A DNA stretch of 64,000 nt from Natronospira proteinivora (lineage in GTDB: Bacteria; Pseudomonadota; Gammaproteobacteria; Natronospirales; Natronospiraceae), in contig NZ_JALJYF010000001.1 in assembly GCF_024170465.1 (NCBI RefSeq), positions 1,488,001 to 1,552,000 on the forward strand, read 5' to 3'. Positions 1-64,000 of the stretch are shown here, in pieces; positions within the stretch are counted from its first letter, which is position 1, and the number at the start of each line of letters is the position of its first letter. The translations under genes and the position numbers were made by a program. The notes beneath the pieces were generated by a model, which saw only the letters and a list, made by a program, of their open reading frames with translations, searched no databases and had not been told where the DNA came from.

Positions 1-236
1 GGAAAATCGCCCTCCCGGCCCTGCCCGTCCCCACCATGACAGGCCATGCAATTGGCTTCGTAGAGGGTATAACCGAGCTCATGCCCTTCCAGGCCTTCCT
101 CCACAGCGTGTTCACCCCGCTCTCCATCCGCAATGAAAAGGGCGTAACCCACAATCCCGGCCACCACACTCACTGCCAGAACCACGATACTGAGCAACGT
201 ACTGTTTCCCTTCACTCTATGCCTTGGGTACTGCAT
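1..236 (-). CDS. Membrane-anchored c-type cytochrome, N-terminal part (partial)
   Basis: The reading frame starts at ATG 236 and runs off the left edge, leaving about 78 residues. It begins with a short basic stretch and one hydrophobic segment (about residues 14-35), which would export or anchor the protein, followed by a periplasmic part with the heme-binding motif CMACH. C-x-x-C-H followed by GGDG is typical of class I cytochrome c. A good Shine-Dalgarno (AAGAGG) precedes the ATG. It lies 26 bp downstream of the two-helix membrane protein gene and is probably cotranscribed with it. The electron-transfer partner cannot be told from this fragment. Confidence 0.8.
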   Translation of the reverse strand, partial: MQYPRHRVKGNSTLLSIVVLAVSVVAGIVGYALFIADGERGEHAVEEGLEGHELGYTLYEANCMACHGGDGQGREGDF

Positions 237-262
237 GGTCGAAAAAAACCTCTTGCCGTCAA

Positions 263-1072
263 TCAAGCCTCATCCAGCCCGGCCTCAGCGTCACTACCCA
301 CCTGTTCACCCAGACTGGCGGACTCCGAATAGCCCTGCCGTTTCAAGCTGTTCAAGGCCTGGATGATCTCATTGAGACTGACCACTACGCCCAGGCGGCC
401 CGCCTGCCTATAATGGTCCCGGCTGTCCGAAAAACGCTCACCTTTCTGGTATTGGCGAATATGGGAACACACATCCTTGAGCCGGGTATGCAGCTGGATC
501 AAGGCAGAGACCAGATCGGGGTCCATGTACTCGGAGTACTTCATATTAATGATTTCCCAGAGATCATTGGCCTTATCATTGAACCAGCTATAGGCATTGT
601 CCGTGAACAGGGAGTTCTCCTGTAGCTCAGCCAGCAAATCATCACCTTCCAACGTGGCCATGCGATCGAGAAAACGGCCTCTTTCGCTGCGCGCGCGCTC
701 AACTCGCTCATGGGTGGATGCACCCGCTGCCGGGTCGGGATTGAAATGAAATACACGGGTGGTGACACCATCCCTTAGGCGGTTCACGTTTCGCCGGATC
801 AGATAATCCACATGCGCTCGAACCACCCGCCAGCGCTTGTCCTTGGCTCGAACCAGCAAGGTGTCGATAATAAACAGTGTAAATGCCGCCCCCAGCAACT
901 CGGTAAACAGCCCCAGGGTCAATTCCTCATGCACTTCCTGGATAAACCAGAGCAATGTCATGGTGAAAAAGATGGCAAGATAAACCGCCAGGGGGATTTC
1001 AGAACGGCTGAAGAAGGAGAATCGCCCTCTATCGGGTTTACCCTGCTCTGTCTCAATGGACTCATCGCTCAT
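263..1072 (-). CDS. Conserved hypothetical two-helix membrane protein
   Basis: 269 residues with two adjacent hydrophobic segments near residues 28-45 and 55-72. A long, charged, probably cytoplasmic helical region follows (residues 75-269). I do not recognise a named domain; the arrangement resembles small inner-membrane proteins of unknown function. It sits between a secreted serine hydrolase gene (36 bp upstream) and a cytochrome c gene (26 bp downstream) on the same strand, so an operon is likely. No catalytic motif is apparent. Confidence 0.75.
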   Translation of the reverse strand: MSDESIETEQGKPDRGRFSFFSRSEIPLAVYLAIFFTMTLLWFIQEVHEELTLGLFTELLGAAFTLFIIDTLLVRAKDKRWRVVRAHVDYLIRRNVNRLRDGVTTRVFHFNPDPAAGASTHERVERARSERGRFLDRMATLEGDDLLAELQENSLFTDNAYSWFNDKANDLWEIINMKYSEYMDPDLVSALIQLHTRLKDVCSHIRQYQKGERFSDSRDHYRQAGRLGVVVSLNEIIQALNSLKRQGYSESASLGEQVGSDAEAGLDEA

Positions 1073-1108
1073 GAGCGACTCCTTAAAAAGGGGACATCAG
1101 GTTGGGAA

Positions 1109-2485
1109 TCATTGGGGTCGACCATCCAACTCATAGGGCCCCTGACTGAATGCCAACCCGGTAATACGGCCTTCCTCGTTCCGAAGGAATCGAATCTCAA
1201 GATCGATATCCTCCCGGACAAAGCGTTCATCGCCTACATAATCCATCTCCACAGCCGGCTGTTCCTGCTGCGGGGTAGACGCTTGCAAGTAGAGGGTCCC
1301 ATCCTCCCCGAACAGACGCAAAACCATATCCATAAAGGGGCCATCGTCATCATAAAGGGCGTATTCACCCTCGAAGTCGGACAAGGGCGGCCGATCCTCG
1401 GATGCCGTTGGGCGTGGGCTGGGGGTGCGCATCTCGACCTCCGGATCCAGAAGGTGGAGTGCCAGATCGGTCAGCCCGCCCTGCGTGGCAAGCCCGGTAT
1501 CGGCCAGAACGACTACCCCTACGCCCCGCTCCCGGTCAATGGCCAGTTCTGCTGTCATGCCGGCAGTGCCCCCATTGTGAAAGAGGATGCTGCGATCGTT
1601 GAACGGTAACAACAACCATCCCCAGGCCATATCCTGATCACTGGGCGAGGCAAGCTGCTCATGGCTTGTGCGAATGGCCTTTCCGAGAGATCCATCCGGG
1701 GCATGGAGATTGGCCTGAGTAAAACGAATCATATCTTCCAGGCTGGCGCGCACCCCGCCCACGCCGGCAAGATTGTCGGAAAATCCCCAGGGAGTGACCG
1801 AATTGCCTAACTGATCGTGGCCTTGCACCACCGGGCCATCCAGGCTGGTGGCGGCCATTTCCAATGGTGAAAAAATATGCTCATCCAGCAGCGTCTGGAA
1901 ACCCTCGCCACTGCGGTGGGTGATGGCCAGGGTCAGCAGCATGGCGCCAAAGTTGGAATACTCGAATGCTTCCCCGGGTGGCCGCGTGAGCTCCGTATCC
2001 GCCAACAGGGACAAGAGGGTATCGGCGTCCATATCCGCATAGGGATCATGGGGATCACTCATGAGCATATCGGAGGGCAGGCGGGGCAAACCCGATTCAT
2101 GGGTCAGCAGGTGGCGGATGCGGATAGGCTCATCATCGTAACGAGGCACCGAGGCCCCGTCCGGCAGCAAATCCTCGACGGGCTCATCAATAGCCAGCGC
2201 CCCTTCTTCGGCCAAGGCAGCCACCACAACACCCTGCATGGCCTTGCTCACCGAACCGATTTCAAAGCGGGATTCAAGGTCCAGCGTCCGCCCGGCTTCA
2301 TCGTCGGCGCAGGCGGTGGCCCATTCCACCGTCTCCGACACCCGCGCCGCCACCAGGCAAGCACCGGAGCGGTCGCCACCAATCCGCTCTTCCAGCACCG
2401 ACTGCAAGTCCGAATCGGCCTTGCCCGAAACGGGTAGTAACAATGTGCTCATCAACAATACCTTCCATCCCAGACTGGATTTCAT
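1109..2485 (-). CDS. Secreted serine hydrolase, beta-lactamase class C / penicillin-binding-protein fold
   Basis: 458 residues. The start at 2485 is chosen because a signal peptide begins there (MKSSLGWKVLL...VSGKA) and GGGGGAG lies just upstream; the frame is open further upstream but that part is not protein-like. The catalytic signatures of the family are present: S-x-x-K in GSVSKAMQ, Y-x-N in FEYSNFG, and an H-x-G-like HNGGTAG near the C-terminal end of the catalytic domain. A C-terminal extension of about 100 residues looks like the lipocalin-like tail found in many of these hydrolases. Probably a periplasmic esterase or D-aminopeptidase rather than a resistance enzyme; the substrate is unknown. 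Confidence 0.85.
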   Translation of the reverse strand: MKSSLGWKVLLMSTLLLPVSGKADSDLQSVLEERIGGDRSGACLVAARVSETVEWATACADDEAGRTLDLESRFEIGSVSKAMQGVVVAALAEEGALAIDEPVEDLLPDGASVPRYDDEPIRIRHLLTHESGLPRLPSDMLMSDPHDPYADMDADTLLSLLADTELTRPPGEAFEYSNFGAMLLTLAITHRSGEGFQTLLDEHIFSPLEMAATSLDGPVVQGHDQLGNSVTPWGFSDNLAGVGGVRASLEDMIRFTQANLHAPDGSLGKAIRTSHEQLASPSDQDMAWGWLLLPFNDRSILFHNGGTAGMTAELAIDRERGVGVVVLADTGLATQGGLTDLALHLLDPEVEMRTPSPRPTASEDRPPLSDFEGEYALYDDDGPFMDMVLRLFGEDGTLYLQASTPQQEQPAVEMDYVGDERFVREDIDLEIRFLRNEEGRITGLAFSQGPYELDGRPQ

Positions 2486-2752
2486 TTTCACTCCCCCGAT
2501 ATCAACCCACTCTAACAAGGCCCCAATCTTAGCGCCGTCGTTAAAGCAATGCAGCGCGATGTGACAAAGCCCCGATGCTATCGCACGAAGCAGCCCAAAC
2601 TTGACATGAAATGGCCCAACGGCTGGCCTTGTTCGAGCTGACGAGCGGGCCACAGCGACACATACGAAAACCGCCCCGATGCCAGAAAGCACCGGAGCGG
2701 TTTCAGGACAGTGCCCGCCGCAGCCGGGCAAAGTGAACCGTCCACTTCAGTG

Positions 2753-3283
2753 TTACCACATGCGGGACAGTACATCCTGTTTTTCGGGATCCCGGCGACG
2801 CCAAATGGCCATGGCCGCATGACCGATGATCAGGGAAAACAGGAGATAGCCCGCCCAGCTGTGGAACAGGGTTGCCGGTGCCATCATCCAATCAATTGAA
2901 TCGCCCTCGAAGCCCGGAAACAGCGGAATACCGAAGGGCTCAAAGGCACGGCCTGAACCATACTGCCGGAGCAGAGCCAGGAAGGGGATGACAATCATGA
3001 GCAGGTAAAGGGTGATATGTCCCAGCTTGGCCGGCAAACTTACCGACGGTGGGCGACGGGAGAGATTGGCCAACGCCCAGACACCGCGCAGCAGCACCAA
3101 CAGGAAGATCAGCAAACCGGTCTCCCGATGCGTGCCCCAGAAAAAACCGTACAGGGCGGACTCGTCATCGAAAAATACTCGAGCCAGCACCGTGAGCAGC
3201 TGCCAGAGAATCACCAGCCCCATCCCCCAATGGAGGACACGGCTGACGGTTCCATATCGTTCCGTATTATCCCAAGTCTGCAT
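2753..3283 (-). CDS. Cytochrome b561 family protein
   Basis: 176 residues with four predicted membrane helices and conserved histidines (RVLHWGMG near residue 20, the TLFHSWAG segment, GHAAMA near the C-terminus) suited to binding two b hemes. The start at 3283 is fixed by a perfect AGGAGG 7 nt upstream. The family moves electrons between quinol and periplasmic acceptors in the inner membrane. It is downstream of a lipoprotein peptidase gene and upstream of a serine hydrolase. The specific redox partner is not evident. Confidence 0.88.
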   Translation of the reverse strand: MQTWDNTERYGTVSRVLHWGMGLVILWQLLTVLARVFFDDESALYGFFWGTHRETGLLIFLLVLLRGVWALANLSRRPPSVSLPAKLGHITLYLLMIVIPFLALLRQYGSGRAFEPFGIPLFPGFEGDSIDWMMAPATLFHSWAGYLLFSLIIGHAAMAIWRRRDPEKQDVLSRMW

Positions 3284-3350
3284 TGACCGCCTCCTTAGCA
3301 AGAGAACACGGATAACAGCATAGTTGATGGGCCCATGATTATCATAATCT

Positions 3351-5798
3351 TTAACGCAGGGCCGCATCGATGCGACGGCGACTGTCCTCCAGATGAATCC
3401 GGGTCATTCGGTCGGCCGCACCCACCTCCAGGGTCTGGTCGATCTTTTCGCCGAGCTGCTGTAGCTGTTCGCGAACCAGTGGCCGGATATCGGACTGGCT
3501 GATATGCAGGTCGGCATTGAGGGGCGGATCGTCATTGCTGCTCACCCGCAGGTTGCCGGAGGCCGGCGGCTGCCAGTGCTCGGACTCGGCCTGATGCATC
3601 AGATAATGGGCCTGTTCCAGCCAGGCTCGCTGCATATTGCGCCGCCAGGTATCGATTTCCTGATTCTCATAAACCTCCCGCCAGACCATCTCCCGGGCGT
3701 CATCCAGCATCTCGGCCGGGTGATACGTCTCATCCCCCAGAAAGGCCTCGTGCTCGATCATTCGGGCCAGACGGGCATGATTCAGCAAACGTTGCACGGC
3801 CAGCTCCTGGTAAGCCCGGATCCGTTCCACCGCGCCGGCATGTTCCAGGCGTCTCAGCATGTCCATGTCCAGCGCCCACTCTGGGGTCTGCAGGACGTGC
3901 TCGTCGATAAAGGCCATGGCCTTGCGCTGGTAATCGGCATCGATAGGCGTATAGACCGGGCCTTCTTCACCAAAACGCTTGTGGTGGGTCCAGGAACCGC
4001 CCACGGCGGCCGCAGCGTGCTCGGCATAGCGATTCCACTGGGTCAGATTCTGCAGGTAATGGGTTTCCAGTTCGTAGTAATCATCACCTTCGCTCAGGAC
4101 CCAGTCCATCAGTTCCTCGGTGGCGGTACGCAGATTCCGCATGCCGTATTCGGCCGCTTTCACCGGGTCATCGGAAATCCCCTCGGTCATGCGGTAGGGA
4201 TCCCATTCCACATCCATGCCGAACTGCGGATGGGCGGAACGGAACCAGGGCTTGTCTGCCCGTTCCACGATCCAGCGGTTCAGGGTCTCGAACTCGTCTT
4301 GGGCGGTCTCGGCCTCGGGGATGGGGCGATAGCCCCACATAATGGCGAACTTGTCCCAGAGTCCGACGCGACGTTCCGGTGGCACCCCATCGCCGGGCTG
4401 GGCCACGTAATTGTAGCGGGTTCGGCCCACTGAGGAGGCCGAGTGCCCCATTTCCTCCACGAAGTCCGGCGAGCGCAGCTTGTCCACGGGATAAACAAAA
4501 TTCGCCCGCTGGTTATGGGGCAGGCCCATGGCATGGGCCATCTCATGGGAGACCACATACCGCAGAGCCTCGCCCATGTCCTCCTCGGACAGCTCCGTGG
4601 TACGAAAGCGCGGGTTGGCCGTGGCCACCTGGGAAACCAGCCACCAGCGCAGCCGTTCTTCCAGGCCGTGATACATATTCATGTGACCACGCAGCACTTC
4701 ACCGGAACGCGGGTCCACCACATCGCCACCGGCATTGGCCGAGCGCACCGGTGTGGCCACATAGCGGATCACGTTATAGCGGGCATCCAGGAGGCTGAAT
4801 TCAGGATCCTCTTCCTCTGTGGGGGCCACTTTCACATCCACCGCATTCTTGAAGCCGGCCTTCTCGAAAGCATCCTCCCACTCCATGATTCCGGCCTTGA
4901 AATAGGGAATCCATTTCTCCGGGGTGGCCGGGTCGATGTACCAGACAATGGGCTCTTTGGGTTCCACCAGCTCACCCCGCTCAAACGCTTCCCTATCCTT
5001 GGGCTCCATGCGGTAGCGGCGCAGGTACTGATGGGGGCGTACGCCCTGGAAGTCCCGGGAGTAGTCCGTCTGAGTCACTGTAATGTAGGTTACCCGCTCG
5101 TCGGCCAGACGCGGCATCATGGGCTCTTCGGGCAACAGGATCATGGAATGGTTGATCTCGAAAGAGACCGTCCCGCCCCGTTCATTGGAGGGCGGATTTT
5201 CCGCGTCATAGCTGCGCACCGCCCGTATCTCGATATTCTCCGGAAAGGCCCGGGCAAACTCCAACCAGCTCCGATCCCCATCAAAGGCCTGGACGCCGAG
5301 ATCGGCCCGCCGCTCACGCGGGAAGGAAAAGGCGGGGTGATCGTCGAGATAGAGTTCACTCACATCGACAACCGTGCTGCCATCACGGTCCATTTCCACC
5401 GGAAAGCTGGCAATCACCGGAGCGAAATTGGAGTTTTGAACCGCCAGATCCAGTGGCGTGCCCTCATCCGCCGTATTGCTGTAGGACTGGGTCCGCAAAT
5501 AGACCCGGTCACCCCGCCGCTCCCACTGCACCACCATATTGGCGGTCATGCGGTCGCCGCCCCCACGGGCCGCCAGCCCCTCCTGGGCCTTGGCATAACG
5601 GCTCATCACCGCCATGTCGCGCCCCAGCATCTCATCGGGAATTTCGAACAACACCCGCTCATCCAGGGTGTAGACATTGAACAGGCCTTCATCCAACTCA
5701 GCCGACTGCAGGTCTTGGGAAGTAAGCCTGTCATCAGAAACACAAGCAGTCAGAATCAATACTAGAAGAAGAGAAAAACAACGAGCGAAAACAGGCAT
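3351..5798 (-). CDS. Lipoprotein zinc metallopeptidase (DUF5117/DUF4953 family)
   Basis: 815 residues. The N-terminus is a lipoprotein signal peptide with lipobox LTAC (Cys19), so the protein is probably anchored in the outer membrane. A metzincin-type zinc site, HEMAHAMGLPH (H-E-x-x-H-x-x-G-x-x-H), lies near residue 418. The DUF5117 region precedes it and DUF4953-like sequence surrounds and follows it. AGAGGTGA precedes the ATG. Large secreted peptidases of this type are abundant in proteolytic aquatic gammaproteobacteria and Bacteroidetes. The following b561 gene starts 67 bp downstream. Confidence 0.85.
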   Translation of the reverse strand: MPVFARCFSLLLVLILTACVSDDRLTSQDLQSAELDEGLFNVYTLDERVLFEIPDEMLGRDMAVMSRYAKAQEGLAARGGGDRMTANMVVQWERRGDRVYLRTQSYSNTADEGTPLDLAVQNSNFAPVIASFPVEMDRDGSTVVDVSELYLDDHPAFSFPRERRADLGVQAFDGDRSWLEFARAFPENIEIRAVRSYDAENPPSNERGGTVSFEINHSMILLPEEPMMPRLADERVTYITVTQTDYSRDFQGVRPHQYLRRYRMEPKDREAFERGELVEPKEPIVWYIDPATPEKWIPYFKAGIMEWEDAFEKAGFKNAVDVKVAPTEEEDPEFSLLDARYNVIRYVATPVRSANAGGDVVDPRSGEVLRGHMNMYHGLEERLRWWLVSQVATANPRFRTTELSEEDMGEALRYVVSHEMAHAMGLPHNQRANFVYPVDKLRSPDFVEEMGHSASSVGRTRYNYVAQPGDGVPPERRVGLWDKFAIMWGYRPIPEAETAQDEFETLNRWIVERADKPWFRSAHPQFGMDVEWDPYRMTEGISDDPVKAAEYGMRNLRTATEELMDWVLSEGDDYYELETHYLQNLTQWNRYAEHAAAAVGGSWTHHKRFGEEGPVYTPIDADYQRKAMAFIDEHVLQTPEWALDMDMLRRLEHAGAVERIRAYQELAVQRLLNHARLARMIEHEAFLGDETYHPAEMLDDAREMVWREVYENQEIDTWRRNMQRAWLEQAHYLMHQAESEHWQPPASGNLRVSSNDDPPLNADLHISQSDIRPLVREQLQQLGEKIDQTLEVGAADRMTRIHLEDSRRRIDAALR

Positions 5799-6156
5799 GA
5801 AGTCACCTCTGGCAAGGCAGTTGGCATTGTCCTACAGCAGAGCGACTCATCCTGCAGCAAGGAATCGTACAGTGCAATCGAGGACAACCCCTCCGGACAC
5901 ATCATCAGAATACCTGCGCCCTTTTTCCTCCAATATCCAATGACATGCAGAGAAGCCACGGCCTCCCTTTCTAAGGATTTTTAACCCAATAACAATAATG
6001 TTATATTGTTTCATGGGAGGGGGCATAAAAAATGGGGACACTAGAGAACGAAGTAATCACTGAATTCCTGCCTTCCTCCTATGGACAGCTCAAGGTCGCC
6101 GTCCATCTAAAACTTTCATCTTCAAACAAATCACTTCTAAGGCAAGGAAGCATTTT
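5799..6156. other. Intergenic region between divergent genes
   Basis: About 358 bp separating the leftward peptidase gene from the rightward beta-roll gene; it must hold both promoters. It is noticeably A+T-richer between 5980 and 6030, with an imperfect inverted repeat around AACAATAATGTTATATTGTT (5990-6009). AAGGAAG precedes the ATG at 6157. No gene is evident. Confidence 0.5.
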
Positions 6157-7320
6157 ATGACTTCATTCGATTACACAGGAATAAAGACCTGGCTGTGCGC
6201 GCCATTTGCCATTGCCTTCGTACTTGGTTTCACAGCACCCGCATTCGCTACCACCGTACCCAACGAATTCCAGGCAGGGGAGGCCGCCAGCGCTGAAGAG
6301 GTGAATGCCAATTTCGAGGCGCTCGCTCAGGCTATCGGGAACCTCCAAAATGAACTGGATGCCGTCACCAGTGAGAACGAGACACTGACAGAGAAGGTTG
6401 AGGCCCTGGAGCAAGAGGTCGACCGCCTGGAGAGCTCCGTCAGCACGGTTGGGAACGAAGTAACAGTCCTGTCCGCCAACACAACGGACCAGGAGAACCG
6501 CCTCGCAGAGATCGAAAGCAGCGATCTATTCGCCATCGAAAACTTCCTGGTGGACCTGGAAAGCTTTTTGGATATCCATTTCGTGTCGCCAAGCGATACT
6601 GCGGTTGAGGGCCCGATCATTCGATTGACTGGCGCCAACTTACAGATCGTCAATCAGAGCCAAGAACAACGCACACCCGACGGTACCGGCAACCTGGTGG
6701 TTGGCTTCTCCGAGGCGCGGGAGTTCAACAATGCTCAACCGTTCTGCTCCCACGGAGACTATGACAACCAGGGCGACTGTGAAAACGAGGGTTATACCTG
6801 GGCTATTACCCACAACTCTGGCTCACACAACATCATTGGCGGCAACAAGGCTGCCTATTCAAGAACGGGTGGCCTTGTCGTCGGCTTAAACAATTCGGTG
6901 CACAGAGCCTATGCCAGCGTCACCGGCGGACAAGAGAACCGGGCCGGCGGCTATACCGCCACCGTCGCCACGGGGCGCCGAAACAAAGCCACCGGTGGTG
7001 GGGCCAGCGTCCTGTCCGGCTATTTCAACGAGGCAACCGGCCTTTACGCCACAGTCAACGGTGGTCGGGAAAACGTGGCCAATGGCCCGCATTCCACCGT
7101 CACCAGTGGTATGAGAAATCAAGCCAATGAGAGTTACTCCAGCGTTACCGGTGGCCATGAGAATCAAGCCGATGGGAGTCGTTCCACCATCACTGGCGGC
7201 CGGGACAATAGAACGACGGCTAGTTACAGCGTCATTAGCGGTGGCGAAGGGTGCGGCATGTATATTCAAGGAACATGGGGTGCAATCGATGACGATGGCG
7301 TGGCCTTGGGGGATTGCTAA
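6157..7320 (+). CDS. Secreted coiled-coil protein with YadA-head-like beta-roll repeats
   Basis: 387 residues: a signal peptide ending around AFA (residue 31), the common motif EFQAGEAASAEEVNANFEAL, a heptad-rich coiled coil (about residues 60-125), a middle globular part, then seven tandem 15-residue repeats (residues about 253-357; 45 bp each, 6913-7227) plus a partial eighth. The repeat consensus is roughly S/A-x-V-x-G-G-x-x-N-x-A-x-G-x-Y, the left-handed beta-roll type seen in heads of trimeric adhesins. There is no YadA-type C-terminal membrane anchor; it ends in a short Cys-containing tail. Surface adhesion or matrix function is inferred. The stop overlaps the start of the next gene. 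Confidence 0.8.
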   Translation: MTSFDYTGIKTWLCAPFAIAFVLGFTAPAFATTVPNEFQAGEAASAEEVNANFEALAQAIGNLQNELDAVTSENETLTEKVEALEQEVDRLESSVSTVGNEVTVLSANTTDQENRLAEIESSDLFAIENFLVDLESFLDIHFVSPSDTAVEGPIIRLTGANLQIVNQSQEQRTPDGTGNLVVGFSEAREFNNAQPFCSHGDYDNQGDCENEGYTWAITHNSGSHNIIGGNKAAYSRTGGLVVGLNNSVHRAYASVTGGQENRAGGYTATVATGRRNKATGGGASVLSGYFNEATGLYATVNGGRENVANGPHSTVTSGMRNQANESYSSVTGGHENQADGSRSTITGGRDNRTTASYSVISGGEGCGMYIQGTWGAIDDDGVALGDC

Positions 7321-7499
7321 TGAAACCGTCAAGCACAGAAGGCCCGAGAATAAGGCTGCTGGCCCTACTTTTCGTCCTAACACTGTTGCTGGGCGGCTGT
7401 TCCAGCGGCAGCGATGGTGGTAGTGACGGCCCGGATTCCGAAGCATCCACGGAATGTAGCTGGAATGAGTCGGACTGGGATGAATGCGACTGGGGCTAG
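7320..7499 (+). CDS. Tiny acidic lipoprotein translationally coupled to the beta-roll protein
   Basis: 59 residues starting at ATG 7320 in a TAATG overlap with the previous stop. It has a basic N-terminus, a Leu-rich stretch and lipobox LLGGC, then a short Gly/Ser/Asp-rich tail with repeated W, D and E residues (NESDWDECDWG). It looks like a small lipoprotein partner for the beta-roll protein. I know no family for it. It is followed at once by an intrinsic terminator, so the pair forms a two-gene operon. Confidence 0.65.
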   Translation: MKPSSTEGPRIRLLALLFVLTLLLGGCSSGSDGGSDGPDSEASTECSWNESDWDECDWG

Positions 7500-7522
7500 A
7501 AACACCGCTTTCCTACTCGTTA

Positions 7523-7547
7523 GGGGCGGCTTCCGCCGCCCCTTTTT
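7523..7547 (+). terminator. Intrinsic terminator of the beta-roll operon
   Basis: GGGGCGGC (7523-7530) pairs perfectly with GCCGCCCC (7535-7542), with a 4-nt loop and a following run of five T. Confidence 0.9.
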
Positions 7548-7578
7548 GCGAAGCCTCAGGGCATACAGGTATTCAGTC

Positions 7579-8292
7579 TTAGGGAACACCATCGATGGCC
7601 TGAGCAATCCAGTTTCTGGCCAATTGATTCACTTCTTCCGAATGGCGGCCACGGCTATCCACCGGCGGGCCGATACGGACCGTGATGGTGCCAGCCTGCT
7701 TGCGCCAGCCTTTGACCGGCCAGAAACGCCCGGAATCCACTGCGACAGGAACCACCGGGGCATCGGCCGCGCAAGCCAGGCGCGCACCCCCGCCCGCAAA
7801 CCGACCCAGCTCGCCAACGGGATTACGAACGCCTTCGGGGAAGAGGACAAGAGAGCGGCCCTGAGCCAGATGCGCCTTGCCCTGCTTTTCCACCATCTTC
7901 AAGGCACGACGGTTGGCCTTGCGGTCAATACCGATTTCCTCCAGTGCCCGCAGCGCCCAACCATAGAAAGGAATCCGGAACAGGGATCGCTTGATAACCC
8001 AGGACAGGCGCTGAGGGAAAATCGTTCGAAAGGCAACGGTTTCCCAGGCGGACTGGTGGTTGGAGAGGATCACGGCCGGTGTTTTCGGGAGATTCTCAAG
8101 ACCGATGACCCGGTGGCGGATACCCAAAGTCAACCATAGCCAGAATAAAACACAACAACACCAGAGGCGGGCCACATCCTCCCGCAGGCCATATGGCATG
8201 AACCACAAGGCCAGCACCAACAGTGCAAAAAAGGGCGTCATCAGCGCCACCCCGATGTGGAACAGCACAAAACGCAGCCCATCGAACATCAT
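7579..8292 (-). CDS. plsC: 1-acyl-sn-glycerol-3-phosphate acyltransferase (PlsC family)
   Basis: 237 residues from ATG 8292, chosen for the GAGGGAGA just upstream. Two N-terminal hydrophobic segments are followed by the acyltransferase blocks: NHQSAWE (H79-x4-E84, catalytic) and FPEGVRNP (acceptor phosphate binding) near residue 153. The enzyme transfers an acyl chain to lysophosphatidic acid at the inner membrane in phospholipid synthesis. The gene converges on the beta-roll operon. It may be one of several PlsC paralogues. Confidence 0.9.
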   Translation of the reverse strand: MMFDGLRFVLFHIGVALMTPFFALLVLALWFMPYGLREDVARLWCCCVLFWLWLTLGIRHRVIGLENLPKTPAVILSNHQSAWETVAFRTIFPQRLSWVIKRSLFRIPFYGWALRALEEIGIDRKANRRALKMVEKQGKAHLAQGRSLVLFPEGVRNPVGELGRFAGGGARLACAADAPVVPVAVDSGRFWPVKGWRKQAGTITVRIGPPVDSRGRHSEEVNQLARNWIAQAIDGVP

Positions 8293-8743
8293 TTCTCCCT
8301 CGTCATGGAAGCCGAGACCGGGCAAGCGTCAGGCATCGCCCTGAGACTCGCTTAAGTATCGGCCCCATTGTACATCTGGAGGAATGTGGATTTGTGGGCT
8401 TTTCCTGCCTCTGAAAGGCGAATAGCCCGAACTATTCGCGACGGATATGATAGAATTCGCGGCTTACTTTTGTCGCCCACCCTATTTCAGCGGGAAGTCC
8501 CTCCAGTGTAGACCCTGAAAATCTCACCTTTGTGATCGCCCCAGGTCACGGTTCTGGCCCTCAGCCCCAAGCTCGACCCCCAGGGCCAATCCAGTCCAAT
8601 CAACCTCATGGGCCGCCCAAGCACTACGCCCGACATACAAACAGGGCGAACGGTCCAACAATTCCATATGCAACGGCCAGCCTCTGGTGTGTCTGCCTCA
8701 CCAGGCCCCGTGATTTATAACCTCAGAACCCAAGAGATGTTCA
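8293..8743. other. Long intergenic region upstream of the SulP gene
   Basis: About 450 bp with no convincing gene. It contains an 8-bp inverted repeat GCGAATAG/CTATTCGC (8418-8425 and 8432-8439), followed by an A+T-rich TATGATAGAAT stretch (8445-8455) that could be a -10 region for the rightward SulP transcript. The remaining 250 bp leader holds nothing I recognise. Confidence 0.4.
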
Positions 8744-10234
8744 ATGATCCAGTCCATCAGGCAGAACTGGTTTTCCAATATCCGTGGCGATTTCCTCGCC
8801 GGTACCGTCGTTGCCCTGGCCTTGATTCCCGAAGCCATTGCCTTCTCTATCATTGCTGGTGTAGATCCCAAAGTCGGGCTTTATGCCTCATTCTGTATCG
8901 CCGCCGTTATTGCTTTCACCGGCGGCCGGTCCGGCATGATTTCAGCAGCCACCGGGGCCATGGCCCTGTTGATGGTGACTCTTGTTCGTGACCACGGCCT
9001 GGAATACCTGCTGGCAGCCACGGTCTTAACAGGCCTGATGCAGATTACGGCCGGGTACCTGAAACTGGGCAGTCTGATGCGATTTGTGTCCCGCTCGGTG
9101 GTGACTGGATTTGTGAATGCGCTGGCAATCCTGATTTTCATGGCCCAACTGCCAGAGCTAACCAATGTGACCTGGCCTGTTTATGCCCTGACACTGGCTG
9201 GCCTCGGCATCATCTACCTCTTCCCCTATATACCGTACATCGGGAAACTTCTGCCCTCACCATTGATCTGCATTGTTGCCATTACCGCCATAGCTATGTA
9301 CTGGGGCGTGGATATCCGCACCGTCGGTGACATGGGAGACCTGCCGGATACCTTGCCCGTTTTTCTCTGGCCGGATGTTCCCCTGAACCTGGAAACCCTG
9401 ATGATCATCCTGCCCTATGCCATCATGCTGACAGTAGTGGGCCTGCTGGAGTCCATGATGACCGCAACCATTGTGGATGATCTAACCGATACCAAGAGCG
9501 ACAAGAACCGGGAATGCAAGGGTCAGGGCGTGGCCAATACGGTCTCCGGTTTCTTCGGTGGCATGGCCGGCTGTGGCATGATTGGTCAGTCCATTATCAA
9601 TATCAAATCAGGTGGTCGGACCCGGCTGTCCTCTCTATTCGCTGCCGTTATTCTATTGTTACTTGTAGTCTTTCTCAGCGACTGGCTATCCATCATCCCC
9701 ATGGCCGCTCTGGTGGCGGTGATGATCATGGTCGCCATCGGCACCTTCAGTTGGGGCTCGATCATCCATCTGAAAAAGCACCCCATGTCCAGCAATATTG
9801 TCATGGTCACCACCGTGGTTGTGGTGGTCGCCACCCACAATCTGGCCTACGGGGTCTTTGTCGGGGTATTGCTGGCAGCCATGTTCTTTGCCAACAAGGT
9901 CGGGCACTATATGCATGTCCGCAGCTCCATGAATGAAGACGGCAGCCAGCGTATCTACAAAGTTGTGGGCCAGGTATTTTTCGCCTCATCAGCCCAATTC
10001 ACGGAATCCTTCGACTTCAAGGAGGCCGTGGAAAAGGTAGTCATCGACCTCACTTCCGCCCATTTCTGGGACATTACGGCGGTGGAGTCCCTGGACCGAG
10101 TCATTATCAAACTGCGTCGTGATGGCGCAGAAGTGGAAGTGGTGGGCATGAACGAAGCAAGCAGAACACTCGTCGATCGCTTTGGGGTGCACGATGATCC
10201 CAAGGAAGTGGAAAAACTCATGGGAGGCCACTGA
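8744..10234 (+). CDS. SulP family anion transporter with STAS domain
   Basis: 496 residues: about 10-12 hydrophobic segments (residues 15-400), then a C-terminal STAS domain (about residues 410-490). The SulP signature region is recognisable at the N-terminus ([20 protein letters not shown]). Family members carry sulfate, bicarbonate or other anions by Na+ symport or H+ exchange; the substrate cannot be read from sequence. The universal stress protein gene begins 2 bp after its stop, a pairing common in SulP loci, suggesting Usp modulates the transporter. Confidence 0.9.
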
Positions 10235-10236
10235 TC

Positions 10237-11091
10237 ATGAAACATATCTTTGCCTGTATCGATGGCTCACCGTCATCCGAAGCGGTCTGTGATGCCGGCG
10301 CCTGGGTCAGCCAGCGTGTTGGTCGTAAACTGATCTTGCTGCATGTACTGGATAAAAAGGTCTTCCCCACCCGGACGGATTTGAGCGGCAACCTAGGCGT
10401 GGACACTCGTGACCATCTTCTTGACGAGCTGGCCGAATTGGATGCCCGACGCAGCAAGTTGGCCCTGGAAGCGGGGAAAAGGCAGTTACAGGTGGCCGTG
10501 GCTCGCGTCAAAACAAAGGGCGTGGACTCCCCGGAAACCCTCCAGCGCCATGGTCACTTCGTGGAATCCCTGGCTGAGCTCCAGGAAGATACCCGCCTGC
10601 TGGTACTTGGTCGCCAGGGCGAAGCGCATGACAGTGGTGAGGGAATCGGCAGCAATCTGGAAAACGTGATCCGCACCCTGAGTTGCCGGATACTGATCAC
10701 CCCACCCGATTTCATACCGCCCAAAAAAGTACTGCTGGCCTATGACGCCAGCCCCACCGCCAAGAAGGTACTTTACATCGTCTCTCGCAGCCCACTGTTC
10801 AAGGGCATCCCCATCCACTTGCTGATAGTGGGTGAGAGTAGCGAAGAGAAACAGCGCCTGCTGGACGAGGCCAGGGAACAGCTGGAAAAAGAAGGCCACG
10901 CCGGTGTGATAACTGCTTTAAAGCCCGGTGAAGTAGAGGAAACCATGCTGGGCTATCTGGCTGATGAAGAGTTGGACATGATCATCATGGGTGCCTATGG
11001 CCACTCGCGCATTCGCCAGTTCCTGGTGGGCAGTACGACGACAAATCTCCTGCGCAAGAGTCCAGTACCGATCCTGTTGATGCGGCAATAA
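10237..11091 (+). CDS. Tandem-domain universal stress protein
   Basis: 284 residues made of two UspA folds (about 1-145 and 155-284). The second domain keeps the ATP-binding loop pattern G-x2-G-x9-S/T in GAYGHSRIRQFLVGSTT near the C-terminus; the first domain lacks a clean version. It is translationally adjacent to the SulP gene (2 bp gap). It is cytoplasmic and probably senses nucleotide state or stress. It may regulate the co-encoded transporter, which is inference from context. Confidence 0.9.
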   Translation: MKHIFACIDGSPSSEAVCDAGAWVSQRVGRKLILLHVLDKKVFPTRTDLSGNLGVDTRDHLLDELAELDARRSKLALEAGKRQLQVAVARVKTKGVDSPETLQRHGHFVESLAELQEDTRLLVLGRQGEAHDSGEGIGSNLENVIRTLSCRILITPPDFIPPKKVLLAYDASPTAKKVLYIVSRSPLFKGIPIHLLIVGESSEEKQRLLDEAREQLEKEGHAGVITALKPGEVEETMLGYLADEELDMIIMGAYGHSRIRQFLVGSTTTNLLRKSPVPILLMRQ

Positions 11092-11107
11092 TTAGGAGAG
11101 GCAGCGC

Positions 11108-11324
11108 ATGCCACTGATTACTGAAATGCTCCATCCCGAATTGAGCTGCCTCGATGGTCGCTGCCTCCGGCGGCAGTATAGATGTGGGTGAAGCCCTGGC
11201 CCACAACCAGGCAGTGATGGCACGACGGGAAAAAACCATGGGCCTGTCCATCCAGCGGGAGACCTTCATGCTGGGGCAGCTGTCAGAAAAGTTAGGGGGG
11301 AATAACCAGTCTGCCGTAGCCTGA
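11108..11324 (+). pseudogene. Small ORF split by an apparent +1 frameshift
   Basis: ATG 11108 has a good Shine-Dalgarno (TTAGGAGAG) but its frame stops after 27 codons. A second frame, open from the TGA at 11142 to 11324, reads as a compact 56-residue amphipathic helical protein from ATG 11154 (...GEALAHNQAVMARREKTMG...), yet has no ribosome site of its own. Removing one base near 11143-11146 joins the two into one protein of about 71 residues. So this is either a broken gene, a sequencing error or a frameshifted gene. It follows the Usp gene closely and may belong to the same operon. Family unknown. Confidence 0.45.
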
Positions 11325-11348
11325 TTCAGGCTGTGCAGGGAAGGCAGA

Positions 11349-11972
11349 TCAGGCCGATTGGCCGAGCTGCGCCTCGGCGAGCTGAAAGCGAGCCATCTGG
11401 GTGGAACTCCCAAGCCCGGGATAGACGGGCCCAATGTCAAAAAAACGCACCTGATAGCCCTGGCGCTCGGCCACACCATACGCCCAGTGCCGAAACTTCG
11501 CCCGATCCCATTCAAAATAATGACCGGGGTGGCGTTTCTCGCCGGGAGCCATGCCATGGACGGGGTTGTACTCGGCATTGGGCGTGGTCACCAACACCAG
11601 ATGCGGTCGCGCATGGCCGAAAACTGCCCCCTCCACGCGGGACAGACGGCCAGGTTCGATGTGCTCGATGGTCTCGAGCATGACCGCGGCGTCAAACCCC
11701 TTCAGCCGCCGGTCAGTCTCCTCAAAGGACGCCCGATGAACCCGGACGCGAGCACTCTGGTCCAGCGGATCCAACCCCAAGGTCCGGCGCGCGGCCTGCA
11801 ACGCCTTTTCATCGATATCGATGCCCACCACCTTTTCAAAGCGGGGCTCTTCCCGCAGCCGCATCAGCAACTCCCCCGTGCCACAGCCCAGGTCCTGGAC
11901 CGAGCGCACACCGTCGCAGCGCAGTTGGGAGAGGATGGTTTGCAGGCGTTCTTCGTGCAGGGGAGAGGGCAT
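11349..11972 (-). CDS. Hen1-type RNA 3'-terminal 2'-O-methyltransferase domain protein (stand-alone)
   Basis: 207 residues forming one Rossmann methyltransferase: motif I DLGCGTGE (27-34), acidic VVGIDID (48-54). The metal-binding set peculiar to Hen1 is present: E100-x-x-E103-H104 in LETIEHIEP, and H151 in GHYFEW. Hen1 methylates the 2'-OH of an RNA 3' end; in bacterial RNA-repair operons it is fused to an N-terminal domain and paired with Pnkp, both absent here. Upstream of ATG 11972 no strong ribosome site is visible. The role (tRNA repair, protection of RNA ends) is inferred from the motif set. Confidence 0.8.
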   Translation of the reverse strand: MPSPLHEERLQTILSQLRCDGVRSVQDLGCGTGELLMRLREEPRFEKVVGIDIDEKALQAARRTLGLDPLDQSARVRVHRASFEETDRRLKGFDAAVMLETIEHIEPGRLSRVEGAVFGHARPHLVLVTTPNAEYNPVHGMAPGEKRHPGHYFEWDRAKFRHWAYGVAERQGYQVRFFDIGPVYPGLGSSTQMARFQLAEAQLGQSA

Positions 11973-12172
11973 GAGCGTTGAAAATCTACGGCATGAAAAG
12001 CGCGGAGAGTAGCATATCCGGGCTCTGAAGGCTCACCAGAGGTCATGCCGGGCGCTGGATCCGAGTCTGGCGTAATCACTATTGCATCCCGTTCCCGGAC
12101 AAATGGGCCGCAAAGCCCTCCCGTGCTTCACGCGTGATCTCGGCCAGGTCAGATGACGCTGTTCTTAGCGCG

Positions 12173-12751
12173 CTAATATATGAACTTCACCCCTAAGCTC
12201 AGAGCAGATAGATCATAGCCGCTCTCATCTAAATACTGTGTGTACTCAATATTCAAACCAAATTGGTCTGATGAATAAATATCCACACCGAAGCCGTAGG
12301 AAAACCCGCTGTCAGTATCAGAATCCGAAAAGCCATTGGTCGAAAATGTCGCTTTGGCGTCTGTGAAACCGAATAAGCCATAAATGGATGCGGATTGTCC
12401 TAACGGAAAATGCCCGACAGCATAGACACCAAACAGGCGATCAAGCTCCATATCAACGTCCACGGCAAGGCCAAAATCATCAATACGAACCGTGTCATCA
12501 GAAAGTCCTAAGCCGAGCCGCCCTTCAATAGCAACCTGATTTGCAAAAAAGTGCCCGAGACGTCCTGTAAGCAACGTAGGATTAGCATCGTTCGAGACAC
12601 CATCCTCATCGTAAGCCAGCTGGGAAAAGTGCACTCCTCCATACGACGTCCCATGGTCTATGGAGCTACCCATAGCAATAGATGGCGAAGCAATAGCTAG
12701 CGAAACCAACAGCGCAAAACATACTATCCGAGAAGAGACAACATTCTTCAT
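12173..12751 (-). CDS. Outer-membrane beta-barrel protein (OmpA/OmpW-like porin fold)
   Basis: 192 residues from ATG 12751 (GGGGGTGA upstream). There is a signal peptide ending near SIA (about residue 26), then alternating hydrophobic/polar strands (GGVHFSQLAY, GFSYGFGVDIY, YDLSALSLGVKFIY) ending in an aromatic residue, as required for outer-membrane insertion. It is about the size of an eight-stranded barrel. Base composition is lower in GC than its neighbours, suggesting acquisition. The specific function is not recognisable. Confidence 0.75.
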   Translation of the reverse strand: MKNVVSSRIVCFALLVSLAIASPSIAMGSSIDHGTSYGGVHFSQLAYDEDGVSNDANPTLLTGRLGHFFANQVAIEGRLGLGLSDDTVRIDDFGLAVDVDMELDRLFGVYAVGHFPLGQSASIYGLFGFTDAKATFSTNGFSDSDTDSGFSYGFGVDIYSSDQFGLNIEYTQYLDESGYDLSALSLGVKFIY

Positions 12752-12856
12752 TTCACCCCCCCATTGGTGGTTGAATTCACTTGGCACTTCAACGTTTAGT
12801 TTAAGTTGCAAGAATAATAATGCAACACAAACTATCGAATAATAAAGCGTAGATCA

Positions 12857-13195
12857 TTAACCTTCAGTCACCCTGGCTGGGAATCTGAGCGTGCGATCAT
12901 AGGCTTCCATTGACTCCATAGTAGAGAAGTCGAACTGATATTCGTAGCCGATAATTCCGTGCCCGGTGGGTTAGTAGAACTAATCGACATAGACATTATT
13001 GTCCTTCATTCGGCCTTCGAGTGCTCTGGCACTGGATTCGAAAGAGCTGTCATTGCCATCCGTGATGAAAACCGGAGGTTAGTCGGGTGTCATATTCTGC
13101 TTAGCGGGAGCGAGTTCATAATTGATCGAGACAATGGTATAGCCATGGGCGGCCTGGGAGGCTTCAGGGCATTGCAATACGTGCACCGGAAATCT
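12857..13195 (-). pseudogene. Remnant of an alpha/beta-hydrolase (esterase/lipase) gene
   Basis: Read on the minus strand, three pieces in different frames resemble a carbohydrate-esterase type hydrolase: an N-proximal piece (HGYTIVSINYELAP, ends with TAA near 13080), a middle piece (PPVFITDGNDSSFES, about 13076-12976, then a stop), and a C-terminal piece (GHGIIGYEYQFDF, about 12964-12860, stop 12857-12859). The nucleophile-elbow part that should lie between the first two is missing. It is therefore an internally deleted, stop-containing gene ruin just upstream of arsR. Confidence 0.55.
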
Positions 13196-13219
13196 ATAAT
13201 CGTTATTCGACGATAATCG
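13172..13219 (+). promoter_or_regulatory. arsR promoter with ArsR operator O1
   Basis: A -35 element TTGCAA (13172-13177), a 17-bp spacer and a perfect -10 TATAAT (13195-13200). Directly downstream is CGTTATTCG-A-CGATAATCG (13201-13219), an imperfect palindrome with the same layout as the site before the ACR3 gene. Binding of the encoded ArsR here would block transcription start, giving autorepression relieved by arsenite. Confidence 0.75.
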
Positions 13220-13237
13220 AAATGGAGTATTCCCGTA

Positions 13238-13552
13238 ATGCCCGAGACCTGTTGCCATCCAGCCAATCTGGATCTGACCCCCGAGGCCCGCGACGAGCAA
13301 CTCGCCGCCATGGCCCGTGCGCTGGGCAATCCGGCCCGGGTGCGCCTGTTGCGGTATATCGCGAGCCAGGACGAATGCATCAGCGGGGAACTGGTGGATT
13401 ACATCGGCCTGGCCCAGTCCACCGTCTCCGAGCATTTGCGCATCCTCAAGGAAGCCGGGCTTGTAGTGGCCGAGCCCCGCCCGCCCCGGACCTGCTTCAA
13501 GGCCAACCGGGACGCCCTGGATCGCTTCCGGGATTTGCTGAACGCCCTGTAA
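13238..13552 (+). CDS. arsR: ArsR-family arsenic-responsive repressor
   Basis: 104 residues with a winged helix-turn-helix (recognition helix around AQSTVSEHLRIL, 59-70). Cysteines C5-C6 at the N-terminus, C47 in the helix before the HTH and C86 are candidate As(III) ligands. The classic ELCVCDL box is replaced by DECISGEL, so the ligand set is of a variant type. It heads the ars operon, 52 bp before the efflux gene, behind its own promoter and operator. A TGGAG Shine-Dalgarno precedes the ATG. Confidence 0.9.
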   Translation: MPETCCHPANLDLTPEARDEQLAAMARALGNPARVRLLRYIASQDECISGELVDYIGLAQSTVSEHLRILKEAGLVVAEPRPPRTCFKANRDALDRFRDLLNAL

Positions 13553-13574
13553 GGCATTTTTTTAACACATTTAT

Positions 13575-13593
13575 CGTTTTTCGACGAAAAACG
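13575..13593 (+). promoter_or_regulatory. ArsR operator O2 upstream of the arsenite efflux gene
   Basis: A perfect 9-bp palindrome CGTTTTTCG-A-CGAAAAACG located 11 bp before the ACR3 start. It shares 15 of 19 positions with operator O1 upstream of arsR, which argues for the same protein binding both. Confidence 0.75.
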
Positions 13594-13604
13594 AAAGGTA
13601 GACC

Positions 13605-14732
13605 ATGAGCCAGCCTGAGCAGACAGCCAGCCAACCCACCCGAAAACGGCTCGGCCTGCTGGATCGTTTTCTGACCCTGTGGATTTTTCTCGCCATGGGC
13701 GTTGGCGTTGTCCTGAGCACGATCTTCCCGGGGCTGCCGGACGGCCTGGAATCCATGAACATTGGCGAGACCAACATCCCCATCGCCATTGGCCTTATCC
13801 TGATGATGTATCCACCCCTGGCCCGGGTCCGCTACCACGAACTGCCCCAGGTGTTTCGGGACTGGCGGGTGCTGAGCCTGTCGCTGGTGCAAAACTGGTT
13901 GATTGGCCCGGTGCTGATGTTTGCCCTGGCGGTCATCTTCCTGCGAGATCACCCCGAGTACATGACCGGCCTGATTCTCATCGGCCTGGCTCGCTGCATT
14001 GCCATGGTCATCGTCTGGAATCAGCTTGCCGGTGGCAACAATCAATATGTCGCGGGCCTGGTGGCTTTCAACAGCCTCTTTCAGCTGGCCTTTTTCAGTG
14101 TCTATGCCTGGTTCTTTCTGAGTGTGCTGCCCGGCTGGATCGGGCTCGGCGGCCAGGTCATTGATGTGGGCTTCATGACCATTGCCCAGGCCGTGCTCAT
14201 CTATCTCGGCATTCCCTTCCTGGCGGGTTTTCTGACCCGGCTGTGGCTAACCCGTCGCAAGGGCGAGGACTGGTATGAGAAGCGCTTTATCCCCACCATC
14301 AGTCCCCTGACCCTGGTGGCTCTGTTGTTCACTATCATTGCCATGTTCAGCCTCAAGGGTGCCGCCATACTGGAGCTGCCCCTGGATGCGCTTCGTATTG
14401 CCGTGCCGCTGGCTATCTACTTTGTAACCATGTTTGTGGTGAGCTTTTTCATGGGCCGGCTCATCCAGGCCGATTACCCGCGAACCACGGCCGTGGCCTT
14501 TACCGCAGCCTCCAACAACTTCGAGCTCGCCATTGCGGTGGCCATCGCCACCTTCGGCCTGGGCTCTGCCGTGGCCTTCGCCACCATCATCGGCCCCTTG
14601 GTGGAAGTACCGGTACTCATTGCTCTGGTGAATGTGGCCCTCTGGCTAAAACGCCGTTATTTCAATGGCGCTGACTGGCGCCCCATGGGCCAATCAGCCC
14701 AAACGAAGAGGGAGGCTCAAAGCCATGACTGA
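13605..14732 (+). CDS. arsB: ACR3-type arsenite efflux permease
   Basis: 375 residues with about ten membrane helices. The ACR3 hallmark cysteine occurs in GLARCIAMV (C131), needed for As(III) recognition in characterised members, and the conserved [14 protein letters not shown] stretch lies near residue 300. The protein extrudes arsenite using the proton motive force. Its 3' end overlaps arsC by 8 bp, so translation is coupled. The gene is often called acr3 or arsB(ACR3). Confidence 0.93.
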
Positions 14733-15150
14733 CAGCGCGCACGAAAAAAGCATCCTGTTCCTCTGCGTGGCCAATGCGGCCCGCAGCCAGATGGCCGAAG
14801 GCCTGGCCCGAACCCTGCTCCCGGACGATTGGCGCATTGCCTCGGCCGGCTCCGAGCCCGGCACACTGGACCCGCGCGCAGTCACTGTCATGCAGGAAAT
14901 CGGCATCGACATCAGCGACCAGTATTCCAAGTCCATCGACAGCCTGGATCTCACGAGCTACCACTGGATCATCACCCTCTGCCAAGAGGAAGTGTGCCCC
15001 ATCGTTTCTGGTCAGTTCGAGCGTAAACACTGGCCGAGCCCCGACCCGGCCAGGCACGAGTCTGACGATCTCGACGGCTTCCGAGAAACCCGAGAGGCGA
15101 TAAAAACAATGCTGAAAACCCAGTTCAGGGAACATCTCGAAGGGACTTGA
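14725..15150 (+). CDS. arsC: Thioredoxin-type arsenate reductase, low-Mr tyrosine-phosphatase fold
   Basis: 141 residues from ATG 14725, overlapping the efflux gene. The catalytic P-loop C14-x5-R20 (CVANAAR) is followed by SQMAEG, and a second redox pair C86/C91 (TLCQEEVCP) matches the three-cysteine relay of thioredoxin-coupled ArsC. A D-P pair (SPDPAR, about 105) provides the general acid. It reduces As(V) to As(III) in the cytoplasm for the co-encoded pump. The ORF opens 60 bp earlier, but that stretch lies in the permease gene. Confidence 0.92.
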
Positions 15151-15321
15151 GTAAAACGTTACTCAGATTGATCGAAATCAAGCGTTGGGCGCGTGGAAGA
15201 TTTATGATGAACCCTGGGGTGAATGGAGGGGCGCTTGCACAGCCAGGAGGCGCCCGCCTCCCAGATGATGCCCACAAGATCGCCAAGGGCAATTTCCGGT
15301 CTGTACACGGGCTAACAGGCT

Positions 15322-18132
15322 ATGGCGCAGGATTCGAGTCATCACCAGGCCAACTGCCAACGCTGGCATACGCTATCCGCGGAGGAAGTGCGTGAGGCCC
15401 AGGGTGTAGGACGGGAGGGGCTGAGCAGCGATGAAGCCCAAGCGCGGCTAGAGGAACACGGCCGGAACGAGCTCAAGCGCCCGGAGGGCAGCAGCACCCT
15501 GAAACGCTTTCTGCGCCATTTCCACAACATCCTGATCTACATTCTCATTGCCGCCGCGATCGGCACCGCCCTGCTGGGCCATTGGGTAGACACCGCCGTA
15601 ATTGCGACAGTGGTATTGATCAATACCCTGATTGGCTTTGTCCAGGAGGGCAAAGCGGAAAAGGCGCTGGATGCCATTCGTAAGCTGCTCTCACCCGTAG
15701 CGTTGGTGGTGCGGGATGGCAAGCGCCGCGAGATCCCCGCCGACGAGATCGTCCCCGGTGATCTGGTTCATCTGCAAGCCGGTGACAAGATCCCGGCGGA
15801 CCTGCGCCTGGTGGACACCAAGAACCTGCGCATCGAAGAAGCCGCCCTGACCGGGGAATCGGTACCGGTGGAGAAGGACCTGGCCCCGGTGACAGACGAT
15901 GCCCCGCTGGGTGACCGGGCCTGCATAGCCTACTCCGGCACGCTGGTCACCTTTGGCCGCGGCGTGGGCGTGGTGGTGGCCACCGGTGACGGCACGGAGA
16001 TTGGCCGCATTTCCAGCATGCTGGGCGAGGTGGAGAGCCTCCAGACCCCGCTGGTGCGCCAGGTGGAACAGTTTGGCCGCTGGCTCGCCGCCATTATTAT
16101 TGCCATCTCCGTGGCCACCTTCGCCTTTGGCTACTGGGTGCGCAGCTACCCCCTGGACGAAATGTTCCTGGCTGCCGCCAGCCTGGCGGTATCCACCATC
16201 CCCGAAGGCCTGCCCGCCATCATGACCATCGCCCTGGCCATTGGCGTGCAGAAGATGGCTAGGCGCAATGCCATCATTCGCAAGCTGCCCGCCGTGGAGA
16301 CCCTGGGTTCGGTATCCGCGATTTGCTCCGACAAGACCGGTACCCTCACCCGCAATGAAATGACCGTGCAGGTGCTCGCCTTTGCCGACCGGCAGGTGGA
16401 AGTGGACGGCGTGGGTTATGCCCCCCATGGAGAATTCTCCGCCGAAGGCCGTGACATCAACCCGGAGGATGAGCCGTCGCTCTGGGAGACCTTGCAGGCC
16501 GGCCTGCTCTGCAATGATGCGCAGCTCTACCAGCAAAATGGCGACTGGGTCATGGAAGGCGACCCCACCGAAGGGGCCCTGCTCACTGTGGCCTGCAAGG
16601 CAGGCTTCGACCCACAGCAGCATCATGAACACCATCCCCGCATCGATGGCCTGCCCTTCGATTCCGATACCAAGTACATGGCCACCCTGCACCACGATCA
16701 TCGTGGCCATGAAGTGATCTACCTCAAGGGCGCCCCGGAACGCCTGCTGTCCTTATGTGACCGACAGATGGGACGACAGGGGCCCGAGCCACTGGATACC
16801 ACCCATTGGGACAGGATCATGGATGCCATTGCCGGCCGCGGACAGCGACTACTGGCAATCGCCGCCCGTGATGCCGACTCCGGGCAAAGCACCCTGGACT
16901 ATGAGCATGTGGAACAAGGGCATTTCACCCTGATGGCTGTAGTCGGCATCATGGACCCGCCCCGGGATGAGGCCATCCGAGCCGTCGAGGAATGCATCAC
17001 CGCCGGTATCCGCGTAAAAATGATCACCGGCGACCATCTCATCACCGCCAGCGCCGTGGGCGAGATGCTCGGTATTCATCGTCAGGGCCAATATCAGGAA
17101 GGCGATCAGGATGGAGGCCAGGAGGAGTGTCGGGCCATCAGCGGGCAGCAGCTGGATGACATGGACGATCAGGCCCTGCGGGTGGTGGTGGCAAACACGG
17201 ACGTCTTCGCCCGCACCACCCCGGAACACAAGCTGCGCCTGGTCGAGGCCCTGCAGGCGGGTGGACGCATCGTGGCCATGACCGGCGATGGCGTGAACGA
17301 TGCCCCCGCTCTCAAGCGTTCGGATGTGGGCGTGGCCATGGGCCGCAAGGGCACCGAGGCCGCCAAGGAAGCCTCCGAGATGGTGCTGGCCGATGACAAC
17401 TTCGCCTCCATCGCCCACGCCGTGGAGGAAGGCCGCACGGTCTACGACAATATCCGCAAGGCCATCCTGCACATGCTGCCCTGTAATGCCGGGCAGTCAC
17501 TGACCATCATGATGGCCATCCTCATGGGCCTGGCCCTGCCCCTGACCCCGGTCCAGGTACTGTGGGTGAACATGGTCACCTCCGTGACCCTGGCCATGTC
17601 CCTGGCCTTCCAACCCAGCGAACCCGGCGTCATGTCCCGACCACCCCGCGAAGCAGATGCCCCCCTGTTGAGCGGCTTTCTGCTCTGGCGCATTCCCTTC
17701 GTGGCCATCTTGCTCTGGATCGGCACCTTCGGTCACTTCGTCTACATGGAGCAGCTGACCGATGCCTCCGAGGAATTGGCCCGCACCGTCGCCATCAACA
17801 CCCTGGTGGCCGGCCAGGCCTTCTACCTTCTGAACCTTCGGCTAATCTTCCAGCCGGTACTCACGGGCTGGGAACTCTTCCGCTCCAAGGCCATATGGTC
17901 TGCCCTGGGCATTCTGGTGATCCTGCAACTGAGCTTCACCTACCTCCCCTTCATGAATACCCTCTTCGGCCTGGAACCCATCGGCCTGTCCGACTGGACC
18001 CGCATAATGGCCTTCGGCCTGGCAGTATTCATCATCGTGGAACTGGAGAAGTGGGTATTGCGGAGGACTTCCTGGGTGGAGACTGGAGATGGCGAGACCA
18101 ACCCGCCTTCAAATCAACCAAGGCGCGCCTGA
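15322..18132 (+). CDS. Type II cation-transporting P-type ATPase (Ca2+-ATPase-like)
   Basis: 936 residues. Motifs appear in order: actuator TGES (177-180), M4 PEGLP (294-298), phosphorylation DKTGT (D337), and hinge TGDGVNDAPA (654-663), with ten predicted helices including six at the C-terminal end. PEGLP and length point to P2A/P2B pumps exporting Ca2+ (or Mn2+/Na+). The ribosome site before ATG 15322 is weak. It is 170 bp after arsC and in the same direction, but not part of known ars operons. The gene ends convergently with an acetyltransferase. Confidence 0.9.
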   Translation: MAQDSSHHQANCQRWHTLSAEEVREAQGVGREGLSSDEAQARLEEHGRNELKRPEGSSTLKRFLRHFHNILIYILIAAAIGTALLGHWVDTAVIATVVLINTLIGFVQEGKAEKALDAIRKLLSPVALVVRDGKRREIPADEIVPGDLVHLQAGDKIPADLRLVDTKNLRIEEAALTGESVPVEKDLAPVTDDAPLGDRACIAYSGTLVTFGRGVGVVVATGDGTEIGRISSMLGEVESLQTPLVRQVEQFGRWLAAIIIAISVATFAFGYWVRSYPLDEMFLAAASLAVSTIPEGLPAIMTIALAIGVQKMARRNAIIRKLPAVETLGSVSAICSDKTGTLTRNEMTVQVLAFADRQVEVDGVGYAPHGEFSAEGRDINPEDEPSLWETLQAGLLCNDAQLYQQNGDWVMEGDPTEGALLTVACKAGFDPQQHHEHHPRIDGLPFDSDTKYMATLHHDHRGHEVIYLKGAPERLLSLCDRQMGRQGPEPLDTTHWDRIMDAIAGRGQRLLAIAARDADSGQSTLDYEHVEQGHFTLMAVVGIMDPPRDEAIRAVEECITAGIRVKMITGDHLITASAVGEMLGIHRQGQYQEGDQDGGQEECRAISGQQLDDMDDQALRVVVANTDVFARTTPEHKLRLVEALQAGGRIVAMTGDGVNDAPALKRSDVGVAMGRKGTEAAKEASEMVLADDNFASIAHAVEEGRTVYDNIRKAILHMLPCNAGQSLTIMMAILMGLALPLTPVQVLWVNMVTSVTLAMSLAFQPSEPGVMSRPPREADAPLLSGFLLWRIPFVAILLWIGTFGHFVYMEQLTDASEELARTVAINTLVAGQAFYLLNLRLIFQPVLTGWELFRSKAIWSALGILVILQLSFTYLPFMNTLFGLEPIGLSDWTRIMAFGLAVFIIVELEKWVLRRTSWVETGDGETNPPSNQPRRA

Positions 18133-18156
18133 TCAAGCGATTACCGTTCAGGCGCG
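18122..18156. terminator. Hairpin shared by the ends of two convergent genes
   Basis: CGCGCCTGA and TCAGGCGCG form a 9-bp perfect stem with a 15-nt loop. The left arm is the last codons and stop of the P-type ATPase gene; the right arm is the last codons and stop of the opposing acetyltransferase gene. No T-run follows, so termination activity is only a possibility. Confidence 0.35.
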
Positions 18157-18618
18157 TTCATCACTAATATACCTTGTCATAAAAACACTATTTGGATCCT
18201 TAGCATAGCTGCCAAACGGCCCGCATGGTTTGAACCCGAAGGCTGAGTATAGCTTCCTTGCGGGTTCGAAGAACCCCATTGAACCAGTCTCAAGACTAAG
18301 TTGACTGTATCCACGTCTTTTAGCTTCAAGGATAATGTGGCTTAGCATTTTGGATGCCATACCTTTTCGCAAATAGGGCCGTGCGGTTTTCATCGACTTA
18401 ATTTCTGCATGCTCCTCCGACAGATGCTTCAACGCCCCAACACCCACGAGCTCTTTACCGTCCCACATAGACCAAAACATGATGTCACGTCCACGCAGCC
18501 CATCCAGATCAAGCGCATGCCGACTCTCAGGTGGAGCAGTTGGCGCCATTGACTCAAGATGCTCGCGTATCAACGCGACGACTTGTGGACTATCCAAGTT
18601 ATCAAGTCTTATTTCCAC
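18148..18618 (-). CDS. GNAT family N-acetyltransferase (cassette-borne)
   Basis: 156 residues starting at GTG 18618 with AGGAGG 7 nt upstream. The acetyl-CoA loop is recognisable around YLRKGMASKMLSHI (about 81-94), followed by the typical C-terminal LSLETGSMGFFEPARKLY helix/strand. The substrate is unknown. It is the left-most (array-terminal) gene of a same-strand cluster of short, lower-GC genes separated by attC-like palindromes, i.e. integron cassettes. Confidence 0.85.
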   Translation of the reverse strand: MEIRLDNLDSPQVVALIREHLESMAPTAPPESRHALDLDGLRGRDIMFWSMWDGKELVGVGALKHLSEEHAEIKSMKTARPYLRKGMASKMLSHIILEAKRRGYSQLSLETGSMGFFEPARKLYSAFGFKPCGPFGSYAKDPNSVFMTRYISDERA

Positions 18619-18693
18619 AGCTGCCTCCTGACGTCTGCATTATAACCCACGCGACGAAGTGGCATCGACTTGAATAAATCGTCAGACTTGTTG
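18619..18693 (-). repeat. Degenerate attC-like spacer between acetyltransferase and OXA cassettes
   Basis: A 75-bp spacer starting just after the OXA stop (TAGCAAC, minus strand) and ending with GTTATAA-TGC, resembling the ends of attC sites but not matching RYYYAAC/GTTRRRY. Short inverted segments lie inside. Its position and size fit attC; the sequence match is weak. Confidence 0.35.
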
Positions 18694-19482
18694 CTATGGG
18701 GTCGGAAGTGCATCAATGGATTGCAGGATCGCACGAGTTATCTGTTCTCGCTTGGCAAGGTCGCCAGTTCGATTGGGAGTATCGATGTTGAGTGCGAAGA
18801 AGACCGGCCCGGACGGCCACTCAACCCAGCCAACCCACCAGCCCATCTGGCCGTCCCAACCGGTCTTTGCACGTAGAATCCAGTCTGTTCCAGCTTCAAC
18901 AATCATAACGTCCTTCACTAGGCGTTGATGCTCGGATTGGAAGGGAAGATCATTTTTGTAAAGCCACTTCAGGAATGAGACTTGCTCTTGGGCAGAGATA
19001 CCGAGATTACCATAGATCCAGTAATCGCCTTCGTCAGTTGATGGGTCGGCGTTACCATAGTCGATCCTTCTTAGGTAGCGCCCCGCCCTCTCCTCACCAA
19101 TATCTTTGGCGAACTGCTGAAACACCCAGACTGCCGAGCTCCGCATGGCCGAACGAAGATTCTGGTCATGATTGTGACCAGCAAAGCTTCGTTCAACTCC
19201 GTCCCACTCAAACACCTGAAACTCATCGCGAACAGCACCGGCATCCAGCGCGAACAGCGTATGCGGGATCTTGAATGTGGAGGCAGGGGAAAAGCGTTTG
19301 CTTGCTCGTTCCTGTCCATAGACCCACATAGCGCGGCTCTTTTCACGTTCGTCAGCCACCACGATCGTGCCTTTAGCATCAAACTCGTCGAAGAACCCGG
19401 CCCAATCAGAACGCTCCTGATCAGCACCGTAGATCGGGAAGGCGACAGCTAATAATAAAAACGAAAGGGATTGGACTCGCAT
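18694..19482 (-). CDS. Class D beta-lactamase, OXA-2-like (cassette-borne)
   Basis: 262 residues, full length with a signal peptide (cleavage near YGA). All class D motifs are intact: S68-T-F-K71, S116-A-V118, Y142-G-N144, K206-T-G208 and the WWVGWVEWP strand. Stretches such as SPASTFKIPHTLFALDAGAV and FALNIDTPNR match OXA-2 subgroup proteins as I remember them. A Shine-Dalgarno TGGAGAA precedes the ATG. Upstream is a well-formed attC. It hydrolyses beta-lactams in the periplasm; the spectrum cannot be predicted. Its presence in an attC-bounded cassette of an apparently environmental chromosome is notable. Confidence 0.93.
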   Translation of the reverse strand: MRVQSLSFLLLAVAFPIYGADQERSDWAGFFDEFDAKGTIVVADEREKSRAMWVYGQERASKRFSPASTFKIPHTLFALDAGAVRDEFQVFEWDGVERSFAGHNHDQNLRSAMRSSAVWVFQQFAKDIGEERAGRYLRRIDYGNADPSTDEGDYWIYGNLGISAQEQVSFLKWLYKNDLPFQSEHQRLVKDVMIVEAGTDWILRAKTGWDGQMGWWVGWVEWPSGPVFFALNIDTPNRTGDLAKREQITRAILQSIDALPTP

Positions 19483-19495
19483 TGTTTCTCCAAAG

Positions 19496-19573
19496 GTCTA
19501 ACGCCCGCCATAAGCGGCCGAGTGAAACAAGGTCCGGCGCACGGAGTGCGCGAACTTGGTGGCTTGGTTAAGC
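19496..19573 (-). repeat. attC recombination site 1 (between acetyltransferase 2 and OXA)
   Basis: On the minus strand it begins GCTTAAC (RYYYAAC) and ends GTTAGAC (GTTRRRY) within the typical GCGTTAGAC core; 78 bp. A central inverted repeat, GCGCAC/GTGCGC with a short loop, is flanked by further imperfect pairing. The stop codon of the preceding gene falls inside the first box, as in many cassettes. Confidence 0.8.
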
Positions 19574-20041
19574 CTCATCACGGAAAACTTTGCGCATGAG
19601 TGCGTTTGGAACGACTACTCCCCGCAACTCGGGCGCCCGTTGTTCAATTATGCAGAACCCGAATTTTTCAAAGAAAGGCTGAGCCGTCCGACTGACATCG
19701 GATGTCAGTTCTGTCAAACCAAGCGAGACTGCCTCACTGTGAAGAGTCGACATCAATAACCTTCCAATTCCCTGGCCTGGGTGATATCCAGAGACGAAAA
19801 AGTGGTCAATATAGCCAGAAGGCTGCAGATCAGCATAACCAACAATCTTTCCGTTAATCTCTGCGACAAATGGCTTAATATCACGAATCTTCCGTGCCCA
19901 AAGCTCCTGATCCAAGCGTACCGGCGCCCAAGCATTAATTTGCTCCGGTGTGTAGTCGCGACTTGCAACACGATGAATCGCCGAGTGAAAGACTCCGAAA
20001 AGCTCGCGCTCTTCACCAATACGAAAGCGACGGATATGCAC
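19568..20041 (-). CDS. GNAT family N-acetyltransferase (cassette-borne)
   Basis: 157 residues. The acetyl-CoA motif HPGQGIGRLLMSTL is near residue 90, and the C-terminal SRTAQPFFEKFGFCIIE segment is typical of the PF13673-like YafP/ElaA-type group. AGGAGC precedes the ATG. The stop lies inside the downstream attC site. The substrate is unknown; cassette GNATs often modify antibiotics, toxins or small metabolites, but nothing here indicates which. Confidence 0.87.
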   Translation of the reverse strand: MHIRRFRIGEERELFGVFHSAIHRVASRDYTPEQINAWAPVRLDQELWARKIRDIKPFVAEINGKIVGYADLQPSGYIDHFFVSGYHPGQGIGRLLMSTLHSEAVSLGLTELTSDVSRTAQPFFEKFGFCIIEQRAPELRGVVVPNALMRKVFRDEA

Positions 20042-20068
20042 AATTGCTCCTGTGAGGCTTACGCCGGA

Positions 20069-20701
20069 TTAGGCATTATTGCACGAACTCGTCAGGCAGC
20101 TTGCAGGCAGCACAGACCCACAAGGCTTACAGCTCTCGCCTTCTGAATCCAAAGGTCCTGCAGTGATGCCCTGCCGAAAATTCCGGCAAACCCACTCCAT
20201 AAATCGTTCCGGCAAGCCTGCCTGATGGTTTACCCTAGCACCTCGACCTCCGATCATAGCTAGAAACTCCTCAGGCACGTCTGAGCGAGCTTTTCCCAAA
20301 TACCAGAACTCTTTACCAGCAAACACATACGGGACTCGGGTGTCTTTATCCAGCATTCCTTGATGAAATGGGTTGGGAATCTGAAACCATGAACCTTTCT
20401 CATCTTGCCAGTATAAGTTATCGCCGCATCGCTCTTTCCACCCACCAGTCATTAACGGCTTCTTATATTGAAATATAGGGTCGTAGAAATATTCGTTCAT
20501 GTGGATTCGCTCATCCACCTTCATCGCATAGATGAATTGGTAGCCTTCACTTTTTGGAGAAAATCCAGCTATCCAATCACCCTTTCTGACCGCACTACCT
20601 TGGTGGTTCGGGGTACAAACCGCCAAAGTACACCAGCCATCAAATGGATTTGGGGCCAGCCCAGAGTCGACGTTGACGATGTACGTGTAGAGCCTGCTCA
20701 A
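20069..20701 (-). CDS. Nmad2-like putative nucleotide-modification associated protein (cassette-borne)
   Basis: 210 residues from a TTG codon at 20701, with AGGGGGA 5 nt upstream and an attC end (GTTAAGC) just before it. The N-terminus (RLYTYIVNVDSGLAPNPFDG) with a following GDWIAGFSPK strand resembles nucleotide modification associated domain 2 proteins, a family linked to modified DNA bases in phage and defence contexts. The last 20 residues (CGSVLPASCLTSSCNNA) look like read-through into a recombination spacer. The family assignment is from memory of its N-terminal pattern. Confidence 0.65.
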   Translation of the reverse strand: MSRLYTYIVNVDSGLAPNPFDGWCTLAVCTPNHQGSAVRKGDWIAGFSPKSEGYQFIYAMKVDERIHMNEYFYDPIFQYKKPLMTGGWKERCGDNLYWQDEKGSWFQIPNPFHQGMLDKDTRVPYVFAGKEFWYLGKARSDVPEEFLAMIGGRGARVNHQAGLPERFMEWVCRNFRQGITAGPLDSEGESCKPCGSVLPASCLTSSCNNA

Positions 20702-20715
20702 AGGTCCCCCTAAAT

Positions 20716-20783
20716 GCTTAACGCTTCAACTCCGCCGCGCCCTCGCCGAAGGCGAGGACGTCGGATGGAGTTGTTGGTTGGGT
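20716..20783 (-). repeat. attC recombination site 2 (downstream of small membrane protein cassette)
   Basis: On the minus strand it begins ACCCAAC (RYYYAAC) and ends GTTAAGC (GTTRRRY); 68 bp. Interior arms CAACTCC...CCTCGCC pair with GGCGAGG...GGAGTTG around a TTC loop, the attC hairpin architecture with unpaired bases. It overlaps the 3' end of the cassette gene. Confidence 0.85.
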
Positions 20784-21127
20784 GACGATGCAGCCCAGGC
20801 CGTCACAAAGCTCATGAACACGAGTAATAAAAAGCCAGGCGCATATAGCCATGCAGCATTTAGCAGGATTGAGAACGGCTCCACCTTGGCGATAACAAGA
20901 TACGCTGTCGCGTCCCAAGCTAGGATCGCGGCAACAGAAAAAAGACTACAAACGATCAACCGACCACGGGAATTCCCCATGTGGGCGGCCCAGATGGATG
21001 GGATTAAAAACGCTAACGCGAAAATGGCGAACGATAGCGCGTACATACGAAGGGACGCTCCACTCTGCGCGAGAAAAATGAGCGAGAGCCCTATGTATGC
21101 AATGACTGGAATGGCGGCTTTACGCAT
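20726..21127 (-). CDS. Hypothetical four-helix membrane protein (cassette-borne)
   Basis: 133 residues, with about four hydrophobic segments over residues 5-115. The tail NQQLHPTSSPSARARRS is encoded by the attC site itself, a feature of cassette genes that read through into the recombination site. No Shine-Dalgarno is visible before ATG 21127. I do not recognise a family. Confidence 0.65.
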   Translation of the reverse strand: MRKAAIPVIAYIGLSLIFLAQSGASLRMYALSFAIFALAFLIPSIWAAHMGNSRGRLIVCSLFSVAAILAWDATAYLVIAKVEPFSILLNAAWLYAPGFLLLVFMSFVTAWAASSPNQQLHPTSSPSARARRS

Positions 21128-21135
21128 TTACTGAC

Positions 21136-21234
21136 ACACAACGCAAAGCTGAGCGGCGGGCTTGGAGCGCAGCGCAAAGCCCGTCCGGCGGAGGCCCGAC
21201 TAGGGCCGGAGCGTACTCAAGCGCCTGGTTATGG
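21136..21234 (-). repeat. attC-like site 3 (variant boxes)
   Basis: A 99-bp spacer that on the minus strand begins CCATAAC and ends GCGTTGTGT, one or two positions off the attC box consensus, with G+C-rich inverted segments between. It lies between two cassette genes exactly where attC is expected. Confidence 0.5.
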
Positions 21235-21281
21235 GGATTAACCACCACAAGATAACCTACGACGCTCCGCATATTCCTCAG

Positions 21282-21803
21282 TCACCCCATTTCAATAAGC
21301 AGTAATATGAAAGATATCCATGCAATTATGACGAAAAACTGCGCGCCATTCCGCCATACATTGGGCCCTTGATATCTTTTCGTGCTTCGCCACAGTACAA
21401 TCAATGAATAAACCGTATAGCCTCCGGATATTAAGACGAACCCACCAACCAAACCAGAGAGTTCAGCTATCGCAGCTCCCACAAACAATGCGACAAACCC
21501 ACCAACCCAATATACGATCCAGAAAGCAATCGGCAATGGAACATCACCCTGCCAAAGTCGCGCGAAAACGTTCTCATCCGGATCAGTTCCGTAACCAGGG
21601 CGCGCAGCTATAAATTCTGCAGCATCTGACTTTTCTCTTTCAGACTGATAAACATCGTAATCGATACCCCTATCAGCCAATTCCTTATGCGCGAGCTCTT
21701 TAGCCTCAGGAGTTAATCCTCCCCCTGCGACAAGGTCAACTAAGTCGTCTGTGCCCGACTCTCGATAGCGACTTTCTAGCTCCTCTTTATTGGGCTTATC
21801 CAT
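21282..21803 (-). CDS. Hypothetical membrane protein (cassette-borne or array edge)
   Basis: 173 residues: an acidic soluble N-terminal half (residues 1-85, rich in E/K/D) followed by three hydrophobic segments (about 92-172). GGGAGT precedes ATG 21803. It lies in the low-GC cluster and is followed by an attC-like spacer, so it is probably the first recognisable cassette. No family recognised. Confidence 0.65.
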   Translation of the reverse strand: MDKPNKEELESRYRESGTDDLVDLVAGGGLTPEAKELAHKELADRGIDYDVYQSEREKSDAAEFIAARPGYGTDPDENVFARLWQGDVPLPIAFWIVYWVGGFVALFVGAAIAELSGLVGGFVLISGGYTVYSLIVLWRSTKRYQGPNVWRNGAQFFVIIAWISFILLLIEMG

Positions 21804-21823
21804 TCAAGACTCCCTAACTAACT

Positions 21824-22000
21824 TTATTCCTCGGGACTGATTGGGAGCCCTCTACCCTTCGAGCCTAAAAGATAGAGCCACCAAATATTTAGAGCAATCA
21901 ACCCGATAGGAATAGTCCCGGCAACAGCATGGCCATTGACAAACAGAATAAATGACGCACCAATCAACGCGGTGTTATTGCAGTATCGTGACTGCTTCAT
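21824..22000 (-). CDS. Small hypothetical membrane protein
   Basis: 58 residues from ATG 22000, chosen because GGTGGAG lies 3-9 nt upstream; the frame is open to 22189 but without protein-like character. Two hydrophobic stretches (about 10-42). It stands at the right edge of the cassette cluster, with no attC between it and the next gene. Function unknown. Confidence 0.45.
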   Translation of the reverse strand: MKQSRYCNNTALIGASFILFVNGHAVAGTIPIGLIALNIWWLYLLGSKGRGLPISPEE

Positions 22001-22261
22001 AACTCCACCATTCCGGCAAAAACGAGCAAGCAAAAAAACTATATAGGTCAGCCCCTTAGGTCCTAAGCGGTCAATATCTCGCGTATTCGCTTGCCTTCCA
22101 CATTCTGTGAATTCAATCATACTCCCCGGCCAGGCACGATCATTGCCCAGGCTGGTGAAGGTCGAAATAGTTTGGGAAGTCGAACGCATGGCGGGGCCTG
22201 CTCCTTGGCTTTGGTCTCAGCATAGCGCATTGAGGGGATTTTTCGAGGCGGGAACGTAAAA
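22001..22261. other. Intergenic region at the edge of the cassette cluster
   Basis: About 260 bp (more than 300 to the next gene stop) of mixed composition between the cassette cluster and the methionine lyase gene. No gene, attC or clear promoter is recognised; the 22001-22189 part is an open minus-strand frame without family resemblance. Confidence 0.3.
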
Positions 22262-22290
22262 GGCCGGCATCACGGTGGGTGACGCCGGCC
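22262..22290. terminator. Intrinsic terminator after the methionine gamma-lyase gene
   Basis: GGCCGGC (22262-22268) and GCCGGCC (22284-22290) pair, with additional pairing inside. On the minus strand a TTTT run follows the stem; on the plus strand seven T follow, so it can work in both directions. Confidence 0.8.
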
Positions 22291-22312
22291 GTTTTTTTGG
22301 CTTTAGGCGGGC

Positions 22313-23533
22313 TTATCCGGCCTTTCGCAGCTCTTCCTTGTCGTCGAGCTGGGCGAAGGCCTGCTGCAGGTCGGCGATGATGTCTGCGGGGGTTTCCAGG
22401 CCGACGGAAAGGCGGACCAGATCATCGCTGATGCCGTGCTCGGCGCGTTCCTCGGGGCTGAGCACGGAGTGGGTCATGCTGGCCGGGTGCTGGATGAGGC
22501 TTTCGGCGTCACCCAGGGAGACGGCGCGGCGGATCATGGTGAGGCTGTTCATCAGGGTGCGGCCGGCTTCCACGCCGCCCTTGATGTCGAAGGCCATGAT
22601 GGCGCTGAAGTCGGCCATCTGCTTTTTGGCCAGGGCGTGCTGGGGGAAGCTTTCCAGACCCGGGTAATAGACCCGCTGCACATGGGGCTGAGCCTCCAGC
22701 CATCGGGCGATATCCATGGCGGTTCTGGACTGACGCTCCATGCGCACTTCCAGGGTCTTCAAGCCCCGCATGAGCAGGAAGGCGGTGAAGGGGGACATGA
22801 CCGCGCCGGTGAAGTCCTTGAGGCCGGTGAGGCGGATGTTGAACATGTCTTCTTCACTGCCCAGCAGGATGCCGGCGACCAGGTCGCCATGGCCGCCCAG
22901 GTATTTGGTGGCGGAATGGACCACGAAGTCCGCACCCAGTTCGATGGGGCGGGTGTTGACCGGGGTGGCGTAGGTGTTGTCCACAGCCACGCAGGCGCCG
23001 TGCCGCTTGGCGATCTTGGCCACGGCCTCGATGTCCACCAGGTCCATGGTGGGATTGGCCGGGGTTTCGAAATAGACCACTTTGGTCTTGTCGCTGATGG
23101 CGGCTTCGAGATTAGCGGGATCGGAGAGATCCACATGGGTTACTTTAATGCCGAACTCAGCCAGGCCGTGGTTGAAGAAGGCGTGGGTGCAGCCGTAGAG
23201 GGTGGTGTCGGTGATCAGCTCATCACCGGGGCGCAGGATGCTCCACATCAGGGCGGTGATCGCACCCATGCCGGAGGCAAAACCCAGCGCGGCCTCGGCC
23301 CCTTCCAGGGCGGCCATGCGCTTTTCCAGCAGTTCCACGGTGGGATTGGAGATACGGGAGTAGAAGTGCCCCGCCTCCTCACCCGCAAAGCGGGCAGCAC
23401 CCTGCTCGGCACTGTCAAAGGCGAAGGTGGAGGTGATATGCATGGGCGGGGTCAGCGCGCCCTGCTCCTCGGAGGGCTCGTAGCCGTAATGGATGGCACG
23501 GGTGGCGAAACCTGAATGTTTATCGGCAGCCAT
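22313..23533 (-). CDS. mdeA: PLP-dependent methionine gamma-lyase
   Basis: 406 residues, Cys/Met metabolism fold-type I enzyme. PLP lysine K210 lies in HSATKYLGGHG. Tyr113 and Cys115 (LYGCTHAF) correspond to the Tyr114/Cys116 pair that distinguishes methionine gamma-lyase from cystathionine synthases and lyases. The C-terminal SLGDAESLIQHPASMTHS block is nearly that of the Pseudomonas enzyme as I remember it. It splits methionine to methanethiol, ammonia and 2-oxobutyrate. The divergent neighbour is an Lrp-type regulator, the same arrangement as mdeA-mdeR. Confidence 0.88.
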   Translation of the reverse strand: MAADKHSGFATRAIHYGYEPSEEQGALTPPMHITSTFAFDSAEQGAARFAGEEAGHFYSRISNPTVELLEKRMAALEGAEAALGFASGMGAITALMWSILRPGDELITDTTLYGCTHAFFNHGLAEFGIKVTHVDLSDPANLEAAISDKTKVVYFETPANPTMDLVDIEAVAKIAKRHGACVAVDNTYATPVNTRPIELGADFVVHSATKYLGGHGDLVAGILLGSEEDMFNIRLTGLKDFTGAVMSPFTAFLLMRGLKTLEVRMERQSRTAMDIARWLEAQPHVQRVYYPGLESFPQHALAKKQMADFSAIMAFDIKGGVEAGRTLMNSLTMIRRAVSLGDAESLIQHPASMTHSVLSPEERAEHGISDDLVRLSVGLETPADIIADLQQAFAQLDDKEELRKAG

Positions 23534-23666
23534 GACTGTACTCCTGATCTTCCGAATCGTTGGCGAATGTCCAGCCTTGATCCTAGACCGGGAGACGGGG
23601 CAGGTGTTTCCAATTTGACCCCCTTGGTCGTAGTATTTTGGCAGATTCTGCTAATATGGGTTCGAT

Positions 23667-24122
23667 ATGGACAAGATTGATCGTAAAATCCTTCATGAGC
23701 TGCAACTCGACGGCCGCCTGAGCAATCAGGAGCTGGCCCAGCGGGTGAATCTCTCTCCTTCCCCCTGCCTGCGCCGGGTTCGGCGCCTGGAAGAAAAAGG
23801 GATCATCCGGGGTTATATGGCGGTGGTGGACCAGCAGGCCTATGGCTACCCCATCACGGTCTTCGTGCGGGTCGCCCTGGCCCGCCATGACACGGACACG
23901 GTGCGCGGCTTCGAGGAGCGGGTGAAGGAGATCGAGGAAATCATCGATTGTTTTCTGATGACCGGGCAGCGGGATTACCTGATGCGGGTGGTCACCGGCA
24001 GCCTGGAAGACTATGAGCACTTCGTGCGCGAGACCCTGCACACCATCCCGGGCATCGCCTCCATGGACACCAGCTTCGCCTACGGGGTGGTAAAACGCTC
24101 CCCCGTCCTGCCCTCCGGATAA
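23667..24122 (+). CDS. Lrp/AsnC-family regulator (MdeR-like)
   Basis: 151 residues: an N-terminal helix-turn-helix (LSNQELAQRVNLSPSPCLRRVRRL, about 20-43) and a C-terminal RAM effector-binding domain ending in the usual SFAYGVVKRS. The 133-bp divergent region to the methionine lyase gene probably contains its binding sites. By analogy with mdeR it would activate lyase expression in response to an amino acid. Transcription ends at a strong hairpin 1 bp after the stop. Confidence 0.9.
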   Translation: MDKIDRKILHELQLDGRLSNQELAQRVNLSPSPCLRRVRRLEEKGIIRGYMAVVDQQAYGYPITVFVRVALARHDTDTVRGFEERVKEIEEIIDCFLMTGQRDYLMRVVTGSLEDYEHFVRETLHTIPGIASMDTSFAYGVVKRSPVLPSG

Positions 24123-24153
24123 GCAAAGAGCGGCCGATGTGGCCGCTCTTTGC
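24123..24153. terminator. Bidirectional terminator between the regulator and aldo/keto reductase
   Basis: A 13-bp perfect stem, GCAAAGAGCGGCC (24123-24135) with GGCCGCTCTTTGC (24141-24153), loop GATGT, lying between convergent genes. Confidence 0.85.
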
Positions 24154-24173
24154 CAACAGGTCGCACAAAAAAC

Positions 24174-25118
24174 TCAGAGCGAGTCGATATAGCTGACCAT
24201 GCGCTCCCGCATTTCCTCGTCCGGCAACTTGCCCAAGGCCGCGCCCATATTGTCTGCCATATGGCGGGGGCGACTGGTGGCCGGGGTGGCGGCAGTAACA
24301 ACCGGATTAGACACCACCCACTTAAGGAAAAACTGGCCCCAGGTGTGGGCATCGAACTCGGCCGCCCAGCCCGGGACTTCCTTGCCATCCACCTTTTCCC
24401 AAAGACGGGTACGACCAAAGGGTGCATAGACTAAGACGCCAATGCCCTTGTCTCGGGCCATGGGGAAGATGCGTTCTTCCATGGTGTGATTGTCGATGGC
24501 GTAATCCACCCCGATGAAGTCCAGCTCATACTTCTCCATGACGTCTTCGAGCAGCTCGTACTGGCGGGGGAAGGTGGTGGTCACGCCGAGATAGCGAATA
24601 CGCCCTTCTTCCTTCTGTTCCTTGAGAATCGGTACCTGGGTGTCCACATCGCCCAGGTTGTGGACCTGGATGAGATCAATGGGGTCTTTCTGCACATAGT
24701 CAAAGGAGCGTTCCAATTGCTGCTTGGCCTCTTCCCGATCCGCACTACCGCCGCCCCGGGGGGCGACATTCAGCTTGGTGGCCCAGAAGATCTTGTCCTT
24801 GACACCCAGTTCATTGACCAGACGCCCGGCCACTTCTTCAGAGGCGCCATAACCTGGCGCAGTGTCGAAGACACTGTTCTCATGTTCGGCCAGGCGAGAG
24901 AAGACTTCCTTCAAGCGCTCGTACTCGCCCTCTTCCGCCACGCTACGGAAGGTGGCAGAACTACCCAGGCCCACCACCGGCACTTTTTCATCCGTGCCGG
25001 GGATGGTGCGTGTGATCAATGGAAGATCCTTGTCATCGGCCCACATAATGCTGGGCTTGAGGGCCAGGGCCACACCGGCGGCCAGGGACAGCTTCAGGTA
25101 TTCACGTCGTGTCATCAT
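24174..25118 (-). CDS. Tat-exported aldo/keto reductase
   Basis: 314 residues from ATG 25118 (GAGGAGA upstream). The N-terminus carries a twin-arginine signal (TRREYLKLSLAAG) and an Ala-rich h-region, so the folded enzyme is exported. The aldo/keto reductase barrel follows: catalytic DTAPGYG (Asp/Tyr), Lys in ATKLN, His in IQVHNLG. It probably acts on a periplasmic carbonyl with a bound nicotinamide cofactor. The substrate is unknown. It lies 38 bp downstream of the MFS carrier gene. Confidence 0.88.
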   Translation of the reverse strand: MMTRREYLKLSLAAGVALALKPSIMWADDKDLPLITRTIPGTDEKVPVVGLGSSATFRSVAEEGEYERLKEVFSRLAEHENSVFDTAPGYGASEEVAGRLVNELGVKDKIFWATKLNVAPRGGGSADREEAKQQLERSFDYVQKDPIDLIQVHNLGDVDTQVPILKEQKEEGRIRYLGVTTTFPRQYELLEDVMEKYELDFIGVDYAIDNHTMEERIFPMARDKGIGVLVYAPFGRTRLWEKVDGKEVPGWAAEFDAHTWGQFFLKWVVSNPVVTAATPATSRPRHMADNMGAALGKLPDEEMRERMVSYIDSL

Positions 25119-25156
25119 GTCATTCTCCTCATGCGGTACATCAAGAAAATAAAACC

Positions 25157-26515
25157 TCAAGAACGGGGCGGGTCAACAGCAGCCTGGGCCGAGTGCCCCT
25201 TGGCGGCAGAAGCATCACGGATCGGTGCCCGGGCCAACCTCTGCTGCGTGCGACCCAACCACAGGGCCAACCCCGCCCAGACCACAGCCAACGGGACAGC
25301 CACCGCTGCCACACCCGCCAAGCCCATGCCAAGACGCCCCAACAGACCCTCGGTCTGGGCCCCCACCACATCCCCACCACGATAGACGAAGGTGTCGATG
25401 AAGGCCTTGGATTTATACTTATCTTCACGGCTGGTCACCGTATAGAGCGTTTCCCGAGCCGGGCGCTGAATGGCCCTTTGCACGGACTTGAACACGGCCT
25501 CGAAGACGATCAAGGCCGCCAGGGAACCCACCGCCGCCAGCCCGATGAATCCGAGAGCTGCGGTCAGGGGCAACAGTGCCAGAGTGATATGCACCCCGAA
25601 ACGACGCATGAGATGACCGGCAATAAAGGCCTGCATGACGAGCGTGGCAACCTGGGTAATCAGGTCGATCCGGGCAAAGATGGTGGTGCGATAATCCAGG
25701 TCGTCGCCAAGCTCCGCCACCATCTGCAATCGGGTGAAATAGAGGAAGGTGGCCATGATGGCCAGAATCACCGCGTAGGCCGCAATCCCCATCAAGTAGC
25801 GGGATCGAAAAACCGCCTTGAATCCCTCCCAGGCACTGCCCCCAATGATGGCGTGTTCATCCACCGCGGGCGGTGCATCCGGGTCGTCGGCGTCCTCCGG
25901 CCTCGGTTTCTCAGGCTGCTGCCAGGCCAGCAACCAGGCAATCCCCACAGCCAGGCCGAGAAAAACAGTCGAGACCAACAACAGCGCCGGCGTGCCCAAG
26001 GGGTCAGCCAGGATGGAGGCAAGCCAGGGACCGAAGATGGCCCCGCAGGTTCCCCCCACCGCGATCATGCCGAACAGGCGCTTGCCCTGCCCCAGGGAAA
26101 AACGATCCGCCATCAGTGCCCAAAACACCATGGTTACAAAGAGATTGAAGACACTGAACCAGACATAAAAGATTTGGCCTGTGACCACCCCGATGGCGTC
26201 CGGTGTCACCACCATCAGAAAGTAAAAACCCACCAGGCTCATGGCGAAAAAGGCATAGGTGGCGGTAATGAAGTAAAGCCGTGGCAAACGGCTGACCAAG
26301 AGGCCGAAGAAGGGATTCACCAACAGGGTGATGAAAGCGGTGCCCACGAACAACCAGCGGACCGACTCCACCCCGCCCTGCAGGCCCAAAGCTTCACGGG
26401 CCGGGCGCAACAGCATCAATGCCGTCAGGACACAGAAGAAGAACAAGCCGGCCAGAAAGACCGAGAGGACTTCGCCGCGGCGGATATTAAAAAACCCTTC
26501 CAGAAAACCGGGCAT
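25157..26515 (-). CDS. Major facilitator / nucleotide-translocase-like carrier
   Basis: 452 residues with twelve hydrophobic segments and a charged central loop (about residues 205-225, acidic and Pro-rich). The sequence LMLLRPAREALGLQGG and a late YKSKAFIDTFVYRGGD stretch are typical of the MFS branch related to ATP:ADP antiporters found in many free-living gammaproteobacteria. The substrate is not known. It is upstream of the exported reductase on the same strand. Confidence 0.8.
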   Translation of the reverse strand: MPGFLEGFFNIRRGEVLSVFLAGLFFFCVLTALMLLRPAREALGLQGGVESVRWLFVGTAFITLLVNPFFGLLVSRLPRLYFITATYAFFAMSLVGFYFLMVVTPDAIGVVTGQIFYVWFSVFNLFVTMVFWALMADRFSLGQGKRLFGMIAVGGTCGAIFGPWLASILADPLGTPALLLVSTVFLGLAVGIAWLLAWQQPEKPRPEDADDPDAPPAVDEHAIIGGSAWEGFKAVFRSRYLMGIAAYAVILAIMATFLYFTRLQMVAELGDDLDYRTTIFARIDLITQVATLVMQAFIAGHLMRRFGVHITLALLPLTAALGFIGLAAVGSLAALIVFEAVFKSVQRAIQRPARETLYTVTSREDKYKSKAFIDTFVYRGGDVVGAQTEGLLGRLGMGLAGVAAVAVPLAVVWAGLALWLGRTQQRLARAPIRDASAAKGHSAQAAVDPPRS

Positions 26516-26620
26516 GCCACCCCCTTCACCAGAGAAACGTCAGCCATGGGTCAAGCGCAAGCGGCCCGAATTGGCGAATCTGGACAGATTACACCAAGAG
26601 GCAGATACCCAAGGTAGACC

Positions 26621-27793
26621 TTAGCCAAGCGCGAGAAGTTTCCGGGTATTCCGGGCAATCACGGATTCCTCATCCGTAGGCAGCACCAGTATCGGAAGCG
26701 TCTCTGGCCGAGACAGGTATTCCGCATTGCCTTGATTGGCTTCCTTATCCAGCTCAAAACCCAGCCATGAAAGCTGTTCAACAATGGCCCGACGTATCTC
26801 GGGACAGTGCTCGCCAATACCGGCCGTGAAGACCAGGCCATCAATCCCGCCGAGAGCCGTTACCAGTGAGCCAATCTCCCGGGCGGTGCGATAAGCAAAT
26901 AAGGCCATGGCCTCCTTGGCTGCCGGAGATGCACTTTGAATCAGATCTCGCATGTCGTGGCTGATACCCGAGACACCGAGCAAACCGGAATGCTTGTAGA
27001 GCATTTCCTGGACCTCTTCCGCCGATAGCCCTTGTTGCTGAATCAACCACAGCACCACGCCTGGATCCAGGGCACCACAGCGTTGGCCCATGGGCAGGCC
27101 GTCAAGAGCCGTAAAGCCCATGCTGGTGGCCTGACTCTTGCCGTCCCTCATTCCACACAGACTGGCCCCATTTCCCAGGTGCGCCACAACGACCCTGCCA
27201 GCGGCCAGCGATGGATATGCCTGACGGAGTTGTCGGCTGATGCCGTCATAGGACAGCCCATGGAAGCCGTAACGCAGCACGCCCTTCTCGGTCCATTCCC
27301 TGGGCAAGGCAAACTGCTGGGCAATCCATGGTTGATCCCGATGGAAGGCCGTATCAAAGCAGGCCACCTGGGGCAGTTCGGGTCTGAGTCGCATCAACTG
27401 GCGGATGGGGGAGAGGTTGTGCGGTTGATGCAGGGGCGCCAGGTCCGAGAAGGTCTCAAGGGTGTCTAGCACCTTCTCATCGATCCGAACCGGTTCGGCA
27501 TACTGCTGGCCACCATGCACAACGCGATGGCCCGCCGCCTTCAGAGCTGAATGGCCCACATTATCTTCCAGCCAACCCAGCAGGGCCTTAATCGCGGCCT
27601 CATGGTCAGCGTCAGCCAGTGAATGGGATGTTGGCTTATCAGATCCTCGGGCTTTGACTGTCAGCACGGGAGAGGAGCCACCCAGCCCCTCCACCTGACC
27701 CCGCCACTCGGCCTCTTCCTCGCGGCTATGGAACACCGCGAACTTGATACTGGAGGAGCCGGCATTCATTATCAGCAAGGCATTATCACTCAC
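26621..27793 (-). CDS. ackA: Acetate kinase
   Basis: 390 residues. The N-terminal phosphate loop NAGSSSIKF, HRVVHGG, CFDTAFH, HLGNGASLC and GVSGISHDMR motifs are all in place. It interconverts acetyl phosphate plus ADP with acetate plus ATP. Its start overlaps the end of the phosphotransacylase gene by 8 bp, so the pair forms a coupled acetate (or short acyl) overflow/assimilation module. Confidence 0.95.
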   Translation of the reverse strand: MSDNALLIMNAGSSSIKFAVFHSREEEAEWRGQVEGLGGSSPVLTVKARGSDKPTSHSLADADHEAAIKALLGWLEDNVGHSALKAAGHRVVHGGQQYAEPVRIDEKVLDTLETFSDLAPLHQPHNLSPIRQLMRLRPELPQVACFDTAFHRDQPWIAQQFALPREWTEKGVLRYGFHGLSYDGISRQLRQAYPSLAAGRVVVAHLGNGASLCGMRDGKSQATSMGFTALDGLPMGQRCGALDPGVVLWLIQQQGLSAEEVQEMLYKHSGLLGVSGISHDMRDLIQSASPAAKEAMALFAYRTAREIGSLVTALGGIDGLVFTAGIGEHCPEIRRAIVEQLSWLGFELDKEANQGNAEYLSRPETLPILVLPTDEESVIARNTRKLLALG

Positions 27794-28745
27794 CCGCTTT
27801 CTCCCGGCGCTTTACTTCCTTGGCTTCCACCAACAATTGGGAAATGGCACAGGCCGCCATGCGCGAGAAGCGATCATCGGCCCGACTGGTCAGGACAATA
27901 GGCACCCGGGCACCCAGCACAATCCCGGCCGCTTCCGCCCCGGCCAGGTAATGCAGCTGTTTGCCAAGCATATTCGCCGATTCCACATCCGGGGCCAGCA
28001 GGATGTCAGCACGCCCCGCCACCGGTCCGCCGATGCCCTTGGATCGGGCTGCTTCTTCCGAGATGGCATTGTCGAATGCCAATGGCCCGTCCAGCCTGCC
28101 GGATTTGATCTGACCCCGCTCCCGCATCTTGCACAGGGCGGCCGCATCCAGTGTCGACTGGAGCTTGGGGTTAACCTCCTCGGTAGCCGAAATGACCGCC
28201 AAGCGGGCATCTTCAATCCCCATGGCCGCAGCCAGATCGATGGCATTCTGGGCAATATCGGCCTTCATCATCAGGTCAGGCCGGATATTCAGGGCAGAAT
28301 CGGTAATCAACAGGGGGCGGGGGTAGCTGGGCACATCCATGACCCAGACATGGCTCATGACGCGTTCGGTTCGCAAGCCACCCTTGCGCGGCACAATCGG
28401 CCCCATGAACTCCCGGGTATGCAAGGCGCCTTTCATCAAGCCGCCTACCTCGCCATCGGCGGCCATGGCAACGGCGGTTTCGGCCGCCTCATGACTATGT
28501 TCGGTCTCCACCAGCCGCCAGTCCGAGAGATCCAGACCGGCTTTCTCCGCCGTGGCCTCGATTCGATGCCAGGGGCCAACCAGAACCGGCTCGATCAAGC
28601 CGCGCTTGCCGGCCTCCAGCGCCCCGGAAAGGCTCTGTTCATCCACTGGATGAACCACTGCCATGGAGAGCGGAGGGAGATGCTTGGCCATGCTCAGCAG
28701 CCGTGACAGCTGAACGCGATCCTTGTCGTTGTCAGGTCCTGCCAT
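27786..28745 (-). CDS. Phosphate acyltransferase (Pta/Ptb family)
   Basis: 319 residues of the PTA_PTB fold (residues about 25-310), e.g. SYPRPLLITDSALNIRPDL and LLAPDVESANMLGKQL. The short form without a DRTGG domain resembles Ptb or minimal Pta. It transfers an acyl group between CoA and phosphate, feeding the downstream kinase. Whether acetyl or butyryl is preferred cannot be read here. Confidence 0.88.
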   Translation of the reverse strand: MAGPDNDKDRVQLSRLLSMAKHLPPLSMAVVHPVDEQSLSGALEAGKRGLIEPVLVGPWHRIEATAEKAGLDLSDWRLVETEHSHEAAETAVAMAADGEVGGLMKGALHTREFMGPIVPRKGGLRTERVMSHVWVMDVPSYPRPLLITDSALNIRPDLMMKADIAQNAIDLAAAMGIEDARLAVISATEEVNPKLQSTLDAAALCKMRERGQIKSGRLDGPLAFDNAISEEAARSKGIGGPVAGRADILLAPDVESANMLGKQLHYLAGAEAAGIVLGARVPIVLTSRADDRFSRMAACAISQLLVEAKEVKRREKAGE

Positions 28746-28776
28746 GATTCATTCCTCCCTGGTAGCTAGTTGGGAC

Positions 28777-29463
28777 TCACTCATGTGTCGGGGAATGCAG
28801 CAAGGTATCATCCAGATAAATCACTAGTCCCACCCGTCGATTCTTGGCCCGCCCCGCCACGGTCTCATTGCTCGCGATGGGTTGGGTATCGGCGTAACCG
28901 ATAGCACGCATTCTCTCCCGTGCCACCCCTTCGGTCTCCAACTGCCGAAGGACCGTGGCGGCCCGGGCTGCCGAGAGCTCCCAATTGGAGGGATAGGCCA
29001 CCGTTTCAATAGGAACATTGTCGGTGTGGCCTTCAATGGACATGGGATAGTCAGTCTGGCGCAAGGTTTCGGCAATATCCGCCAGCACCTCCCGTCCCTC
29101 ATCGGTGAGTCCGGCCGCCCCGGAAGGGAAGAGTAGCTGTTCACCGATGTGCAGAGTGACCTGACCGTCTTCTACCACCACATCTACCCCGGCGGTGGGA
29201 TCATGCATCATCAACTCGGCAATGCCATGCACTGGAGGTGGATCCGAAACCACGGTTTCCGCCGTTGGTTCGGCCTCCACCTCGGCCGTTGTGAAATCCG
29301 AGAACGCCAACAACACGACAAAGAAGGTCAACACCAGGGTAATCACATCCAGATAGGTGATCAGCCAGCCTTCCGCCTCCTCGCCCCGCTCGGGCACTTC
29401 AATGCCCTGCAGTCCCTTGGGACGCCTTGCCGGCGAGGATGTCTGTGGTTGCGTACCGGCCAT
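28777..29463 (-). CDS. MotB/OmpA-type stator protein
   Basis: 228 residues: a short cytoplasmic N-terminus, one membrane helix with the proton/sodium-binding Asp39 (ITYLDVITLVLTFF), then a peptidoglycan-binding OmpA domain with the NWELSAARAATVLRQL signature (about residues 165-180). It pairs with the MotA-like gene 6 bp upstream. No chemotaxis genes are nearby, so it may be an auxiliary flagellar stator (MotD-like) or power another envelope process. Confidence 0.88.
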   Translation of the reverse strand: MAGTQPQTSSPARRPKGLQGIEVPERGEEAEGWLITYLDVITLVLTFFVVLLAFSDFTTAEVEAEPTAETVVSDPPPVHGIAELMMHDPTAGVDVVVEDGQVTLHIGEQLLFPSGAAGLTDEGREVLADIAETLRQTDYPMSIEGHTDNVPIETVAYPSNWELSAARAATVLRQLETEGVARERMRAIGYADTQPIASNETVAGRAKNRRVGLVIYLDDTLLHSPTHE

Positions 29464-29469
29464 AATGAC

Positions 29470-30300
29470 TTACCGCTCGCCCAGGGTGTAGGTGGGTTTC
29501 TGGCGTAGCTCGTCGTGGTAATGCGCCATAAAGGAACGCAGGGTTTCACGGATGAAGCTGGGGTTGCGCTTTTGAGACATCAGGGCGACCCCTTCCAGCA
29601 CCATATTCATTAGCACCACCCGTTGCTCGGTGCGGCGTTCCAGCTTGACGGCAATAGGCTTGAAAATCAGGTTGGCCAGTAGAATGCCGTAGAAGGTGGT
29701 CAACAAGGCCACCCCCATGTGCTGACCAATCATGATCAGGTCGCCATCGCCGAGAATGAACATCATGTTGATCAGCCCAACCAAGGTGCCGATCATGCCG
29801 AACGCTGGTGCGAAGCTGGCCATGGCCCGAAAGACCTGGGCTTCAGCATGTTCCCGGGCCTTGAGCCGGATGATGCGCCACTGGAGCAGATCGAGAATAT
29901 CCTGCTCCGGGGTGCCATCGATCACCAGTTGCACCCCGGTCCGCAGGAAAGGGTTATGGGTATCATCAAGTTGGGCTTCCACTTGGCGTATATCACCACG
30001 GGACCAAAGCCGGGCCAGGCGAACCAACTCTTCCATATCATCCCGGGAATACATGCGCTCATTGCGAAACACGATTCCCACCAGACGGGCGACCCGAAGT
30101 ACCTCCCGCAAGGGGAAGCTGATAAAGGTGGCCGCCAGGGTCCCGCCCAGGACAATGGCCAGCCCCGGCAGGTTGATGAAAGCCGCCGGCTCCTCGGCCG
30201 CGAACCCCAGCACCAGAACCAGCATGAGAAGTCCGGCGAGAACACCGATCAAGGTGGAGGGATTGAACCCGAAGTAGGGAGAAAAGCGCAGAAACCGCAT
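29470..30300 (-). CDS. MotA/PomA-type stator protein
   Basis: 276 residues with four membrane helices; the FAPAFGMIGTLVGLINM segment (about 160-176) of helix 3 and conserved charged residues in the cytoplasmic loop match MotA. It forms the ion channel and torque-generating half with the MotB-like partner encoded next on the same strand (6-bp gap). Confidence 0.9.
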   Translation of the reverse strand: MRFLRFSPYFGFNPSTLIGVLAGLLMLVLVLGFAAEEPAAFINLPGLAIVLGGTLAATFISFPLREVLRVARLVGIVFRNERMYSRDDMEELVRLARLWSRGDIRQVEAQLDDTHNPFLRTGVQLVIDGTPEQDILDLLQWRIIRLKAREHAEAQVFRAMASFAPAFGMIGTLVGLINMMFILGDGDLIMIGQHMGVALLTTFYGILLANLIFKPIAVKLERRTEQRVVLMNMVLEGVALMSQKRNPSFIRETLRSFMAHYHDELRQKPTYTLGER

Positions 30301-30520
30301 CGAGGGCCTTGTATCCTTTGCGTTAAGGGGATCGAAATAAGCTTCCCCGAGCTTAGCGGCTTAATGGCCTGGCTGCGAGGGTGACTCTTTAATAGGGGTT
30401 TTTTGTGGAATTAATCACATTCCATAAGGATCAGATCAGGCCGCATACTCTTGCAGACGTAAGCGACGAGGTCGCGGGCCGCGGGCATATCGCCTGGCAA
30501 CTGTCGTACAATATACCGCC

Positions 30521-31795
30521 ATGAATACGACAACCTTCTCTCTCGACAATGCCCGTGCCCTGGACCAGGCCGATCCTTTGAGCCAATGGCGGGATGAATT
30601 TCATATTCCGCCGGCACCCGATGGCGGGGACAGTCTCTACTTCACGGGTAACTCCCTGGGGCTGCAACCACGGCGAGTGGCCCGCTATCTCCAGGAGGAG
30701 CTGGACGACTGGGCACGGCTGGGGGTGCAGGGGCATACCGAGGCACGCCGGCCCTGGATGCCTTACCACGAGAACTTCACCGAGCTGAATGCGGCCTTGG
30801 TGGGGGCCAAGCCCCATGAAGTGGTGCAGATGAACAGCTTGACGGTGAACCTGCACCTGATGATGGTGAGCTTCTACCGGCCCACGGCCGAACGCCCCGC
30901 CATTCTGATTGAAAAGCCGGCCTTCCCCTCCGATCGCCATGCCGCGGCTTCCCAGATCCGCTTCCATGGTTTTGATCCGGACAGGGATCTGATCGAAATC
31001 ACGCCCCGGGAAGGCGAGGCCCACATTCGTCCCGACGATCTGATGAATCTCATCAAGGCCGAGGGCCATCGCATTGCCCTGGTACTACTACCGGGGGTCC
31101 AGTACTACAGTGGCCAGGTCTTCGACATGGCCACCATCACGGAAGCCGCCCAGGCCAAAGGCGCCAAGGTGGGTTTCGATCTGGCCCATGCCGCCGGCAA
31201 CATCCCCCTGCATTTGCACGATTGGGGCGTGGACTTCGCTGCCTGGTGCTCCTACAAGTATCTCAACGGCGGCCCCGGGGCCATTGCCGGCTGCTTCGTG
31301 CATGAACGCCATGCCCGCAACGAATCACTACCGCGCTTTGCCGGCTGGTGGGGGCATGACAAATCCAGCCGCTTCAAGATGGGCCCGGAATTTCACCCCA
31401 TCCCCGGTGCCGAGGGCTGGCAGCTTTCCAATCCGCCTATCCTGTCCATGACACCGGTGCTGGCTTCCCTGGAAATCTTCCACGAAGTGGGCATGAATGC
31501 CCTGCGGGAGAAATCGCTGAAACTTAGCGACACCCTCTGGGCCTGGCTGGAAGAGCGCCTGCCCGAGCGGGTGGACGTGATCACACCCCGGGAAGATAAG
31601 CAGCGTGGTTGCCAACTGTCGCTGCGCCTGAAGCAAGGTAATGGTCGCGAAGTGTTCGAGGAACTGGAACGCAATGGGGTCATCTGTGATTGGCGCGAGC
31701 CGGATGTCATCCGTGTGGCCCCGGTGCCTTTATATAATCGATTCGAGGACCTGTATCACTTTGTGGAACGCCTTGAAGCGGCCATTAAGGGGTAA
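30521..31795 (+). CDS. kynU: Kynureninase
   Basis: 424 residues, PLP enzyme of fold type I. PLP-lysine K246 lies in CSYKYLNGGPG; YFTGNSLGLQPR and FAGWWGH are family signatures. It cleaves kynurenine or 3-hydroxykynurenine to (hydroxy)anthranilate and alanine. With the downstream kynurenine monooxygenase gene it makes 3-hydroxyanthranilate for NAD synthesis or tryptophan breakdown; the dioxygenases are not in this window. It is followed by a REP palindrome. Confidence 0.94.
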   Translation: MNTTTFSLDNARALDQADPLSQWRDEFHIPPAPDGGDSLYFTGNSLGLQPRRVARYLQEELDDWARLGVQGHTEARRPWMPYHENFTELNAALVGAKPHEVVQMNSLTVNLHLMMVSFYRPTAERPAILIEKPAFPSDRHAAASQIRFHGFDPDRDLIEITPREGEAHIRPDDLMNLIKAEGHRIALVLLPGVQYYSGQVFDMATITEAAQAKGAKVGFDLAHAAGNIPLHLHDWGVDFAAWCSYKYLNGGPGAIAGCFVHERHARNESLPRFAGWWGHDKSSRFKMGPEFHPIPGAEGWQLSNPPILSMTPVLASLEIFHEVGMNALREKSLKLSDTLWAWLEERLPERVDVITPREDKQRGCQLSLRLKQGNGREVFEELERNGVICDWREPDVIRVAPVPLYNRFEDLYHFVERLEAAIKG

Positions 31796-31803
31796 CAGGA
31801 CTT

Positions 31804-31875
31804 CCCGTAGGAGCGGCTTTAGCCGCGATTGGCTCAGCGGAGCGTTTAATCGCGGCTAAAGCCGCTCCTACGGGG
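31804..31875. repeat. REP palindrome, subtype A (copy 1)
   Basis: Arms of 27-28 bp (beginning CCCGTAGGAGCGGCTTTAGC) face each other around an 18-bp centre, between kynU and the monooxygenase gene. Nearly the same arms recur after the monooxygenase gene. Confidence 0.9.
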
Positions 31876-31923
31876 ATTGGGCACTCGGTGGCCCCTTCTT
31901 CTCTTTATTCTGGATTGTGTCTT

Positions 31924-33300
31924 ATGAGTAATGAAAAGATCGTGATTGCCGGGGCTGGCCTGGCCGGATCCTTGCTGGCAATTTATCTGGCGCGGCGGGG
32001 TTATGCCGTGGACGTATTCGAGAAGCGTCCAGATATGCGCCTGGAGACGATTTCGGCAGGGCGGTCCATCAACCTGGCCCTGGCCAACCGGGGCATGGCC
32101 GGTCTGGAAGGCGCCGGCGTCATGGAACGGGTGGAGCCACTGTTGATCCCCATGGAAGGCCGCATGTTGCATGACGAGCAGGGGAAACTGGATTTTCAGG
32201 CCTACGGCAAACGTCCCGAGGAAGTGATCTATTCCATCTCACGGGGCGAGCTCAACAAGCGATTGATGGACGCCGCCGAAGAGACCGGCCGTGTGCGCTT
32301 TCATTTCCACCAGGCCTTGGAGTCAGTGGATTTCAACAAACGAGACGTTCACCTTCGGGATGAGGCGAAAAACCAGCAATGGACGCTGGGCTGCGATCGA
32401 CTGATTGCCACCGATGGCGCCGGTTCACCCACGCGTCAGGCCATGAAGCAACAGCTGGATATCGACGTGAGCGAGGAGCTACTGGGTCACGCTTACAAGG
32501 AACTGAACATACCTGCGGGTAAAGACGGGCAATGGCAAATGGAGAAAGGGGCCTTGCATATTTGGCCTCGGGGCGGCTACATGCTGATTGCCCTGCCCAA
32601 CCTGGATGGTAGTTTCACCGTCACCCTATTCCTGCCTTATGAAGGAAACCCCTCCTTTGACGCATTGGGTAATGACCCGACTCGGATCCAAGCGTTTTTC
32701 CATGACAACTTCGAGGATGCGACCCGGCTCATGCCGGCGCTGGTGGACACCTTCCTGGAAAATCCCCTGGGCAAGCTGGGTACTGTGCGCAGCCCGCAAT
32801 GGCGGGTGGATGACTTTGCCCTGATGCTGGGGGATGCGGCCCATGCCATCGTGCCCTTCCATGGCCAGGGAATGAACTGCGCCTTCGAGGATTGCCTGGA
32901 GCTGGACCGTTGCCTGGATGAGGCCAAGGGCGACTGGGCGCAGGCCTTTGCCTTGACCGAGGAACGGCGCCGGCCCAATGCCAATGCCATTGCCGATATG
33001 GCGCTGGAAAACTATGTGGAGATGCGGGAGTCGGTACGGGACCCCAAGTTCAAGCTGCAAAAGGAGCTCGGCTGGGCCCTGGAGGAACGGTACCCGGAGC
33101 GTTTCATCCCCCGCTATTCCATGGTGATGTTCCACCACCTCCCCTATGCCGAGGCCCAGTCACGGGGATGCGTCCAGCAGGAGATTCTGGATGCCCTCAC
33201 CAGTGGCGATGTGGGCAAGGTGGCGGATGTGGATTGGAATCAGGCAGATAAATTGATTCAAGAACGGCTGTCCGTCATTCGGGATCAACAAACCCCGTAG
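31924..33300 (+). CDS. kmo: Kynurenine 3-monooxygenase
   Basis: 458 residues from ATG 31924. FAD-binding GAGLAGSLLA near the N-terminus, GRSINLALANRG, the second FAD motif LMLGDAAHAIVPFHGQGMN, and a C-terminal membrane-associating region. It hydroxylates kynurenine with NADPH and O2. The ribosome site is poor; a GTG at 31888 is possible but overlaps a REP element. The last codons and the TAG stop lie in the following REP palindrome. Confidence 0.93.
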   Translation: MSNEKIVIAGAGLAGSLLAIYLARRGYAVDVFEKRPDMRLETISAGRSINLALANRGMAGLEGAGVMERVEPLLIPMEGRMLHDEQGKLDFQAYGKRPEEVIYSISRGELNKRLMDAAEETGRVRFHFHQALESVDFNKRDVHLRDEAKNQQWTLGCDRLIATDGAGSPTRQAMKQQLDIDVSEELLGHAYKELNIPAGKDGQWQMEKGALHIWPRGGYMLIALPNLDGSFTVTLFLPYEGNPSFDALGNDPTRIQAFFHDNFEDATRLMPALVDTFLENPLGKLGTVRSPQWRVDDFALMLGDAAHAIVPFHGQGMNCAFEDCLELDRCLDEAKGDWAQAFALTEERRRPNANAIADMALENYVEMRESVRDPKFKLQKELGWALEERYPERFIPRYSMVMFHHLPYAEAQSRGCVQQEILDALTSGDVGKVADVDWNQADKLIQERLSVIRDQQTP

Positions 33301-33369
33301 GAGCGGCTTTAGCCGCGATCTCGATCCTCTCCGCGGACCCAATCGCGGCTAAAGCCGCTCCTACGGGGA
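33293..33369. repeat. REP palindrome, subtype A (copy 2)
   Basis: The same arms as copy 1 around a different 24-bp centre. The left arm supplies the stop codon of the monooxygenase gene. Confidence 0.9.
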
Positions 33370-33372
33370 TGA

Positions 33373-34587
33373 TTAGCCAGCCTCGTCCATCACCCGCCAT
33401 TCCGGGAAGGGATCAGGGAAGGATTGCCAGCCTTCCGGGCCCAGGGCCATTTCCTCACCCGTCAGCAAACAGGCTTCCAGGTGCCGACGCATGGCCTGTT
33501 CATCCATGTGAATACCGATCAGTACGATTTCCTGACGACGGTCGCCGAACTCACCCTGGAACTGGGATTCAATCAGGGAACGAACGTCCGGGTCGTCTGG
33601 AATGGTCTCCGGGGTGGCGGCCCACCAGAAACCGGCCGCTTGATGCATCAGTGCCGAGCCGGCCATGGAAAGCTCACCCACCAGCGCCATGCGGGTGGCC
33701 AACCAGAAATAACCCTTGCTGCGGACCACCCCTTCCCACTCACTGTGGAACAAGGCATTGAGCCGCTCCGGATGGAAAGGTCGGCGAGACCGGAAGACAA
33801 AACTACTGATGCCATACTCCTCGGTTTCCGGCGTATGCTCTCCCCGCATTTCCTTGGCCCAGCCAGGCTGGTTGGCCGCCCGCTGAAGATCGAAACGACC
33901 GGTGGCCATAATCTCGTCTAGGGGTACGCGCCCGTACTCACTATAAACGACCGCCGCATCGGGGTTCAGGGATTTGACCAGTGCCGTTACAAGGTTCTTG
34001 TCCGAATCACCCACGCAGTCAATCTTGTTAATGACGATGACATCGGCAAACTCAATCTGCTCCACCAGGAGATCCACCACGGAGCGTTCGTCTTCCTCTC
34101 CTGCCGACTCGCCCCGGTCCGCCAGGAACTCGGTGGTGCTGTAATCGGCCAGCAGATTGGCCGCATCCACCACCGTGACCATGGTATCCAGCTTGGCTAC
34201 ATCGGCCAGGGATTGGCCCTGCTCATCGCGAAATTCGAAGGTGGCCGCCACCGGCATGGGTTCGGAAATGCCGGTGGATTCGATTAGCAAGTAATCAAAA
34301 CGGCCATCCTCGGAGAGTTTGCGCACTTCCTGCAGCAGATCATCACGCAGGGTGCAACAAATGCAGCCGTTGCTCATCTCCACCAGCTCTTCGTCGGTCC
34401 GGCTGAGGTTGGCACCGCCATCCCGGATCAGATCAGCATCGATATTGACCTCGCTCATATCATTCACGATGACCGCGACCCGTCGACCCTCCCGGTTGTT
34501 GAGGACATGGTTCAGCACCGTGGTCTTGCCGGCGCCCAGAAAGCCAGAAAGCACCGTCACAGGCAGGCGCTCACGATCGTCACGCAT
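33373..34587 (-). CDS. zigA: COG0523 zinc metallochaperone GTPase (CobW/ZigA-like)
   Basis: 404 residues from ATG 34587 (GGAG 7 nt upstream). P-loop GFLGAGKTT (about 15-23), metal-binding C75-I-C77-C78 (CICC), Mg/guanine motifs ESTGISEP and NKID, and a CobW C-terminal domain. Such GTPases deliver zinc to client enzymes when zinc is scarce. A Zur-box-like site lies 24 bp upstream of the start and the zur gene is adjacent, supporting a zinc rather than cobalamin role. Confidence 0.88.
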
Positions 34588-34610
34588 GATGTTCTCCACA
34601 AATTAAAATG

Positions 34611-34633
34611 GCAATGTGATAACGTTGCAAATC
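34611..34633. promoter_or_regulatory. Zur-box-like operator before the zinc chaperone gene
   Basis: By eye about 15 of 22 informative positions agree with the gammaproteobacterial Zur consensus (GAAATGT-TATA-N-TATA-ACATTTC), including GNAATGT at the left and ATC at the right end. Confidence 0.5.
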
Positions 34634-34722
34634 AGAAATGAAACTGTCCACACAAGTGATGGCTTGACGCTTAGCGAGTGATCGGCAACCGAATCCCTTC
34701 AAACCGGGTCAATGGCGGTTGA

Positions 34723-35193
34723 TCAGCCTTTTTGGCCGGCACAATTCGGGCATTGACCGTGGACTTCGACCGTCTGACGATTGACCTGAAAGCCCTGCTT
34801 CTTGGCCTGCCGCTTGAGGGATTCAGACAGTCCAGCCACCGAAATTTCCTCCACATGACGGCAGTCATCACAGATCAGAAGCTGAAACTCGTGAGTGTGT
34901 TCAGGATGACGACACCCTACGTAGGCATTCTCACTCTCGATCCGGTGTACCAGCCCCTGGGTAAGCAGAAAATCCAGGGCGCGATACACGGTGGGCGGCT
35001 TGGCGCTGCCATCCGCATCGCCCAGCTTGTCCAGGAGATCGTAGGCCTTGATGGCCTCATGACTTTCCCAGACCAGCTCCAGCACCCGCTTGCGGATGGG
35101 TGTGAGCCTCACACCGCGCTCGGCGCAAACCCGCTCGGCACTCGCCATGGCCTCTCGGACGCATTGTTCGTGATCATGGGCGTGGGCAGCCAT
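34723..35193 (-). CDS. zur: Fur-family zinc uptake regulator Zur
   Basis: 156 residues: winged helix (LTPIRKRVLELVWES...), dimerisation domain with the His/Cys sites CRHPEHTHEF, CDDC and CPNC (two C-x-x-C pairs for the structural zinc). It represses zinc uptake and mobilisation genes when zinc is bound. It is divergent from a zinc-linked ABC operon, with a Zur box in the shared promoter region. Confidence 0.88.
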   Translation of the reverse strand: MAAHAHDHEQCVREAMASAERVCAERGVRLTPIRKRVLELVWESHEAIKAYDLLDKLGDADGSAKPPTVYRALDFLLTQGLVHRIESENAYVGCRHPEHTHEFQLLICDDCRHVEEISVAGLSESLKRQAKKQGFQVNRQTVEVHGQCPNCAGQKG

Positions 35194-35247
35194 GCCATTT
35201 CCTCTCGATTTTCTATGGGCAGAAAGCTATTGTGCCTGAAGCCATTA

Positions 35248-35264
35248 TCGTTACAATATAACAC
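35248..35264. promoter_or_regulatory. Zur box in the zur / ABC divergent region
   Basis: GTTACAATATAACA (35250-35263) matches 12-13 of the core TGTTATAATATAACA; flanking AT/AT extends the palindrome. It covers the zone just upstream of the ABC operon. Confidence 0.7.
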
Positions 35265-35309
35265 ATGCACGGTCATTTGACCACCAAACACCAACAGGTA
35301 AGCGGCATC

Positions 35310-35987
35310 ATGCCCGAAAACAGTGCCCTGGCGAATCCGCAACATCCGGCTGTCTCGCTGCTGAATCTACAGTGTCGGCGCGGCGGACGGACGCTCTTCC
35401 ACATCCGGGAATGGACGCTACCCCGGGGAGAACACGGCTTGCTCAGGGGGCCGTCCGGATCCGGCAAGACCACCCTGCTCCACGCCATCGCGGGGCTGGA
35501 CCAGGCAGAGGACGGCCTGCTTGCGACCCTGGGCGAGCCGCTTCCGCGCCGATCCGCCCGTTTCAGGGATCGTTTCCGTGCTCATCACCTGGGACTGATT
35601 TTTCAGGACTTCCATCTCCTGGAAGGCTTACGGGTGGAGGACAATCTTCAGCTGGCCGCCTGGCTCGGCGGCCAATCCAGAAAAGGCGAGGCCAGTCGGG
35701 CCATGCTGGAACGACTGGGTTTGGCCCATCTGGCTCGCTGCTACCCCCATACCCTAAGCCAGGGCGAAAAACAGCGCGTCGCTATCGGCCGGGCCTTGAT
35801 CAATGAGCCGGACCTGATCCTGGCCGATGAGCCCACCTCCGCCCTGGACGATGCCAACAGTCACAATGTGATCGAGCTGTTGCTGAGCGAGGCCGCCCGC
35901 CTCGGTGCCAGCCTGCTGGTCGCCACCCACGACAATCGCATTGCGGCGGGATTTGAGCATGAATTGTCACTGAACGAACCATCATGA
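35310..35987 (+). CDS. ABC transporter ATPase of a Zur-linked operon
   Basis: 225 residues from ATG 35310; an in-frame ATG at 35265 sits 2 bp after the Zur box and is unlikely. Walker A GPSGSGKTT, signature LSQGEKQRVAIGRAL, Walker B LILADEPTSALDD and H-loop ATHD are intact. LolD/MacB-like type. It overlaps the permease gene by 4 bp. The gene order ATPase-permease-DUF3299 resembles the Zur-controlled PA4064-PA4066 locus of Pseudomonas aeruginosa. Confidence 0.88.
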   Translation: MPENSALANPQHPAVSLLNLQCRRGGRTLFHIREWTLPRGEHGLLRGPSGSGKTTLLHAIAGLDQAEDGLLATLGEPLPRRSARFRDRFRAHHLGLIFQDFHLLEGLRVEDNLQLAAWLGGQSRKGEASRAMLERLGLAHLARCYPHTLSQGEKQRVAIGRALINEPDLILADEPTSALDDANSHNVIELLLSEAARLGASLLVATHDNRIAAGFEHELSLNEPS

Positions 35988-37234
35988 ACAGTTTTTATCT
36001 CGCAGCCCGACAATTGGGACGACGCCCCTTCCAGACCTTGATCAATACCCTGGTCATGGGGCTGGGGATTGCCATGGTCGTGCTGCTGTTGCTGGGCCAA
36101 TCACAGCTACGCGAGCGCATGAGCCGGGATGCCGCGGGTATCGACCTGGTGGTGGGGCCGGCCGGCAGCCCCATGCAGTTGATTCTTTCCTCGGTGTATC
36201 ACGTGGATGTGCCCATCGGAAACATCCCCTGGCAGGCTCGCGACACCATCCACCGGGAACGGGCCGTGGCCGAAACCATTCCCCTGGCCCTGGGCGACAA
36301 CTACCGGGGCTTTCGAATTGTCGGCACGGAACCGGCTTACGCCGATCTCTACGACGCCGAACTGAGGGAGGGGCGATTCTGGGACGACACTCTGGAAGCA
36401 GTCCTGGGCGCGGAAGTGGCCCGACAGAGCGGTCTCTCCGTGGGGGATCGTTTCGAAGGCCAGCATGGACTGGGTGAGGGTGGGCCCACCCATGGCGATC
36501 ACCCCTACCGGGTTGTCGGCATCCTGGAATTCAGTGGCAGCGTGCTGGACCGCCTGGTGCTAACCCCGGTGGAGAGTGTTTGGGCCGTCCATAACCACGA
36601 CCACGATCACGAAGATAATCACGATCATGCTCATGAGGATGATGCAGGGAATGAGCAACAACACGCGGACCGGACCCATGAGGAGAAAGGGGATCTCACC
36701 GCCCTGCTGGTGCGCTTTGCCTCCCCCATGGCGGCCACCCGCCTGCCCACCATGATCGAGGACGAGACCCCCTGGCAAGCGGCCCGGCCAGCCCATCAAA
36801 GTGCCCGCCTGTTTTCCATGATGGGCCCCGCCGTGGACGGCCTCAAACTATTCGCCGGCCTGCTGGTGCTTGCATCGTTATTGGGAGTATTCGCGCTGCT
36901 GTATCAAAACCTTCGGGACCGGCGTTATGATCTCGCGGTGATGCGGGCCATGGGTGGTGGCCCGAGTCTGATCTTCCGGCTGACGCTGCTGGAAGGACTG
37001 ATAATGGTCCTCCTGGGGCTGGCCATGGGACTATTACTGGGCCACCTGGCCACCGGCCTGCTGGGCCAGCTCACGACGGAAGGGCGCGCCTTGATGCTGA
37101 CTGGCTGGCACTGGGCGGAGGGAGAAACCCGGCTGCTGCTGGCGGTGCTGGGTGCCGGCCTGGTGGTAGCCCTGATTCCTGCGTGGCTGGCCGCCCGCAC
37201 CCATGTGGCCAACACACTCCGACGAGGTTATTAA
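35984..37234 (+). CDS. FtsX/MacB-type ABC permease with a His-rich loop
   Basis: 416 residues: an N-terminal helix, a large periplasmic domain (about 40-275), then three C-terminal helices of the FtsX domain. Within the periplasmic domain (about residues 203-235) is a loop dense in His and Asp/Glu (HDHDHEDNHDHAHEDD), a likely zinc-binding stretch. MacB-type machines move substrates in the periplasm rather than import ions, so it may mobilise zinc or extract a zinc-loaded lipoprotein. Translationally coupled on both sides. Confidence 0.88.
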   Translation: MNSFYLAARQLGRRPFQTLINTLVMGLGIAMVVLLLLGQSQLRERMSRDAAGIDLVVGPAGSPMQLILSSVYHVDVPIGNIPWQARDTIHRERAVAETIPLALGDNYRGFRIVGTEPAYADLYDAELREGRFWDDTLEAVLGAEVARQSGLSVGDRFEGQHGLGEGGPTHGDHPYRVVGILEFSGSVLDRLVLTPVESVWAVHNHDHDHEDNHDHAHEDDAGNEQQHADRTHEEKGDLTALLVRFASPMAATRLPTMIEDETPWQAARPAHQSARLFSMMGPAVDGLKLFAGLLVLASLLGVFALLYQNLRDRRYDLAVMRAMGGGPSLIFRLTLLEGLIMVLLGLAMGLLLGHLATGLLGQLTTEGRALMLTGWHWAEGETRLLLAVLGAGLVVALIPAWLAARTHVANTLRRGY

Positions 37235-37794
37235 TGCATACCAAGCCTGGCAAAAATCGTAAGACCATGCCTCTTGGAATCAGCGAAGCCATTCTCCTGA
37301 TGCTGCTAATGCTCACCATCCCGCCTGTGTGGGCCCAGCTGAGTGATGAGGAAATCGCCACCGAACCACCGCCGGAGGACGCTACCCTGGATGACTATGC
37401 GCACCTGATTCCACCCACGCCCGAAGGGGCGGTGAGCTGGGATTTGCTGGGCAGCACGGAAGAAGAGATGGAGGTCATTGACGGAACCAGTTATATGCGC
37501 CCCGTCTATCCCCCGGCTGTAAAGGAACTGGATGGCGAAACCATTCGCATTAAAGGCTTCATCTACCCCATGCAGAATCAGGAGCACATGGAAGAGTTCC
37601 TGTTCACCGCCTTGCCACCCAGCTGCCCCTACTGTTTGCCGGCCGGAGCCGGCTACATCATCGAAACCCGGGCCGCCGATCCCATTCGCTTCACCTGGGA
37701 TGCTGTGCTCCTGGAAGGGGAGCTGCAACTATTGGAGGACGACCCCTACGGGCTCTTCTATCGACTGAAAGATGCGCGGCCAGTGAGGGACTAG
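37234..37794 (+). CDS. DUF3299 exported protein of the Zur-linked operon
   Basis: 186 residues from ATG 37234, overlapping the permease stop (TAATG), with GAGG 7 nt upstream. A hydrophobic signal (LLMLLMLTIPPVWA) is followed by an acidic linker and the DUF3299 domain with IKGFIYPMQN and a C-x-x-C pair in PPSCPYCLPAG. Its family is found with this ABC pair in zinc-responsive loci. The precise role (metal binding or partner of the permease) is unknown. Confidence 0.8.
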   Translation: MHTKPGKNRKTMPLGISEAILLMLLMLTIPPVWAQLSDEEIATEPPPEDATLDDYAHLIPPTPEGAVSWDLLGSTEEEMEVIDGTSYMRPVYPPAVKELDGETIRIKGFIYPMQNQEHMEEFLFTALPPSCPYCLPAGAGYIIETRAADPIRFTWDAVLLEGELQLLEDDPYGLFYRLKDARPVRD

Positions 37795-37806
37795 CCAAGT
37801 AGCTCA

Positions 37807-37881
37807 CTGTGGGAGCGGCATTCCTGCCGCGATTGAAGCTTTCATGGCGTCCATGTCGCGGCAGGAATGCCGCTCCCACAG
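37807..37881. repeat. REP palindrome, subtype B (copy 3)
   Basis: 26-bp arms (starting CTGTGGGAGCGGCATTCC) face each other across a 23-bp centre, between the DUF3299 gene and folA. Confidence 0.88.
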
Positions 37882-37914
37882 AGGAACCATTCAAGCAGTT
37901 GGACTAGGTAGTCT

Positions 37915-38406
37915 TTACCGTTCCCGCCTGACCAATCGAACAAAATTCATGTTGTGGGCGTTGCGCTCATCGGCTGGCCGGTGTTCTCGGCTCGTCTCCC
38001 GCCATTCCTCTGCAGACCATTCAGGAAAAGTGGTATCACCCTCCACCTCGGTATCGATAAAGGTGAGCTCCAGGACCGTGGCTCGCGGCAGGGCCTCACG
38101 ATAAAGCTGACCACCACCAATCACCATCACCGTGTCTTCGTCAGCCAATCGTTCCAATGCTTCGTCCAGGGACCCGGCCGTTTCGGTCCCCTCGAAGCGG
38201 ACATCGGACTGCCGGGTCACCACAACGTTGCGTCGCTTGGGTAGGGCAAAACCGATGGATTCAAAGGTCTTTCGCCCCATCACCACTGGGTGATTGAGCG
38301 TGACCCGCTTGAAGTGCGCCAGGTCCGCCGGCAGATGCCAGGGCATGCCCCCGTCACGTCCGATCACCCGATTTCGGGTCATGGCCGCCACCAATACCAA
38401 TTCCAT
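37915..38406 (-). CDS. folA: Dihydrofolate reductase
   Basis: 163 residues from ATG 38406 (GGGAGA upstream). Type I DHFR: NRVIGRDGGMPWHLPADLAHFK, substrate Asp/Glu helix, GRKTFESIG, and VIGGGQLYREALP. It makes tetrahydrofolate, used by ThyA, GcvT and others, both also in this window. The ORF opens 7 codons earlier. Confidence 0.95.
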   Translation of the reverse strand: MELVLVAAMTRNRVIGRDGGMPWHLPADLAHFKRVTLNHPVVMGRKTFESIGFALPKRRNVVVTRQSDVRFEGTETAGSLDEALERLADEDTVMVIGGGQLYREALPRATVLELTFIDTEVEGDTTFPEWSAEEWRETSREHRPADERNAHNMNFVRLVRRER

Positions 38407-38589
38407 GCGCAGGTCTCCCGTGGTCAATGACTGGGACGGCGCAGTTTAACGCAGTTGACCATTGCCAGACAGACGCCCGTCCTCACTCGCCTTTTCTTTC
38501 ACAAGCCGACACGGCAGGGCCTAGCGCCTGTAGTTGTTGGGCGTCACTTGAAGCAGTACCGGATTCCGCATAAAATGCGCTCAGCCATT

Positions 38590-38752
38590 GGGGAGTAGCC
38601 GCCCCGACCCCTCGGGGGCCCGTGTCAACAAACTTGGTCCACAGACCATGGCACGGGCAGCCTAACGGCCTGGCAAGACCTTTGGCACCTCACTATCCCT
38701 GCCGGGAGCCGGCGGATAGAGAGGTGTCATTGTGTTCTCTGCCGGCTCCCGC
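38590..38752 (+). ncRNA. yybP-ykoY manganese riboswitch (candidate)
   Basis: The 5' element GGGGAGTAGCC (38590-38600) and the 3' part ATGGCACGGGCAGCC...CTGGCAAGACC resemble the yybP-ykoY aptamer as found before alx and mntP. It is followed by a strong hairpin (38704-38713 with 38741-38750) that abuts the ribosome site AAGGAT of the next gene, a possible expression platform. The gene it precedes encodes a GDT1-type Mn exporter, which fits Mn2+ sensing. Confidence 0.7.
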
Positions 38753-38765
38753 AAGGATCAGAATC

Positions 38766-39338
38766 ATGGAAGCGTTTTTTCTCTCCCTCGCCGCTGTTTC
38801 CCTCGCCGAGCTCGGTGACCGCACCCAACTGCTGGCCTTGCTTCTGGCTGTGAAATTTCGCAAGCCCTGGGCGGTTCTGGCCGGACTGGGCGTGGCTTCA
38901 CTGGCCATTCATGGTTTGTCGGCCGGTGTCGGCATGAGTCTCGGACAATTCGTTGATGACCGTATACTGGGCTGGATTGTGGGTGTGCTGTTTATCGGCA
39001 TGGGCATTTGGGTTCTGATACCCGAGCCTGCCCATACCGATGACCGGCCAAGGGAAACCGGTCGGGGAGCCTTTCTCACCGCTCTGATTACGTTCTTCCT
39101 GATGGAGATCGGGGACAAGACTCAGCTCACCTCCATGGCCATGGCAGCCCATTTTGAAATGATCATTCCGGTGTTGCTGGGTGCCTCGCTGGCCATGCTG
39201 CTGGTGAACGCACCGGTTATCTGGCTGGGTCATAAATTTGCCGACCGGATCCCCATGCGAACGGTGCGGGTGCTGGCCGCTCTGCTGTTCATCGGGATCG
39301 GTGCCTGGGTGCTGGGTGATGCGGCTTTCAATAGCTAG
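38766..39338 (+). CDS. GDT1/UPF0016-family manganese (Ca/Mn) exporter
   Basis: 190 residues from ATG 38766. Two copies of the family motif E-x-G-D-K/R-T/S (ELGDRTQ near residue 15, EIGDKTQ near 115) lie in two three-helix repeats. Bacterial members (MneA/MntX-like) export Mn2+. The preceding yybP-ykoY-like leader would turn expression on when Mn2+ is high. uppP starts 14 bp downstream and may be cotranscribed. Confidence 0.88.
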   Translation: MEAFFLSLAAVSLAELGDRTQLLALLLAVKFRKPWAVLAGLGVASLAIHGLSAGVGMSLGQFVDDRILGWIVGVLFIGMGIWVLIPEPAHTDDRPRETGRGAFLTALITFFLMEIGDKTQLTSMAMAAHFEMIIPVLLGASLAMLLVNAPVIWLGHKFADRIPMRTVRVLAALLFIGIGAWVLGDAAFNS

Positions 39339-39351
39339 GGAGTACTGAATC

Positions 39352-40221
39352 GTGGCATTGTGGATCGCCATCTTGTTGGGTGTTATTCAGGGCCTGTTCA
39401 TGTTCATTCCGGTGAGCTCGACGGCCCATTTGGTGATCACCCAGCACTGGCTGATCGGCGCGGGCCACGAGCTGCCGCCTCCAGACAGTCCGGAGATGAT
39501 CTTCTTCGATCTGATGGTCCATGTGGGCACCCTGGTATCCATTGTGGTGGTCTTTTACCGGCCGCTGAAGGATTTCATTGCCGGTGTGCTCCACAACACC
39601 TGGGCTTTAATCAGCCAGCACGGCCAGGCATCCAGGGAGATGCTATACCTGCGCCTGGCCCTGCTGCTGCTGTTCTCGGTATTGGTCACCGGCATCATTG
39701 GCCTGAGCTTCAAGTTCTTCTTCGAGCGTTTCTTCGCCAATCCGATTCTGGTGGCGGGCACCCTGACTATCACCGGCGTTTTACTCTGGTGGACGGATAA
39801 ACTCAGCCGACGGACCGTGGGCCTTCGCCAGATCAATACCAAGACCGCCGCCTGGATCGGCCTGGCCCAGGGCCTTTCCCTGATCCCGGGCCTAAGCCGC
39901 AGCGGCATGACCATCACCTTTGCTCTGCTGGGCGGGGTCAAACGCCGCTGGGCGGCCCAGTACAGCTTCTTTCTGGCCATCCCCACCATTCTCGCCGCCA
40001 CCCTGTTCCAGGGCATCGAAGTGGCCGGCGCTGAAGGTCTCAACGGCATCAGCTGGGCCGCATTGACCGTGGGCTTTGTCACCGCCGCCCTGGTGGGCAT
40101 CGCCGCCCTGAAACTGGTCCTGGCCCTGCTCTACCGGGCCCGCCTGCGGGTCTTCTCCTACTATCTCTGGCTCCTGGCCGCCGCAGTCCTGTTCGGCTTT
40201 GTCGATGCTGGAACCTTTTAA
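39352..40221 (+). CDS. uppP: UppP/BacA-type undecaprenyl-diphosphatase, variant active site
   Basis: 289 residues from GTG 39352 (AGGGAG upstream), eight or so helices. PVSSTAH (S23, H26) and GLSRSGMT (Arg near 183) match the family. The usual E/Q-x3-E element reads Q13-G-L-F-M17: the second glutamate, important in E. coli BacA (Glu21), is Met. It may therefore be a divergent paralogue with altered activity or substrate. It would dephosphorylate undecaprenyl diphosphate to recycle the cell-wall carrier. Confidence 0.82.
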   Translation: MALWIAILLGVIQGLFMFIPVSSTAHLVITQHWLIGAGHELPPPDSPEMIFFDLMVHVGTLVSIVVVFYRPLKDFIAGVLHNTWALISQHGQASREMLYLRLALLLLFSVLVTGIIGLSFKFFFERFFANPILVAGTLTITGVLLWWTDKLSRRTVGLRQINTKTAAWIGLAQGLSLIPGLSRSGMTITFALLGGVKRRWAAQYSFFLAIPTILAATLFQGIEVAGAEGLNGISWAALTVGFVTAALVGIAALKLVLALLYRARLRVFSYYLWLLAAAVLFGFVDAGTF

Positions 40222-40230
40222 CTTAAAGGC

Positions 40231-40497
40231 ATACACGAAGGACACGAAGAAAGGCAGAAGGTCACGAAGGAGAAATCCTGTTGGACTCTCAGGCTTATGA
40301 TGAGTTTGGAGGCAATATTAGATTCGTGTTTTTTGACAGAGAGAAGACTTTATGCTCTGTGTATCTCTGCGGATTCTCTGTGCCCTCTGCGTCATAGAAA
40401 CTGAGGCCGAATGAATCGAGAGAGCGTCTACACCCCCGAAGCCTCAACATTCAGCACCCTTCGTGTTCTTCTGCCTTTCTTCGTGTCCTTCGTGCCA
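40231..40497. repeat. MITE-like inverted-repeat element, copy 1
   Basis: Terminal arms of about 40 bp, rich in the unit CACGAAGGACACGAAG, face each other (40233-40272 and 40456-40495) around about 185 bp of unrelated sequence, which itself contains CTCTGTG/CTCTGCG repeats. It fills most of the 337-bp gap between uppP and mgtE. A second element with the same arms lies at 58434-58652. Confidence 0.7.
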
Positions 40498-40505
40498 GAA
40501 TTGAC

Positions 40506-40533
40506 CAAAAAAAACCCGGCACGATGGCCGGGC
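40506..40533 (-). terminator. Terminator of mgtE
   Basis: CCCGGC (40515-40520) pairs with GCCGGG (40527-40532); on the minus strand eight T follow. On the plus strand five T follow as well. Confidence 0.85.
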
Positions 40534-40558
40534 TTTTTCTGGTGATTCGGGGTAAGGG

Positions 40559-41920
40559 CTAGACCGTTAGACCCAGAATCGTTGCGGCGATGAAGAAATA
40601 CATCGCAATACCCGCCAGATCCGCAATGGATGTAATCAGCGGGGCACTGGCCGTGGCCGGGTCCAGGTTAAAGCGGGTGAGCACGAAGGGCAGCAGCATG
40701 CCCACCAGGGAGCCCACCACCACGACACCCACCATACCCAGGGCGATCACGATGGACACGTCCATCACCTGATCGGCGCGCCAGAAGTAGGCCACCATGA
40801 ACACGGCAATGGCCATGGCACTACCCAGGGCGGCGGCCACACCCAGCTCTTTACCGAACAGTTTCAACCAATCCTTCATCTTCACGTCGCCGGTGGCCAG
40901 GGCCCTCACCATGAGCGTGGCGGACTGGGTGCCGGCATTACCGCCACTATCCACCACCAGCGGCAGGAAGGTCATCAGCACGAAGAGGCCTTCAATGGCT
41001 TCCTCGTAGGCGCCGATAATTTCACCGGCAAACATGTTGACGAAAACCAGAATCAGCAGCCAGCCTATACGCTTGCGGAAAAGTAACCAGGGACTGGCCT
41101 CATTCAAATTGAGGTTCAACACCCCCACCGACCCCATCTTGTGGAAATCCTCGGTGCTCTCGGCTTCCGCCACATCCAACACATCATCCACCGTGACGAT
41201 ACCCACCAGGCGACCCTGGTCATCGGCCACCGGCAAAGCCTCGATGTCATAGTGCTGAATCTTGTGAACCGCTTCTTCCCGGTCCTCGGTCACGGTGACA
41301 CTCACCACATCATCTTCCATGATGCGTTCCACCGTATCCCGTGGCTTGCCTAGGATGAAACGCTTGAGCTCAATCATATCCAGCAGCTGGCCACCGTCAT
41401 CCGTGACATAGATCACGTTGACCGTTTCACCTTCCTCACTCTGGCCCCGGATATGCTCCATGGCCTCAGCAATGGTCCAGTCGGGCCGGACGGAGACGAA
41501 ATGGGGCGTCATCAAACGGCCAACGGATTCTTCCGGATAACCCAGAAGACGAAGCGCTTGTTTCACATCCCTCGGCGGAAGCAAACGCAGCAGATTGCGC
41601 ATCTCTTCTTCCGGTAAACGCTCCAGGAATGCGGTTCGGTCATCCGCCGCCATATTCGAGAGAATGTAGCGACCTTCTTCCTGGCTTAGCTCATCCAGAA
41701 GGCTGAGCTGCAACTTGTGCTCAAGATAGGCAAAAACCTCGCTCCACAGGGGGCGGTCCAGCATCTTAAAGGCTCGATGCTTCACATCATCATCCAGCTC
41801 ACCAATGACATGACTGATGTCCTGGACATGTTGCTCTTCCAGCAGTTTCTTGGCCTCTGCCCACTGTTCCTGGGCAACCAGTTCCTGCACTTCAATAAGG
41901 AGATCTTTATTGTCCTGCAT
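40559..41920 (-). CDS. mgtE: MgtE-type magnesium channel/transporter
   Basis: 453 residues from ATG 41920 (GGAGG 7 nt upstream; an ATG 6 nt earlier is too close). An N-domain of helical repeats, two CBS domains (about 135-255), then five C-terminal helices with the pore signature PLVVDSGGNAGTQ. Mg2+ enters down its gradient and the N/CBS part closes the pore at high Mg2+. The gene ends at a good terminator. Confidence 0.94.
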   Translation of the reverse strand: MQDNKDLLIEVQELVAQEQWAEAKKLLEEQHVQDISHVIGELDDDVKHRAFKMLDRPLWSEVFAYLEHKLQLSLLDELSQEEGRYILSNMAADDRTAFLERLPEEEMRNLLRLLPPRDVKQALRLLGYPEESVGRLMTPHFVSVRPDWTIAEAMEHIRGQSEEGETVNVIYVTDDGGQLLDMIELKRFILGKPRDTVERIMEDDVVSVTVTEDREEAVHKIQHYDIEALPVADDQGRLVGIVTVDDVLDVAEAESTEDFHKMGSVGVLNLNLNEASPWLLFRKRIGWLLILVFVNMFAGEIIGAYEEAIEGLFVLMTFLPLVVDSGGNAGTQSATLMVRALATGDVKMKDWLKLFGKELGVAAALGSAMAIAVFMVAYFWRADQVMDVSIVIALGMVGVVVVGSLVGMLLPFVLTRFNLDPATASAPLITSIADLAGIAMYFFIAATILGLTV

Positions 41921-41991
41921 TATCATTCCTCCCGCGATATCGGGAAGAGAGCGGCATGGCCGCTCCCTGGTTAATTTTCAATCGCTTCGGC

Positions 41992-42681
41992 TCAAAATTC
42001 CCAAGCAAAACCCAGCGTCACCCAGTCGTCATCGCTATTGTCCAGATTCCAACCATAGCTGACATCGAGAACACCGTCAGTCTGGCCAAGAGCGAAGCGG
42101 AAGCCCGTCTGGGCAAAGGTATCATCCTCGGTACTCTCCAGCACCTCAGCAATCCATTCCACGCCCCCACCGATGGCAAGCTGGGAACCAACGCCGTAGA
42201 AGCCGCTGGTCTCGTCATCGTCACTGGCACGGTCCTGCATGACACCTACATTCACATGGACCAGCCAATCACCGTCTGCCAGGGGGAAAGTCACCGGCAC
42301 ATAGGCCATGATTTCATCCAGCGAGGCAGAATCATCAAAAGCGCTTGTAATCACCAGGCCCAGACCAAAATCATCACCGGCTTCAAAATCTCGCCAGAGG
42401 TACTTGCCTTCCAGGCCATAGCCCTCGTCCCGACCAGATCCCATGGAGACGGACTCAATCACGCCCGTCACTTCCAAACCATTGGCAAAAGCGTAGGCAG
42501 GTTGGACGGTGAAGGCGTCCGCCGAGGAGCCAAAGTCTTCATACCAGGCTTCCACACCGAATGTCTGGGGGGGTATCACGGCAGCATCATCCACCAACCA
42601 GTGACCACCGGAAGCGTTGACGCTGAAGGGGCTCAGGCAAACGGCTGTAGCCATCAGGGGAAAAAGTGTCTGCTTTTTCAT
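41992..42681 (-). CDS. Exported hypothetical, probable outer-membrane barrel
   Basis: 229 residues from ATG 42681 (GGAG upstream). Signal peptide ending near VNA (residue 23), acidic (many D/E), beta-strand alternation throughout and a C-terminal aromatic (VTLGFAWEF), consistent with an outer-membrane barrel. It lies 71 bp upstream of mgtE on the same strand; a GAGCGGC/GCCGCTC hairpin sits between. Function unknown. Confidence 0.65.
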   Translation of the reverse strand: MKKQTLFPLMATAVCLSPFSVNASGGHWLVDDAAVIPPQTFGVEAWYEDFGSSADAFTVQPAYAFANGLEVTGVIESVSMGSGRDEGYGLEGKYLWRDFEAGDDFGLGLVITSAFDDSASLDEIMAYVPVTFPLADGDWLVHVNVGVMQDRASDDDETSGFYGVGSQLAIGGGVEWIAEVLESTEDDTFAQTGFRFALGQTDGVLDVSYGWNLDNSDDDWVTLGFAWEF

Positions 42682-43137
42682 GGTGTTCTCCAAATTTCAA
42701 GTATGCACGGGGCTTATGAATCCCGATGACATGCAGACTCAGTCACGCAGAACACGGATACATTGCCAAAGCTAGCAGGCCTGCCTGTCATTTTCATTAC
42801 AGACGCAGACATAGCCTCGGCAAATACCGAGTTGTACTGGCACTTTGGAGAAACGGGCTGGCGATGAACTTGGGGCGAGTATCGGCATCTGACCGATCAG
42901 TTCACGCTGTGGAGTTCACGCAAGACCGCTTCACGAAGAAGCTCGCGAAGCGGTCAAAAGGAAGGATTTCCAGTGAGACGGCCTCGCGGCTTCAGCTTGT
43001 CCTACCCATCATCGGGCATCTACTGCTAACGTCCAACTGGGGGTTCCTCCTTTTCGCGTAAAGTGTGCTGGCGCATTATACGAATACCGCCCCCACTGTC
43101 AACCGAAAATAACCGCCCGTGATTAATACTTGGGGTG
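42682..43137. other. Gene-poor intergenic stretch
   Basis: About 455 bp between the barrel protein start and the thyA stop. A 9-bp hairpin GACCGCTTC/GAAGCGGTC (42924-42955) is present. An open plus-strand frame (to 43061) lacks a ribosome site and protein character. I see no gene. Confidence 0.4.
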
Positions 43138-43932
43138 TCAGACAGCCACCGGCGCCTTGATATGGGGATGAGGCTCATAATCCACGACCTCGAAATCTTC
43201 GAAACGATAGTCGAAGAGGCTCCCGGGTTTACGATGAATCTTTAGCCGCGGCAGTTTCCGGGGTTCCCGCTGAAGCTGGGTATCAGCCTGATCCAGATGG
43301 TTGAGGTAGAGGTGGCAGTCACCACCGGTCCAGATGAAATCCCCCACCTCCAGGTCCAGTTGCTGGGCCATCATGTGGAGCAGAATGGAATAGGAGGCAA
43401 TATTAAACGGCAGGCCCAGGAAGATATCGGCGCTGCGCTGATAGAGCTGACAGGACAGTCGGCCTTCGGCCACATAGAATTGGAAGAAGGCGTGACAGGG
43501 CGCCAGTGCCATATGATCCAACTGGCCCACATTCCAGGCGGAGACAATCATGCGCCGGGAGTCCGGGGTGTGGCGAATCTGATCCATCACTCGGGCGATC
43601 TGATCAATATACTGGCCATCGGGGCTGGGCCAGGAACGCCATTGATAGCCATACACCGGGCCCAGGTCGCCGCCCTCATCGGCCCAGGCATCCCAAATCT
43701 TGACCTTGTTCTCCTGCAAATAGCGGATATTGGTATCCCCACTCAGAAACCACAGTAATTCATGAATGATGGATCTGAAATGCAGCTTCTTGGTGGTCAC
43801 GGCCGGAAAACCCTGGCTCAGGTCAAAGCGCATCTGATGACCAAACACACTCAGGGTGCCGGTACCGGTGCGATCGTCCTTCTCATGGCCCTGCTCCCGG
43901 ACCAATCGCATAAGATCCAGATAGGCCTTCAT
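43138..43932 (-). CDS. thyA: Thymidylate synthase
   Basis: 264 residues, the standard short bacterial form. Catalytic C146 in APCHAFFQF; folate/dUMP segments [27 protein letters not shown] and the C-terminal IKAPVAV are present. It makes dTMP from dUMP using methylene-THF, which DHFR encoded 5 kb away regenerates. It overlaps lgt by 4 bp, the conserved lgt-thyA pair. Confidence 0.96.
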
Positions 43933-44741
43933 GATGCTGCCCTCGCTTCTCGATCCGCTTTGCTGGGTGGATAAACGGAGTTACCCCGGGACAGCGCGAT
44001 CAGCACCACGCCGACGGCAATCAAGGGCAGCGACAACAGCTGCCCCATGGTCAGCCAGTCCCAGGCCAAATAACCGATATGCTCGTCCGGCATCCGCACA
44101 AATTCCACCAGGAAGCGGAAGATACCGTACAACAGCGCGAACATGCCGGAGATGAACATGCGGGGACGCGGCTTGGCCGACAGCCAGAACAGCACAATAA
44201 ACAACACCAGCCCTTCCAGCGCTGCCTGGTAGAGCTGGGACGGATGCCGGGCCACACCGTTAACAATCATGCCGAAGGGGCTGTCGGTAGGCTTGCCCCA
44301 GAGTTCACTGTTGATGAAATTGCCGATACGCCCCAGGCCCAGGCCAATGGGGACCACCGGGGCGATGAAATCGCTGATATCGAAGAAATTACGTCCGTCC
44401 CGGCGACCATACAACCAGATGGCCACCAAGACCCCCAGCAGGCCGCCGTGGAAGCTCATGCCCCCCTGCCAGATCCGCAGAATAAGCGTGGGGTCATCCA
44501 TGTAGGCGCCGAAGTTGTAGAAGAGGATATAACCCAGGCGGCCGCCAAGGATAATGCCCAGTACCACATAGAAGGTCATGTCAGCCAGTGCCTGACTGTC
44601 CCAGCCCACATCCGGCCGCCGGGTTCGGCGTGCCAGCAGCCACCAGGCACCCAGCACGCCAAAGACGTACATCAAGCCATACCAGTGAATGGCCATCGGC
44701 CCCAGGGAAATGGCGACCGGGTCAATATCTGGGTAATGCAT
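43929..44741 (-). CDS. lgt: Prolipoprotein diacylglyceryl transferase
   Basis: 270 residues from ATG 44741 (AGGGGAA upstream). Seven helices; the Lgt signature [13 protein letters not shown] (about 139-151) and [12 protein letters not shown] are present. It adds diacylglyceryl to lipobox cysteines in the inner membrane, the step that the lipoproteins in this window need. Translationally coupled to thyA. Confidence 0.95.
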
Positions 44742-44910
44742 GGGCGTTCCCCTGTCGGGTGGCAACTGCCGGAGTGAATAATGTTTATCGGCTAAAGAGC
44801 GCTAGTTTACCGAATCGGCAAGGCGGGGAGAAACTCGGCTGAAGTCTTGGGCCGGATTGGGATAGAATGCGCCTCCCACAGCGCATTCCCAGTCCAGGAG
44901 TTTGATCAAC

Positions 44911-46110
44911 ATGGCGTATCCCGAATTGCAACTGAAGAAGAGCGAGGATCGTCGACTCCGGGCCGGCCATGCCTGGATATTCAGTAATGAAGTGGATTCC
45001 GGCAAAACCGCCCTGACCGATTTCGAGCCGGGCACCCTGGTGAATGTGCTCGGCCAGGGGGGCAAACCCCTGGGCACAGCCTATGTGAATCCCCATTCCC
45101 TGATTTGCGGCCGGGTCATCAGCCGCCGCTCGGATGTGGCCCTGGACAAGTCCCTGATCAAGCATCGTTTGAACATCGCGGCCGGTCTGCGAGAGCGCCT
45201 GTACGGCAAAGCCGCCTCTTGCCGCCTGGTGTTCGGCGAGTCCGACGGCCTGCCCGGCCTGATCGTGGACCGCTTCGATGACATCCTGGCGGTGCAGATC
45301 AGTACCGCCGGCATGGATCATCACGCCGATGCAGTCATTCAAGCTCTGGGAGAGACCTTTCGGCCGCGAGGCATCGTTTGGCGCAACGACAATCCGATCC
45401 GGGAATTGGAAGGACTCACCGTCAGCAAGCCGAGTATTGCCAGCGGCGAGGTGCCTGACACGGTGGAAATCGAGGAATCCGGCCTGCGTTTCCAAATCGC
45501 ACCGCTGGCCGGGCAAAAAACCGGCTGGTTTTTCGATCAGCGCGCCATGCGCGAGCGCCTGGAGCACTATCTCAAACCCGGCCTGCGGGTGCTGGATGTC
45601 TACAGCTACCTGGGCGCCTGGGGCCTGCGGGCGGCCCGTCAGGCGGATGCCGAAGTCACCTGCGTGGATCGTTCCGCGGATGCCCTGTCCGGGCTGGAAG
45701 CCAATGCCGATCTCAATGAGCTGGAGGTGGCCACCATCGAAGGCGATGCCATGGCGGTGCTCAAGACCCTACGCCAGGAAGAAGAGAAATTCGATCTGGT
45801 GATCGTGGACCCGCCCGCCCTGATCAAGCGCAGAAAAGATGCCAAGCAAGGACGCCAGGCCTATCGCCAGCTGAACCAGGCCGCCCTCCAGGTATTGGAG
45901 AAAAACGGCATTCTGGTATCAGCCTCCTGCTCCTCCCATCTGGCGCAGGCGGATCTGATCCGTACCGTACAAGCCGCCAGCCGGCATCTGGATCGCTCGG
46001 CCCAGCTGCTGGAAGTGGGCGGTCAGGGGCCGGATCATCCCATTCATCCGGCGATTCCGGAAACCGCCTACCTCAAGACCGCCTTCTTCCGCATCCTACC
46101 CAGTTGGTAA
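44911..46110 (+). CDS. rlmI: RlmI-like 23S rRNA (cytosine-5) methyltransferase
   Basis: 399 residues from ATG 44911 (AGGAG 11 nt upstream). N-terminal PUA domain (HAWIFSNEVDSG), EEHE-type linker and a class I methyltransferase with VLDVYSYLGAWGLRA (motif I) and DPPALIKRRKD (motif IV). RlmI methylates C1962 of 23S rRNA in E. coli. It stands alone. Confidence 0.88.
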   Translation: MAYPELQLKKSEDRRLRAGHAWIFSNEVDSGKTALTDFEPGTLVNVLGQGGKPLGTAYVNPHSLICGRVISRRSDVALDKSLIKHRLNIAAGLRERLYGKAASCRLVFGESDGLPGLIVDRFDDILAVQISTAGMDHHADAVIQALGETFRPRGIVWRNDNPIRELEGLTVSKPSIASGEVPDTVEIEESGLRFQIAPLAGQKTGWFFDQRAMRERLEHYLKPGLRVLDVYSYLGAWGLRAARQADAEVTCVDRSADALSGLEANADLNELEVATIEGDAMAVLKTLRQEEEKFDLVIVDPPALIKRRKDAKQGRQAYRQLNQAALQVLEKNGILVSASCSSHLAQADLIRTVQAASRHLDRSAQLLEVGGQGPDHPIHPAIPETAYLKTAFFRILPSW

Positions 46111-46142
46111 GCAGGCATCAGCAGCCGCTGGCTCCGCCGACA

Positions 46143-48971
46143 TCAATGGTGCCGGCGGAGCCAGCGGCCATCCTCGCGAAACACCTCGGTGGTGGGCCAG
46201 AAGTTGAGATCGGTCTTGAGCGTCACCACCTGCGTGGTCCCATCCCAGTCTTCCAGGCGCAGCCGCACGGGCTCACGATGCTGTCGCTCGGAAACCGCCT
46301 CCAGAAAGGCGTCCAGATCCCGCACTGTCTCGCCATCCACCTCGATGATGCGGCGGCCCGGGTTAAGGCCGAAGCGGCTGGCCGGTGAGCCGTAACTGAA
46401 GTTGGAAACAAACACACCCCGGCGCGGCACGCCGCGCTGGGCCGCCATGGCCCGGTGCGGCTCATGCAGAACGGCACCGGCCCAGTGCAGGACCCGCTCC
46501 ACACCACGGCCTTCCATCCGCTCCGTGGGTACGTCGACGTCCATCATTTCGCCGTCCCGGAGGATGGTCAAAGCCACCGACTCAGCCTGGCTGGCTTCAT
46601 TCAGGGTCTGGAAATCATTCACCGGTTGATCATTGACCGCCAATACCAGATCACCGGACTCCAGCACCTCCTCGGCGGGGGCGCCGGCCACAATCCGCTC
46701 CACGGACAACACCCCGCGCGGTTGATCGTCCAGGTCAGAGATCACCCGGACCCATTCTTCCGGCAGACCCAGCTTGCGGGCGCTGGACATGGGCATGAGC
46801 AGGAACTCCACTTCCAGGGAACGCAGGGCCTGTTCCTCTCGATACTGCCGCAGCGCAGTCTGGATGACATCGGCGGGAATACCCTTGAAGGCGCCGTCGC
46901 GGGCACCCTGCTTGCCGTAATCCGCCCACAGGGCCTGAATCCGGCCATGACGGTCCGCCAGCACACCGCCCACATCACTGGGCGGGTTGGCCACCGACAA
47001 AGTCTCCAGATTCACATCCCGGAAGCGAAAGCTGGAAGACAGGGACAATCGCAAGGGATCGAAACTGCCGGCTTCAGTCCGTCGTGACATCAGAGACTGA
47101 TCCGGGCGGTGGCCCACCACCCAGATATCATCGCCACTGCGCGGCCGACGGGGATTGAAGCTGGCGGAACGCACCTCACTGCCCACCAGCAGGACCGGGT
47201 CATACTGGACCAGCGCCAGGTTGTTCAGTGGGTGCAAGAACACGACCTCCCCCGGCACTTCCATGGAACTGGCGAAGGTCAGGCGCAGGTCCCCCATGCG
47301 GCTGGGCACGGCGGAGCGGTCGGTGAGCACCAGCCCCTCGGCGGCATCCACCACCACGCCGGTACCGGTAAATCCGACCCCATCCATGCCCTCTACCCGA
47401 TAGGGCATATCGAACTCCACCCAGACCAGGGAACGGGACAATCGCTGGGCTCGCTCGTCACGGTAATCGCCAAAGCGCACCGTGCCCGCCTGCAGATTTC
47501 GATTCTCCGGGGCCGAGGCAAATTCCTCACAGGGCCAGCGACCGGTATTCGCCTCCATTCGACATTGGCGGCCCGGGAACCAGGTGCGATCGATGCTCAG
47601 CGTGGCCAGAACTTCCCGGTGGGGCTCGTCCAGACGGGTGTAGCGCACAGGCACCCGGGCTCCATCGTTCAGGCCTTCAAAGACCTCTCTGAATGTCTCG
47701 ATATCCGGCGTTTCCTGACCATCCAGGCTGCGGATGATGGAGCCTCGGGGAATCCCGGCCCGGCCCAGCATGAAGCCGGGGGCGGCCACATAAACCGATC
47801 CGGGCGGGCGATTAAAATGCCGGGCCTGTTGGTAGGACAGGGGATTGAGCGTGGCGCCACCGGCCTCCACATACTCGGTGGGCGTGATCGTCTTCAAATC
47901 ACCTACGGTCAGCTCCACCCGTTGGGTTTCGCTGCCGCGACGGATATCCAGCTGCAGGGTTTCGCCCACCCGCTCATCCAGAATATCGGCCAGGGGCACA
48001 AACTGGGTAACCAGTTCCCCATTGATTCGCAGGAGGATGTCCCCGGGCCGTAATTTCTCATAGGCAGGCCCTTCGGGGACCACCCGGTCAACCACCAGCA
48101 TGCCGGTCTGTTCCGGGTAAGCCAGGCGAGCGGCGGTCTCGGTATCCTCGTCCAGGCCCAGACGACGAAGTTCGTCATAGGATTCACGGATAAAGGTGGT
48201 CTGAAGCGTGCCCCGGGTAATAGGCTCGTCCGCCTGCAACTTTTCCAGCACGCGAATGGCACGGTCCAGGGGCAGAAAATAACTGGAGCTGGCATCCATG
48301 CGCCCGGCGGCATTCAGCGCCAGGGCCGCCCCGGCCCGATTGATAACCGGTGAGCCGGAAGAGCCGCCGCTGGTGCCGGACGCCGCCTGTAGATAAAAGG
48401 TATTGAAATCGTTGTAACGCCCCCGCCCGTAGTCAGGGGCATCCCGATCCAGACGGGCCAGGGTTCCGGTGAGAATGGACAAACGCTCACCGGCATCATT
48501 ACCCACCACCCGAATATCCTCGCCCACCCGGGCGGCCTCCGGTGCCAGTTCGATGTTCACCGGGTCGATATGACGCAGGTCGTCGGGGTCGTAGCGGAAG
48601 AAACCGAAATCATGGACCGGGTCCCGGTAGACGGGGGTCAAATCCACTTCCTCGGAGTTCTGAAAGACCGCCTCGGCCACCACCGGCCCCGGAAAGACCA
48701 CATGGCGATTGGTAAGAATCAGGCCCCGCTCGGCGTCCACCACAAAACCGGTGGCCTCGGTGGTGCTCTCCCATTCCGTATCAAAGGGGCGGGGGGCATC
48801 CACCCGGATCTTCACCACGCCCGGGGCAATCCGGTCCAGGGTCTCCGCCCAACTGGGCTCGGCAGCCACCGGCCGGACGAGGCTGAAAAGAATGAGCCCG
48901 GCGAACAGCAGCCAGAACAAATGGAAATGGATGGGCGCATGCTTCCTCGCCTGTCTCATTCTCGACACCAT
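46143..48971 (-). CDS. Double HtrA-like serine protease/PDZ protein, second half degenerate (Nma111-like)
   Basis: 942 residues from ATG 48971 (GAGGTGA upstream), with an N-terminal membrane/signal segment. The first half has a trypsin-like triad: His90 (LTNRHV), Asp121 (VHDFGFF), Ser205 (GGSSGSP), then PDZ domains. The second half repeats the layout (about 515-700) but the triad positions read LTDRSA, LNNLALV and SDVGGVL, so it is catalytically dead, and more PDZ domains follow. This duplicated active-plus-dead plan is that of yeast Nma111. Probably an envelope quality-control protease or chaperone. Confidence 0.82.
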   Translation of the reverse strand: MVSRMRQARKHAPIHFHLFWLLFAGLILFSLVRPVAAEPSWAETLDRIAPGVVKIRVDAPRPFDTEWESTTEATGFVVDAERGLILTNRHVVFPGPVVAEAVFQNSEEVDLTPVYRDPVHDFGFFRYDPDDLRHIDPVNIELAPEAARVGEDIRVVGNDAGERLSILTGTLARLDRDAPDYGRGRYNDFNTFYLQAASGTSGGSSGSPVINRAGAALALNAAGRMDASSSYFLPLDRAIRVLEKLQADEPITRGTLQTTFIRESYDELRRLGLDEDTETAARLAYPEQTGMLVVDRVVPEGPAYEKLRPGDILLRINGELVTQFVPLADILDERVGETLQLDIRRGSETQRVELTVGDLKTITPTEYVEAGGATLNPLSYQQARHFNRPPGSVYVAAPGFMLGRAGIPRGSIIRSLDGQETPDIETFREVFEGLNDGARVPVRYTRLDEPHREVLATLSIDRTWFPGRQCRMEANTGRWPCEEFASAPENRNLQAGTVRFGDYRDERAQRLSRSLVWVEFDMPYRVEGMDGVGFTGTGVVVDAAEGLVLTDRSAVPSRMGDLRLTFASSMEVPGEVVFLHPLNNLALVQYDPVLLVGSEVRSASFNPRRPRSGDDIWVVGHRPDQSLMSRRTEAGSFDPLRLSLSSSFRFRDVNLETLSVANPPSDVGGVLADRHGRIQALWADYGKQGARDGAFKGIPADVIQTALRQYREEQALRSLEVEFLLMPMSSARKLGLPEEWVRVISDLDDQPRGVLSVERIVAGAPAEEVLESGDLVLAVNDQPVNDFQTLNEASQAESVALTILRDGEMMDVDVPTERMEGRGVERVLHWAGAVLHEPHRAMAAQRGVPRRGVFVSNFSYGSPASRFGLNPGRRIIEVDGETVRDLDAFLEAVSERQHREPVRLRLEDWDGTTQVVTLKTDLNFWPTTEVFREDGRWLRRHH

Positions 48972-48994
48972 GCTCACCTCAGGTTGTGGGCCTC

Positions 48995-49930
48995 TCAGCC
49001 CAGGTCTACGCCAAAGATATTACGAAAACTGGACTCAAACTGGGCCCGATCAAAACGATGGTTCTGGGTTCCATGCTGAGCCACTTTCAGTGAACCCATC
49101 AAGGAAGCGATACGGCCGGTGGTCTGCCAGTCCCAATCATTCATCAGCCCGTAAAGCAGGCCGGCTCGATAGGCATCGCCACAGCCAGTGGGGTCATTCA
49201 CTGCCGACGGCGTCACCGGCTCGATTTCATGGACTTGGTCACCGGCATAAATCACAGAACCGTGAGCCCCGCGAGTTACGATCATGGCCTCCACCCGACT
49301 GGCCAGCGCCTCCCGGGACAGGCCCGTACGTTCTTCGAGCATTCCCGCCTCATAATCGTTCACTGCCAGCCAACGGGCCTTGTCCACAAAATCCAGCAGT
49401 TCTTCGCCATTGAACATGGGCAAGCCCTGGCCGGGATCGAAGATGAAGGGAATACCGGCCTCGGCGAACTCCCGAGCGTGCTGAATCATGCCATCGCGAC
49501 CATCCGGGGCCACAATGCCCAACTTGATGCCGGCATCGCTGGGCACGGATTGAATATGGGAGTGGTTCATGGCGCCGGGGTGGAAAGCGGTGATCTGGTT
49601 GTCATCCAGGTCGGTGGTAATAAAGGCCTGGGCGGTATATTCACTATTTACCTGGCGTACAAAGCGCTGATCAATACCGCAGTCGTCCAGCCAGGCCCGG
49701 TAGTCATCAAAATCACTGCCCACCGTGGCCATGGGCAGGCCTTCGCCGCCCAGCAGCTTGAGGTTATAGGCAATGTTGCCGGCCGTGCCACCAAACTCCC
49801 GGCGCAGTTCCGGCACCAGGAAAGCCACGTTCAGCATGTGAACCCGATCAGGCATGATCTGGTCCTTGAAGCGGCCATTGAAGACCATGATGCTGTCGAA
49901 GGCATAGGAACCGCAGATCAGTGCCGTCAT
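48995..49930 (-). CDS. PfkB-family sugar/nucleoside kinase (adenosine-kinase-like)
   Basis: 311 residues. GGTAGNIAYNLKLLGG near the N-terminus and the ATP/anion-hole signature DPTGCGDAYRAGLLYGL near residue 250 (Asp base) define the family. The N-terminal ICGSYAFDSIMVF resembles bacterial adenosine kinases. It phosphorylates a sugar or nucleoside with ATP. It follows the glycine cleavage operon, separated by a terminator. Confidence 0.85.
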   Translation of the reverse strand: MTALICGSYAFDSIMVFNGRFKDQIMPDRVHMLNVAFLVPELRREFGGTAGNIAYNLKLLGGEGLPMATVGSDFDDYRAWLDDCGIDQRFVRQVNSEYTAQAFITTDLDDNQITAFHPGAMNHSHIQSVPSDAGIKLGIVAPDGRDGMIQHAREFAEAGIPFIFDPGQGLPMFNGEELLDFVDKARWLAVNDYEAGMLEERTGLSREALASRVEAMIVTRGAHGSVIYAGDQVHEIEPVTPSAVNDPTGCGDAYRAGLLYGLMNDWDWQTTGRIASLMGSLKVAQHGTQNHRFDRAQFESSFRNIFGVDLG

Positions 49931-49998
49931 TTGATGACTCCTTGTTTCATGAATGCTAGCCCGGGTAGAGCAAGGGGCTTAATCAGAAAATATCTCAC

Positions 49999-50053
49999 GA
50001 AAAAACGCCAAGTGGCCAAGGAAATGGATGCGAACTCCCCGGCGACTTGGCGT
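49999..50053 (-). terminator. Terminator of the glycine cleavage operon
   Basis: ACTTGGCGT/ACGCCAAGT arms (50045-50053 and 50005-50013) with a 31-nt loop that also pairs internally, followed on the minus strand by six T. Confidence 0.75.
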
Positions 50054-50085
50054 CCTTGTGGGTCTTGATCTATAAGCAATCGTCA

Positions 50086-51543
50086 CTAGGCGGCATTGGC
50101 CTTGCGCCAGGCCAGGTCCAGCTGCTTGGCCGCCTTGACGTCGTCCAAACGCTTGACCGGCAATGTATAGGGTGCCCCCTTGAGCTTGGCCGGGTCCGTC
50201 TCGCCTTCCCGCTTGATGGCGACCATTGCCTCCACGAAACCGTCCAGTTCTTCCTTGGCTTCGGTCTCGGTGGGCTCAATGAGCAAACACTCCGGAACCA
50301 GCAGGGGAAAGTACATGGTGGGCGCGTGATAGCCATAATCCAGTAGACGCTTGGCGTAATCGGTGGCGATAACACCGTCTTCCTTGGCTTGGCGCTTCAG
50401 TGTAACAATGAACTCGTGACTGGCGCGGCGATCCGGATAGGCCAGGTCGAATCCGGCCTCCCGCAGCTTCACCATCAGATAGTTGGCATTGAGGGTGGCG
50501 TATTCGCCCACCCGCTGCATGCCTTCCCGGCCCAGCATGCGGGCATAGATATAGGCCCGCAGGAGAACCCCGGCATTGCCCATGAAGGCGGAGAGCCGGC
50601 CAATGCTGTTGGGCAGCTCCTCGTCCTTGCTCCAGCGGAAGCCCTCGCCTTCCTTGACCACCACCGGACCCGGCATGAAGGGCTTGAGCCGTTCACTGAC
50701 ACCAATGGCGCCGGAGCCCGGCCCACCACCACCATGGGGCGTGGAGAAGGTCTTATGGAGATTCATGTGAATCACATCGAAACCCATGTCCCCCGGGCGC
50801 ACCTTGCCCAGAATGGCATTGAGGTTGGCACCATCGTAATAGAGCAGGCCGCCGGCCTCATGGATGATCTTTGCCATGTCCTCGATCTTGCGGTCGAAGA
50901 CCCCCACCGTGGAGGGGTTGGTGAGCATGATGCCGGCGGTCTTCGGCCCCACCACTTCCCGCAGGGCATCCAGATCCACATCGCCGTCCTTGCCGGTGGG
51001 GATTTCCCGCACCTTGCAGCCACACATGGTAGCGGTGGCCGGATTGGTGCCGTGAGCGGCATCGGGGACGATGATCTCATCGCGCTCATGGTCGCCACGG
51101 CTCTCGTGGTAGGCCCGGATCATCGCCACACCGGAGAATTCCCCCTGGGCACCGGCCATGGGGGTCAGGGAGACGCCGGCCATGCCGGTGACTTCCTGAA
51201 GAATATCCTGAAGGTCATGCATGCAGGCGAGAAAACCCTGGCCATGGCTTTCCGGCCCCAGCGGATGGCGGGACAGGAAACCCGGCAACATGGCCAAGGT
51301 ATTACAGGCCCGCGGGTTGTATTTCATGGTGCAGGAACCCAGGGGATAGAAATGGGTATCAATGGAGAAATTTTTCTGGGACAGACGGGTGTAGTGGCGA
51401 ACCACCTGCAACTCCGACACCGCCGGCAATTCCGGCGCCTCTCGGCGACGGAAGGCTTCTGGAATATCATCCATGGCCGGGTATTCCTGGGGTGCCTGGG
51501 CGTAAGCGCGGCGCCCCTGACGGGCATGTTCAAAGATCATCAT
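50086..51543 (-). CDS. gcvPB: Glycine dehydrogenase (decarboxylating) subunit 2
   Basis: 485 residues; PLP lysine K264 in [28 protein letters not shown] and [11 protein letters not shown] are family marks. With GcvPA it forms the split P-protein that decarboxylates glycine and loads the aminomethyl group on the lipoyl arm of GcvH. It is the last gene of the gcv cluster, 89 bp after tpx. Confidence 0.95.
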
Positions 51544-51632
51544 GGTCGTCTGTTCCCAGTCGTATTCGTGTTCCGCTCAATGAGGTCCAGGCCGGTGAGT
51601 CCAGCCTGATCATTTCAAGCAAGTGCCATAAT

Positions 51633-52133
51633 TCAGCCAAGGGCCTTGATAGCCGCTTCGTAATCCGGTTCCTCGGCGATCTCCGGAACCAGTTCCCGAT
51701 ACACCACCTTGTCGTTCTCATCCAAGACCACCACCGCACGGGCAGTGATGCCGGCCATGGGGCCGTCTTCGATCAACACCCCGTAATCCCGGGCGAAATC
51801 ACGGCTGCGCATCAGCGACAGGTTCACCACATTGTCCAGAGATTCATCCGAGCAGAAACGTTCCATGGCAAAGGGCAGATCCGCCGAGATCATCAGCATC
51901 ACGGTGTCGGAATGCTGGCTGGCATGCTGGTTGAACTTGCGCGTGGAATTGGCGCAAACCGGCGTATCCATGCTGGGGAAGATGTTGAGCAGTTTCTTCT
52001 TGCCGGCAAAATCCGACAGGCTCTTGTCGGACAGGTCCTTGGCGGTCAGGCGAAAATCCGGGGCCTTGTCGCCCACTGCCGGCATGTCTCCATTGGTGTG
52101 GATCTCATTGCCTTTCAGGGTAATCGTCGCCAT
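51633..52133 (-). CDS. tpx: Thiol peroxidase (Tpx), inside the gcv operon
   Basis: 166 residues from ATG 52133 (AAGGAG upstream). Peroxidatic C60 ([10 protein letters not shown]) and resolving C94 (ERFCSDE), spaced as in atypical 2-Cys peroxiredoxins. It reduces peroxides with thioredoxin in the cytoplasm or periplasm. It is placed between gcvPA (48 bp) and gcvPB, all on one strand, so coexpression with glycine cleavage is likely. The location is uncommon. Confidence 0.93.
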
Positions 52134-52181
52134 TGATGCAAACTCCTTTAACGGGCTGGTTTCAGCCACAAATGCGGCTTA

Positions 52182-53555
52182 TCAGGCGGCCTTGACCGAG
52201 GCGAGCACCTCGCCCAATACATCCCGATAAGCACGAATATCGTCTTCGGTCTTGGTCTCGGTGGCGCAGACCAGAATCGCCTCGCCCAGCTCCGGGTACC
52301 AGTCCTTGAGCGACAAGCCGCCCAGGACGCCACGCTCGGCCATGGCATCCAGTACCTTGTCCGCGGGCCGGTCCAGACGGATCACCGTCTCATGGAAATA
52401 AGGGCTATCAAAAGCCCCATTGACACCATTCAGCTCGCTCACTGCATCCCGCAACTGGCGGGTGCGCTGGTGGGAGACCGCCGCCACCCGGGCCAGGCCT
52501 TCAGCGCCCAGCAGCGCCATGTAAATGGTGGCCGCCGTGACCATCAGGCCCTGGTTGGTGCAGATATTGGAGGTGGCCTTGGAACGGCGGATATGCTGTT
52601 CCCGTGGCTGCAGGGTCAGGGTAAAGCCCTCCTTGCCGTCTTCATCGACTGTGCGGCCCACCAATCGCCCGGGCATCTGGCGCACCAGCTTCTGACTGCA
52701 GCAGAGTATCCCGAAATAGGGCCCACCGGAGGACAGGGGAACACCCAGGGGCTGGCCTTCACCCACCATGATATCGGCGCCCTTCTCACCCCAGTTCCCC
52801 GGCGGCTCAATCACCGCCAGACTGGTGGGGTTCACCACGGCAATCACCAAAGCGCCGTTCTCATGGGCCCAATCCGTAATGGCATCAACTTCCTCCAGGG
52901 AGCCGAAGAAGTTGGGCTGGGGAATCACCACGGCGGTGATGTCTTCTCCCTCATGGGCCTTAAAGGCACTCAACGGCGTGCTGCCCTTCTCCCGTTCGAA
53001 GTCCACGCTCTGGAAATCCAGCTCCTGGGCCCCGGCGATGGCCTGGGTCACCTGGCGGTACAAGGGATGCACGCTCCGGGGCACGAGGATCTTCCGGGAC
53101 TTGGATTTGCGATTGGCCCGCACGGCCATGAGGCTGGCTTCCGCCAGGGCCGTGGCACCGTCATACAGGGAGGCGTTGGAAACGTCCATGGCCGTAAGCT
53201 CGGTCATCATGGACTGATATTCGTAGATCAGCTGCAGGGTGCCCTGACTGGCCTCGGCCTGATAGGGCGTGTAGGCACTGTAGTACTCACCCCGGGTGGT
53301 GATCTCCCATACCGCAGCCGGAATATGATGCTCATAAGCGCCAGCGCCGATGAAACAGCTGGCATGACCGTCCTGGGCTGCGCGCTCATGCATGAGGCGG
53401 GAGATGGCCATCTCGCTCAGTGAGTCCGGCACCCCGGGCAGGTCGTGAATACGCAAGCTGTCCGGGATCTCGTCAAACAACTGCTCGATGCTTTCCACGC
53501 CGATGGCGTCCAGCATCTCCCGAACTTCGTTTTCGGTATGGGGAATAAAAGGCAT
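52182..53555 (-). CDS. gcvPA: Glycine dehydrogenase (decarboxylating) subunit 1
   Basis: 457 residues from ATG 53555; the ribosome site is weak (GGATAACGG). The N-terminal [17 protein letters not shown] and the [14 protein letters not shown]-like [17 protein letters not shown] stretch are typical of GcvPA. It is the partner of GcvPB. The ORF opens 14 codons earlier without support. Confidence 0.94.
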
Positions 53556-53634
53556 CGCCGTTATCCAATTCTCGTCATGAATACGATGTAATGACACCCG
53601 GCAAGCTCAAGGGCTGCCGGGTGTCAAACTGGCA

Positions 53635-54024
53635 TTACTCGTCTTCCAGGAGCTTCTGGTAGGCCGCGGCATCCATCAGGCCATCCACGTCTTCCGGCTT
53701 TTCCGGGCGCAGGCGGAAGATCCAGCCCTCGCCGTAGGGGTCTTCATTCACATGCTCGGGCTCATCGGCCAGGGATTCATGGGATTCCACCACTTCGCCC
53801 GCCACGGGGCAGTAGATATCGGAGGCCGCCTTGACCGACTCCACCACGGCAGCCGCATCACCGGCACCATAGCTTTCACCCACTTCCGGGGCTTCCACAT
53901 AGACCAGATCCCCCAGGGCACCCTGGGCATGGTCGGAAATACCCACGGTAATGGTGCCGTCGTCTTCCACCCGTACCCATTCGTGGCTTTTTGCGTATTT
54001 AAGTTCAGCCGGGACCTTGCTCAT
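53635..54024 (-). CDS. gcvH: Glycine cleavage system H protein
   Basis: 129 residues from ATG 54024 (GGGAGA upstream). Lipoyl-lysine K65 in [30 protein letters not shown] at the N-terminus is the family start. It carries the aminomethyl intermediate between P, T and L proteins. Between gcvT (43 bp) and gcvPA (79 bp). Confidence 0.96.
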
Positions 54025-54067
54025 GGATTGATCTCCCTTGTTCAGTTTGGAATCGATGCCGCCGCCT

Positions 54068-55159
54068 TCAGACGGTGACCTTGATTTCACCCTGCCGGAC
54101 GAAGGGTGGCTTGACCACTTTGGCCGGCACACGTCGTTTGCGAATTTCCACTTCCACCGTCTCACCGCAATTTTTGGGGACCCGCGCCAGCCCGATGGAA
54201 CGCTCCAGGGTGGGAGAATAGCTGCCACTGGTCACTTCCCCTTCCCCGCCATCACAGACGACGGCCTGATGAGAGCGTAGTACACCCCGGCCCTCCAGAA
54301 TCAGGCCGACAAATTTCCATGCCACGCCCCCAGCCTTTTTGGCCGCCAGGGCCTTGCGCCCGATAAAGTCCCGGTCCTCGGGCTCCCAGGCCACGGTCCA
54401 GCCCAGACCGGACTCCAGCGGTGTCACGGATTCGTCCATATCGGTGCCGTAAAGATTCAGCCCCGCCTCCAAGCGCAAGGTATCCCGGGCACCCAGACCG
54501 ATGGGCGCCACATCCGCTTCCATCAGGCCCTGCCAGAAGGACACCACGTCATCGGCCGGCAGTACCATCTCGAAACCGTCTTCACCGGTATAACCCGTCC
54601 GGGCCAGGAAGATATCGTCAAAATCGCCACAGCCGAAGGGCTTTATCGCCAGCGCCGCCTCGCGATGCGCCTCCGGCAGCAAGCCGGCCACACGCTCACG
54701 GGCCTTGGGGCCCTGCACCGCCAACATGGTGGTATCCGCCTGTTCGCTGACGGTCACCCCTTCGGCTTCATCGGCCCGGGCGCGAATCCAGGCCAGATCC
54801 TTATCGCGGGTGGCGGCATTCACCACCAGGCGATAACGGTCCTCGGCCCGCCAATAGGTAATCAGATCGTCGATGACACCGCCCTGCTCATCCAGCATGC
54901 AACCATACAGGGCACGGCCCGGCTGCTTCATTTTGGCGATATCATTGGATAGCAGGCGGCGCAGGAAGGTCTTGACCCCCGGCCCCTCCACATCCACCAC
55001 CGTCATGTGGGAAACATCGAAAACACCGGCCGCTTGGCGTACCTTATGATGTTCTTCGATCTGGGAGCCGTAATTGACCGGCATGTCCCAGCCGCCGAAA
55101 TCCACCATGCGGGCACCGAGGGCCACATGCTGATCGTAGAGAGGAGTTCTGTTGCCCAT
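54068..55159 (-). CDS. gcvT: Glycine cleavage T protein (aminomethyltransferase)
   Basis: 363 residues. [31 protein letters not shown] and the C-terminal GCVT domain are present. It transfers the methylene unit to tetrahydrofolate and releases ammonia. First gene of the gcv operon. A candidate promoter lies about 50-80 bp upstream. No glycine riboswitch is recognisable in the leader. Confidence 0.96.
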
Positions 55160-55207
55160 ACGGGTCCTTGGTTATCCTTGTTGACTCGTGTGCATCGAAG
55201 GCCCGAC

Positions 55208-55237
55208 ATGATACCGGAAGCGTCCGGTGCGCACCAA
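55208..55237 (-). promoter_or_regulatory. Candidate promoter of the gcv operon
   Basis: Minus-strand TTGGTG (55237-55232) and TATCAT (55213-55208) with an 18-bp spacer, 48 bp upstream of gcvT. Each hexamer is an imperfect sigma-70 match. Confidence 0.4.
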
Positions 55238-55307
55238 CGAGCAAAGCCCTTTCCCCGCCCCTGACGGGCCCGGGATTCATGCCTTTTTGGAATGTAAGGA
55301 GAGAACC

Positions 55308-57092
55308 ATGCCTCAAATCCCACACCGGCTGAGAATCACAGCCCTGCTGGCGCTGCTGCTGTTCGCTTCCGCCTGCGCCACCACTGATGACAATGGGGCG
55401 GCCGGGGAGGCCGTCTCCGAGCTTCACACCTTCTTTGATGACGAGTGGGACCGTCGTCTGCGGGAAAACCCCACCTACGCCTCCGCCCAGGGAGATCGAC
55501 GCTGGAATGATCAATGGCCGGATCTCTCGGACGAGGCCCGGGCCGACCGCCAGGCAGCCGACCAGGAGGCCCTGAACCGGCTGGATGCCATTGACCGGAG
55601 CGCGCTGCCGGAGGAAGAGCAGCTCAACTACGATCTATTTCGCACCGAACTGGAGCGTCGGATCGAGGGCCACGATTTCGATCACCACCTGATCACCCTC
55701 AATCAACGCGGCGGCATCCAGAGCGCGGACGATACCGCCGGGCGGGTGCCACTGGATGATGTCTCGGATTACGAAGACTGGATCGCTCGCCTGGAAGGCT
55801 TCGGCGACTACATGGACCAGACCATCGACCTGATGTACGAGGGCATCGAGACCGGCTGGACCCTGCCCCAGGTGATTGCCGAACGGATTCCGCCCCAGAT
55901 CGAAAGCCAGCTGGTGGAGCATCCGGATGAGAGCGGCTTCTACGAACCCTTCAAGGACATGCCGGACCGGATCAGCGAATCGGAGCAGGAACGCCTGCGC
56001 GAAGCCGGTGCGGCTGCCATCAAGGATGTGGTGCTGCCGGCCTATCAACGCTTCCATGCCTTTTTCACCGAGGAATATATCCCCGGCGCCCGGGAGACCC
56101 TGGGGGCACGTCATTTCCCGGATGGGGAAGCCTATTACGCCTGGCGGGCCCGGGATTTCACCACCACCGAGCTGACGCCGGAGGAGATCCACGAGATCGG
56201 CCTGGATGAAGTCGCCCGCATCCGCGAGGAAATGCTGGAGATTATCGATGAGCTGGAGTTCGACGGAGACTTCGACGACTTCCTGCACTATTTGCGCACG
56301 GACGAAAAATTCTACTACGAGGACCCGGACGATCTGCTGCAGCATTACAAGGCTGAATCCAAGCGGATCGACGGCCTGCTGCCGCCCTTTTTCAAGACCA
56401 TGCCGCGCATGCCTTATGGGGTCCGCCCGATTCCGGATTCCATCGCACCGGATACCACCACGGCCTACTATTCCCGGCCGGCGGCGGACGGCACCCGGGC
56501 CGGCTTCTATTACGTGAACCTCTATCGCCCGGATACCCGGCCGAAATGGGAAATCCCGGCCTTGAGCGTGCATGAGGCCGTGCCGGGCCACCATTTCCAG
56601 ATCGCCCTGGCCCAGGAACTGGAGGGCATCCCCAACTTCCGTCGCTATGGCGGTCCCACCGCCTTCGTGGAAGGCTGGGCCCTGTACACCGAATGGCTGG
56701 CCCATGAAATGGGCGTCTACGAGACCCTCTATGACGAATTCGGCCAGCTGACCTACGAAATGTGGCGGGCGGTGCGCCTGGTGGTGGATACCGGTATTCA
56801 CACCATGGACTGGACCCGGGACGAGGCCATTGATTTCTTCATGTCCAACGCCGCCCGGGCCGAGCACGACATCATCAATGAAATCGACCGCTACATCGCC
56901 TGGCCCGGTCAGGCCCTGGCCTACAAGATCGGCGAACTACGCATTCGTGAACTGCGCGCTCGTGCCGAAGAGGCCCTGGGCGATGACTTCGACATCCGCG
57001 AATTCCACGACGTGGTCCTGCTCAACGGCGCCATCCCCCTGGATGTACTCGAGCAGGTCGTCGACGACTGGATTGACGAGGCGCGTCAATAA
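55308..57092 (+). CDS. DUF885 lipoprotein, putative metallocarboxypeptidase
   Basis: 594 residues from ATG 55308 with AAGGAGAG upstream. Lipobox ASAC gives a lipid-anchored envelope protein. The DUF885 domain covers most of the length, with the conserved zinc-site-like HEAVPGHHFQ (H422 onward) and FVEGWALYTEWLAHEMG. Related proteins are M32-like dipeptidyl carboxypeptidases. It probably digests peptides in the periplasm. Transcription ends at a good terminator. Confidence 0.87.
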   Translation: MPQIPHRLRITALLALLLFASACATTDDNGAAGEAVSELHTFFDDEWDRRLRENPTYASAQGDRRWNDQWPDLSDEARADRQAADQEALNRLDAIDRSALPEEEQLNYDLFRTELERRIEGHDFDHHLITLNQRGGIQSADDTAGRVPLDDVSDYEDWIARLEGFGDYMDQTIDLMYEGIETGWTLPQVIAERIPPQIESQLVEHPDESGFYEPFKDMPDRISESEQERLREAGAAAIKDVVLPAYQRFHAFFTEEYIPGARETLGARHFPDGEAYYAWRARDFTTTELTPEEIHEIGLDEVARIREEMLEIIDELEFDGDFDDFLHYLRTDEKFYYEDPDDLLQHYKAESKRIDGLLPPFFKTMPRMPYGVRPIPDSIAPDTTTAYYSRPAADGTRAGFYYVNLYRPDTRPKWEIPALSVHEAVPGHHFQIALAQELEGIPNFRRYGGPTAFVEGWALYTEWLAHEMGVYETLYDEFGQLTYEMWRAVRLVVDTGIHTMDWTRDEAIDFFMSNAARAEHDIINEIDRYIAWPGQALAYKIGELRIRELRARAEEALGDDFDIREFHDVVLLNGAIPLDVLEQVVDDWIDEARQ

Positions 57093-57099
57093 GAAAGCA

Positions 57100-57130
57100 C
57101 CCCGGCCACATCCACGGCCGGGGATTTTTT
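57100..57130 (+). terminator. Terminator of the DUF885 gene
   Basis: CCCCGGCC (57100-57107) pairs with GGCCGGGG (57116-57123), followed by ATTTTTT. Confidence 0.9.
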
Positions 57131-57135
57131 CCGAG

Positions 57136-57216
57136 AGCTCCAAGCTTCAAGCTACAAGCTCCAAGCCGTCCGGTCCGCGCGGCTGGCTTGCAGCTTGTAG
57201 CTTGGAGCTTGGAGCT
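57136..57216. repeat. Inverted repeat of AGCTTGNAGCTTG units, copy 1
   Basis: About 32-bp arms, built from short tandem AAGCTNCAAGCT-type units, face each other around an 18-bp G+C-rich centre. The same unit family recurs near 61368-61400 and 61574-61592. Confidence 0.75.
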
Positions 57217-57224
57217 GAATTCCC

Positions 57225-58427
57225 GTGCAACCCCGCGACGAAAGCCAAGCCCTGACCGCCCCCGCCGTCATCGCCCTGGTCATAGCCATGGGCCTGGTGG
57301 GGGTAAGTTTCGGGGCCAGTGCGCCCCTGGTGGCCTCGATTCTGGAAGAGCGGGGCTTTTCCGAGTATTACACCGGGGCGGTGTCGGCCACCCTGTCGCT
57401 GGCCATTGCCCTGTTAAGCCCCTTTGCCGGCAATCTGGTGGTGCGCCTGGGCCCCCGCTGGATCACCCTGGCCGGCATTCTGCTACAGGGCCTGTGCTTT
57501 TCCGCCCTGGGCCTGGCCCTGTTCTGGGCCGAATATTTGCTGTTCCCGGTCCGCTTTCTGCTGGGTCTGGCTGCGGCCCTGACTTTCGTCGCAGCCGAAA
57601 CCGCCCTGCTGCGCGGCGTTCGGCCCCATCTGCGCGGGCGGGCCATGGCCGCCTACGGCACCATCATGGGCCTGGGCTATGGCGGCGGGGTACTCCTCTC
57701 GGCACCCGCCTATGCCTGGCTGGGGCTCTGGTGTTTCGGGCTCGTGGGTCTCCTGGCGGTGGTGGTGGCCCCCATTTGCCGCTGGGGCCTGAGAAGCCTG
57801 CCCCGCCCGCAACCGGCCACCGATTCCAGCCGCCGGCGCGGCCGCTTCATGCGCTGGCGGCTGGTAATCATCGGTCTCTACGGGGCCATCATCTTCGGCG
57901 TTCTGGATAACGGCATGACCGGCATTTACCCGGTGGAAGGCCTGCGTCTGGGCTTTGACCGCAGCCAGACTCTCAACATCGTCGGGGTGATGCTGATCGC
58001 CTCGGTGCTGGCCCAGCCCCTGTGCGGGGTGCTCGCCGACCGCATTGGCGCCCGGCGGGTGCTGGCCGCCCTGGCCCTGACCGGCCTGGCCGGGGCCGGG
58101 TTGACCGGCTGGATCGCCTGGCAGGGCCTGGGATACGTGCCCACTCTGCTGGGCTTTGCCGTGATCGGCCTGGCCGGCGGCGGCACCTACCCGGTCTGTC
58201 TCAAGATGATCGGCGACCGGGTCCGCTCCGAGGCCCTGCCCAAGGCCAATGCCGCCTTTTCCGCCGCCTATGGCTGGGCCTCCCTGCTGGGCCCCCTGGC
58301 CGGGGCCGTCATGATCGATGGCGCCATCCGCGCCGGCCTGCTGGGCTGGGCCCTGCCCGGCCTGGCGCTGGTGATTTTCGTCTTCCTCCTGCCCCTGATC
58401 CTCCTCGATCGCCACTGGCATCGATGA
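57225..58427 (+). CDS. Major facilitator superfamily transporter
   Basis: 400 residues with twelve hydrophobic segments; the start at GTG 57225 lacks a Shine-Dalgarno, and ATG 57288 is an alternative that would lose helix 1. The A-motif-like GNLVVRLGPRWITLAG and the second-half GVLADRIGARRVLAAL loops mark MFS. The substrate is unknown; sugar or drug efflux type is possible. Confidence 0.82.
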   Translation: MQPRDESQALTAPAVIALVIAMGLVGVSFGASAPLVASILEERGFSEYYTGAVSATLSLAIALLSPFAGNLVVRLGPRWITLAGILLQGLCFSALGLALFWAEYLLFPVRFLLGLAAALTFVAAETALLRGVRPHLRGRAMAAYGTIMGLGYGGGVLLSAPAYAWLGLWCFGLVGLLAVVVAPICRWGLRSLPRPQPATDSSRRRGRFMRWRLVIIGLYGAIIFGVLDNGMTGIYPVEGLRLGFDRSQTLNIVGVMLIASVLAQPLCGVLADRIGARRVLAALALTGLAGAGLTGWIAWQGLGYVPTLLGFAVIGLAGGGTYPVCLKMIGDRVRSEALPKANAAFSAAYGWASLLGPLAGAVMIDGAIRAGLLGWALPGLALVIFVFLLPLILLDRHWHR

Positions 58428-58433
58428 AAAAGT

Positions 58434-58652
58434 CGAACACGAAGGACACGAAGAAAAGCAGAAGGGCACGAAGGTGTAACTTCTCGGTTGGGATGCTGGT
58501 TGTAGGAGCGAATTGATTCGCGACCATTGCCGGAAGCCGCCATAGTGCCATCCGCTAGCCAATCGCGGATAAATCCGCTCCTACCGGTTCATCCTGGACC
58601 GGCACTTAATGCCCTCTTCGTGTCCTTCTGCCTTTCTTCGTGTCCTTCGCGC
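58434..58652. repeat. MITE-like inverted-repeat element, copy 2, with a nested REP
   Basis: CACGAAGGACACGAAG-rich arms (58437-58475 and 58613-58651) surround a REP palindrome (58502-58584). Same arm family as the 40.2-kb element but a different interior. Confidence 0.7.
58502..58584. repeat. REP palindrome, diverged (copy 4)
   Basis: GTAGGAGCG...TTCGCGA faces AATCGCGGAT...CGCTCCTAC across a 38-bp centre; same head as the other REPs but with mismatched arms. Confidence 0.75.
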
Positions 58653-58753
58653 TTGATTTTCCAGAAAAAATCGTTGGCAACCGGAGTGAGTTTTCAACTC
58701 GCGGCCTCCCCTGCGGTAGAATGTCAGGTTCAGTTTAAGGAGCAGTGGTGCCC

Positions 58754-60010
58754 ATGATTCAGCGGCGCGAGACAAGACAAGTGATGGTGGGCGGCCATCC
58801 CGTGGGGGGTGGCGCGCCGGTGATGGTCCAGTCCATGACCAACACCGACACCGCCGATATTGATGCCACCGTCCAGCAGGTGGCCGAGCTGGCCCAGGCC
58901 GGTTCCGAGGTGGTGCGCATCACCGTCAACAACGAGGCCGCCGCCCGGGCCGTGCCCGAGGTCCGGGCCCGGCTGGAGGCCCGCGGCATGGATGTGCCCC
59001 TGGTGGGGGATTTCCATTTCAACGGCCACAAGCTCCTGAGCAAATACCCCGAATGCGCGGCGGCCCTGGCCAAGCTGCGCATCAATCCGGGCAATGTGGG
59101 CAAGGGCTCCCGCCGGGACCCGCAGTTCGCCCAGATGATCGAGATCGCCATCAAGCACGACAAGCCGGTGCGCATCGGCGTGAACTGGGGCAGCCTGGAC
59201 CAGGATCTGCTCACCCGCCTGATGGATGAAAACGCCCGCGCCAGCCAGCCCCGCGAGGCCCGGGACATCATGTTCGAAGCCATGATCCAGTCCGCCATCG
59301 GCAGCGCCGAGCGGGCCGAGGCGCTGGGCCTGGCCGGCGACAAGATCATCCTGTCCTGCAAGATGAGCGGGGTGCAGGACCTGATCACGGTCTACCGCCA
59401 GCTGGCGGACCGCTGCGACTATCCCCTGCACCTGGGCCTCACCGAGGCCGGCATGGGCAGCAAGGGGATTGTCGCCTCCACCGCCGCCCTCTCGGTGCTG
59501 CTGCAGGAAGGCATTGGCGACACCATTCGGATCTCCCTGACGCCGGAGCCCGGCGGCGCCCGCACCCGGGAGGTGATCGTGGCCCAGGAAATCCTCCAGA
59601 GCATGGGCCTGCGTTCCTTTACCCCCCAGGTGGTGGCCTGCCCCGGCTGCGGACGGACCACCAGCACCTTTTTCCAGGAACTGGCCCAGGACATCGAAAG
59701 CTGGATTCGGGCGCAGATGCCCCGCTGGCGCGAGGAATACGAAGGGGTGGAAGAGATGCAGGTGGCCGTCATGGGCTGCGTGGTAAACGGCCCCGGCGAA
59801 TCCCGACATGCCAATATCGGCATCAGCCTGCCCGGCACGGGGGAACGGCCCGTGGCGCCGGTATTTGAAGATGGCGAGAAAACCGTCACACTAAAGGGTG
59901 ACCATATCGCCGCCGATTTCCAGGCGCGCGTTCAGCGGTATATCGACAACCATTACCGCAGCAAAAACGAGCAACGCAAAGACAAGGCCGGGGCGCGGGA
60001 AGCCGGCTAA
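58754..60010 (+). CDS. ispG: 4-hydroxy-3-methylbut-2-enyl diphosphate synthase
   Basis: 418 residues from ATG 58754; GTG codons at 58745 and 58748 are nearer to AAGGAG and cannot be excluded. [16 protein letters not shown] is the family N-terminus. The 4Fe-4S cysteines are C296, C299 (CPGCGR) and C342 (GCVVNGPGE). Penultimate step of the MEP isoprenoid pathway. Stand-alone here, without the rodZ/hisS neighbours often seen. Confidence 0.95.
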
Positions 60011-60138
60011 GGAGGAACGCGGCCAATGGGAGGCCGGTCCAACTCGGTAAGAGATCGCGCACAGGCCGAAGTACCGATTTCTGGGCGGGCAGCGGGAAAA
60101 CCGCTTCGCCGAAACACAGTTTTGTGGGAGGTGATCTC

Positions 60139-60978
60139 ATGGGTAAGGACACGAAATATGCGGCCAAAGTCCCGGATGAAAATGGCTACATCCATTACAC
60201 CGAGGAAGAGGATCAGATCTGGCACGAGCTGATCACGAACCAGAAAAAGGTCCTGCCGGGCCGTGCCTCGCCCATCTGGCTGGAAGCCATGGAGCGCATG
60301 GAATTCCCGGAAGACCGGGTGCCCCAGTGCACGGAAGTCTCTGAAGTACTGCGGGATCATACCGGCTGGTCCGTGGCGCCGGTGCCGGCACTGATCAACT
60401 TTGACAAGTTCTTTGCCCTGCTGGCGGACAAGCAATTCCCCGCGGCCAGTTTCATCCGCACCCGCGAGGAAATGGAATACCTGCAGGAGCCGGATATCTT
60501 TCACGAAATCTTCGGCCACACCCCCCTGTTGACCGACCAGCGTTTTGCCGACTTCACCCACGCCTACGGCAAGGCCGGGCTCCAAGCCAGCAAGGAAGAC
60601 CGAAAATACCTGGCGGCCCTGTACTGGTTCACGGTGGAATTCGGCCTGATCAATACCGAAGAAGGTCTCCGGACTTACGGCGCCGGGGTGGTGTCCTCAC
60701 CGGGCGAGACCGTCTACTCGGTGGAAAGTGATGAACCGGTGCGCAAACCCTTCGATCCGGTGGAGTGCATGCGTACGCCCTACCGCATCGACATCTATCA
60801 GCGCACCTATTTCGTCATCGACAGCCTGGATGATCTGTTTAACGTGGCCCATCAGGACATGATGGGCATGGTGGAAGAAGCCAAGCGCAAGGGCATGCAT
60901 GCCCCCAACTTCCCCTTCGACGATTTGCCGGAAGAAAAACAGGAACGCTTCAAGAAAATGCTGAAGGAAGCGTCCTGA
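60139..60978 (+). CDS. phhA: Phenylalanine-4-hydroxylase
   Basis: 279 residues from ATG 60139 (GGGAGGTGAT upstream). Iron ligands H122 and H127 (FHEIFGHTPLL) and E167 (WFTVEFGL) are in place; pterin-binding GWSVAPVPALI is present. It converts Phe to Tyr with tetrahydrobiopterin and O2. The recycling enzyme PhhB is encoded 53 bp downstream. Confidence 0.95.
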   Translation: MGKDTKYAAKVPDENGYIHYTEEEDQIWHELITNQKKVLPGRASPIWLEAMERMEFPEDRVPQCTEVSEVLRDHTGWSVAPVPALINFDKFFALLADKQFPAASFIRTREEMEYLQEPDIFHEIFGHTPLLTDQRFADFTHAYGKAGLQASKEDRKYLAALYWFTVEFGLINTEEGLRTYGAGVVSSPGETVYSVESDEPVRKPFDPVECMRTPYRIDIYQRTYFVIDSLDDLFNVAHQDMMGMVEEAKRKGMHAPNFPFDDLPEEKQERFKKMLKEAS

Positions 60979-61031
60979 TCAAACACTGGAAACACCATTC
61001 CTTTCCATGAACCCAAATTGAGGATTAGCTG

Positions 61032-61367
61032 ATGTCCGATCTGACCGCACAGCACTGCGCCCCCTGCGAAGGCGGCGTCAAGCCTTTCGACAAGACCGAA
61101 GCCGAGAAGCATCTCAAGGAACTGGATGAAGGCTGGGAAATCGTGGATGAAGGCAAGACCATCCGCAAGACCTTCAAGTTCAAAGGTTTCAACAAGACCA
61201 TGGGCTTTATGAACGCCGTGGCTTGGATTGCCAATGCCGAAGGTCACCATCCGGATGTGAAGCTGGGTTTCAACTTCTGCGAACTTAACTGGCAGACCCA
61301 CGCCATTGACGGCTTGTCCATCAACGACTTCATCTGCGCCGCCAAAGTGGATGCGCTTTTTAAATAA
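61032..61367 (+). CDS. phhB: Pterin-4a-carbinolamine dehydratase
   Basis: 111 residues. The active-site set EGHHPDV (two His) and NWQTHAIDGLS are present. It dehydrates the carbinolamine made by PhhA. The N-terminus has an extra Cys-containing segment (QHCAPCEGG) seen in many family members. Ends the phh operon before a terminator. Confidence 0.94.
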   Translation: MSDLTAQHCAPCEGGVKPFDKTEAEKHLKELDEGWEIVDEGKTIRKTFKFKGFNKTMGFMNAVAWIANAEGHHPDVKLGFNFCELNWQTHAIDGLSINDFICAAKVDALFK

Positions 61368-61400
61368 GCTTCAAGCTGCAAGCCACAAGCTGCAAGCTGA
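61368..61400. repeat. AAGCTGCAAGCT unit repeat, copy 2
   Basis: AAGCTTCAAGCTGCAAGC-type units directly after phhB; the inverted partner CTTGAAGCTTGTAGCTG lies at 61574-61590 on the other side of the terminator and REP. Confidence 0.6.
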
Positions 61401-61402
61401 AA

Positions 61403-61429
61403 AGCCCCGCCTGCTGGCGGGGCTTTTTT
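61403..61429 (+). terminator. Terminator of the phhAB operon
   Basis: AGCCCCGCC (61403-61411) pairs with GGCGGGGCT (61416-61424), followed by five T. Confidence 0.92.
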
Positions 61430-61468
61430 GTGGGAAGCCGCGACCATGGCTTTGTGTAACACGCAAAC

Positions 61469-61543
61469 CTGTGGGAGCGGAATGCTTGCCGCGACAGGGC
61501 TATGCCCAGGTCTTTATCGCGGCAAGCATTCCGCCCCCACAGG
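61469..61543. repeat. REP palindrome, subtype B (copy 5)
   Basis: 27-bp arms (starting CCTGTGGGAGCGGAATGC) face each other with one mismatch, between the phh terminator and the UbiH-like gene. Confidence 0.88.
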
Positions 61544-61594
61544 CAATCTGTTCACTCGGCAATGCCTGTTTGTCGCTTGAAGCTTGTAGCTGCC

Positions 61595-62776
61595 CTACCC
61601 CATGGCCCGACGGATCACTTCCCGCTTGATGGGCCCACTCTGATTAAAGAGCTTCATGCCCCAGCCCCGCATCAGGTCCACGCCCGGCGTATCACTGCGG
61701 AACAGGCGGTTGATGCCATCCAGGGCATGCAGCATGAATCGGTTGTCGGGTGCCCGGGCCCTTTCATAGCGGCGCAGAACCGCACGCTCACCGGGATCAT
61801 GGCCGTGCCTTTTGGCCCGGTCCAGTACCGCGTGGAGGGTGGCCACATCCTTCAGTCCCAGGTTCATGCCCAATCCCGCCAGGGGATGCACCGTGTGGGC
61901 GGCATCGCCAACCAGCACGAGACGCTCGTCGATGTATCGATCGGCATAGCGGGAGCAGAGCGGAAAGGCCACACGCTCTGTATCAGGCATCAAGGCCCCC
62001 AGGGTCCCTTCACTGGCCAAGGTCAGCTCACGGCCGAAGGCCTCCGGAGACAAGCCCTGAAGGCGCTCCGCTTCGGCCGGTGTGGTAGACCAGACAATGG
62101 AGCAGCGCCCATCCGCCAGCGGCAATAGCGCCAGGGGACCGGTTTCGAGGAAACGCTGGCGGGCGGTCTCGCCGTGCCAATGCTCACAGCGGATATGAGC
62201 CACCAGGGCCTTCTGTTCATGATCCACCGGCGTCACGCCGATGCCTGCCATCTGACGACAAAGGGACTGGCCACCATCGGCGGCCACCACCAGACGAGCC
62301 CGGAGACGGCCGGCCTGCTCCAGCCGCAGCAAGGCCCCCTCCGGTTCCAGGGTCAATTGGGACAAGCGATCCGGCGCATACCAATGGACCGATTCCTGGC
62401 CGGCCAATTGCTCATGCAGCGCACCCTGAATAACAGCGTTCTCAATGATATGGCCCAGGTCGGGTTCCGCCACATCGGCGGCATCGAAGCTCACTCCCCC
62501 ATGGGCATCCCAGACCCGCATCCGCCGATACGGACTGATCCGGCCCGCGGCAATCGCGGCCCAGGCCCCCAGACGCCCCAGTAACCGTTGAGAGGCCCGG
62601 GAGACGGCAAAAACCCGTAAGTCCATGGGGACATCCGGCTCAGGTGGTGATTGGCGGGGACGGGCATCCACCAGCGCCACGGAATAACCCTGTTCGGCCA
62701 AGCCCAGGGCCGCGGTGGCCCCAACGGGGCCTGCGCCCACGACCGCAATATCGTAGTGATTTCGCATGCCGGACAT
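61595..62776 (-). CDS. UbiH/UbiF/VisC-type FAD-dependent hydroxylase
   Basis: 393 residues: FAD-binding VVGAGPVGATAAL, DG motif VAADGGQS, and VLVGDAAHTVHPLAGLGMNLG. These enzymes hydroxylate the ubiquinone ring. The start at 62776 or the ATG at 62767 are both possible. Which ring position is served cannot be told here. Confidence 0.9.
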   Translation of the reverse strand: MSGMRNHYDIAVVGAGPVGATAALGLAEQGYSVALVDARPRQSPPEPDVPMDLRVFAVSRASQRLLGRLGAWAAIAAGRISPYRRMRVWDAHGGVSFDAADVAEPDLGHIIENAVIQGALHEQLAGQESVHWYAPDRLSQLTLEPEGALLRLEQAGRLRARLVVAADGGQSLCRQMAGIGVTPVDHEQKALVAHIRCEHWHGETARQRFLETGPLALLPLADGRCSIVWSTTPAEAERLQGLSPEAFGRELTLASEGTLGALMPDTERVAFPLCSRYADRYIDERLVLVGDAAHTVHPLAGLGMNLGLKDVATLHAVLDRAKRHGHDPGERAVLRRYERARAPDNRFMLHALDGINRLFRSDTPGVDLMRGWGMKLFNQSGPIKREVIRRAMG

Positions 62777-62895
62777 CCTACGGCGAGCGCAGGCTCAAGA
62801 CCAGCAGGCCCGATTAAAAATCAGCATTCTCCTACAGCGAACACGAACTACCTGTCCTACACTTCAATATCCAGGCCAACACGGAGGAGGCTGTC

Positions 62896-63144
62896 ATGCG
62901 TGGAAACTGGAAATGCTCCATTCGCCGAGATGCCGCGGAGGCTCTCGGCTTCAAACATGAGATCGATCCCAAACTGTTTGACAAGGTCGTCCATGCCAAG
63001 AATACCCCCCGGGAAGCGGCGGTGGCGGCGGCATTATATGAGCTACTACCCGGAGATCTGTGCGGACCGGTGGAAAAGCGGCAGCTGGAGGAATATCTGA
63101 TCGCCTGCGAGCAGGACGACAGCGACTGGCCCAGAACCCACTAG
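62896..63144 (+). CDS. Small conserved-looking hypothetical protein
   Basis: 82 residues with a strong GGAGGAGG 5-13 nt before the ATG. Soluble, mixed alpha, with DAAEALGFKHEIDPKLFDKVV and EAAVAAALYELLPGDLCG helices; one possible transcription/RNA-associated helix pair but no recognised domain. The stop at 63142-63144 is 3 bp before the repeat derived from tRNA-Arg. Confidence 0.65.
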   Translation: MRGNWKCSIRRDAAEALGFKHEIDPKLFDKVVHAKNTPREAAVAAALYELLPGDLCGPVEKRQLEEYLIACEQDDSDWPRTH

Positions 63145-63147
63145 TAA

Positions 63148-63219
63148 GCTCCATCAATCAGCCATAAAAAAACCCCGCCTTATCGGCGGGGTTCTTTTTA
63201 TGGCGGGGCTGGGAGGATT
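63148..63219 (-). repeat. Direct repeat of the tRNA-Arg 3' end and terminator (distal copy)
   Basis: 72 bp identical to 63347-63418: the last 20 nt of tRNA-Arg from the T-loop to CCA, the whole terminator, and flanking sequence. It marks the far end of the Arg-associated insert. The terminator copy at 63166-63193 also serves the small gene on the plus strand. Confidence 0.9.
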
Positions 63220-63346
63220 GCTCGGCCCGTCCCTGGGCCTCGCCCTCCGCTTCGCTCCGGGCCTTCCGCCTTCGGCGGAAGCTCAAATGCGTTCCAGACG
63301 CATTTGTCGAACCCCCGGATTGCTTGAAAAGGTCGGGGGTTCGAAG
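63220..63346 (-). mobile_element. tRNA-associated insert, Arg copy (87-bp module plus T-arm hairpin)
   Basis: Bounded by the two 72-bp repeats. In tRNA orientation it first has a hairpin built from an inverted and a direct copy of the Arg T-stem (63307-63346), then an 87-bp module (63220-63306). The module holds stem CAAATGCGT/ACGCATTTG, stem CTTCCGCC/GGCGGAAG and a G+C-rich end. It joins at the T-loop between TTCGA and ATCC. No coding capacity. Confidence 0.65.
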
Positions 63347-63364
63347 GCTCCATCAATCAGCCAT

Positions 63365-63392
63365 AAAAAAACCCCGCCTTATCGGCGGGGTT
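63365..63392 (-). terminator. Terminator of the csrA-tRNA transcription unit
   Basis: AACCCCGCC pairs with GGCGGGGTT, loop of five; seven T follow on the minus strand, 8 nt after the tRNA-Arg CCA. Confidence 0.9.
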
Positions 63393-63399
63393 CTTTTTA

Positions 63400-63476
63400 T
63401 GGCGGGGCTGGGAGGATTCGAACCCCCGACCTTTCGGTTCGTAGCCGAACGCTCTATCCAACTGAGCTACAGCCCC
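63400..63476 (-). tRNA. tRNA-Arg (anticodon ACG)
   Basis: 77 nt including encoded CCA. Acceptor GGGGCTG/CAGCCCC, anticodon loop CTACGAA, T-loop TTCGAAT. Second tRNA after csrA, as argV in E. coli. Confidence 0.97.
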
Positions 63477-63555
63477 TCTTGCTTGTTCGGATCGCCCCGT
63501 GGGCAATGCGCGAAAGCGGCGCATTATGCGGAAATGGGGTCGATCCGTCAAATAC

Positions 63556-63580
63556 CTAATCTGGCGGAGAGGGAGGGATT
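63556..63580 (-). repeat. Direct repeat of the tRNA-Ser 3' end (distal copy)
   Basis: 25 bp identical to 63739-63763, from the T-loop of tRNA-Ser through CCA to a few flanking bases. Confidence 0.85.
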
Positions 63581-63738
63581 GCTCGGCCCGTCCTGGGCCT
63601 CGCCCTCCGCTTCGCTCCGGGCCTTTCGCTGATCGCGAAAGTCCAAATCTGCTCCTGGCAGATTTGTCGAACCCTCTATCGGGTTCGAATAAGGGCCTCG
63701 TCTACCCTGGCCAACCACCGATAATCCGATGGCTCCAT
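63581..63738 (-). mobile_element. tRNA-associated insert, Ser copy (86-bp module plus T-arm hairpin)
   Basis: Same organisation as the Arg insert. The 86-bp module (63581-63666) matches in its G+C-rich part except for one base; its two hairpins have other sequences but keep the pairing (CAAATCTGC/GCAGATTTG and CTTTCGC/GCGAAAG). Next to it is an inverted/direct T-stem pair (63667-63691), then about 47 bp of unique sequence. Confidence 0.65.
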
Positions 63739-63744
63739 CTAATC

Positions 63745-63834
<90 letters not shown>

Positions 63835-63932
63835 GGGAGTTCCGCTTGCGCTGCGAAACAGAACGCGAATCATACCGACTTCCGGGGGGTCAGGTAAAGG
63901 CCTGCCACGGAGGCCGGATGACCTGACGGCAT

Positions 63933-64000
63933 TTAAGCGTTCTCTGAATCCGAGTTCTCGCCGCCTTCGCTTTCCTGGCGGATGCGTTCGTAGATCTCTT
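63933..64000 (-). CDS. csrA: Carbon storage regulator CsrA, C-terminal end (partial)
   Basis: The last 22 residues or so, EEIYERIRQE followed by an acidic tail SEGGENSDSENA, match the CsrA/RsmA C-terminus. The gene continues beyond the right edge. CsrA binds GGA motifs in mRNA leaders to control translation. The order csrA-tRNA-Ser(GCT)-tRNA-Arg(ACG) is the conserved gammaproteobacterial one, which strengthens the call. Confidence 0.85.
   Translation of the reverse strand, partial: EIYERIRQESEGGENSDSENA

Follow-up and report, generated by a model that had tools for sequence, protein, structure and literature searches.

A class D beta-lactamase gene cassette in a probable chromosomal integron remnant of Natronospira proteinivora

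The locus and its genes

The window, meaning the whole 64,000-nucleotide stretch of Natronospira proteinivora DNA that was analysed, contains a cluster of genes and attC sites that all lie on the minus strand (Table 1). The cluster has a P-type ATPase gene on one side and, on the other, a gene for a PLP enzyme, which we take to be of the methionine gamma-lyase type. The G+C content is 0.51 in the cassette island as compared to 0.63 in both of the flanking genes. One gene of the cluster encodes an OXA-type beta-lactamase and is the sole copy in its genome; since it resides on a 1.57 Mb contig, it is taken as chromosomal. Elsewhere in the window there is a manganese (yybP-ykoY) riboswitch at 38578-38759 (82.7 bits).

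Table 1. Features of the cassette cluster and its gamma-lyase end (window coordinates)
Feature	Position	Strand	Basis or remarks
Final ORF of the cluster (GNAT acetyltransferase)	18148..18618	-	ORF list, Pfam
attC of the OXA cassette	18626..18687	-	R' core GTCAGGA, R'' GTCTGAC; 14.7 bits, E 0.33 alone
OXA gene cassette	18632..19501	-	DNA homology limits; starts at the crossover point in GTTAGAC (G at 19502) and reaches its own attC core (G at 18632)
Class D beta-lactamase CDS, OXA-2-like, 262 aa	18694..19482	-	ORF call, curated model, motifs
attC of the GNAT cassette before the OXA cassette; forms the left boundary of the latter	19496..19573	-	20.2 bits, E 0.018; fold z -2.2
GNAT acetyltransferase cassette ORF	19568..20041	-	ORF list, Pfam
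Nmad2-domain (nucleotide modification associated) ORF	20069..20701	-	Pfam PF18753, E 3e-41
attC of the 133-aa ORF cassette	20716..20783	-	27.0 bits, E 4.7e-4; fold z -3.5
ORF without assigned function, 133 aa	20726..21127	-	3' end runs into its own attC
attC-like site	21138..21234	-	13.3 bits alone; blastn to an integron attC of G002
ORF without assigned function	21282..21803	-	
ORF without assigned function, gamma-lyase end of the cluster	21824..22189	-	where relatives have intI
Methionine gamma-lyase-type gene	22313..23533	-	anchor of the genus's chromosomal integron locus

The OXA protein

An initial sequence-only reading had placed an OXA-2-like class D beta-lactamase with intact catalytic motifs at this position, and the minus-strand ORF occupies exactly that interval. 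The protein has an N-terminal signal-peptide-like stretch and the motifs STFK (68), SAV (116), YGN (142), DYW (153) and KTG (206), all of which are intact; STFK, SxV, YGN and KTG have the order and spacing expected of class D. The protein also passed the curated class D model bla_class_D_main (NF012161) with 282.1 bits against a cut-off of 250. The long matches to the OXA-2 group described in that reading are real: the protein and OXA-2 are 69.1% identical over 262 aligned residues (99% of the length) with long identical runs, and the alignment gaps are confined to the signal-peptide region and the C-terminal end. By sequence, the best relatives with a solved structure are OXA-2 and OXA-46, and the 69% identity to the solved OXA-2 allows the fold to be taken as safe.

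The two nearest genes are those of the Halomonas sp. 54_146 MAG (L002) and Thiorhodospira sibirica (L001). Rough pairwise estimates of dN/dS against these two genes are 0.14-0.25, which indicates that the protein is kept under purifying selection. Periplasmic serine hydrolysis of beta-lactams is established for OXA-2-type enzymes, and we predict the same activity for this protein from its family. The enzyme would be exported to the periplasm and would open beta-lactams by a serine mechanism in which the Ser of STFK is the nucleophile and its Lys the general base. OXA-2 has been listed as a carbapenemase (PMC4790369).

A promoter scan found none near the OXA gene (site counts were at chance level), and so resistance of the host is not implied. 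Because no clear promoter was seen and an integron promoter would go with the integrase gene intI (see below), expression of the OXA gene is uncertain.

attC sites and limits of the cassette

The attC sites were located with a covariance model built from 20 training sites, which came from clinical integrons, L002 and the other integron arrays of the host, and none of which came from the window. The model replaced a regular-expression search, which was dropped because it gave about four chance hits per shuffled 64 kb. The attC pairing was entered by hand from the known structure because RNAalifold gave no consensus structure on the training alignment. Across the window, its three top-scoring matches (20716-20783, 19496-19573 and 18626-18687) share the minus strand and lie within 2.2 kb of each other.

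The sequence-only reading had also described an attC next to the gene in a chromosomal cassette cluster, and this description holds: one site is immediately upstream of the OXA gene and a further one follows the 133-aa ORF. The attC-like site is 90% identical by blastn over 92 bp to positions 10389-10480 of L119, an integron locus in the same-genus genome G002, where the site scores 21.2 bits. The model found no attC after the last GNAT ORF. The site directly after the OXA stop codon folds no better than its shuffles (z +0.48), and its core is altered, with GTC in place of GTT. It is colinear with the homologous site of L001, which scores 25.0 bits (E 7e-4), and apparently the OXA cassette's own attC has decayed. 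The sites after the OXA genes of L002 and of a Lake Pavin MAG (L008) have E-values of 6e-5 and 4e-5, respectively.

The DNA homology extends from 19505 to 18629 with L001, where it ends inside the attC, and from 19503 to 18678 with L002, with none beyond these points. These limits imply that the shared unit begins at the upstream GTT crossover core. The OXA gene has the two ends of an integron gene cassette, a GTT core at the start and an attC at the end, and the clinical OXA-2-type copies are likewise cassettes.

One might instead suppose that the genus has this class D gene as a chromosomal housekeeping gene, with attC sites nearby by chance; indeed, most of its relatives in the environmental branch described below are without an attC beside the gene. 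However, the L001 and L002 homologies are bounded by the cassette core, the G+C content is lower, and among 39 relatives' genomes only one, that of G002, has any class D genes, which are just 37-38% identical. We consider this explanation extremely improbable. The absence of the family from the 39 relatives beyond 38% identity, together with the G+C difference, argues that the OXA gene was acquired. The distant homologs in G002 are located at C14:3123-3848 (L081) and C9:34-753 (L082).

A probable chromosomal integron remnant without an integrase gene

Both of the same-genus genomes examined, G001 and G002, have an ortholog of the gamma-lyase (89-91%), followed by intI and then by attC-bearing cassettes. 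The intI genes score 395-396 bits with TIGR02249 (cut-off 265) and are transcribed toward the gamma-lyase. The orientation of the cassettes in the window matches this locus, and beyond the gamma-lyase, on its other side, the window and G002 are syntenic. The far flank, where the ATPase gene lies, shows no conservation in the relatives. No intI was found in the window, where a tblastn search for IntI remnants gave chance-level hits only, and the sole intI of the genome, at C1:559121, is not beside these cassettes. The window therefore lacks a complete integron and has instead a CALIN, which is defined as an attC cluster without an integrase that has at least two attC sites (PMC9024848); here the two are 20716-20783 and 19496-19573, as detected by the purpose-built covariance model rather than by IntegronFinder.

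The simplest reading is that the cluster is the remnant of an ancestral chromosomal integron that lost its intI. The loss is deduced from no more than two related genomes, one of them a fragmented assembly. Such a loss has been described at the ilvD locus of Xanthomonas (PMC12444791). Like that locus and other CALINs or degraded sedentary integrons (PMC9024848), the cluster is an attC cluster without an integrase at an ancestral integron site; unlike them, it is anchored at a methionine gamma-lyase-type gene and carries a beta-lactamase gene.

The genome does have a second, complete integron 0.93 Mb from the cluster, with an intact IntI (404 bits, C1:559121-560047) and an array of at least 10 attC sites (C1:565027-578679). 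Thus, the cluster may never have been in an intI-bearing integron in this organism, its cassettes having been inserted in trans by this different IntI at a secondary site. We think this unlikely because in both same-genus genomes intI stands at this very site, because one attC is 90% identical to one in G002, and because the IntI of the other integron shares only 67% identity with that of the genus locus. The same 67% identity rules out that the host's IntI is simply a relocated copy of the genus-locus IntI.

A further attC cluster is present in the same genome at C3:59901-66838 (L104), and no intI was found there. The OXA gene of L002 ends in a canonical attC that differs from the one in the window and matches sites of the N. 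proteinivora genome at 93-97% identity, one of them (97%) in L104. This similarity points to a shared cassette pool.

Relatives and phylogeny of the OXA gene

The nearest curated families are OXA-2, OXA-46, OXA-20 and OXA-732, and the protein is 69-70% identical to the OXA-2, OXA-46-like and OXA-732 enzymes. However, it failed all four subfamily cut-offs: 442.9 bits against 590 for OXA-2, 433.5 against 600 for OXA-46, 425.6 against 585 for OXA-20 and 417.3 against 585 for OXA-732. Therefore, the proposed link to the OXA-2 group stands as to the nearest known families, and membership in the group does not. For scale, OXA-46 and OXA-20 are 80.5% and 75% identical to OXA-2, respectively (PMC4790369). 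The window enzyme has the class D family and motifs in common with the OXA-2 group (OXA-2, OXA-21 and OXA-46), OXA-20 and OXA-732; the mature parts align almost without gaps and all are cassette-borne with an attC 3' of the gene. It differs from them in being only 68-70% identical, outside the curated cut-offs, in a separate branch of the tree and not found on the plasmids searched. Among 72,556 plasmids, 86 records have a full-length relative at 60-80% identity, the best of which is an OXA-46-like gene at 69.7%; none of the full-length relatives exceeds 70%, and the few slightly higher values are partial matches.

The top match among species-level genomes is L002 (80% identity by tblastn, 79% globally), followed by L001 (77%) and L008 (71%). 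These three genes resemble the window gene in having an attC-type site after each of them, whereas their genomic places differ. Other relatives occur in Idiomarina, Aliidiomarina, Methylophaga, Shewanella, Colwellia, betaproteobacterial and cyanobacterial genomes. At several loci with 69% identity (L007 and L009-L015), the gene is in fact the clinical OXA-2 or OXA-21 cassette. Two of them, in Corynebacterium lemuris (L007) and a Levilinea MAG (L012), are on short contigs in unexpected hosts, which contamination or binning errors may explain. No further match at E 1e-60 came from 369 sampled genomes of the class, and the viral contigs searched had no relatives of the gene.

In the phylogenetic tree, which does not include OXA-20 itself, the window gene and L002 form a pair (bootstrap/SH-aLRT 100/97) within a larger environmental branch of 15 rows that has moderate support only (81/90). 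OXA-2, OXA-21, OXA-46 and OXA-732 are in another clade (96/94). The sequence-only reading had suggested a possible reservoir lineage of the mobile OXA-2 group. The idea that the gene is a member of this group, or the reservoir from which it directly came, has in its favor the nearest families and the fact that the clinical copies are cassettes too. However, in addition to the missed cut-offs and the top plasmid match of 69.7%, AU tests rejected the placement of the window pair with OXA-2/21 (p 1.4e-5), with OXA-46/732 (p 1.4e-4), with both (p 5e-6) and as the only sister group to the clinical clade (p 0.001). This idea is largely refuted, and we give it little chance. The rejection of a grouping with the OXA-2/OXA-46 clade alone would make the window gene part of a sister lineage rather than the reservoir that directly gave rise to the clinical genes. 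A looser version, in which the clinical clade and the whole environmental branch form one clade, was not rejected (p-AU 0.23). Because the later AU groups were defined with the first tree already in view, their p-values are indicative.

A single clade of all the cassette-borne genes was rejected (p 9e-5), and by parsimony the cassette state needs six changes on the tree; since decay of attC sites can hide cassettes, these changes include losses as well as gains. It is conceivable, though we would not favor it yet, that in environmental bacteria integron cassettes arose from OXA-2 superfamily genes on several independent occasions. If so, the OXA-2 and OXA-46 cassettes would be only the clinically visible cases, and the window, L001, L002 and L008 genes would be further ones, with that of the window still at a chromosomal integron locus.

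Conclusions

On the sequence evidence, we consider it quite probable that the gene encodes a functional class D (OXA) beta-lactamase and is one cassette in the remnant of the genus's chromosomal integron. The cassette would have arrived by IntI recombination, presumably from a cassette pool common to halophilic and other environmental proteobacteria; intI would have been lost afterwards, and with the decay of its attC the OXA cassette would have become fixed. OXA cassettes and degraded chromosomal integrons are both known kinds of element, of which this locus is a new example, and judged from the sequences the gene is related to OXA-2 and OXA-46 as a cousin and is not their direct source.

The locus thus looks like an integron minus its integrase, with a potential resistance gene left behind. 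It adds one more concrete link between environmental chromosomal integrons and the beta-lactamase cassettes found in hospital integrons; attC structure had already led to the proposal of such an origin (PMC8352920). At the same time, it cautions against naming such genes as the source of OXA-2, because the tree rejects that.

Follow-up and report, generated by a model that had tools for sequence, protein, structure and literature searches.

tRNA-linked repeats (TLRs) have been known in Escherichia coli since 1978; PMC8144298, which refers to Egan and Landy (1978), Rudd (1999) and Boesl and Kersten for the early history, ascribes a known function to hardly any of them. The hallmark of a TLR is that 18-19 bp at its 3' end are identical to the 3' end of the RNA gene upstream (PMC8144298). 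Among the E. coli TLRs, rrA, rrB and rrF lie behind 5S rRNA, and the rrB copy lies in the rrnB terminators that are used on many expression plasmids (PMC8144298). RrB is expressed by read-through of terminator T1; CsrA binds it in vitro, and altering three GGA abolishes the shift (PMC8144298). In the same source, transcription, processing and binding of CsrA and Hfq are published for E. coli RrB only, a predictor of CsrA targets gives the other 19 E. coli TLRs scores of <0.01, the effects of deleting or overexpressing rrA, rrB and rrF are only modest, and a survey places rrB homologues in Enterobacteriales only (PMC8144298). A full-text literature search, in which few subscription journals were covered, returned no description of TLRs outside Enterobacteriales or of TLRs as mobile elements.

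Here, we analysed two copies of a hairpin module that lie behind csrA in the window, i.e. the whole 64,000-nucleotide stretch of Natronospira proteinivora DNA. In the reading that we favour, at a probability of about one half, they are TLRs of the RrB type, i.e. tRNA-linked, CsrA-titrating RNAs with GGA hairpins, the core of which was once a moving cassette.

Layout of the csrA-tRNA region

Along the minus strand, csrA is followed by tRNA-Ser(GCT), the Ser-linked module, tRNA-Arg(ACG) and the Arg-linked module, in this order. Both modules lie behind csrA and on its strand, each directly downstream of its tRNA. The features are given below, with scores from a covariance model (R1) that was built from 15 copies, none of them from E. 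coli.

63933-64000, minus strand: csrA, 3' part (from translation; the whole gene is 63933-64133 in window numbering)
63745-63834, minus strand: intact tRNA-Ser(GCT) (ARAGORN, Rfam tRNA)
63739-63763, minus strand: 25-bp direct repeat, copy 1, the 3' end of the intact tRNA-Ser
63667-63688, minus strand: hairpin TCGAACCC .. GGGTTCGA, immediately ahead of the Ser-linked core (fold)
63581-63666, minus strand: core module, tRNA-Ser-linked copy (R1 96.2 bits; fold z -4.1; an R1 training sequence)
63644-63666, 63623-63641, 63602-63622 and 63585-63599, minus strand: hairpins H1, H2, H3 and H4 of the Ser-linked core
63556-63580, minus strand: 25-bp direct repeat, copy 2 of the tRNA-Ser 3' end, 100% identical
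63400-63476, minus strand: intact tRNA-Arg(ACG) (ARAGORN, Rfam tRNA)
63347-63418, minus strand: 72-bp direct repeat, copy 1, including the 3' end of the intact tRNA-Arg
63365-63397 (stem 63370-63392): terminator T1, between tRNA-Arg and module (scan reports the plus strand only)
63307-63344, minus strand: inverted plus direct T-arm forming a hairpin (TTCGAACCCCCG .. CGGGGGTTCGA) immediately ahead of the Arg-linked core (fold)
63220-63306, minus strand: core module, tRNA-Arg-linked copy (R1 104.6 bits; fold z -3.4; among the 15 training sequences)
63284-63306, 63263-63281, 63242-63262 and 63224-63239, minus strand: hairpins H1, H2, H3 and H4 of the Arg-linked core
63148-63219, minus strand: 72-bp direct repeat, copy 2, 100% identical, with the tRNA-Arg 3' end (AATCC..CCA) and a terminator
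63166-63198 (stem 63171-63193): terminator T2, beyond the Arg-linked module and identical to T1 (scan reports the plus strand only)

An earlier note had placed a two-copy non-coding module at 63220-63666; the model search returned exactly these outer ends, with both copies on the minus strand. The note needs a correction here, in that the module does not stand alone and sits in a duplicated tRNA 3' end. Read on the minus strand, each module is framed by GGTTCGA and AATCC, and a perfect repeat of the tRNA 3' end through CCA comes after it. The 3' end of the adjacent tRNA is present twice, and in the second copy the module splits the T-loop between TTCGA and AATCC. Moreover, a short hairpin of inverted and direct T-arm precedes each module in the folds, and the one before the Arg-linked core is 92% complementary to the T-arm region of tRNA-Arg. 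The Arg-linked module is flanked by the two identical terminators T1 and T2, both inside the 72-bp repeated block, and the stem of each is followed by a T-run on either strand. Around the Ser-linked module, the terminator scan found none.

A small ORF of 82 aa (62896-63144, plus strand) runs towards the tRNA-Arg repeat and ends just past the outer terminator, and a promoter-like site (10/12) lies at 63551-63523 on the minus strand between the Ser-linked module and tRNA-Arg. Elsewhere in the window, a manganese riboswitch (yybP-ykoY, RF00080) is found at 38578-38759 on the plus strand with 82.7 bits.

Relation to E. coli TLRs and other RNA families

Both window copies lie at a tRNA locus, downstream of the RNA gene, and show the TLR hallmark with 19/19 identical positions. 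Because the modules lie inside duplicated tRNA 3' ends, we identify them as tRNA-linked repeats. R1 matches rrB of E. coli MG1655 with 47.1 bits (E 6e-10); rrB shares hairpins and loops with R1, and a copy of the 5S 3' end follows directly. These three similarities point to the RrB type for the window modules. rrA, rrB and rrF share the core recognized by the model, with GGA-looped first and last hairpins, and have the 3'-end copy of the upstream RNA after the core, as in the window. Similarly, rrB lies between rrnB T1 and T2 and the Arg-linked copy lies between two terminators; however, in the window these two are identical to each other, unlike those of rrnB, and the window copies lie behind tRNA-Ser and tRNA-Arg instead of 5S rRNA, with the T-loop as the entry point. 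Altogether, on the basis of sequence and predicted folds, we conclude that both window copies are probably new members of the TLR family, of the RrB type. We also note that in MG1655 rrnB (L303, 740-811) the common rrnB T1-T2 terminator fragment holds a full module of the window family.

The tyrT repeats of MG1655 (RtT, RF00391) have the frame tRNA, inverted T-arm, GGTTCGA, core, AATCC..CCA, which is the same as in the window, and H2, H3 and the 3' end of the core are similar; by contrast, the first hairpin differs, GGA loops are absent, and R1 reaches only 10.6-18.1 bits on the tyrT repeats. RF00391 had no match in the window at the gathering cut-off and none at E up to 5 in 63100-63900. No Rfam family covers the modules at the gathering cut-off or at E 5, and the weak matches to rsmX, sX4 and others were set aside as chance or tRNA overlap. 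CsrA sponges of the CsrB/RsmX type carry GGA in hairpin loops, as the module does, whereas each window copy has only two GGA-looped hairpins and is tRNA-linked; the rsmX match is weak (23.9 bits vs a cut-off of 56). For this family, sequence search alone is misleading, i.e. blastn with a Kosakonia module gave no E. coli match although the covariance model finds rrB.

Conservation of the stems

The core is built of H1 with a 9-bp stem and a five-base loop NNGGA, H2 and H3 of variable length, and H4 with a 5-bp stem and a loop that is typically ANGGAN, followed by GAGC or a variant. The window copies are 81% identical over 83 nt, and the loops are kept while the stems of H1 and H2 differ. H1 reads, on the minus strand, CAAATGCGT-CTGGA-ACGCATTTG in one copy and CAAATCTGC-CAGGA-GCAGATTTG in the other; pairs 6, 7 and 9 of the 9 differ on both sides, and one-sided changes are absent. 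H2 (CTTCCGCC/GGCGGAAG in one copy, CTTTCGC/GCGAAAG in the other) has one double-sided change, from C-G to T-A, and one pair fewer. The compensatory changes that had been noted in both hairpins are therefore real. Because two copies alone are weak proof, a wider set was needed to settle whether they reflect a conserved structure.

The 15 copies used to train R1, aligned without structure, served as the first covariation set. In this alignment, 94.6% of cells pair, double changes occur in 17/27 pairs (shuffled mean 10.3), and covariation is 0.501 vs 0.145 in shuffled alignments. R1 searches of three sets of loci gave 77, 117 and 92 matches, corresponding to 73, 114 and 79 distinct rows; the 117-match set derives from 80 listed loci out of at least 120 stretches, with 78 loci plus the viral contig L223 searched and L113 and L140 left out as the same places as already counted copies from a genome of the same genus (G001). 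One-sided, stem-breaking changes, which the earlier note had named as evidence against it, were sought in these rows, and 95.3%, 95.3% and 97.0% of cells pair. Double changes occur in 25, 27 and 25 of 27 pairs, a level reached in 0/500 shuffles, and covariation is 0.515, 0.461 and 0.463 vs 0.142, 0.135 and 0.126 after shuffling; being fitted to R1, these three alignments lean towards the model. In control comparisons with slid partners, 24-50% pair, and a slide of one to three columns lowers covariation to 0.02-0.07. In total, collecting genomic copies and testing them for covariation supports a conserved secondary structure that extends far beyond the window pair, in the 15-copy set as well as in the three R1 alignments. 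Covariation does not say why the pairing is maintained; the reason may be a function of the RNA, mobility as folded single-stranded DNA, or both.

Distribution of the module

R1 found 8 copies in the host genome, two of them in the window, and copies in 12/20 nearest genomes, own included, one of which has 28. Under stricter filters, matches were present in 54/140 genomes of a class panel and 29/199 genomes of a phylum panel, own included in both, with 14 of the latter outside the class. Among the matches listed, R1-matching contigs include those of Rhodanobacter, Dyella, Microbulbifer, Yersinia, Cedecea and Kosakonia. That the window contains only two copies, one beside a young, identical 72-bp duplication, might suggest chance similarity or a duplication artefact without structure; this reading is refuted by the wider copies, i.e. 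by the class-panel count and by strong covariation with controls far lower, and we give it next to no credence.

Two Caldisericia contigs among the matches listed fit the H1 pattern, had no R1 match and were taken as chance. Spread by phages was also considered and dropped, as the Cedecea TLR stretch had no match in phage records and one viral contig was listed. This IMG/VR contig (L223, 2259-2330) has one module with flanks that likewise read GGTTCGA..AATCC. In genome G002 (L067-L077), many modules are embedded in (GACAAC)n stretches, and at seven places in G125 (L257-L263) near-identical modules share their flanks, as would result if another repeated element carried them.

Insertion sites and apparent mobility

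The copies are dispersed paralogues that appear to be mobile, some of them antisense to genes, and the picture in the earlier note changes accordingly. Dispersed copies with constant ends, in frame in ORFs, were seen in relatives only; the window copies adjoin tRNAs. Because at least 120 stretches had been picked by a pattern containing TTCGA, flank statistics rest on the other copies. The ends are constant, and A immediately precedes the core in 178 of the 188 copies not chosen by their flank; in tandem junctions, a single base separates units in 15/17. At the same loci, the T-loop is TTCGAA in 48/59 of the tRNAs bearing a copy vs 4/12 of the other tRNAs (p 0.002). Moreover, the core lies in sense in 55/57 cases where the T-loop is TTCGAA and in antisense in 12/13 where it is not; core orientation tracks the T-loop sequence, which argues that the core is placed at TCGA/A (the slash marking the entry point) on the correct strand.

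Further entry points are anticodon loops (L018, L026) and D-loops (L090, L160, L234). At L066, a core interrupts hairpin 1 of another module, and at L023 the site is a palindromic repeat. An RtT unit that is uninterrupted in the E. coli strain of L224 carries a core behind its ATTCGA in Kosakonia and Klebsiella aerogenes. In one genome (G139), 17 distinct matches lie within four BREX ORFs and one nuoG-like ORF (18 rows, with one match common to two overlapping ORFs and one row a partial unit). They contain no stops, the ORFs resemble BrxC, PglZ, BrxH, BrxA and NuoG, and core length plus one is divisible by three in 15/17 of them vs 32/135 near tRNAs. The BREX locus (L264, G139:C1:1266500-1284500) has brxA-, pglZ-, brxH- and brxC-like ORFs with several modules in each, and at L267 (G139:C1:3570000-3571600) five tandem 72-nt units lie in frame in the N-terminal part of the NuoG-like ORF.

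These observations would also be explained by a selfish, mobile palindromic DNA element, for which tRNA loci are merely favoured landing sites and CsrA binding is incidental, with a transposase or recombinase reading the folded loops. The precise entry rule, the insertions in diverse loops and in frame in ORFs, and the undiminished covariation in set A5, where non-tRNA copies abound, all agree with it. Rickettsia palindromic elements, which are small palindromic elements with in-frame gene insertions (PMC10969869), resemble the relatives' copies in this respect, as judged from their description, and differ in host class and size. Against a purely selfish element, the full-length tRNA 3'-end copy present in 48/76 loci is left unexplained, and the two enzyme families tried as helpers, Y1 transposases and reverse transcriptases, yielded none. 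Y1 transposases occur in 23/26 genomes with copies (nearly all with at least 4) vs 9/20 without (Fisher p 0.003, lineage uncontrolled). REP/RAYT systems have dispersed hairpin repeats, as does the module, and the host has one Y1-type gene (L032); the repeats surrounding this gene differ from the module, and RAYT was rejected as the helper. Reverse transcriptases showed no clear association with copies, and a fixed-length target duplication was ruled out because measured matches span 6 to 104 nt. We consider the selfish element a real contender, less probable than the TLR reading.

GGA loops, tRNA 3' ends and csrA

The 271 distinct copies, which include weak and reversed matches, have GGA in 221/238 readable H1 loops and 203/218 readable H4 loops, counts that are biased because the R1 training copies all carry GGA. 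A csrA motif was present in the fetched stretch at 13/17 Ser(GCT) loci, 6/12 Arg(ACG) loci and 0 of 13 Ser(CGA) loci. As Ser(CGA) bears 13 loci without a csrA motif, compared with 17 loci for Ser(GCT), csrA adjacency may merely reflect which tRNAs are hit, and a csrA-specific role is weakened.

The 18-19 nt 3'-end copy is incomplete in 28/76 measured loci; where it is complete, the match ends <=7 nt from CCA in 33 of 48 loci. Retention of the copy for processing would give this pattern, and so would an origin from a mature tRNA end. In addition, an inverted T-arm motif (TTCGAAC, TGAGAAC, GAGAAC or at least GAAC) lies between tRNA and core in 62/76 loci, mostly 45-75 nt past the tRNA end. Together with the identical frame of E. 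coli RtT and the frequent end of tRNA identity at CCA, this motif could indicate a mimic of the tRNA 3' end, i.e. a transcript folding with a T-arm and CCA end of its own that would target the enzymes of tRNA processing or exchange with the tRNA's own 3' half, the GGA loops being incidental. Antisense cores occur, T1 stands ahead of the Arg copy, and the function first claimed for the tyrT repeat has since been retracted (PMC8144298); we regard such a mimic as unlikely.

Some of these observations also argue against a simple sponge under the TLR reading. Because T1 lies in front of the Arg copy, transcription should mostly end before reaching it. Titration by an RNA is also hard to reconcile with the many copies that are antisense to genes or not part of RNA operons. 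Altogether, T1, the antisense and ORF copies, and the modest E. coli phenotypes speak against simple CsrA titration.

Discussion

Under the favoured reading of RrB-type TLRs, RNA polymerase would pass the tRNA-Arg terminator part of the time, and the Ser copy has no terminator in front. The tRNA-like 3' end would guide processing of the module transcript, and the released RNA would present two GGA hairpins to CsrA, which might be titrated in step with tRNA transcription. The core would be a small cassette that once moved to A/A sites, favouring TCGA/A in tRNA loops; we infer this step because copies are dispersed, nested and in frame.

More tentatively, TLRs may be the tRNA-bound fraction of a family of mobile hairpin cassettes that bear portable CsrA sites in two GGA hairpins and occur in Gammaproteobacteria and further Pseudomonadota. 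Such cassettes would enter at A/A, with hairpin loops as frequent sites and tRNA T-loops as the foremost ones, and could enter ORFs in frame, in some cases right behind start codons. As part of the same tentative reading, double terminators of stable-RNA operons would be by-products of the duplication that makes TLRs, an idea suggested because T1 and T2 of the window lie in one identical 72-bp duplication. TLRs themselves are already known; what is new is the mobile-cassette reading of the family, which we offer as a possibility with the odds somewhat against it.

If the rrB core belongs to a large, covarying and apparently mobile family, two questions become testable, i.e. what moves it and whether it rewires regulation. 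Portable CsrA sites could rewire regulation, and in the window they lie directly behind csrA.
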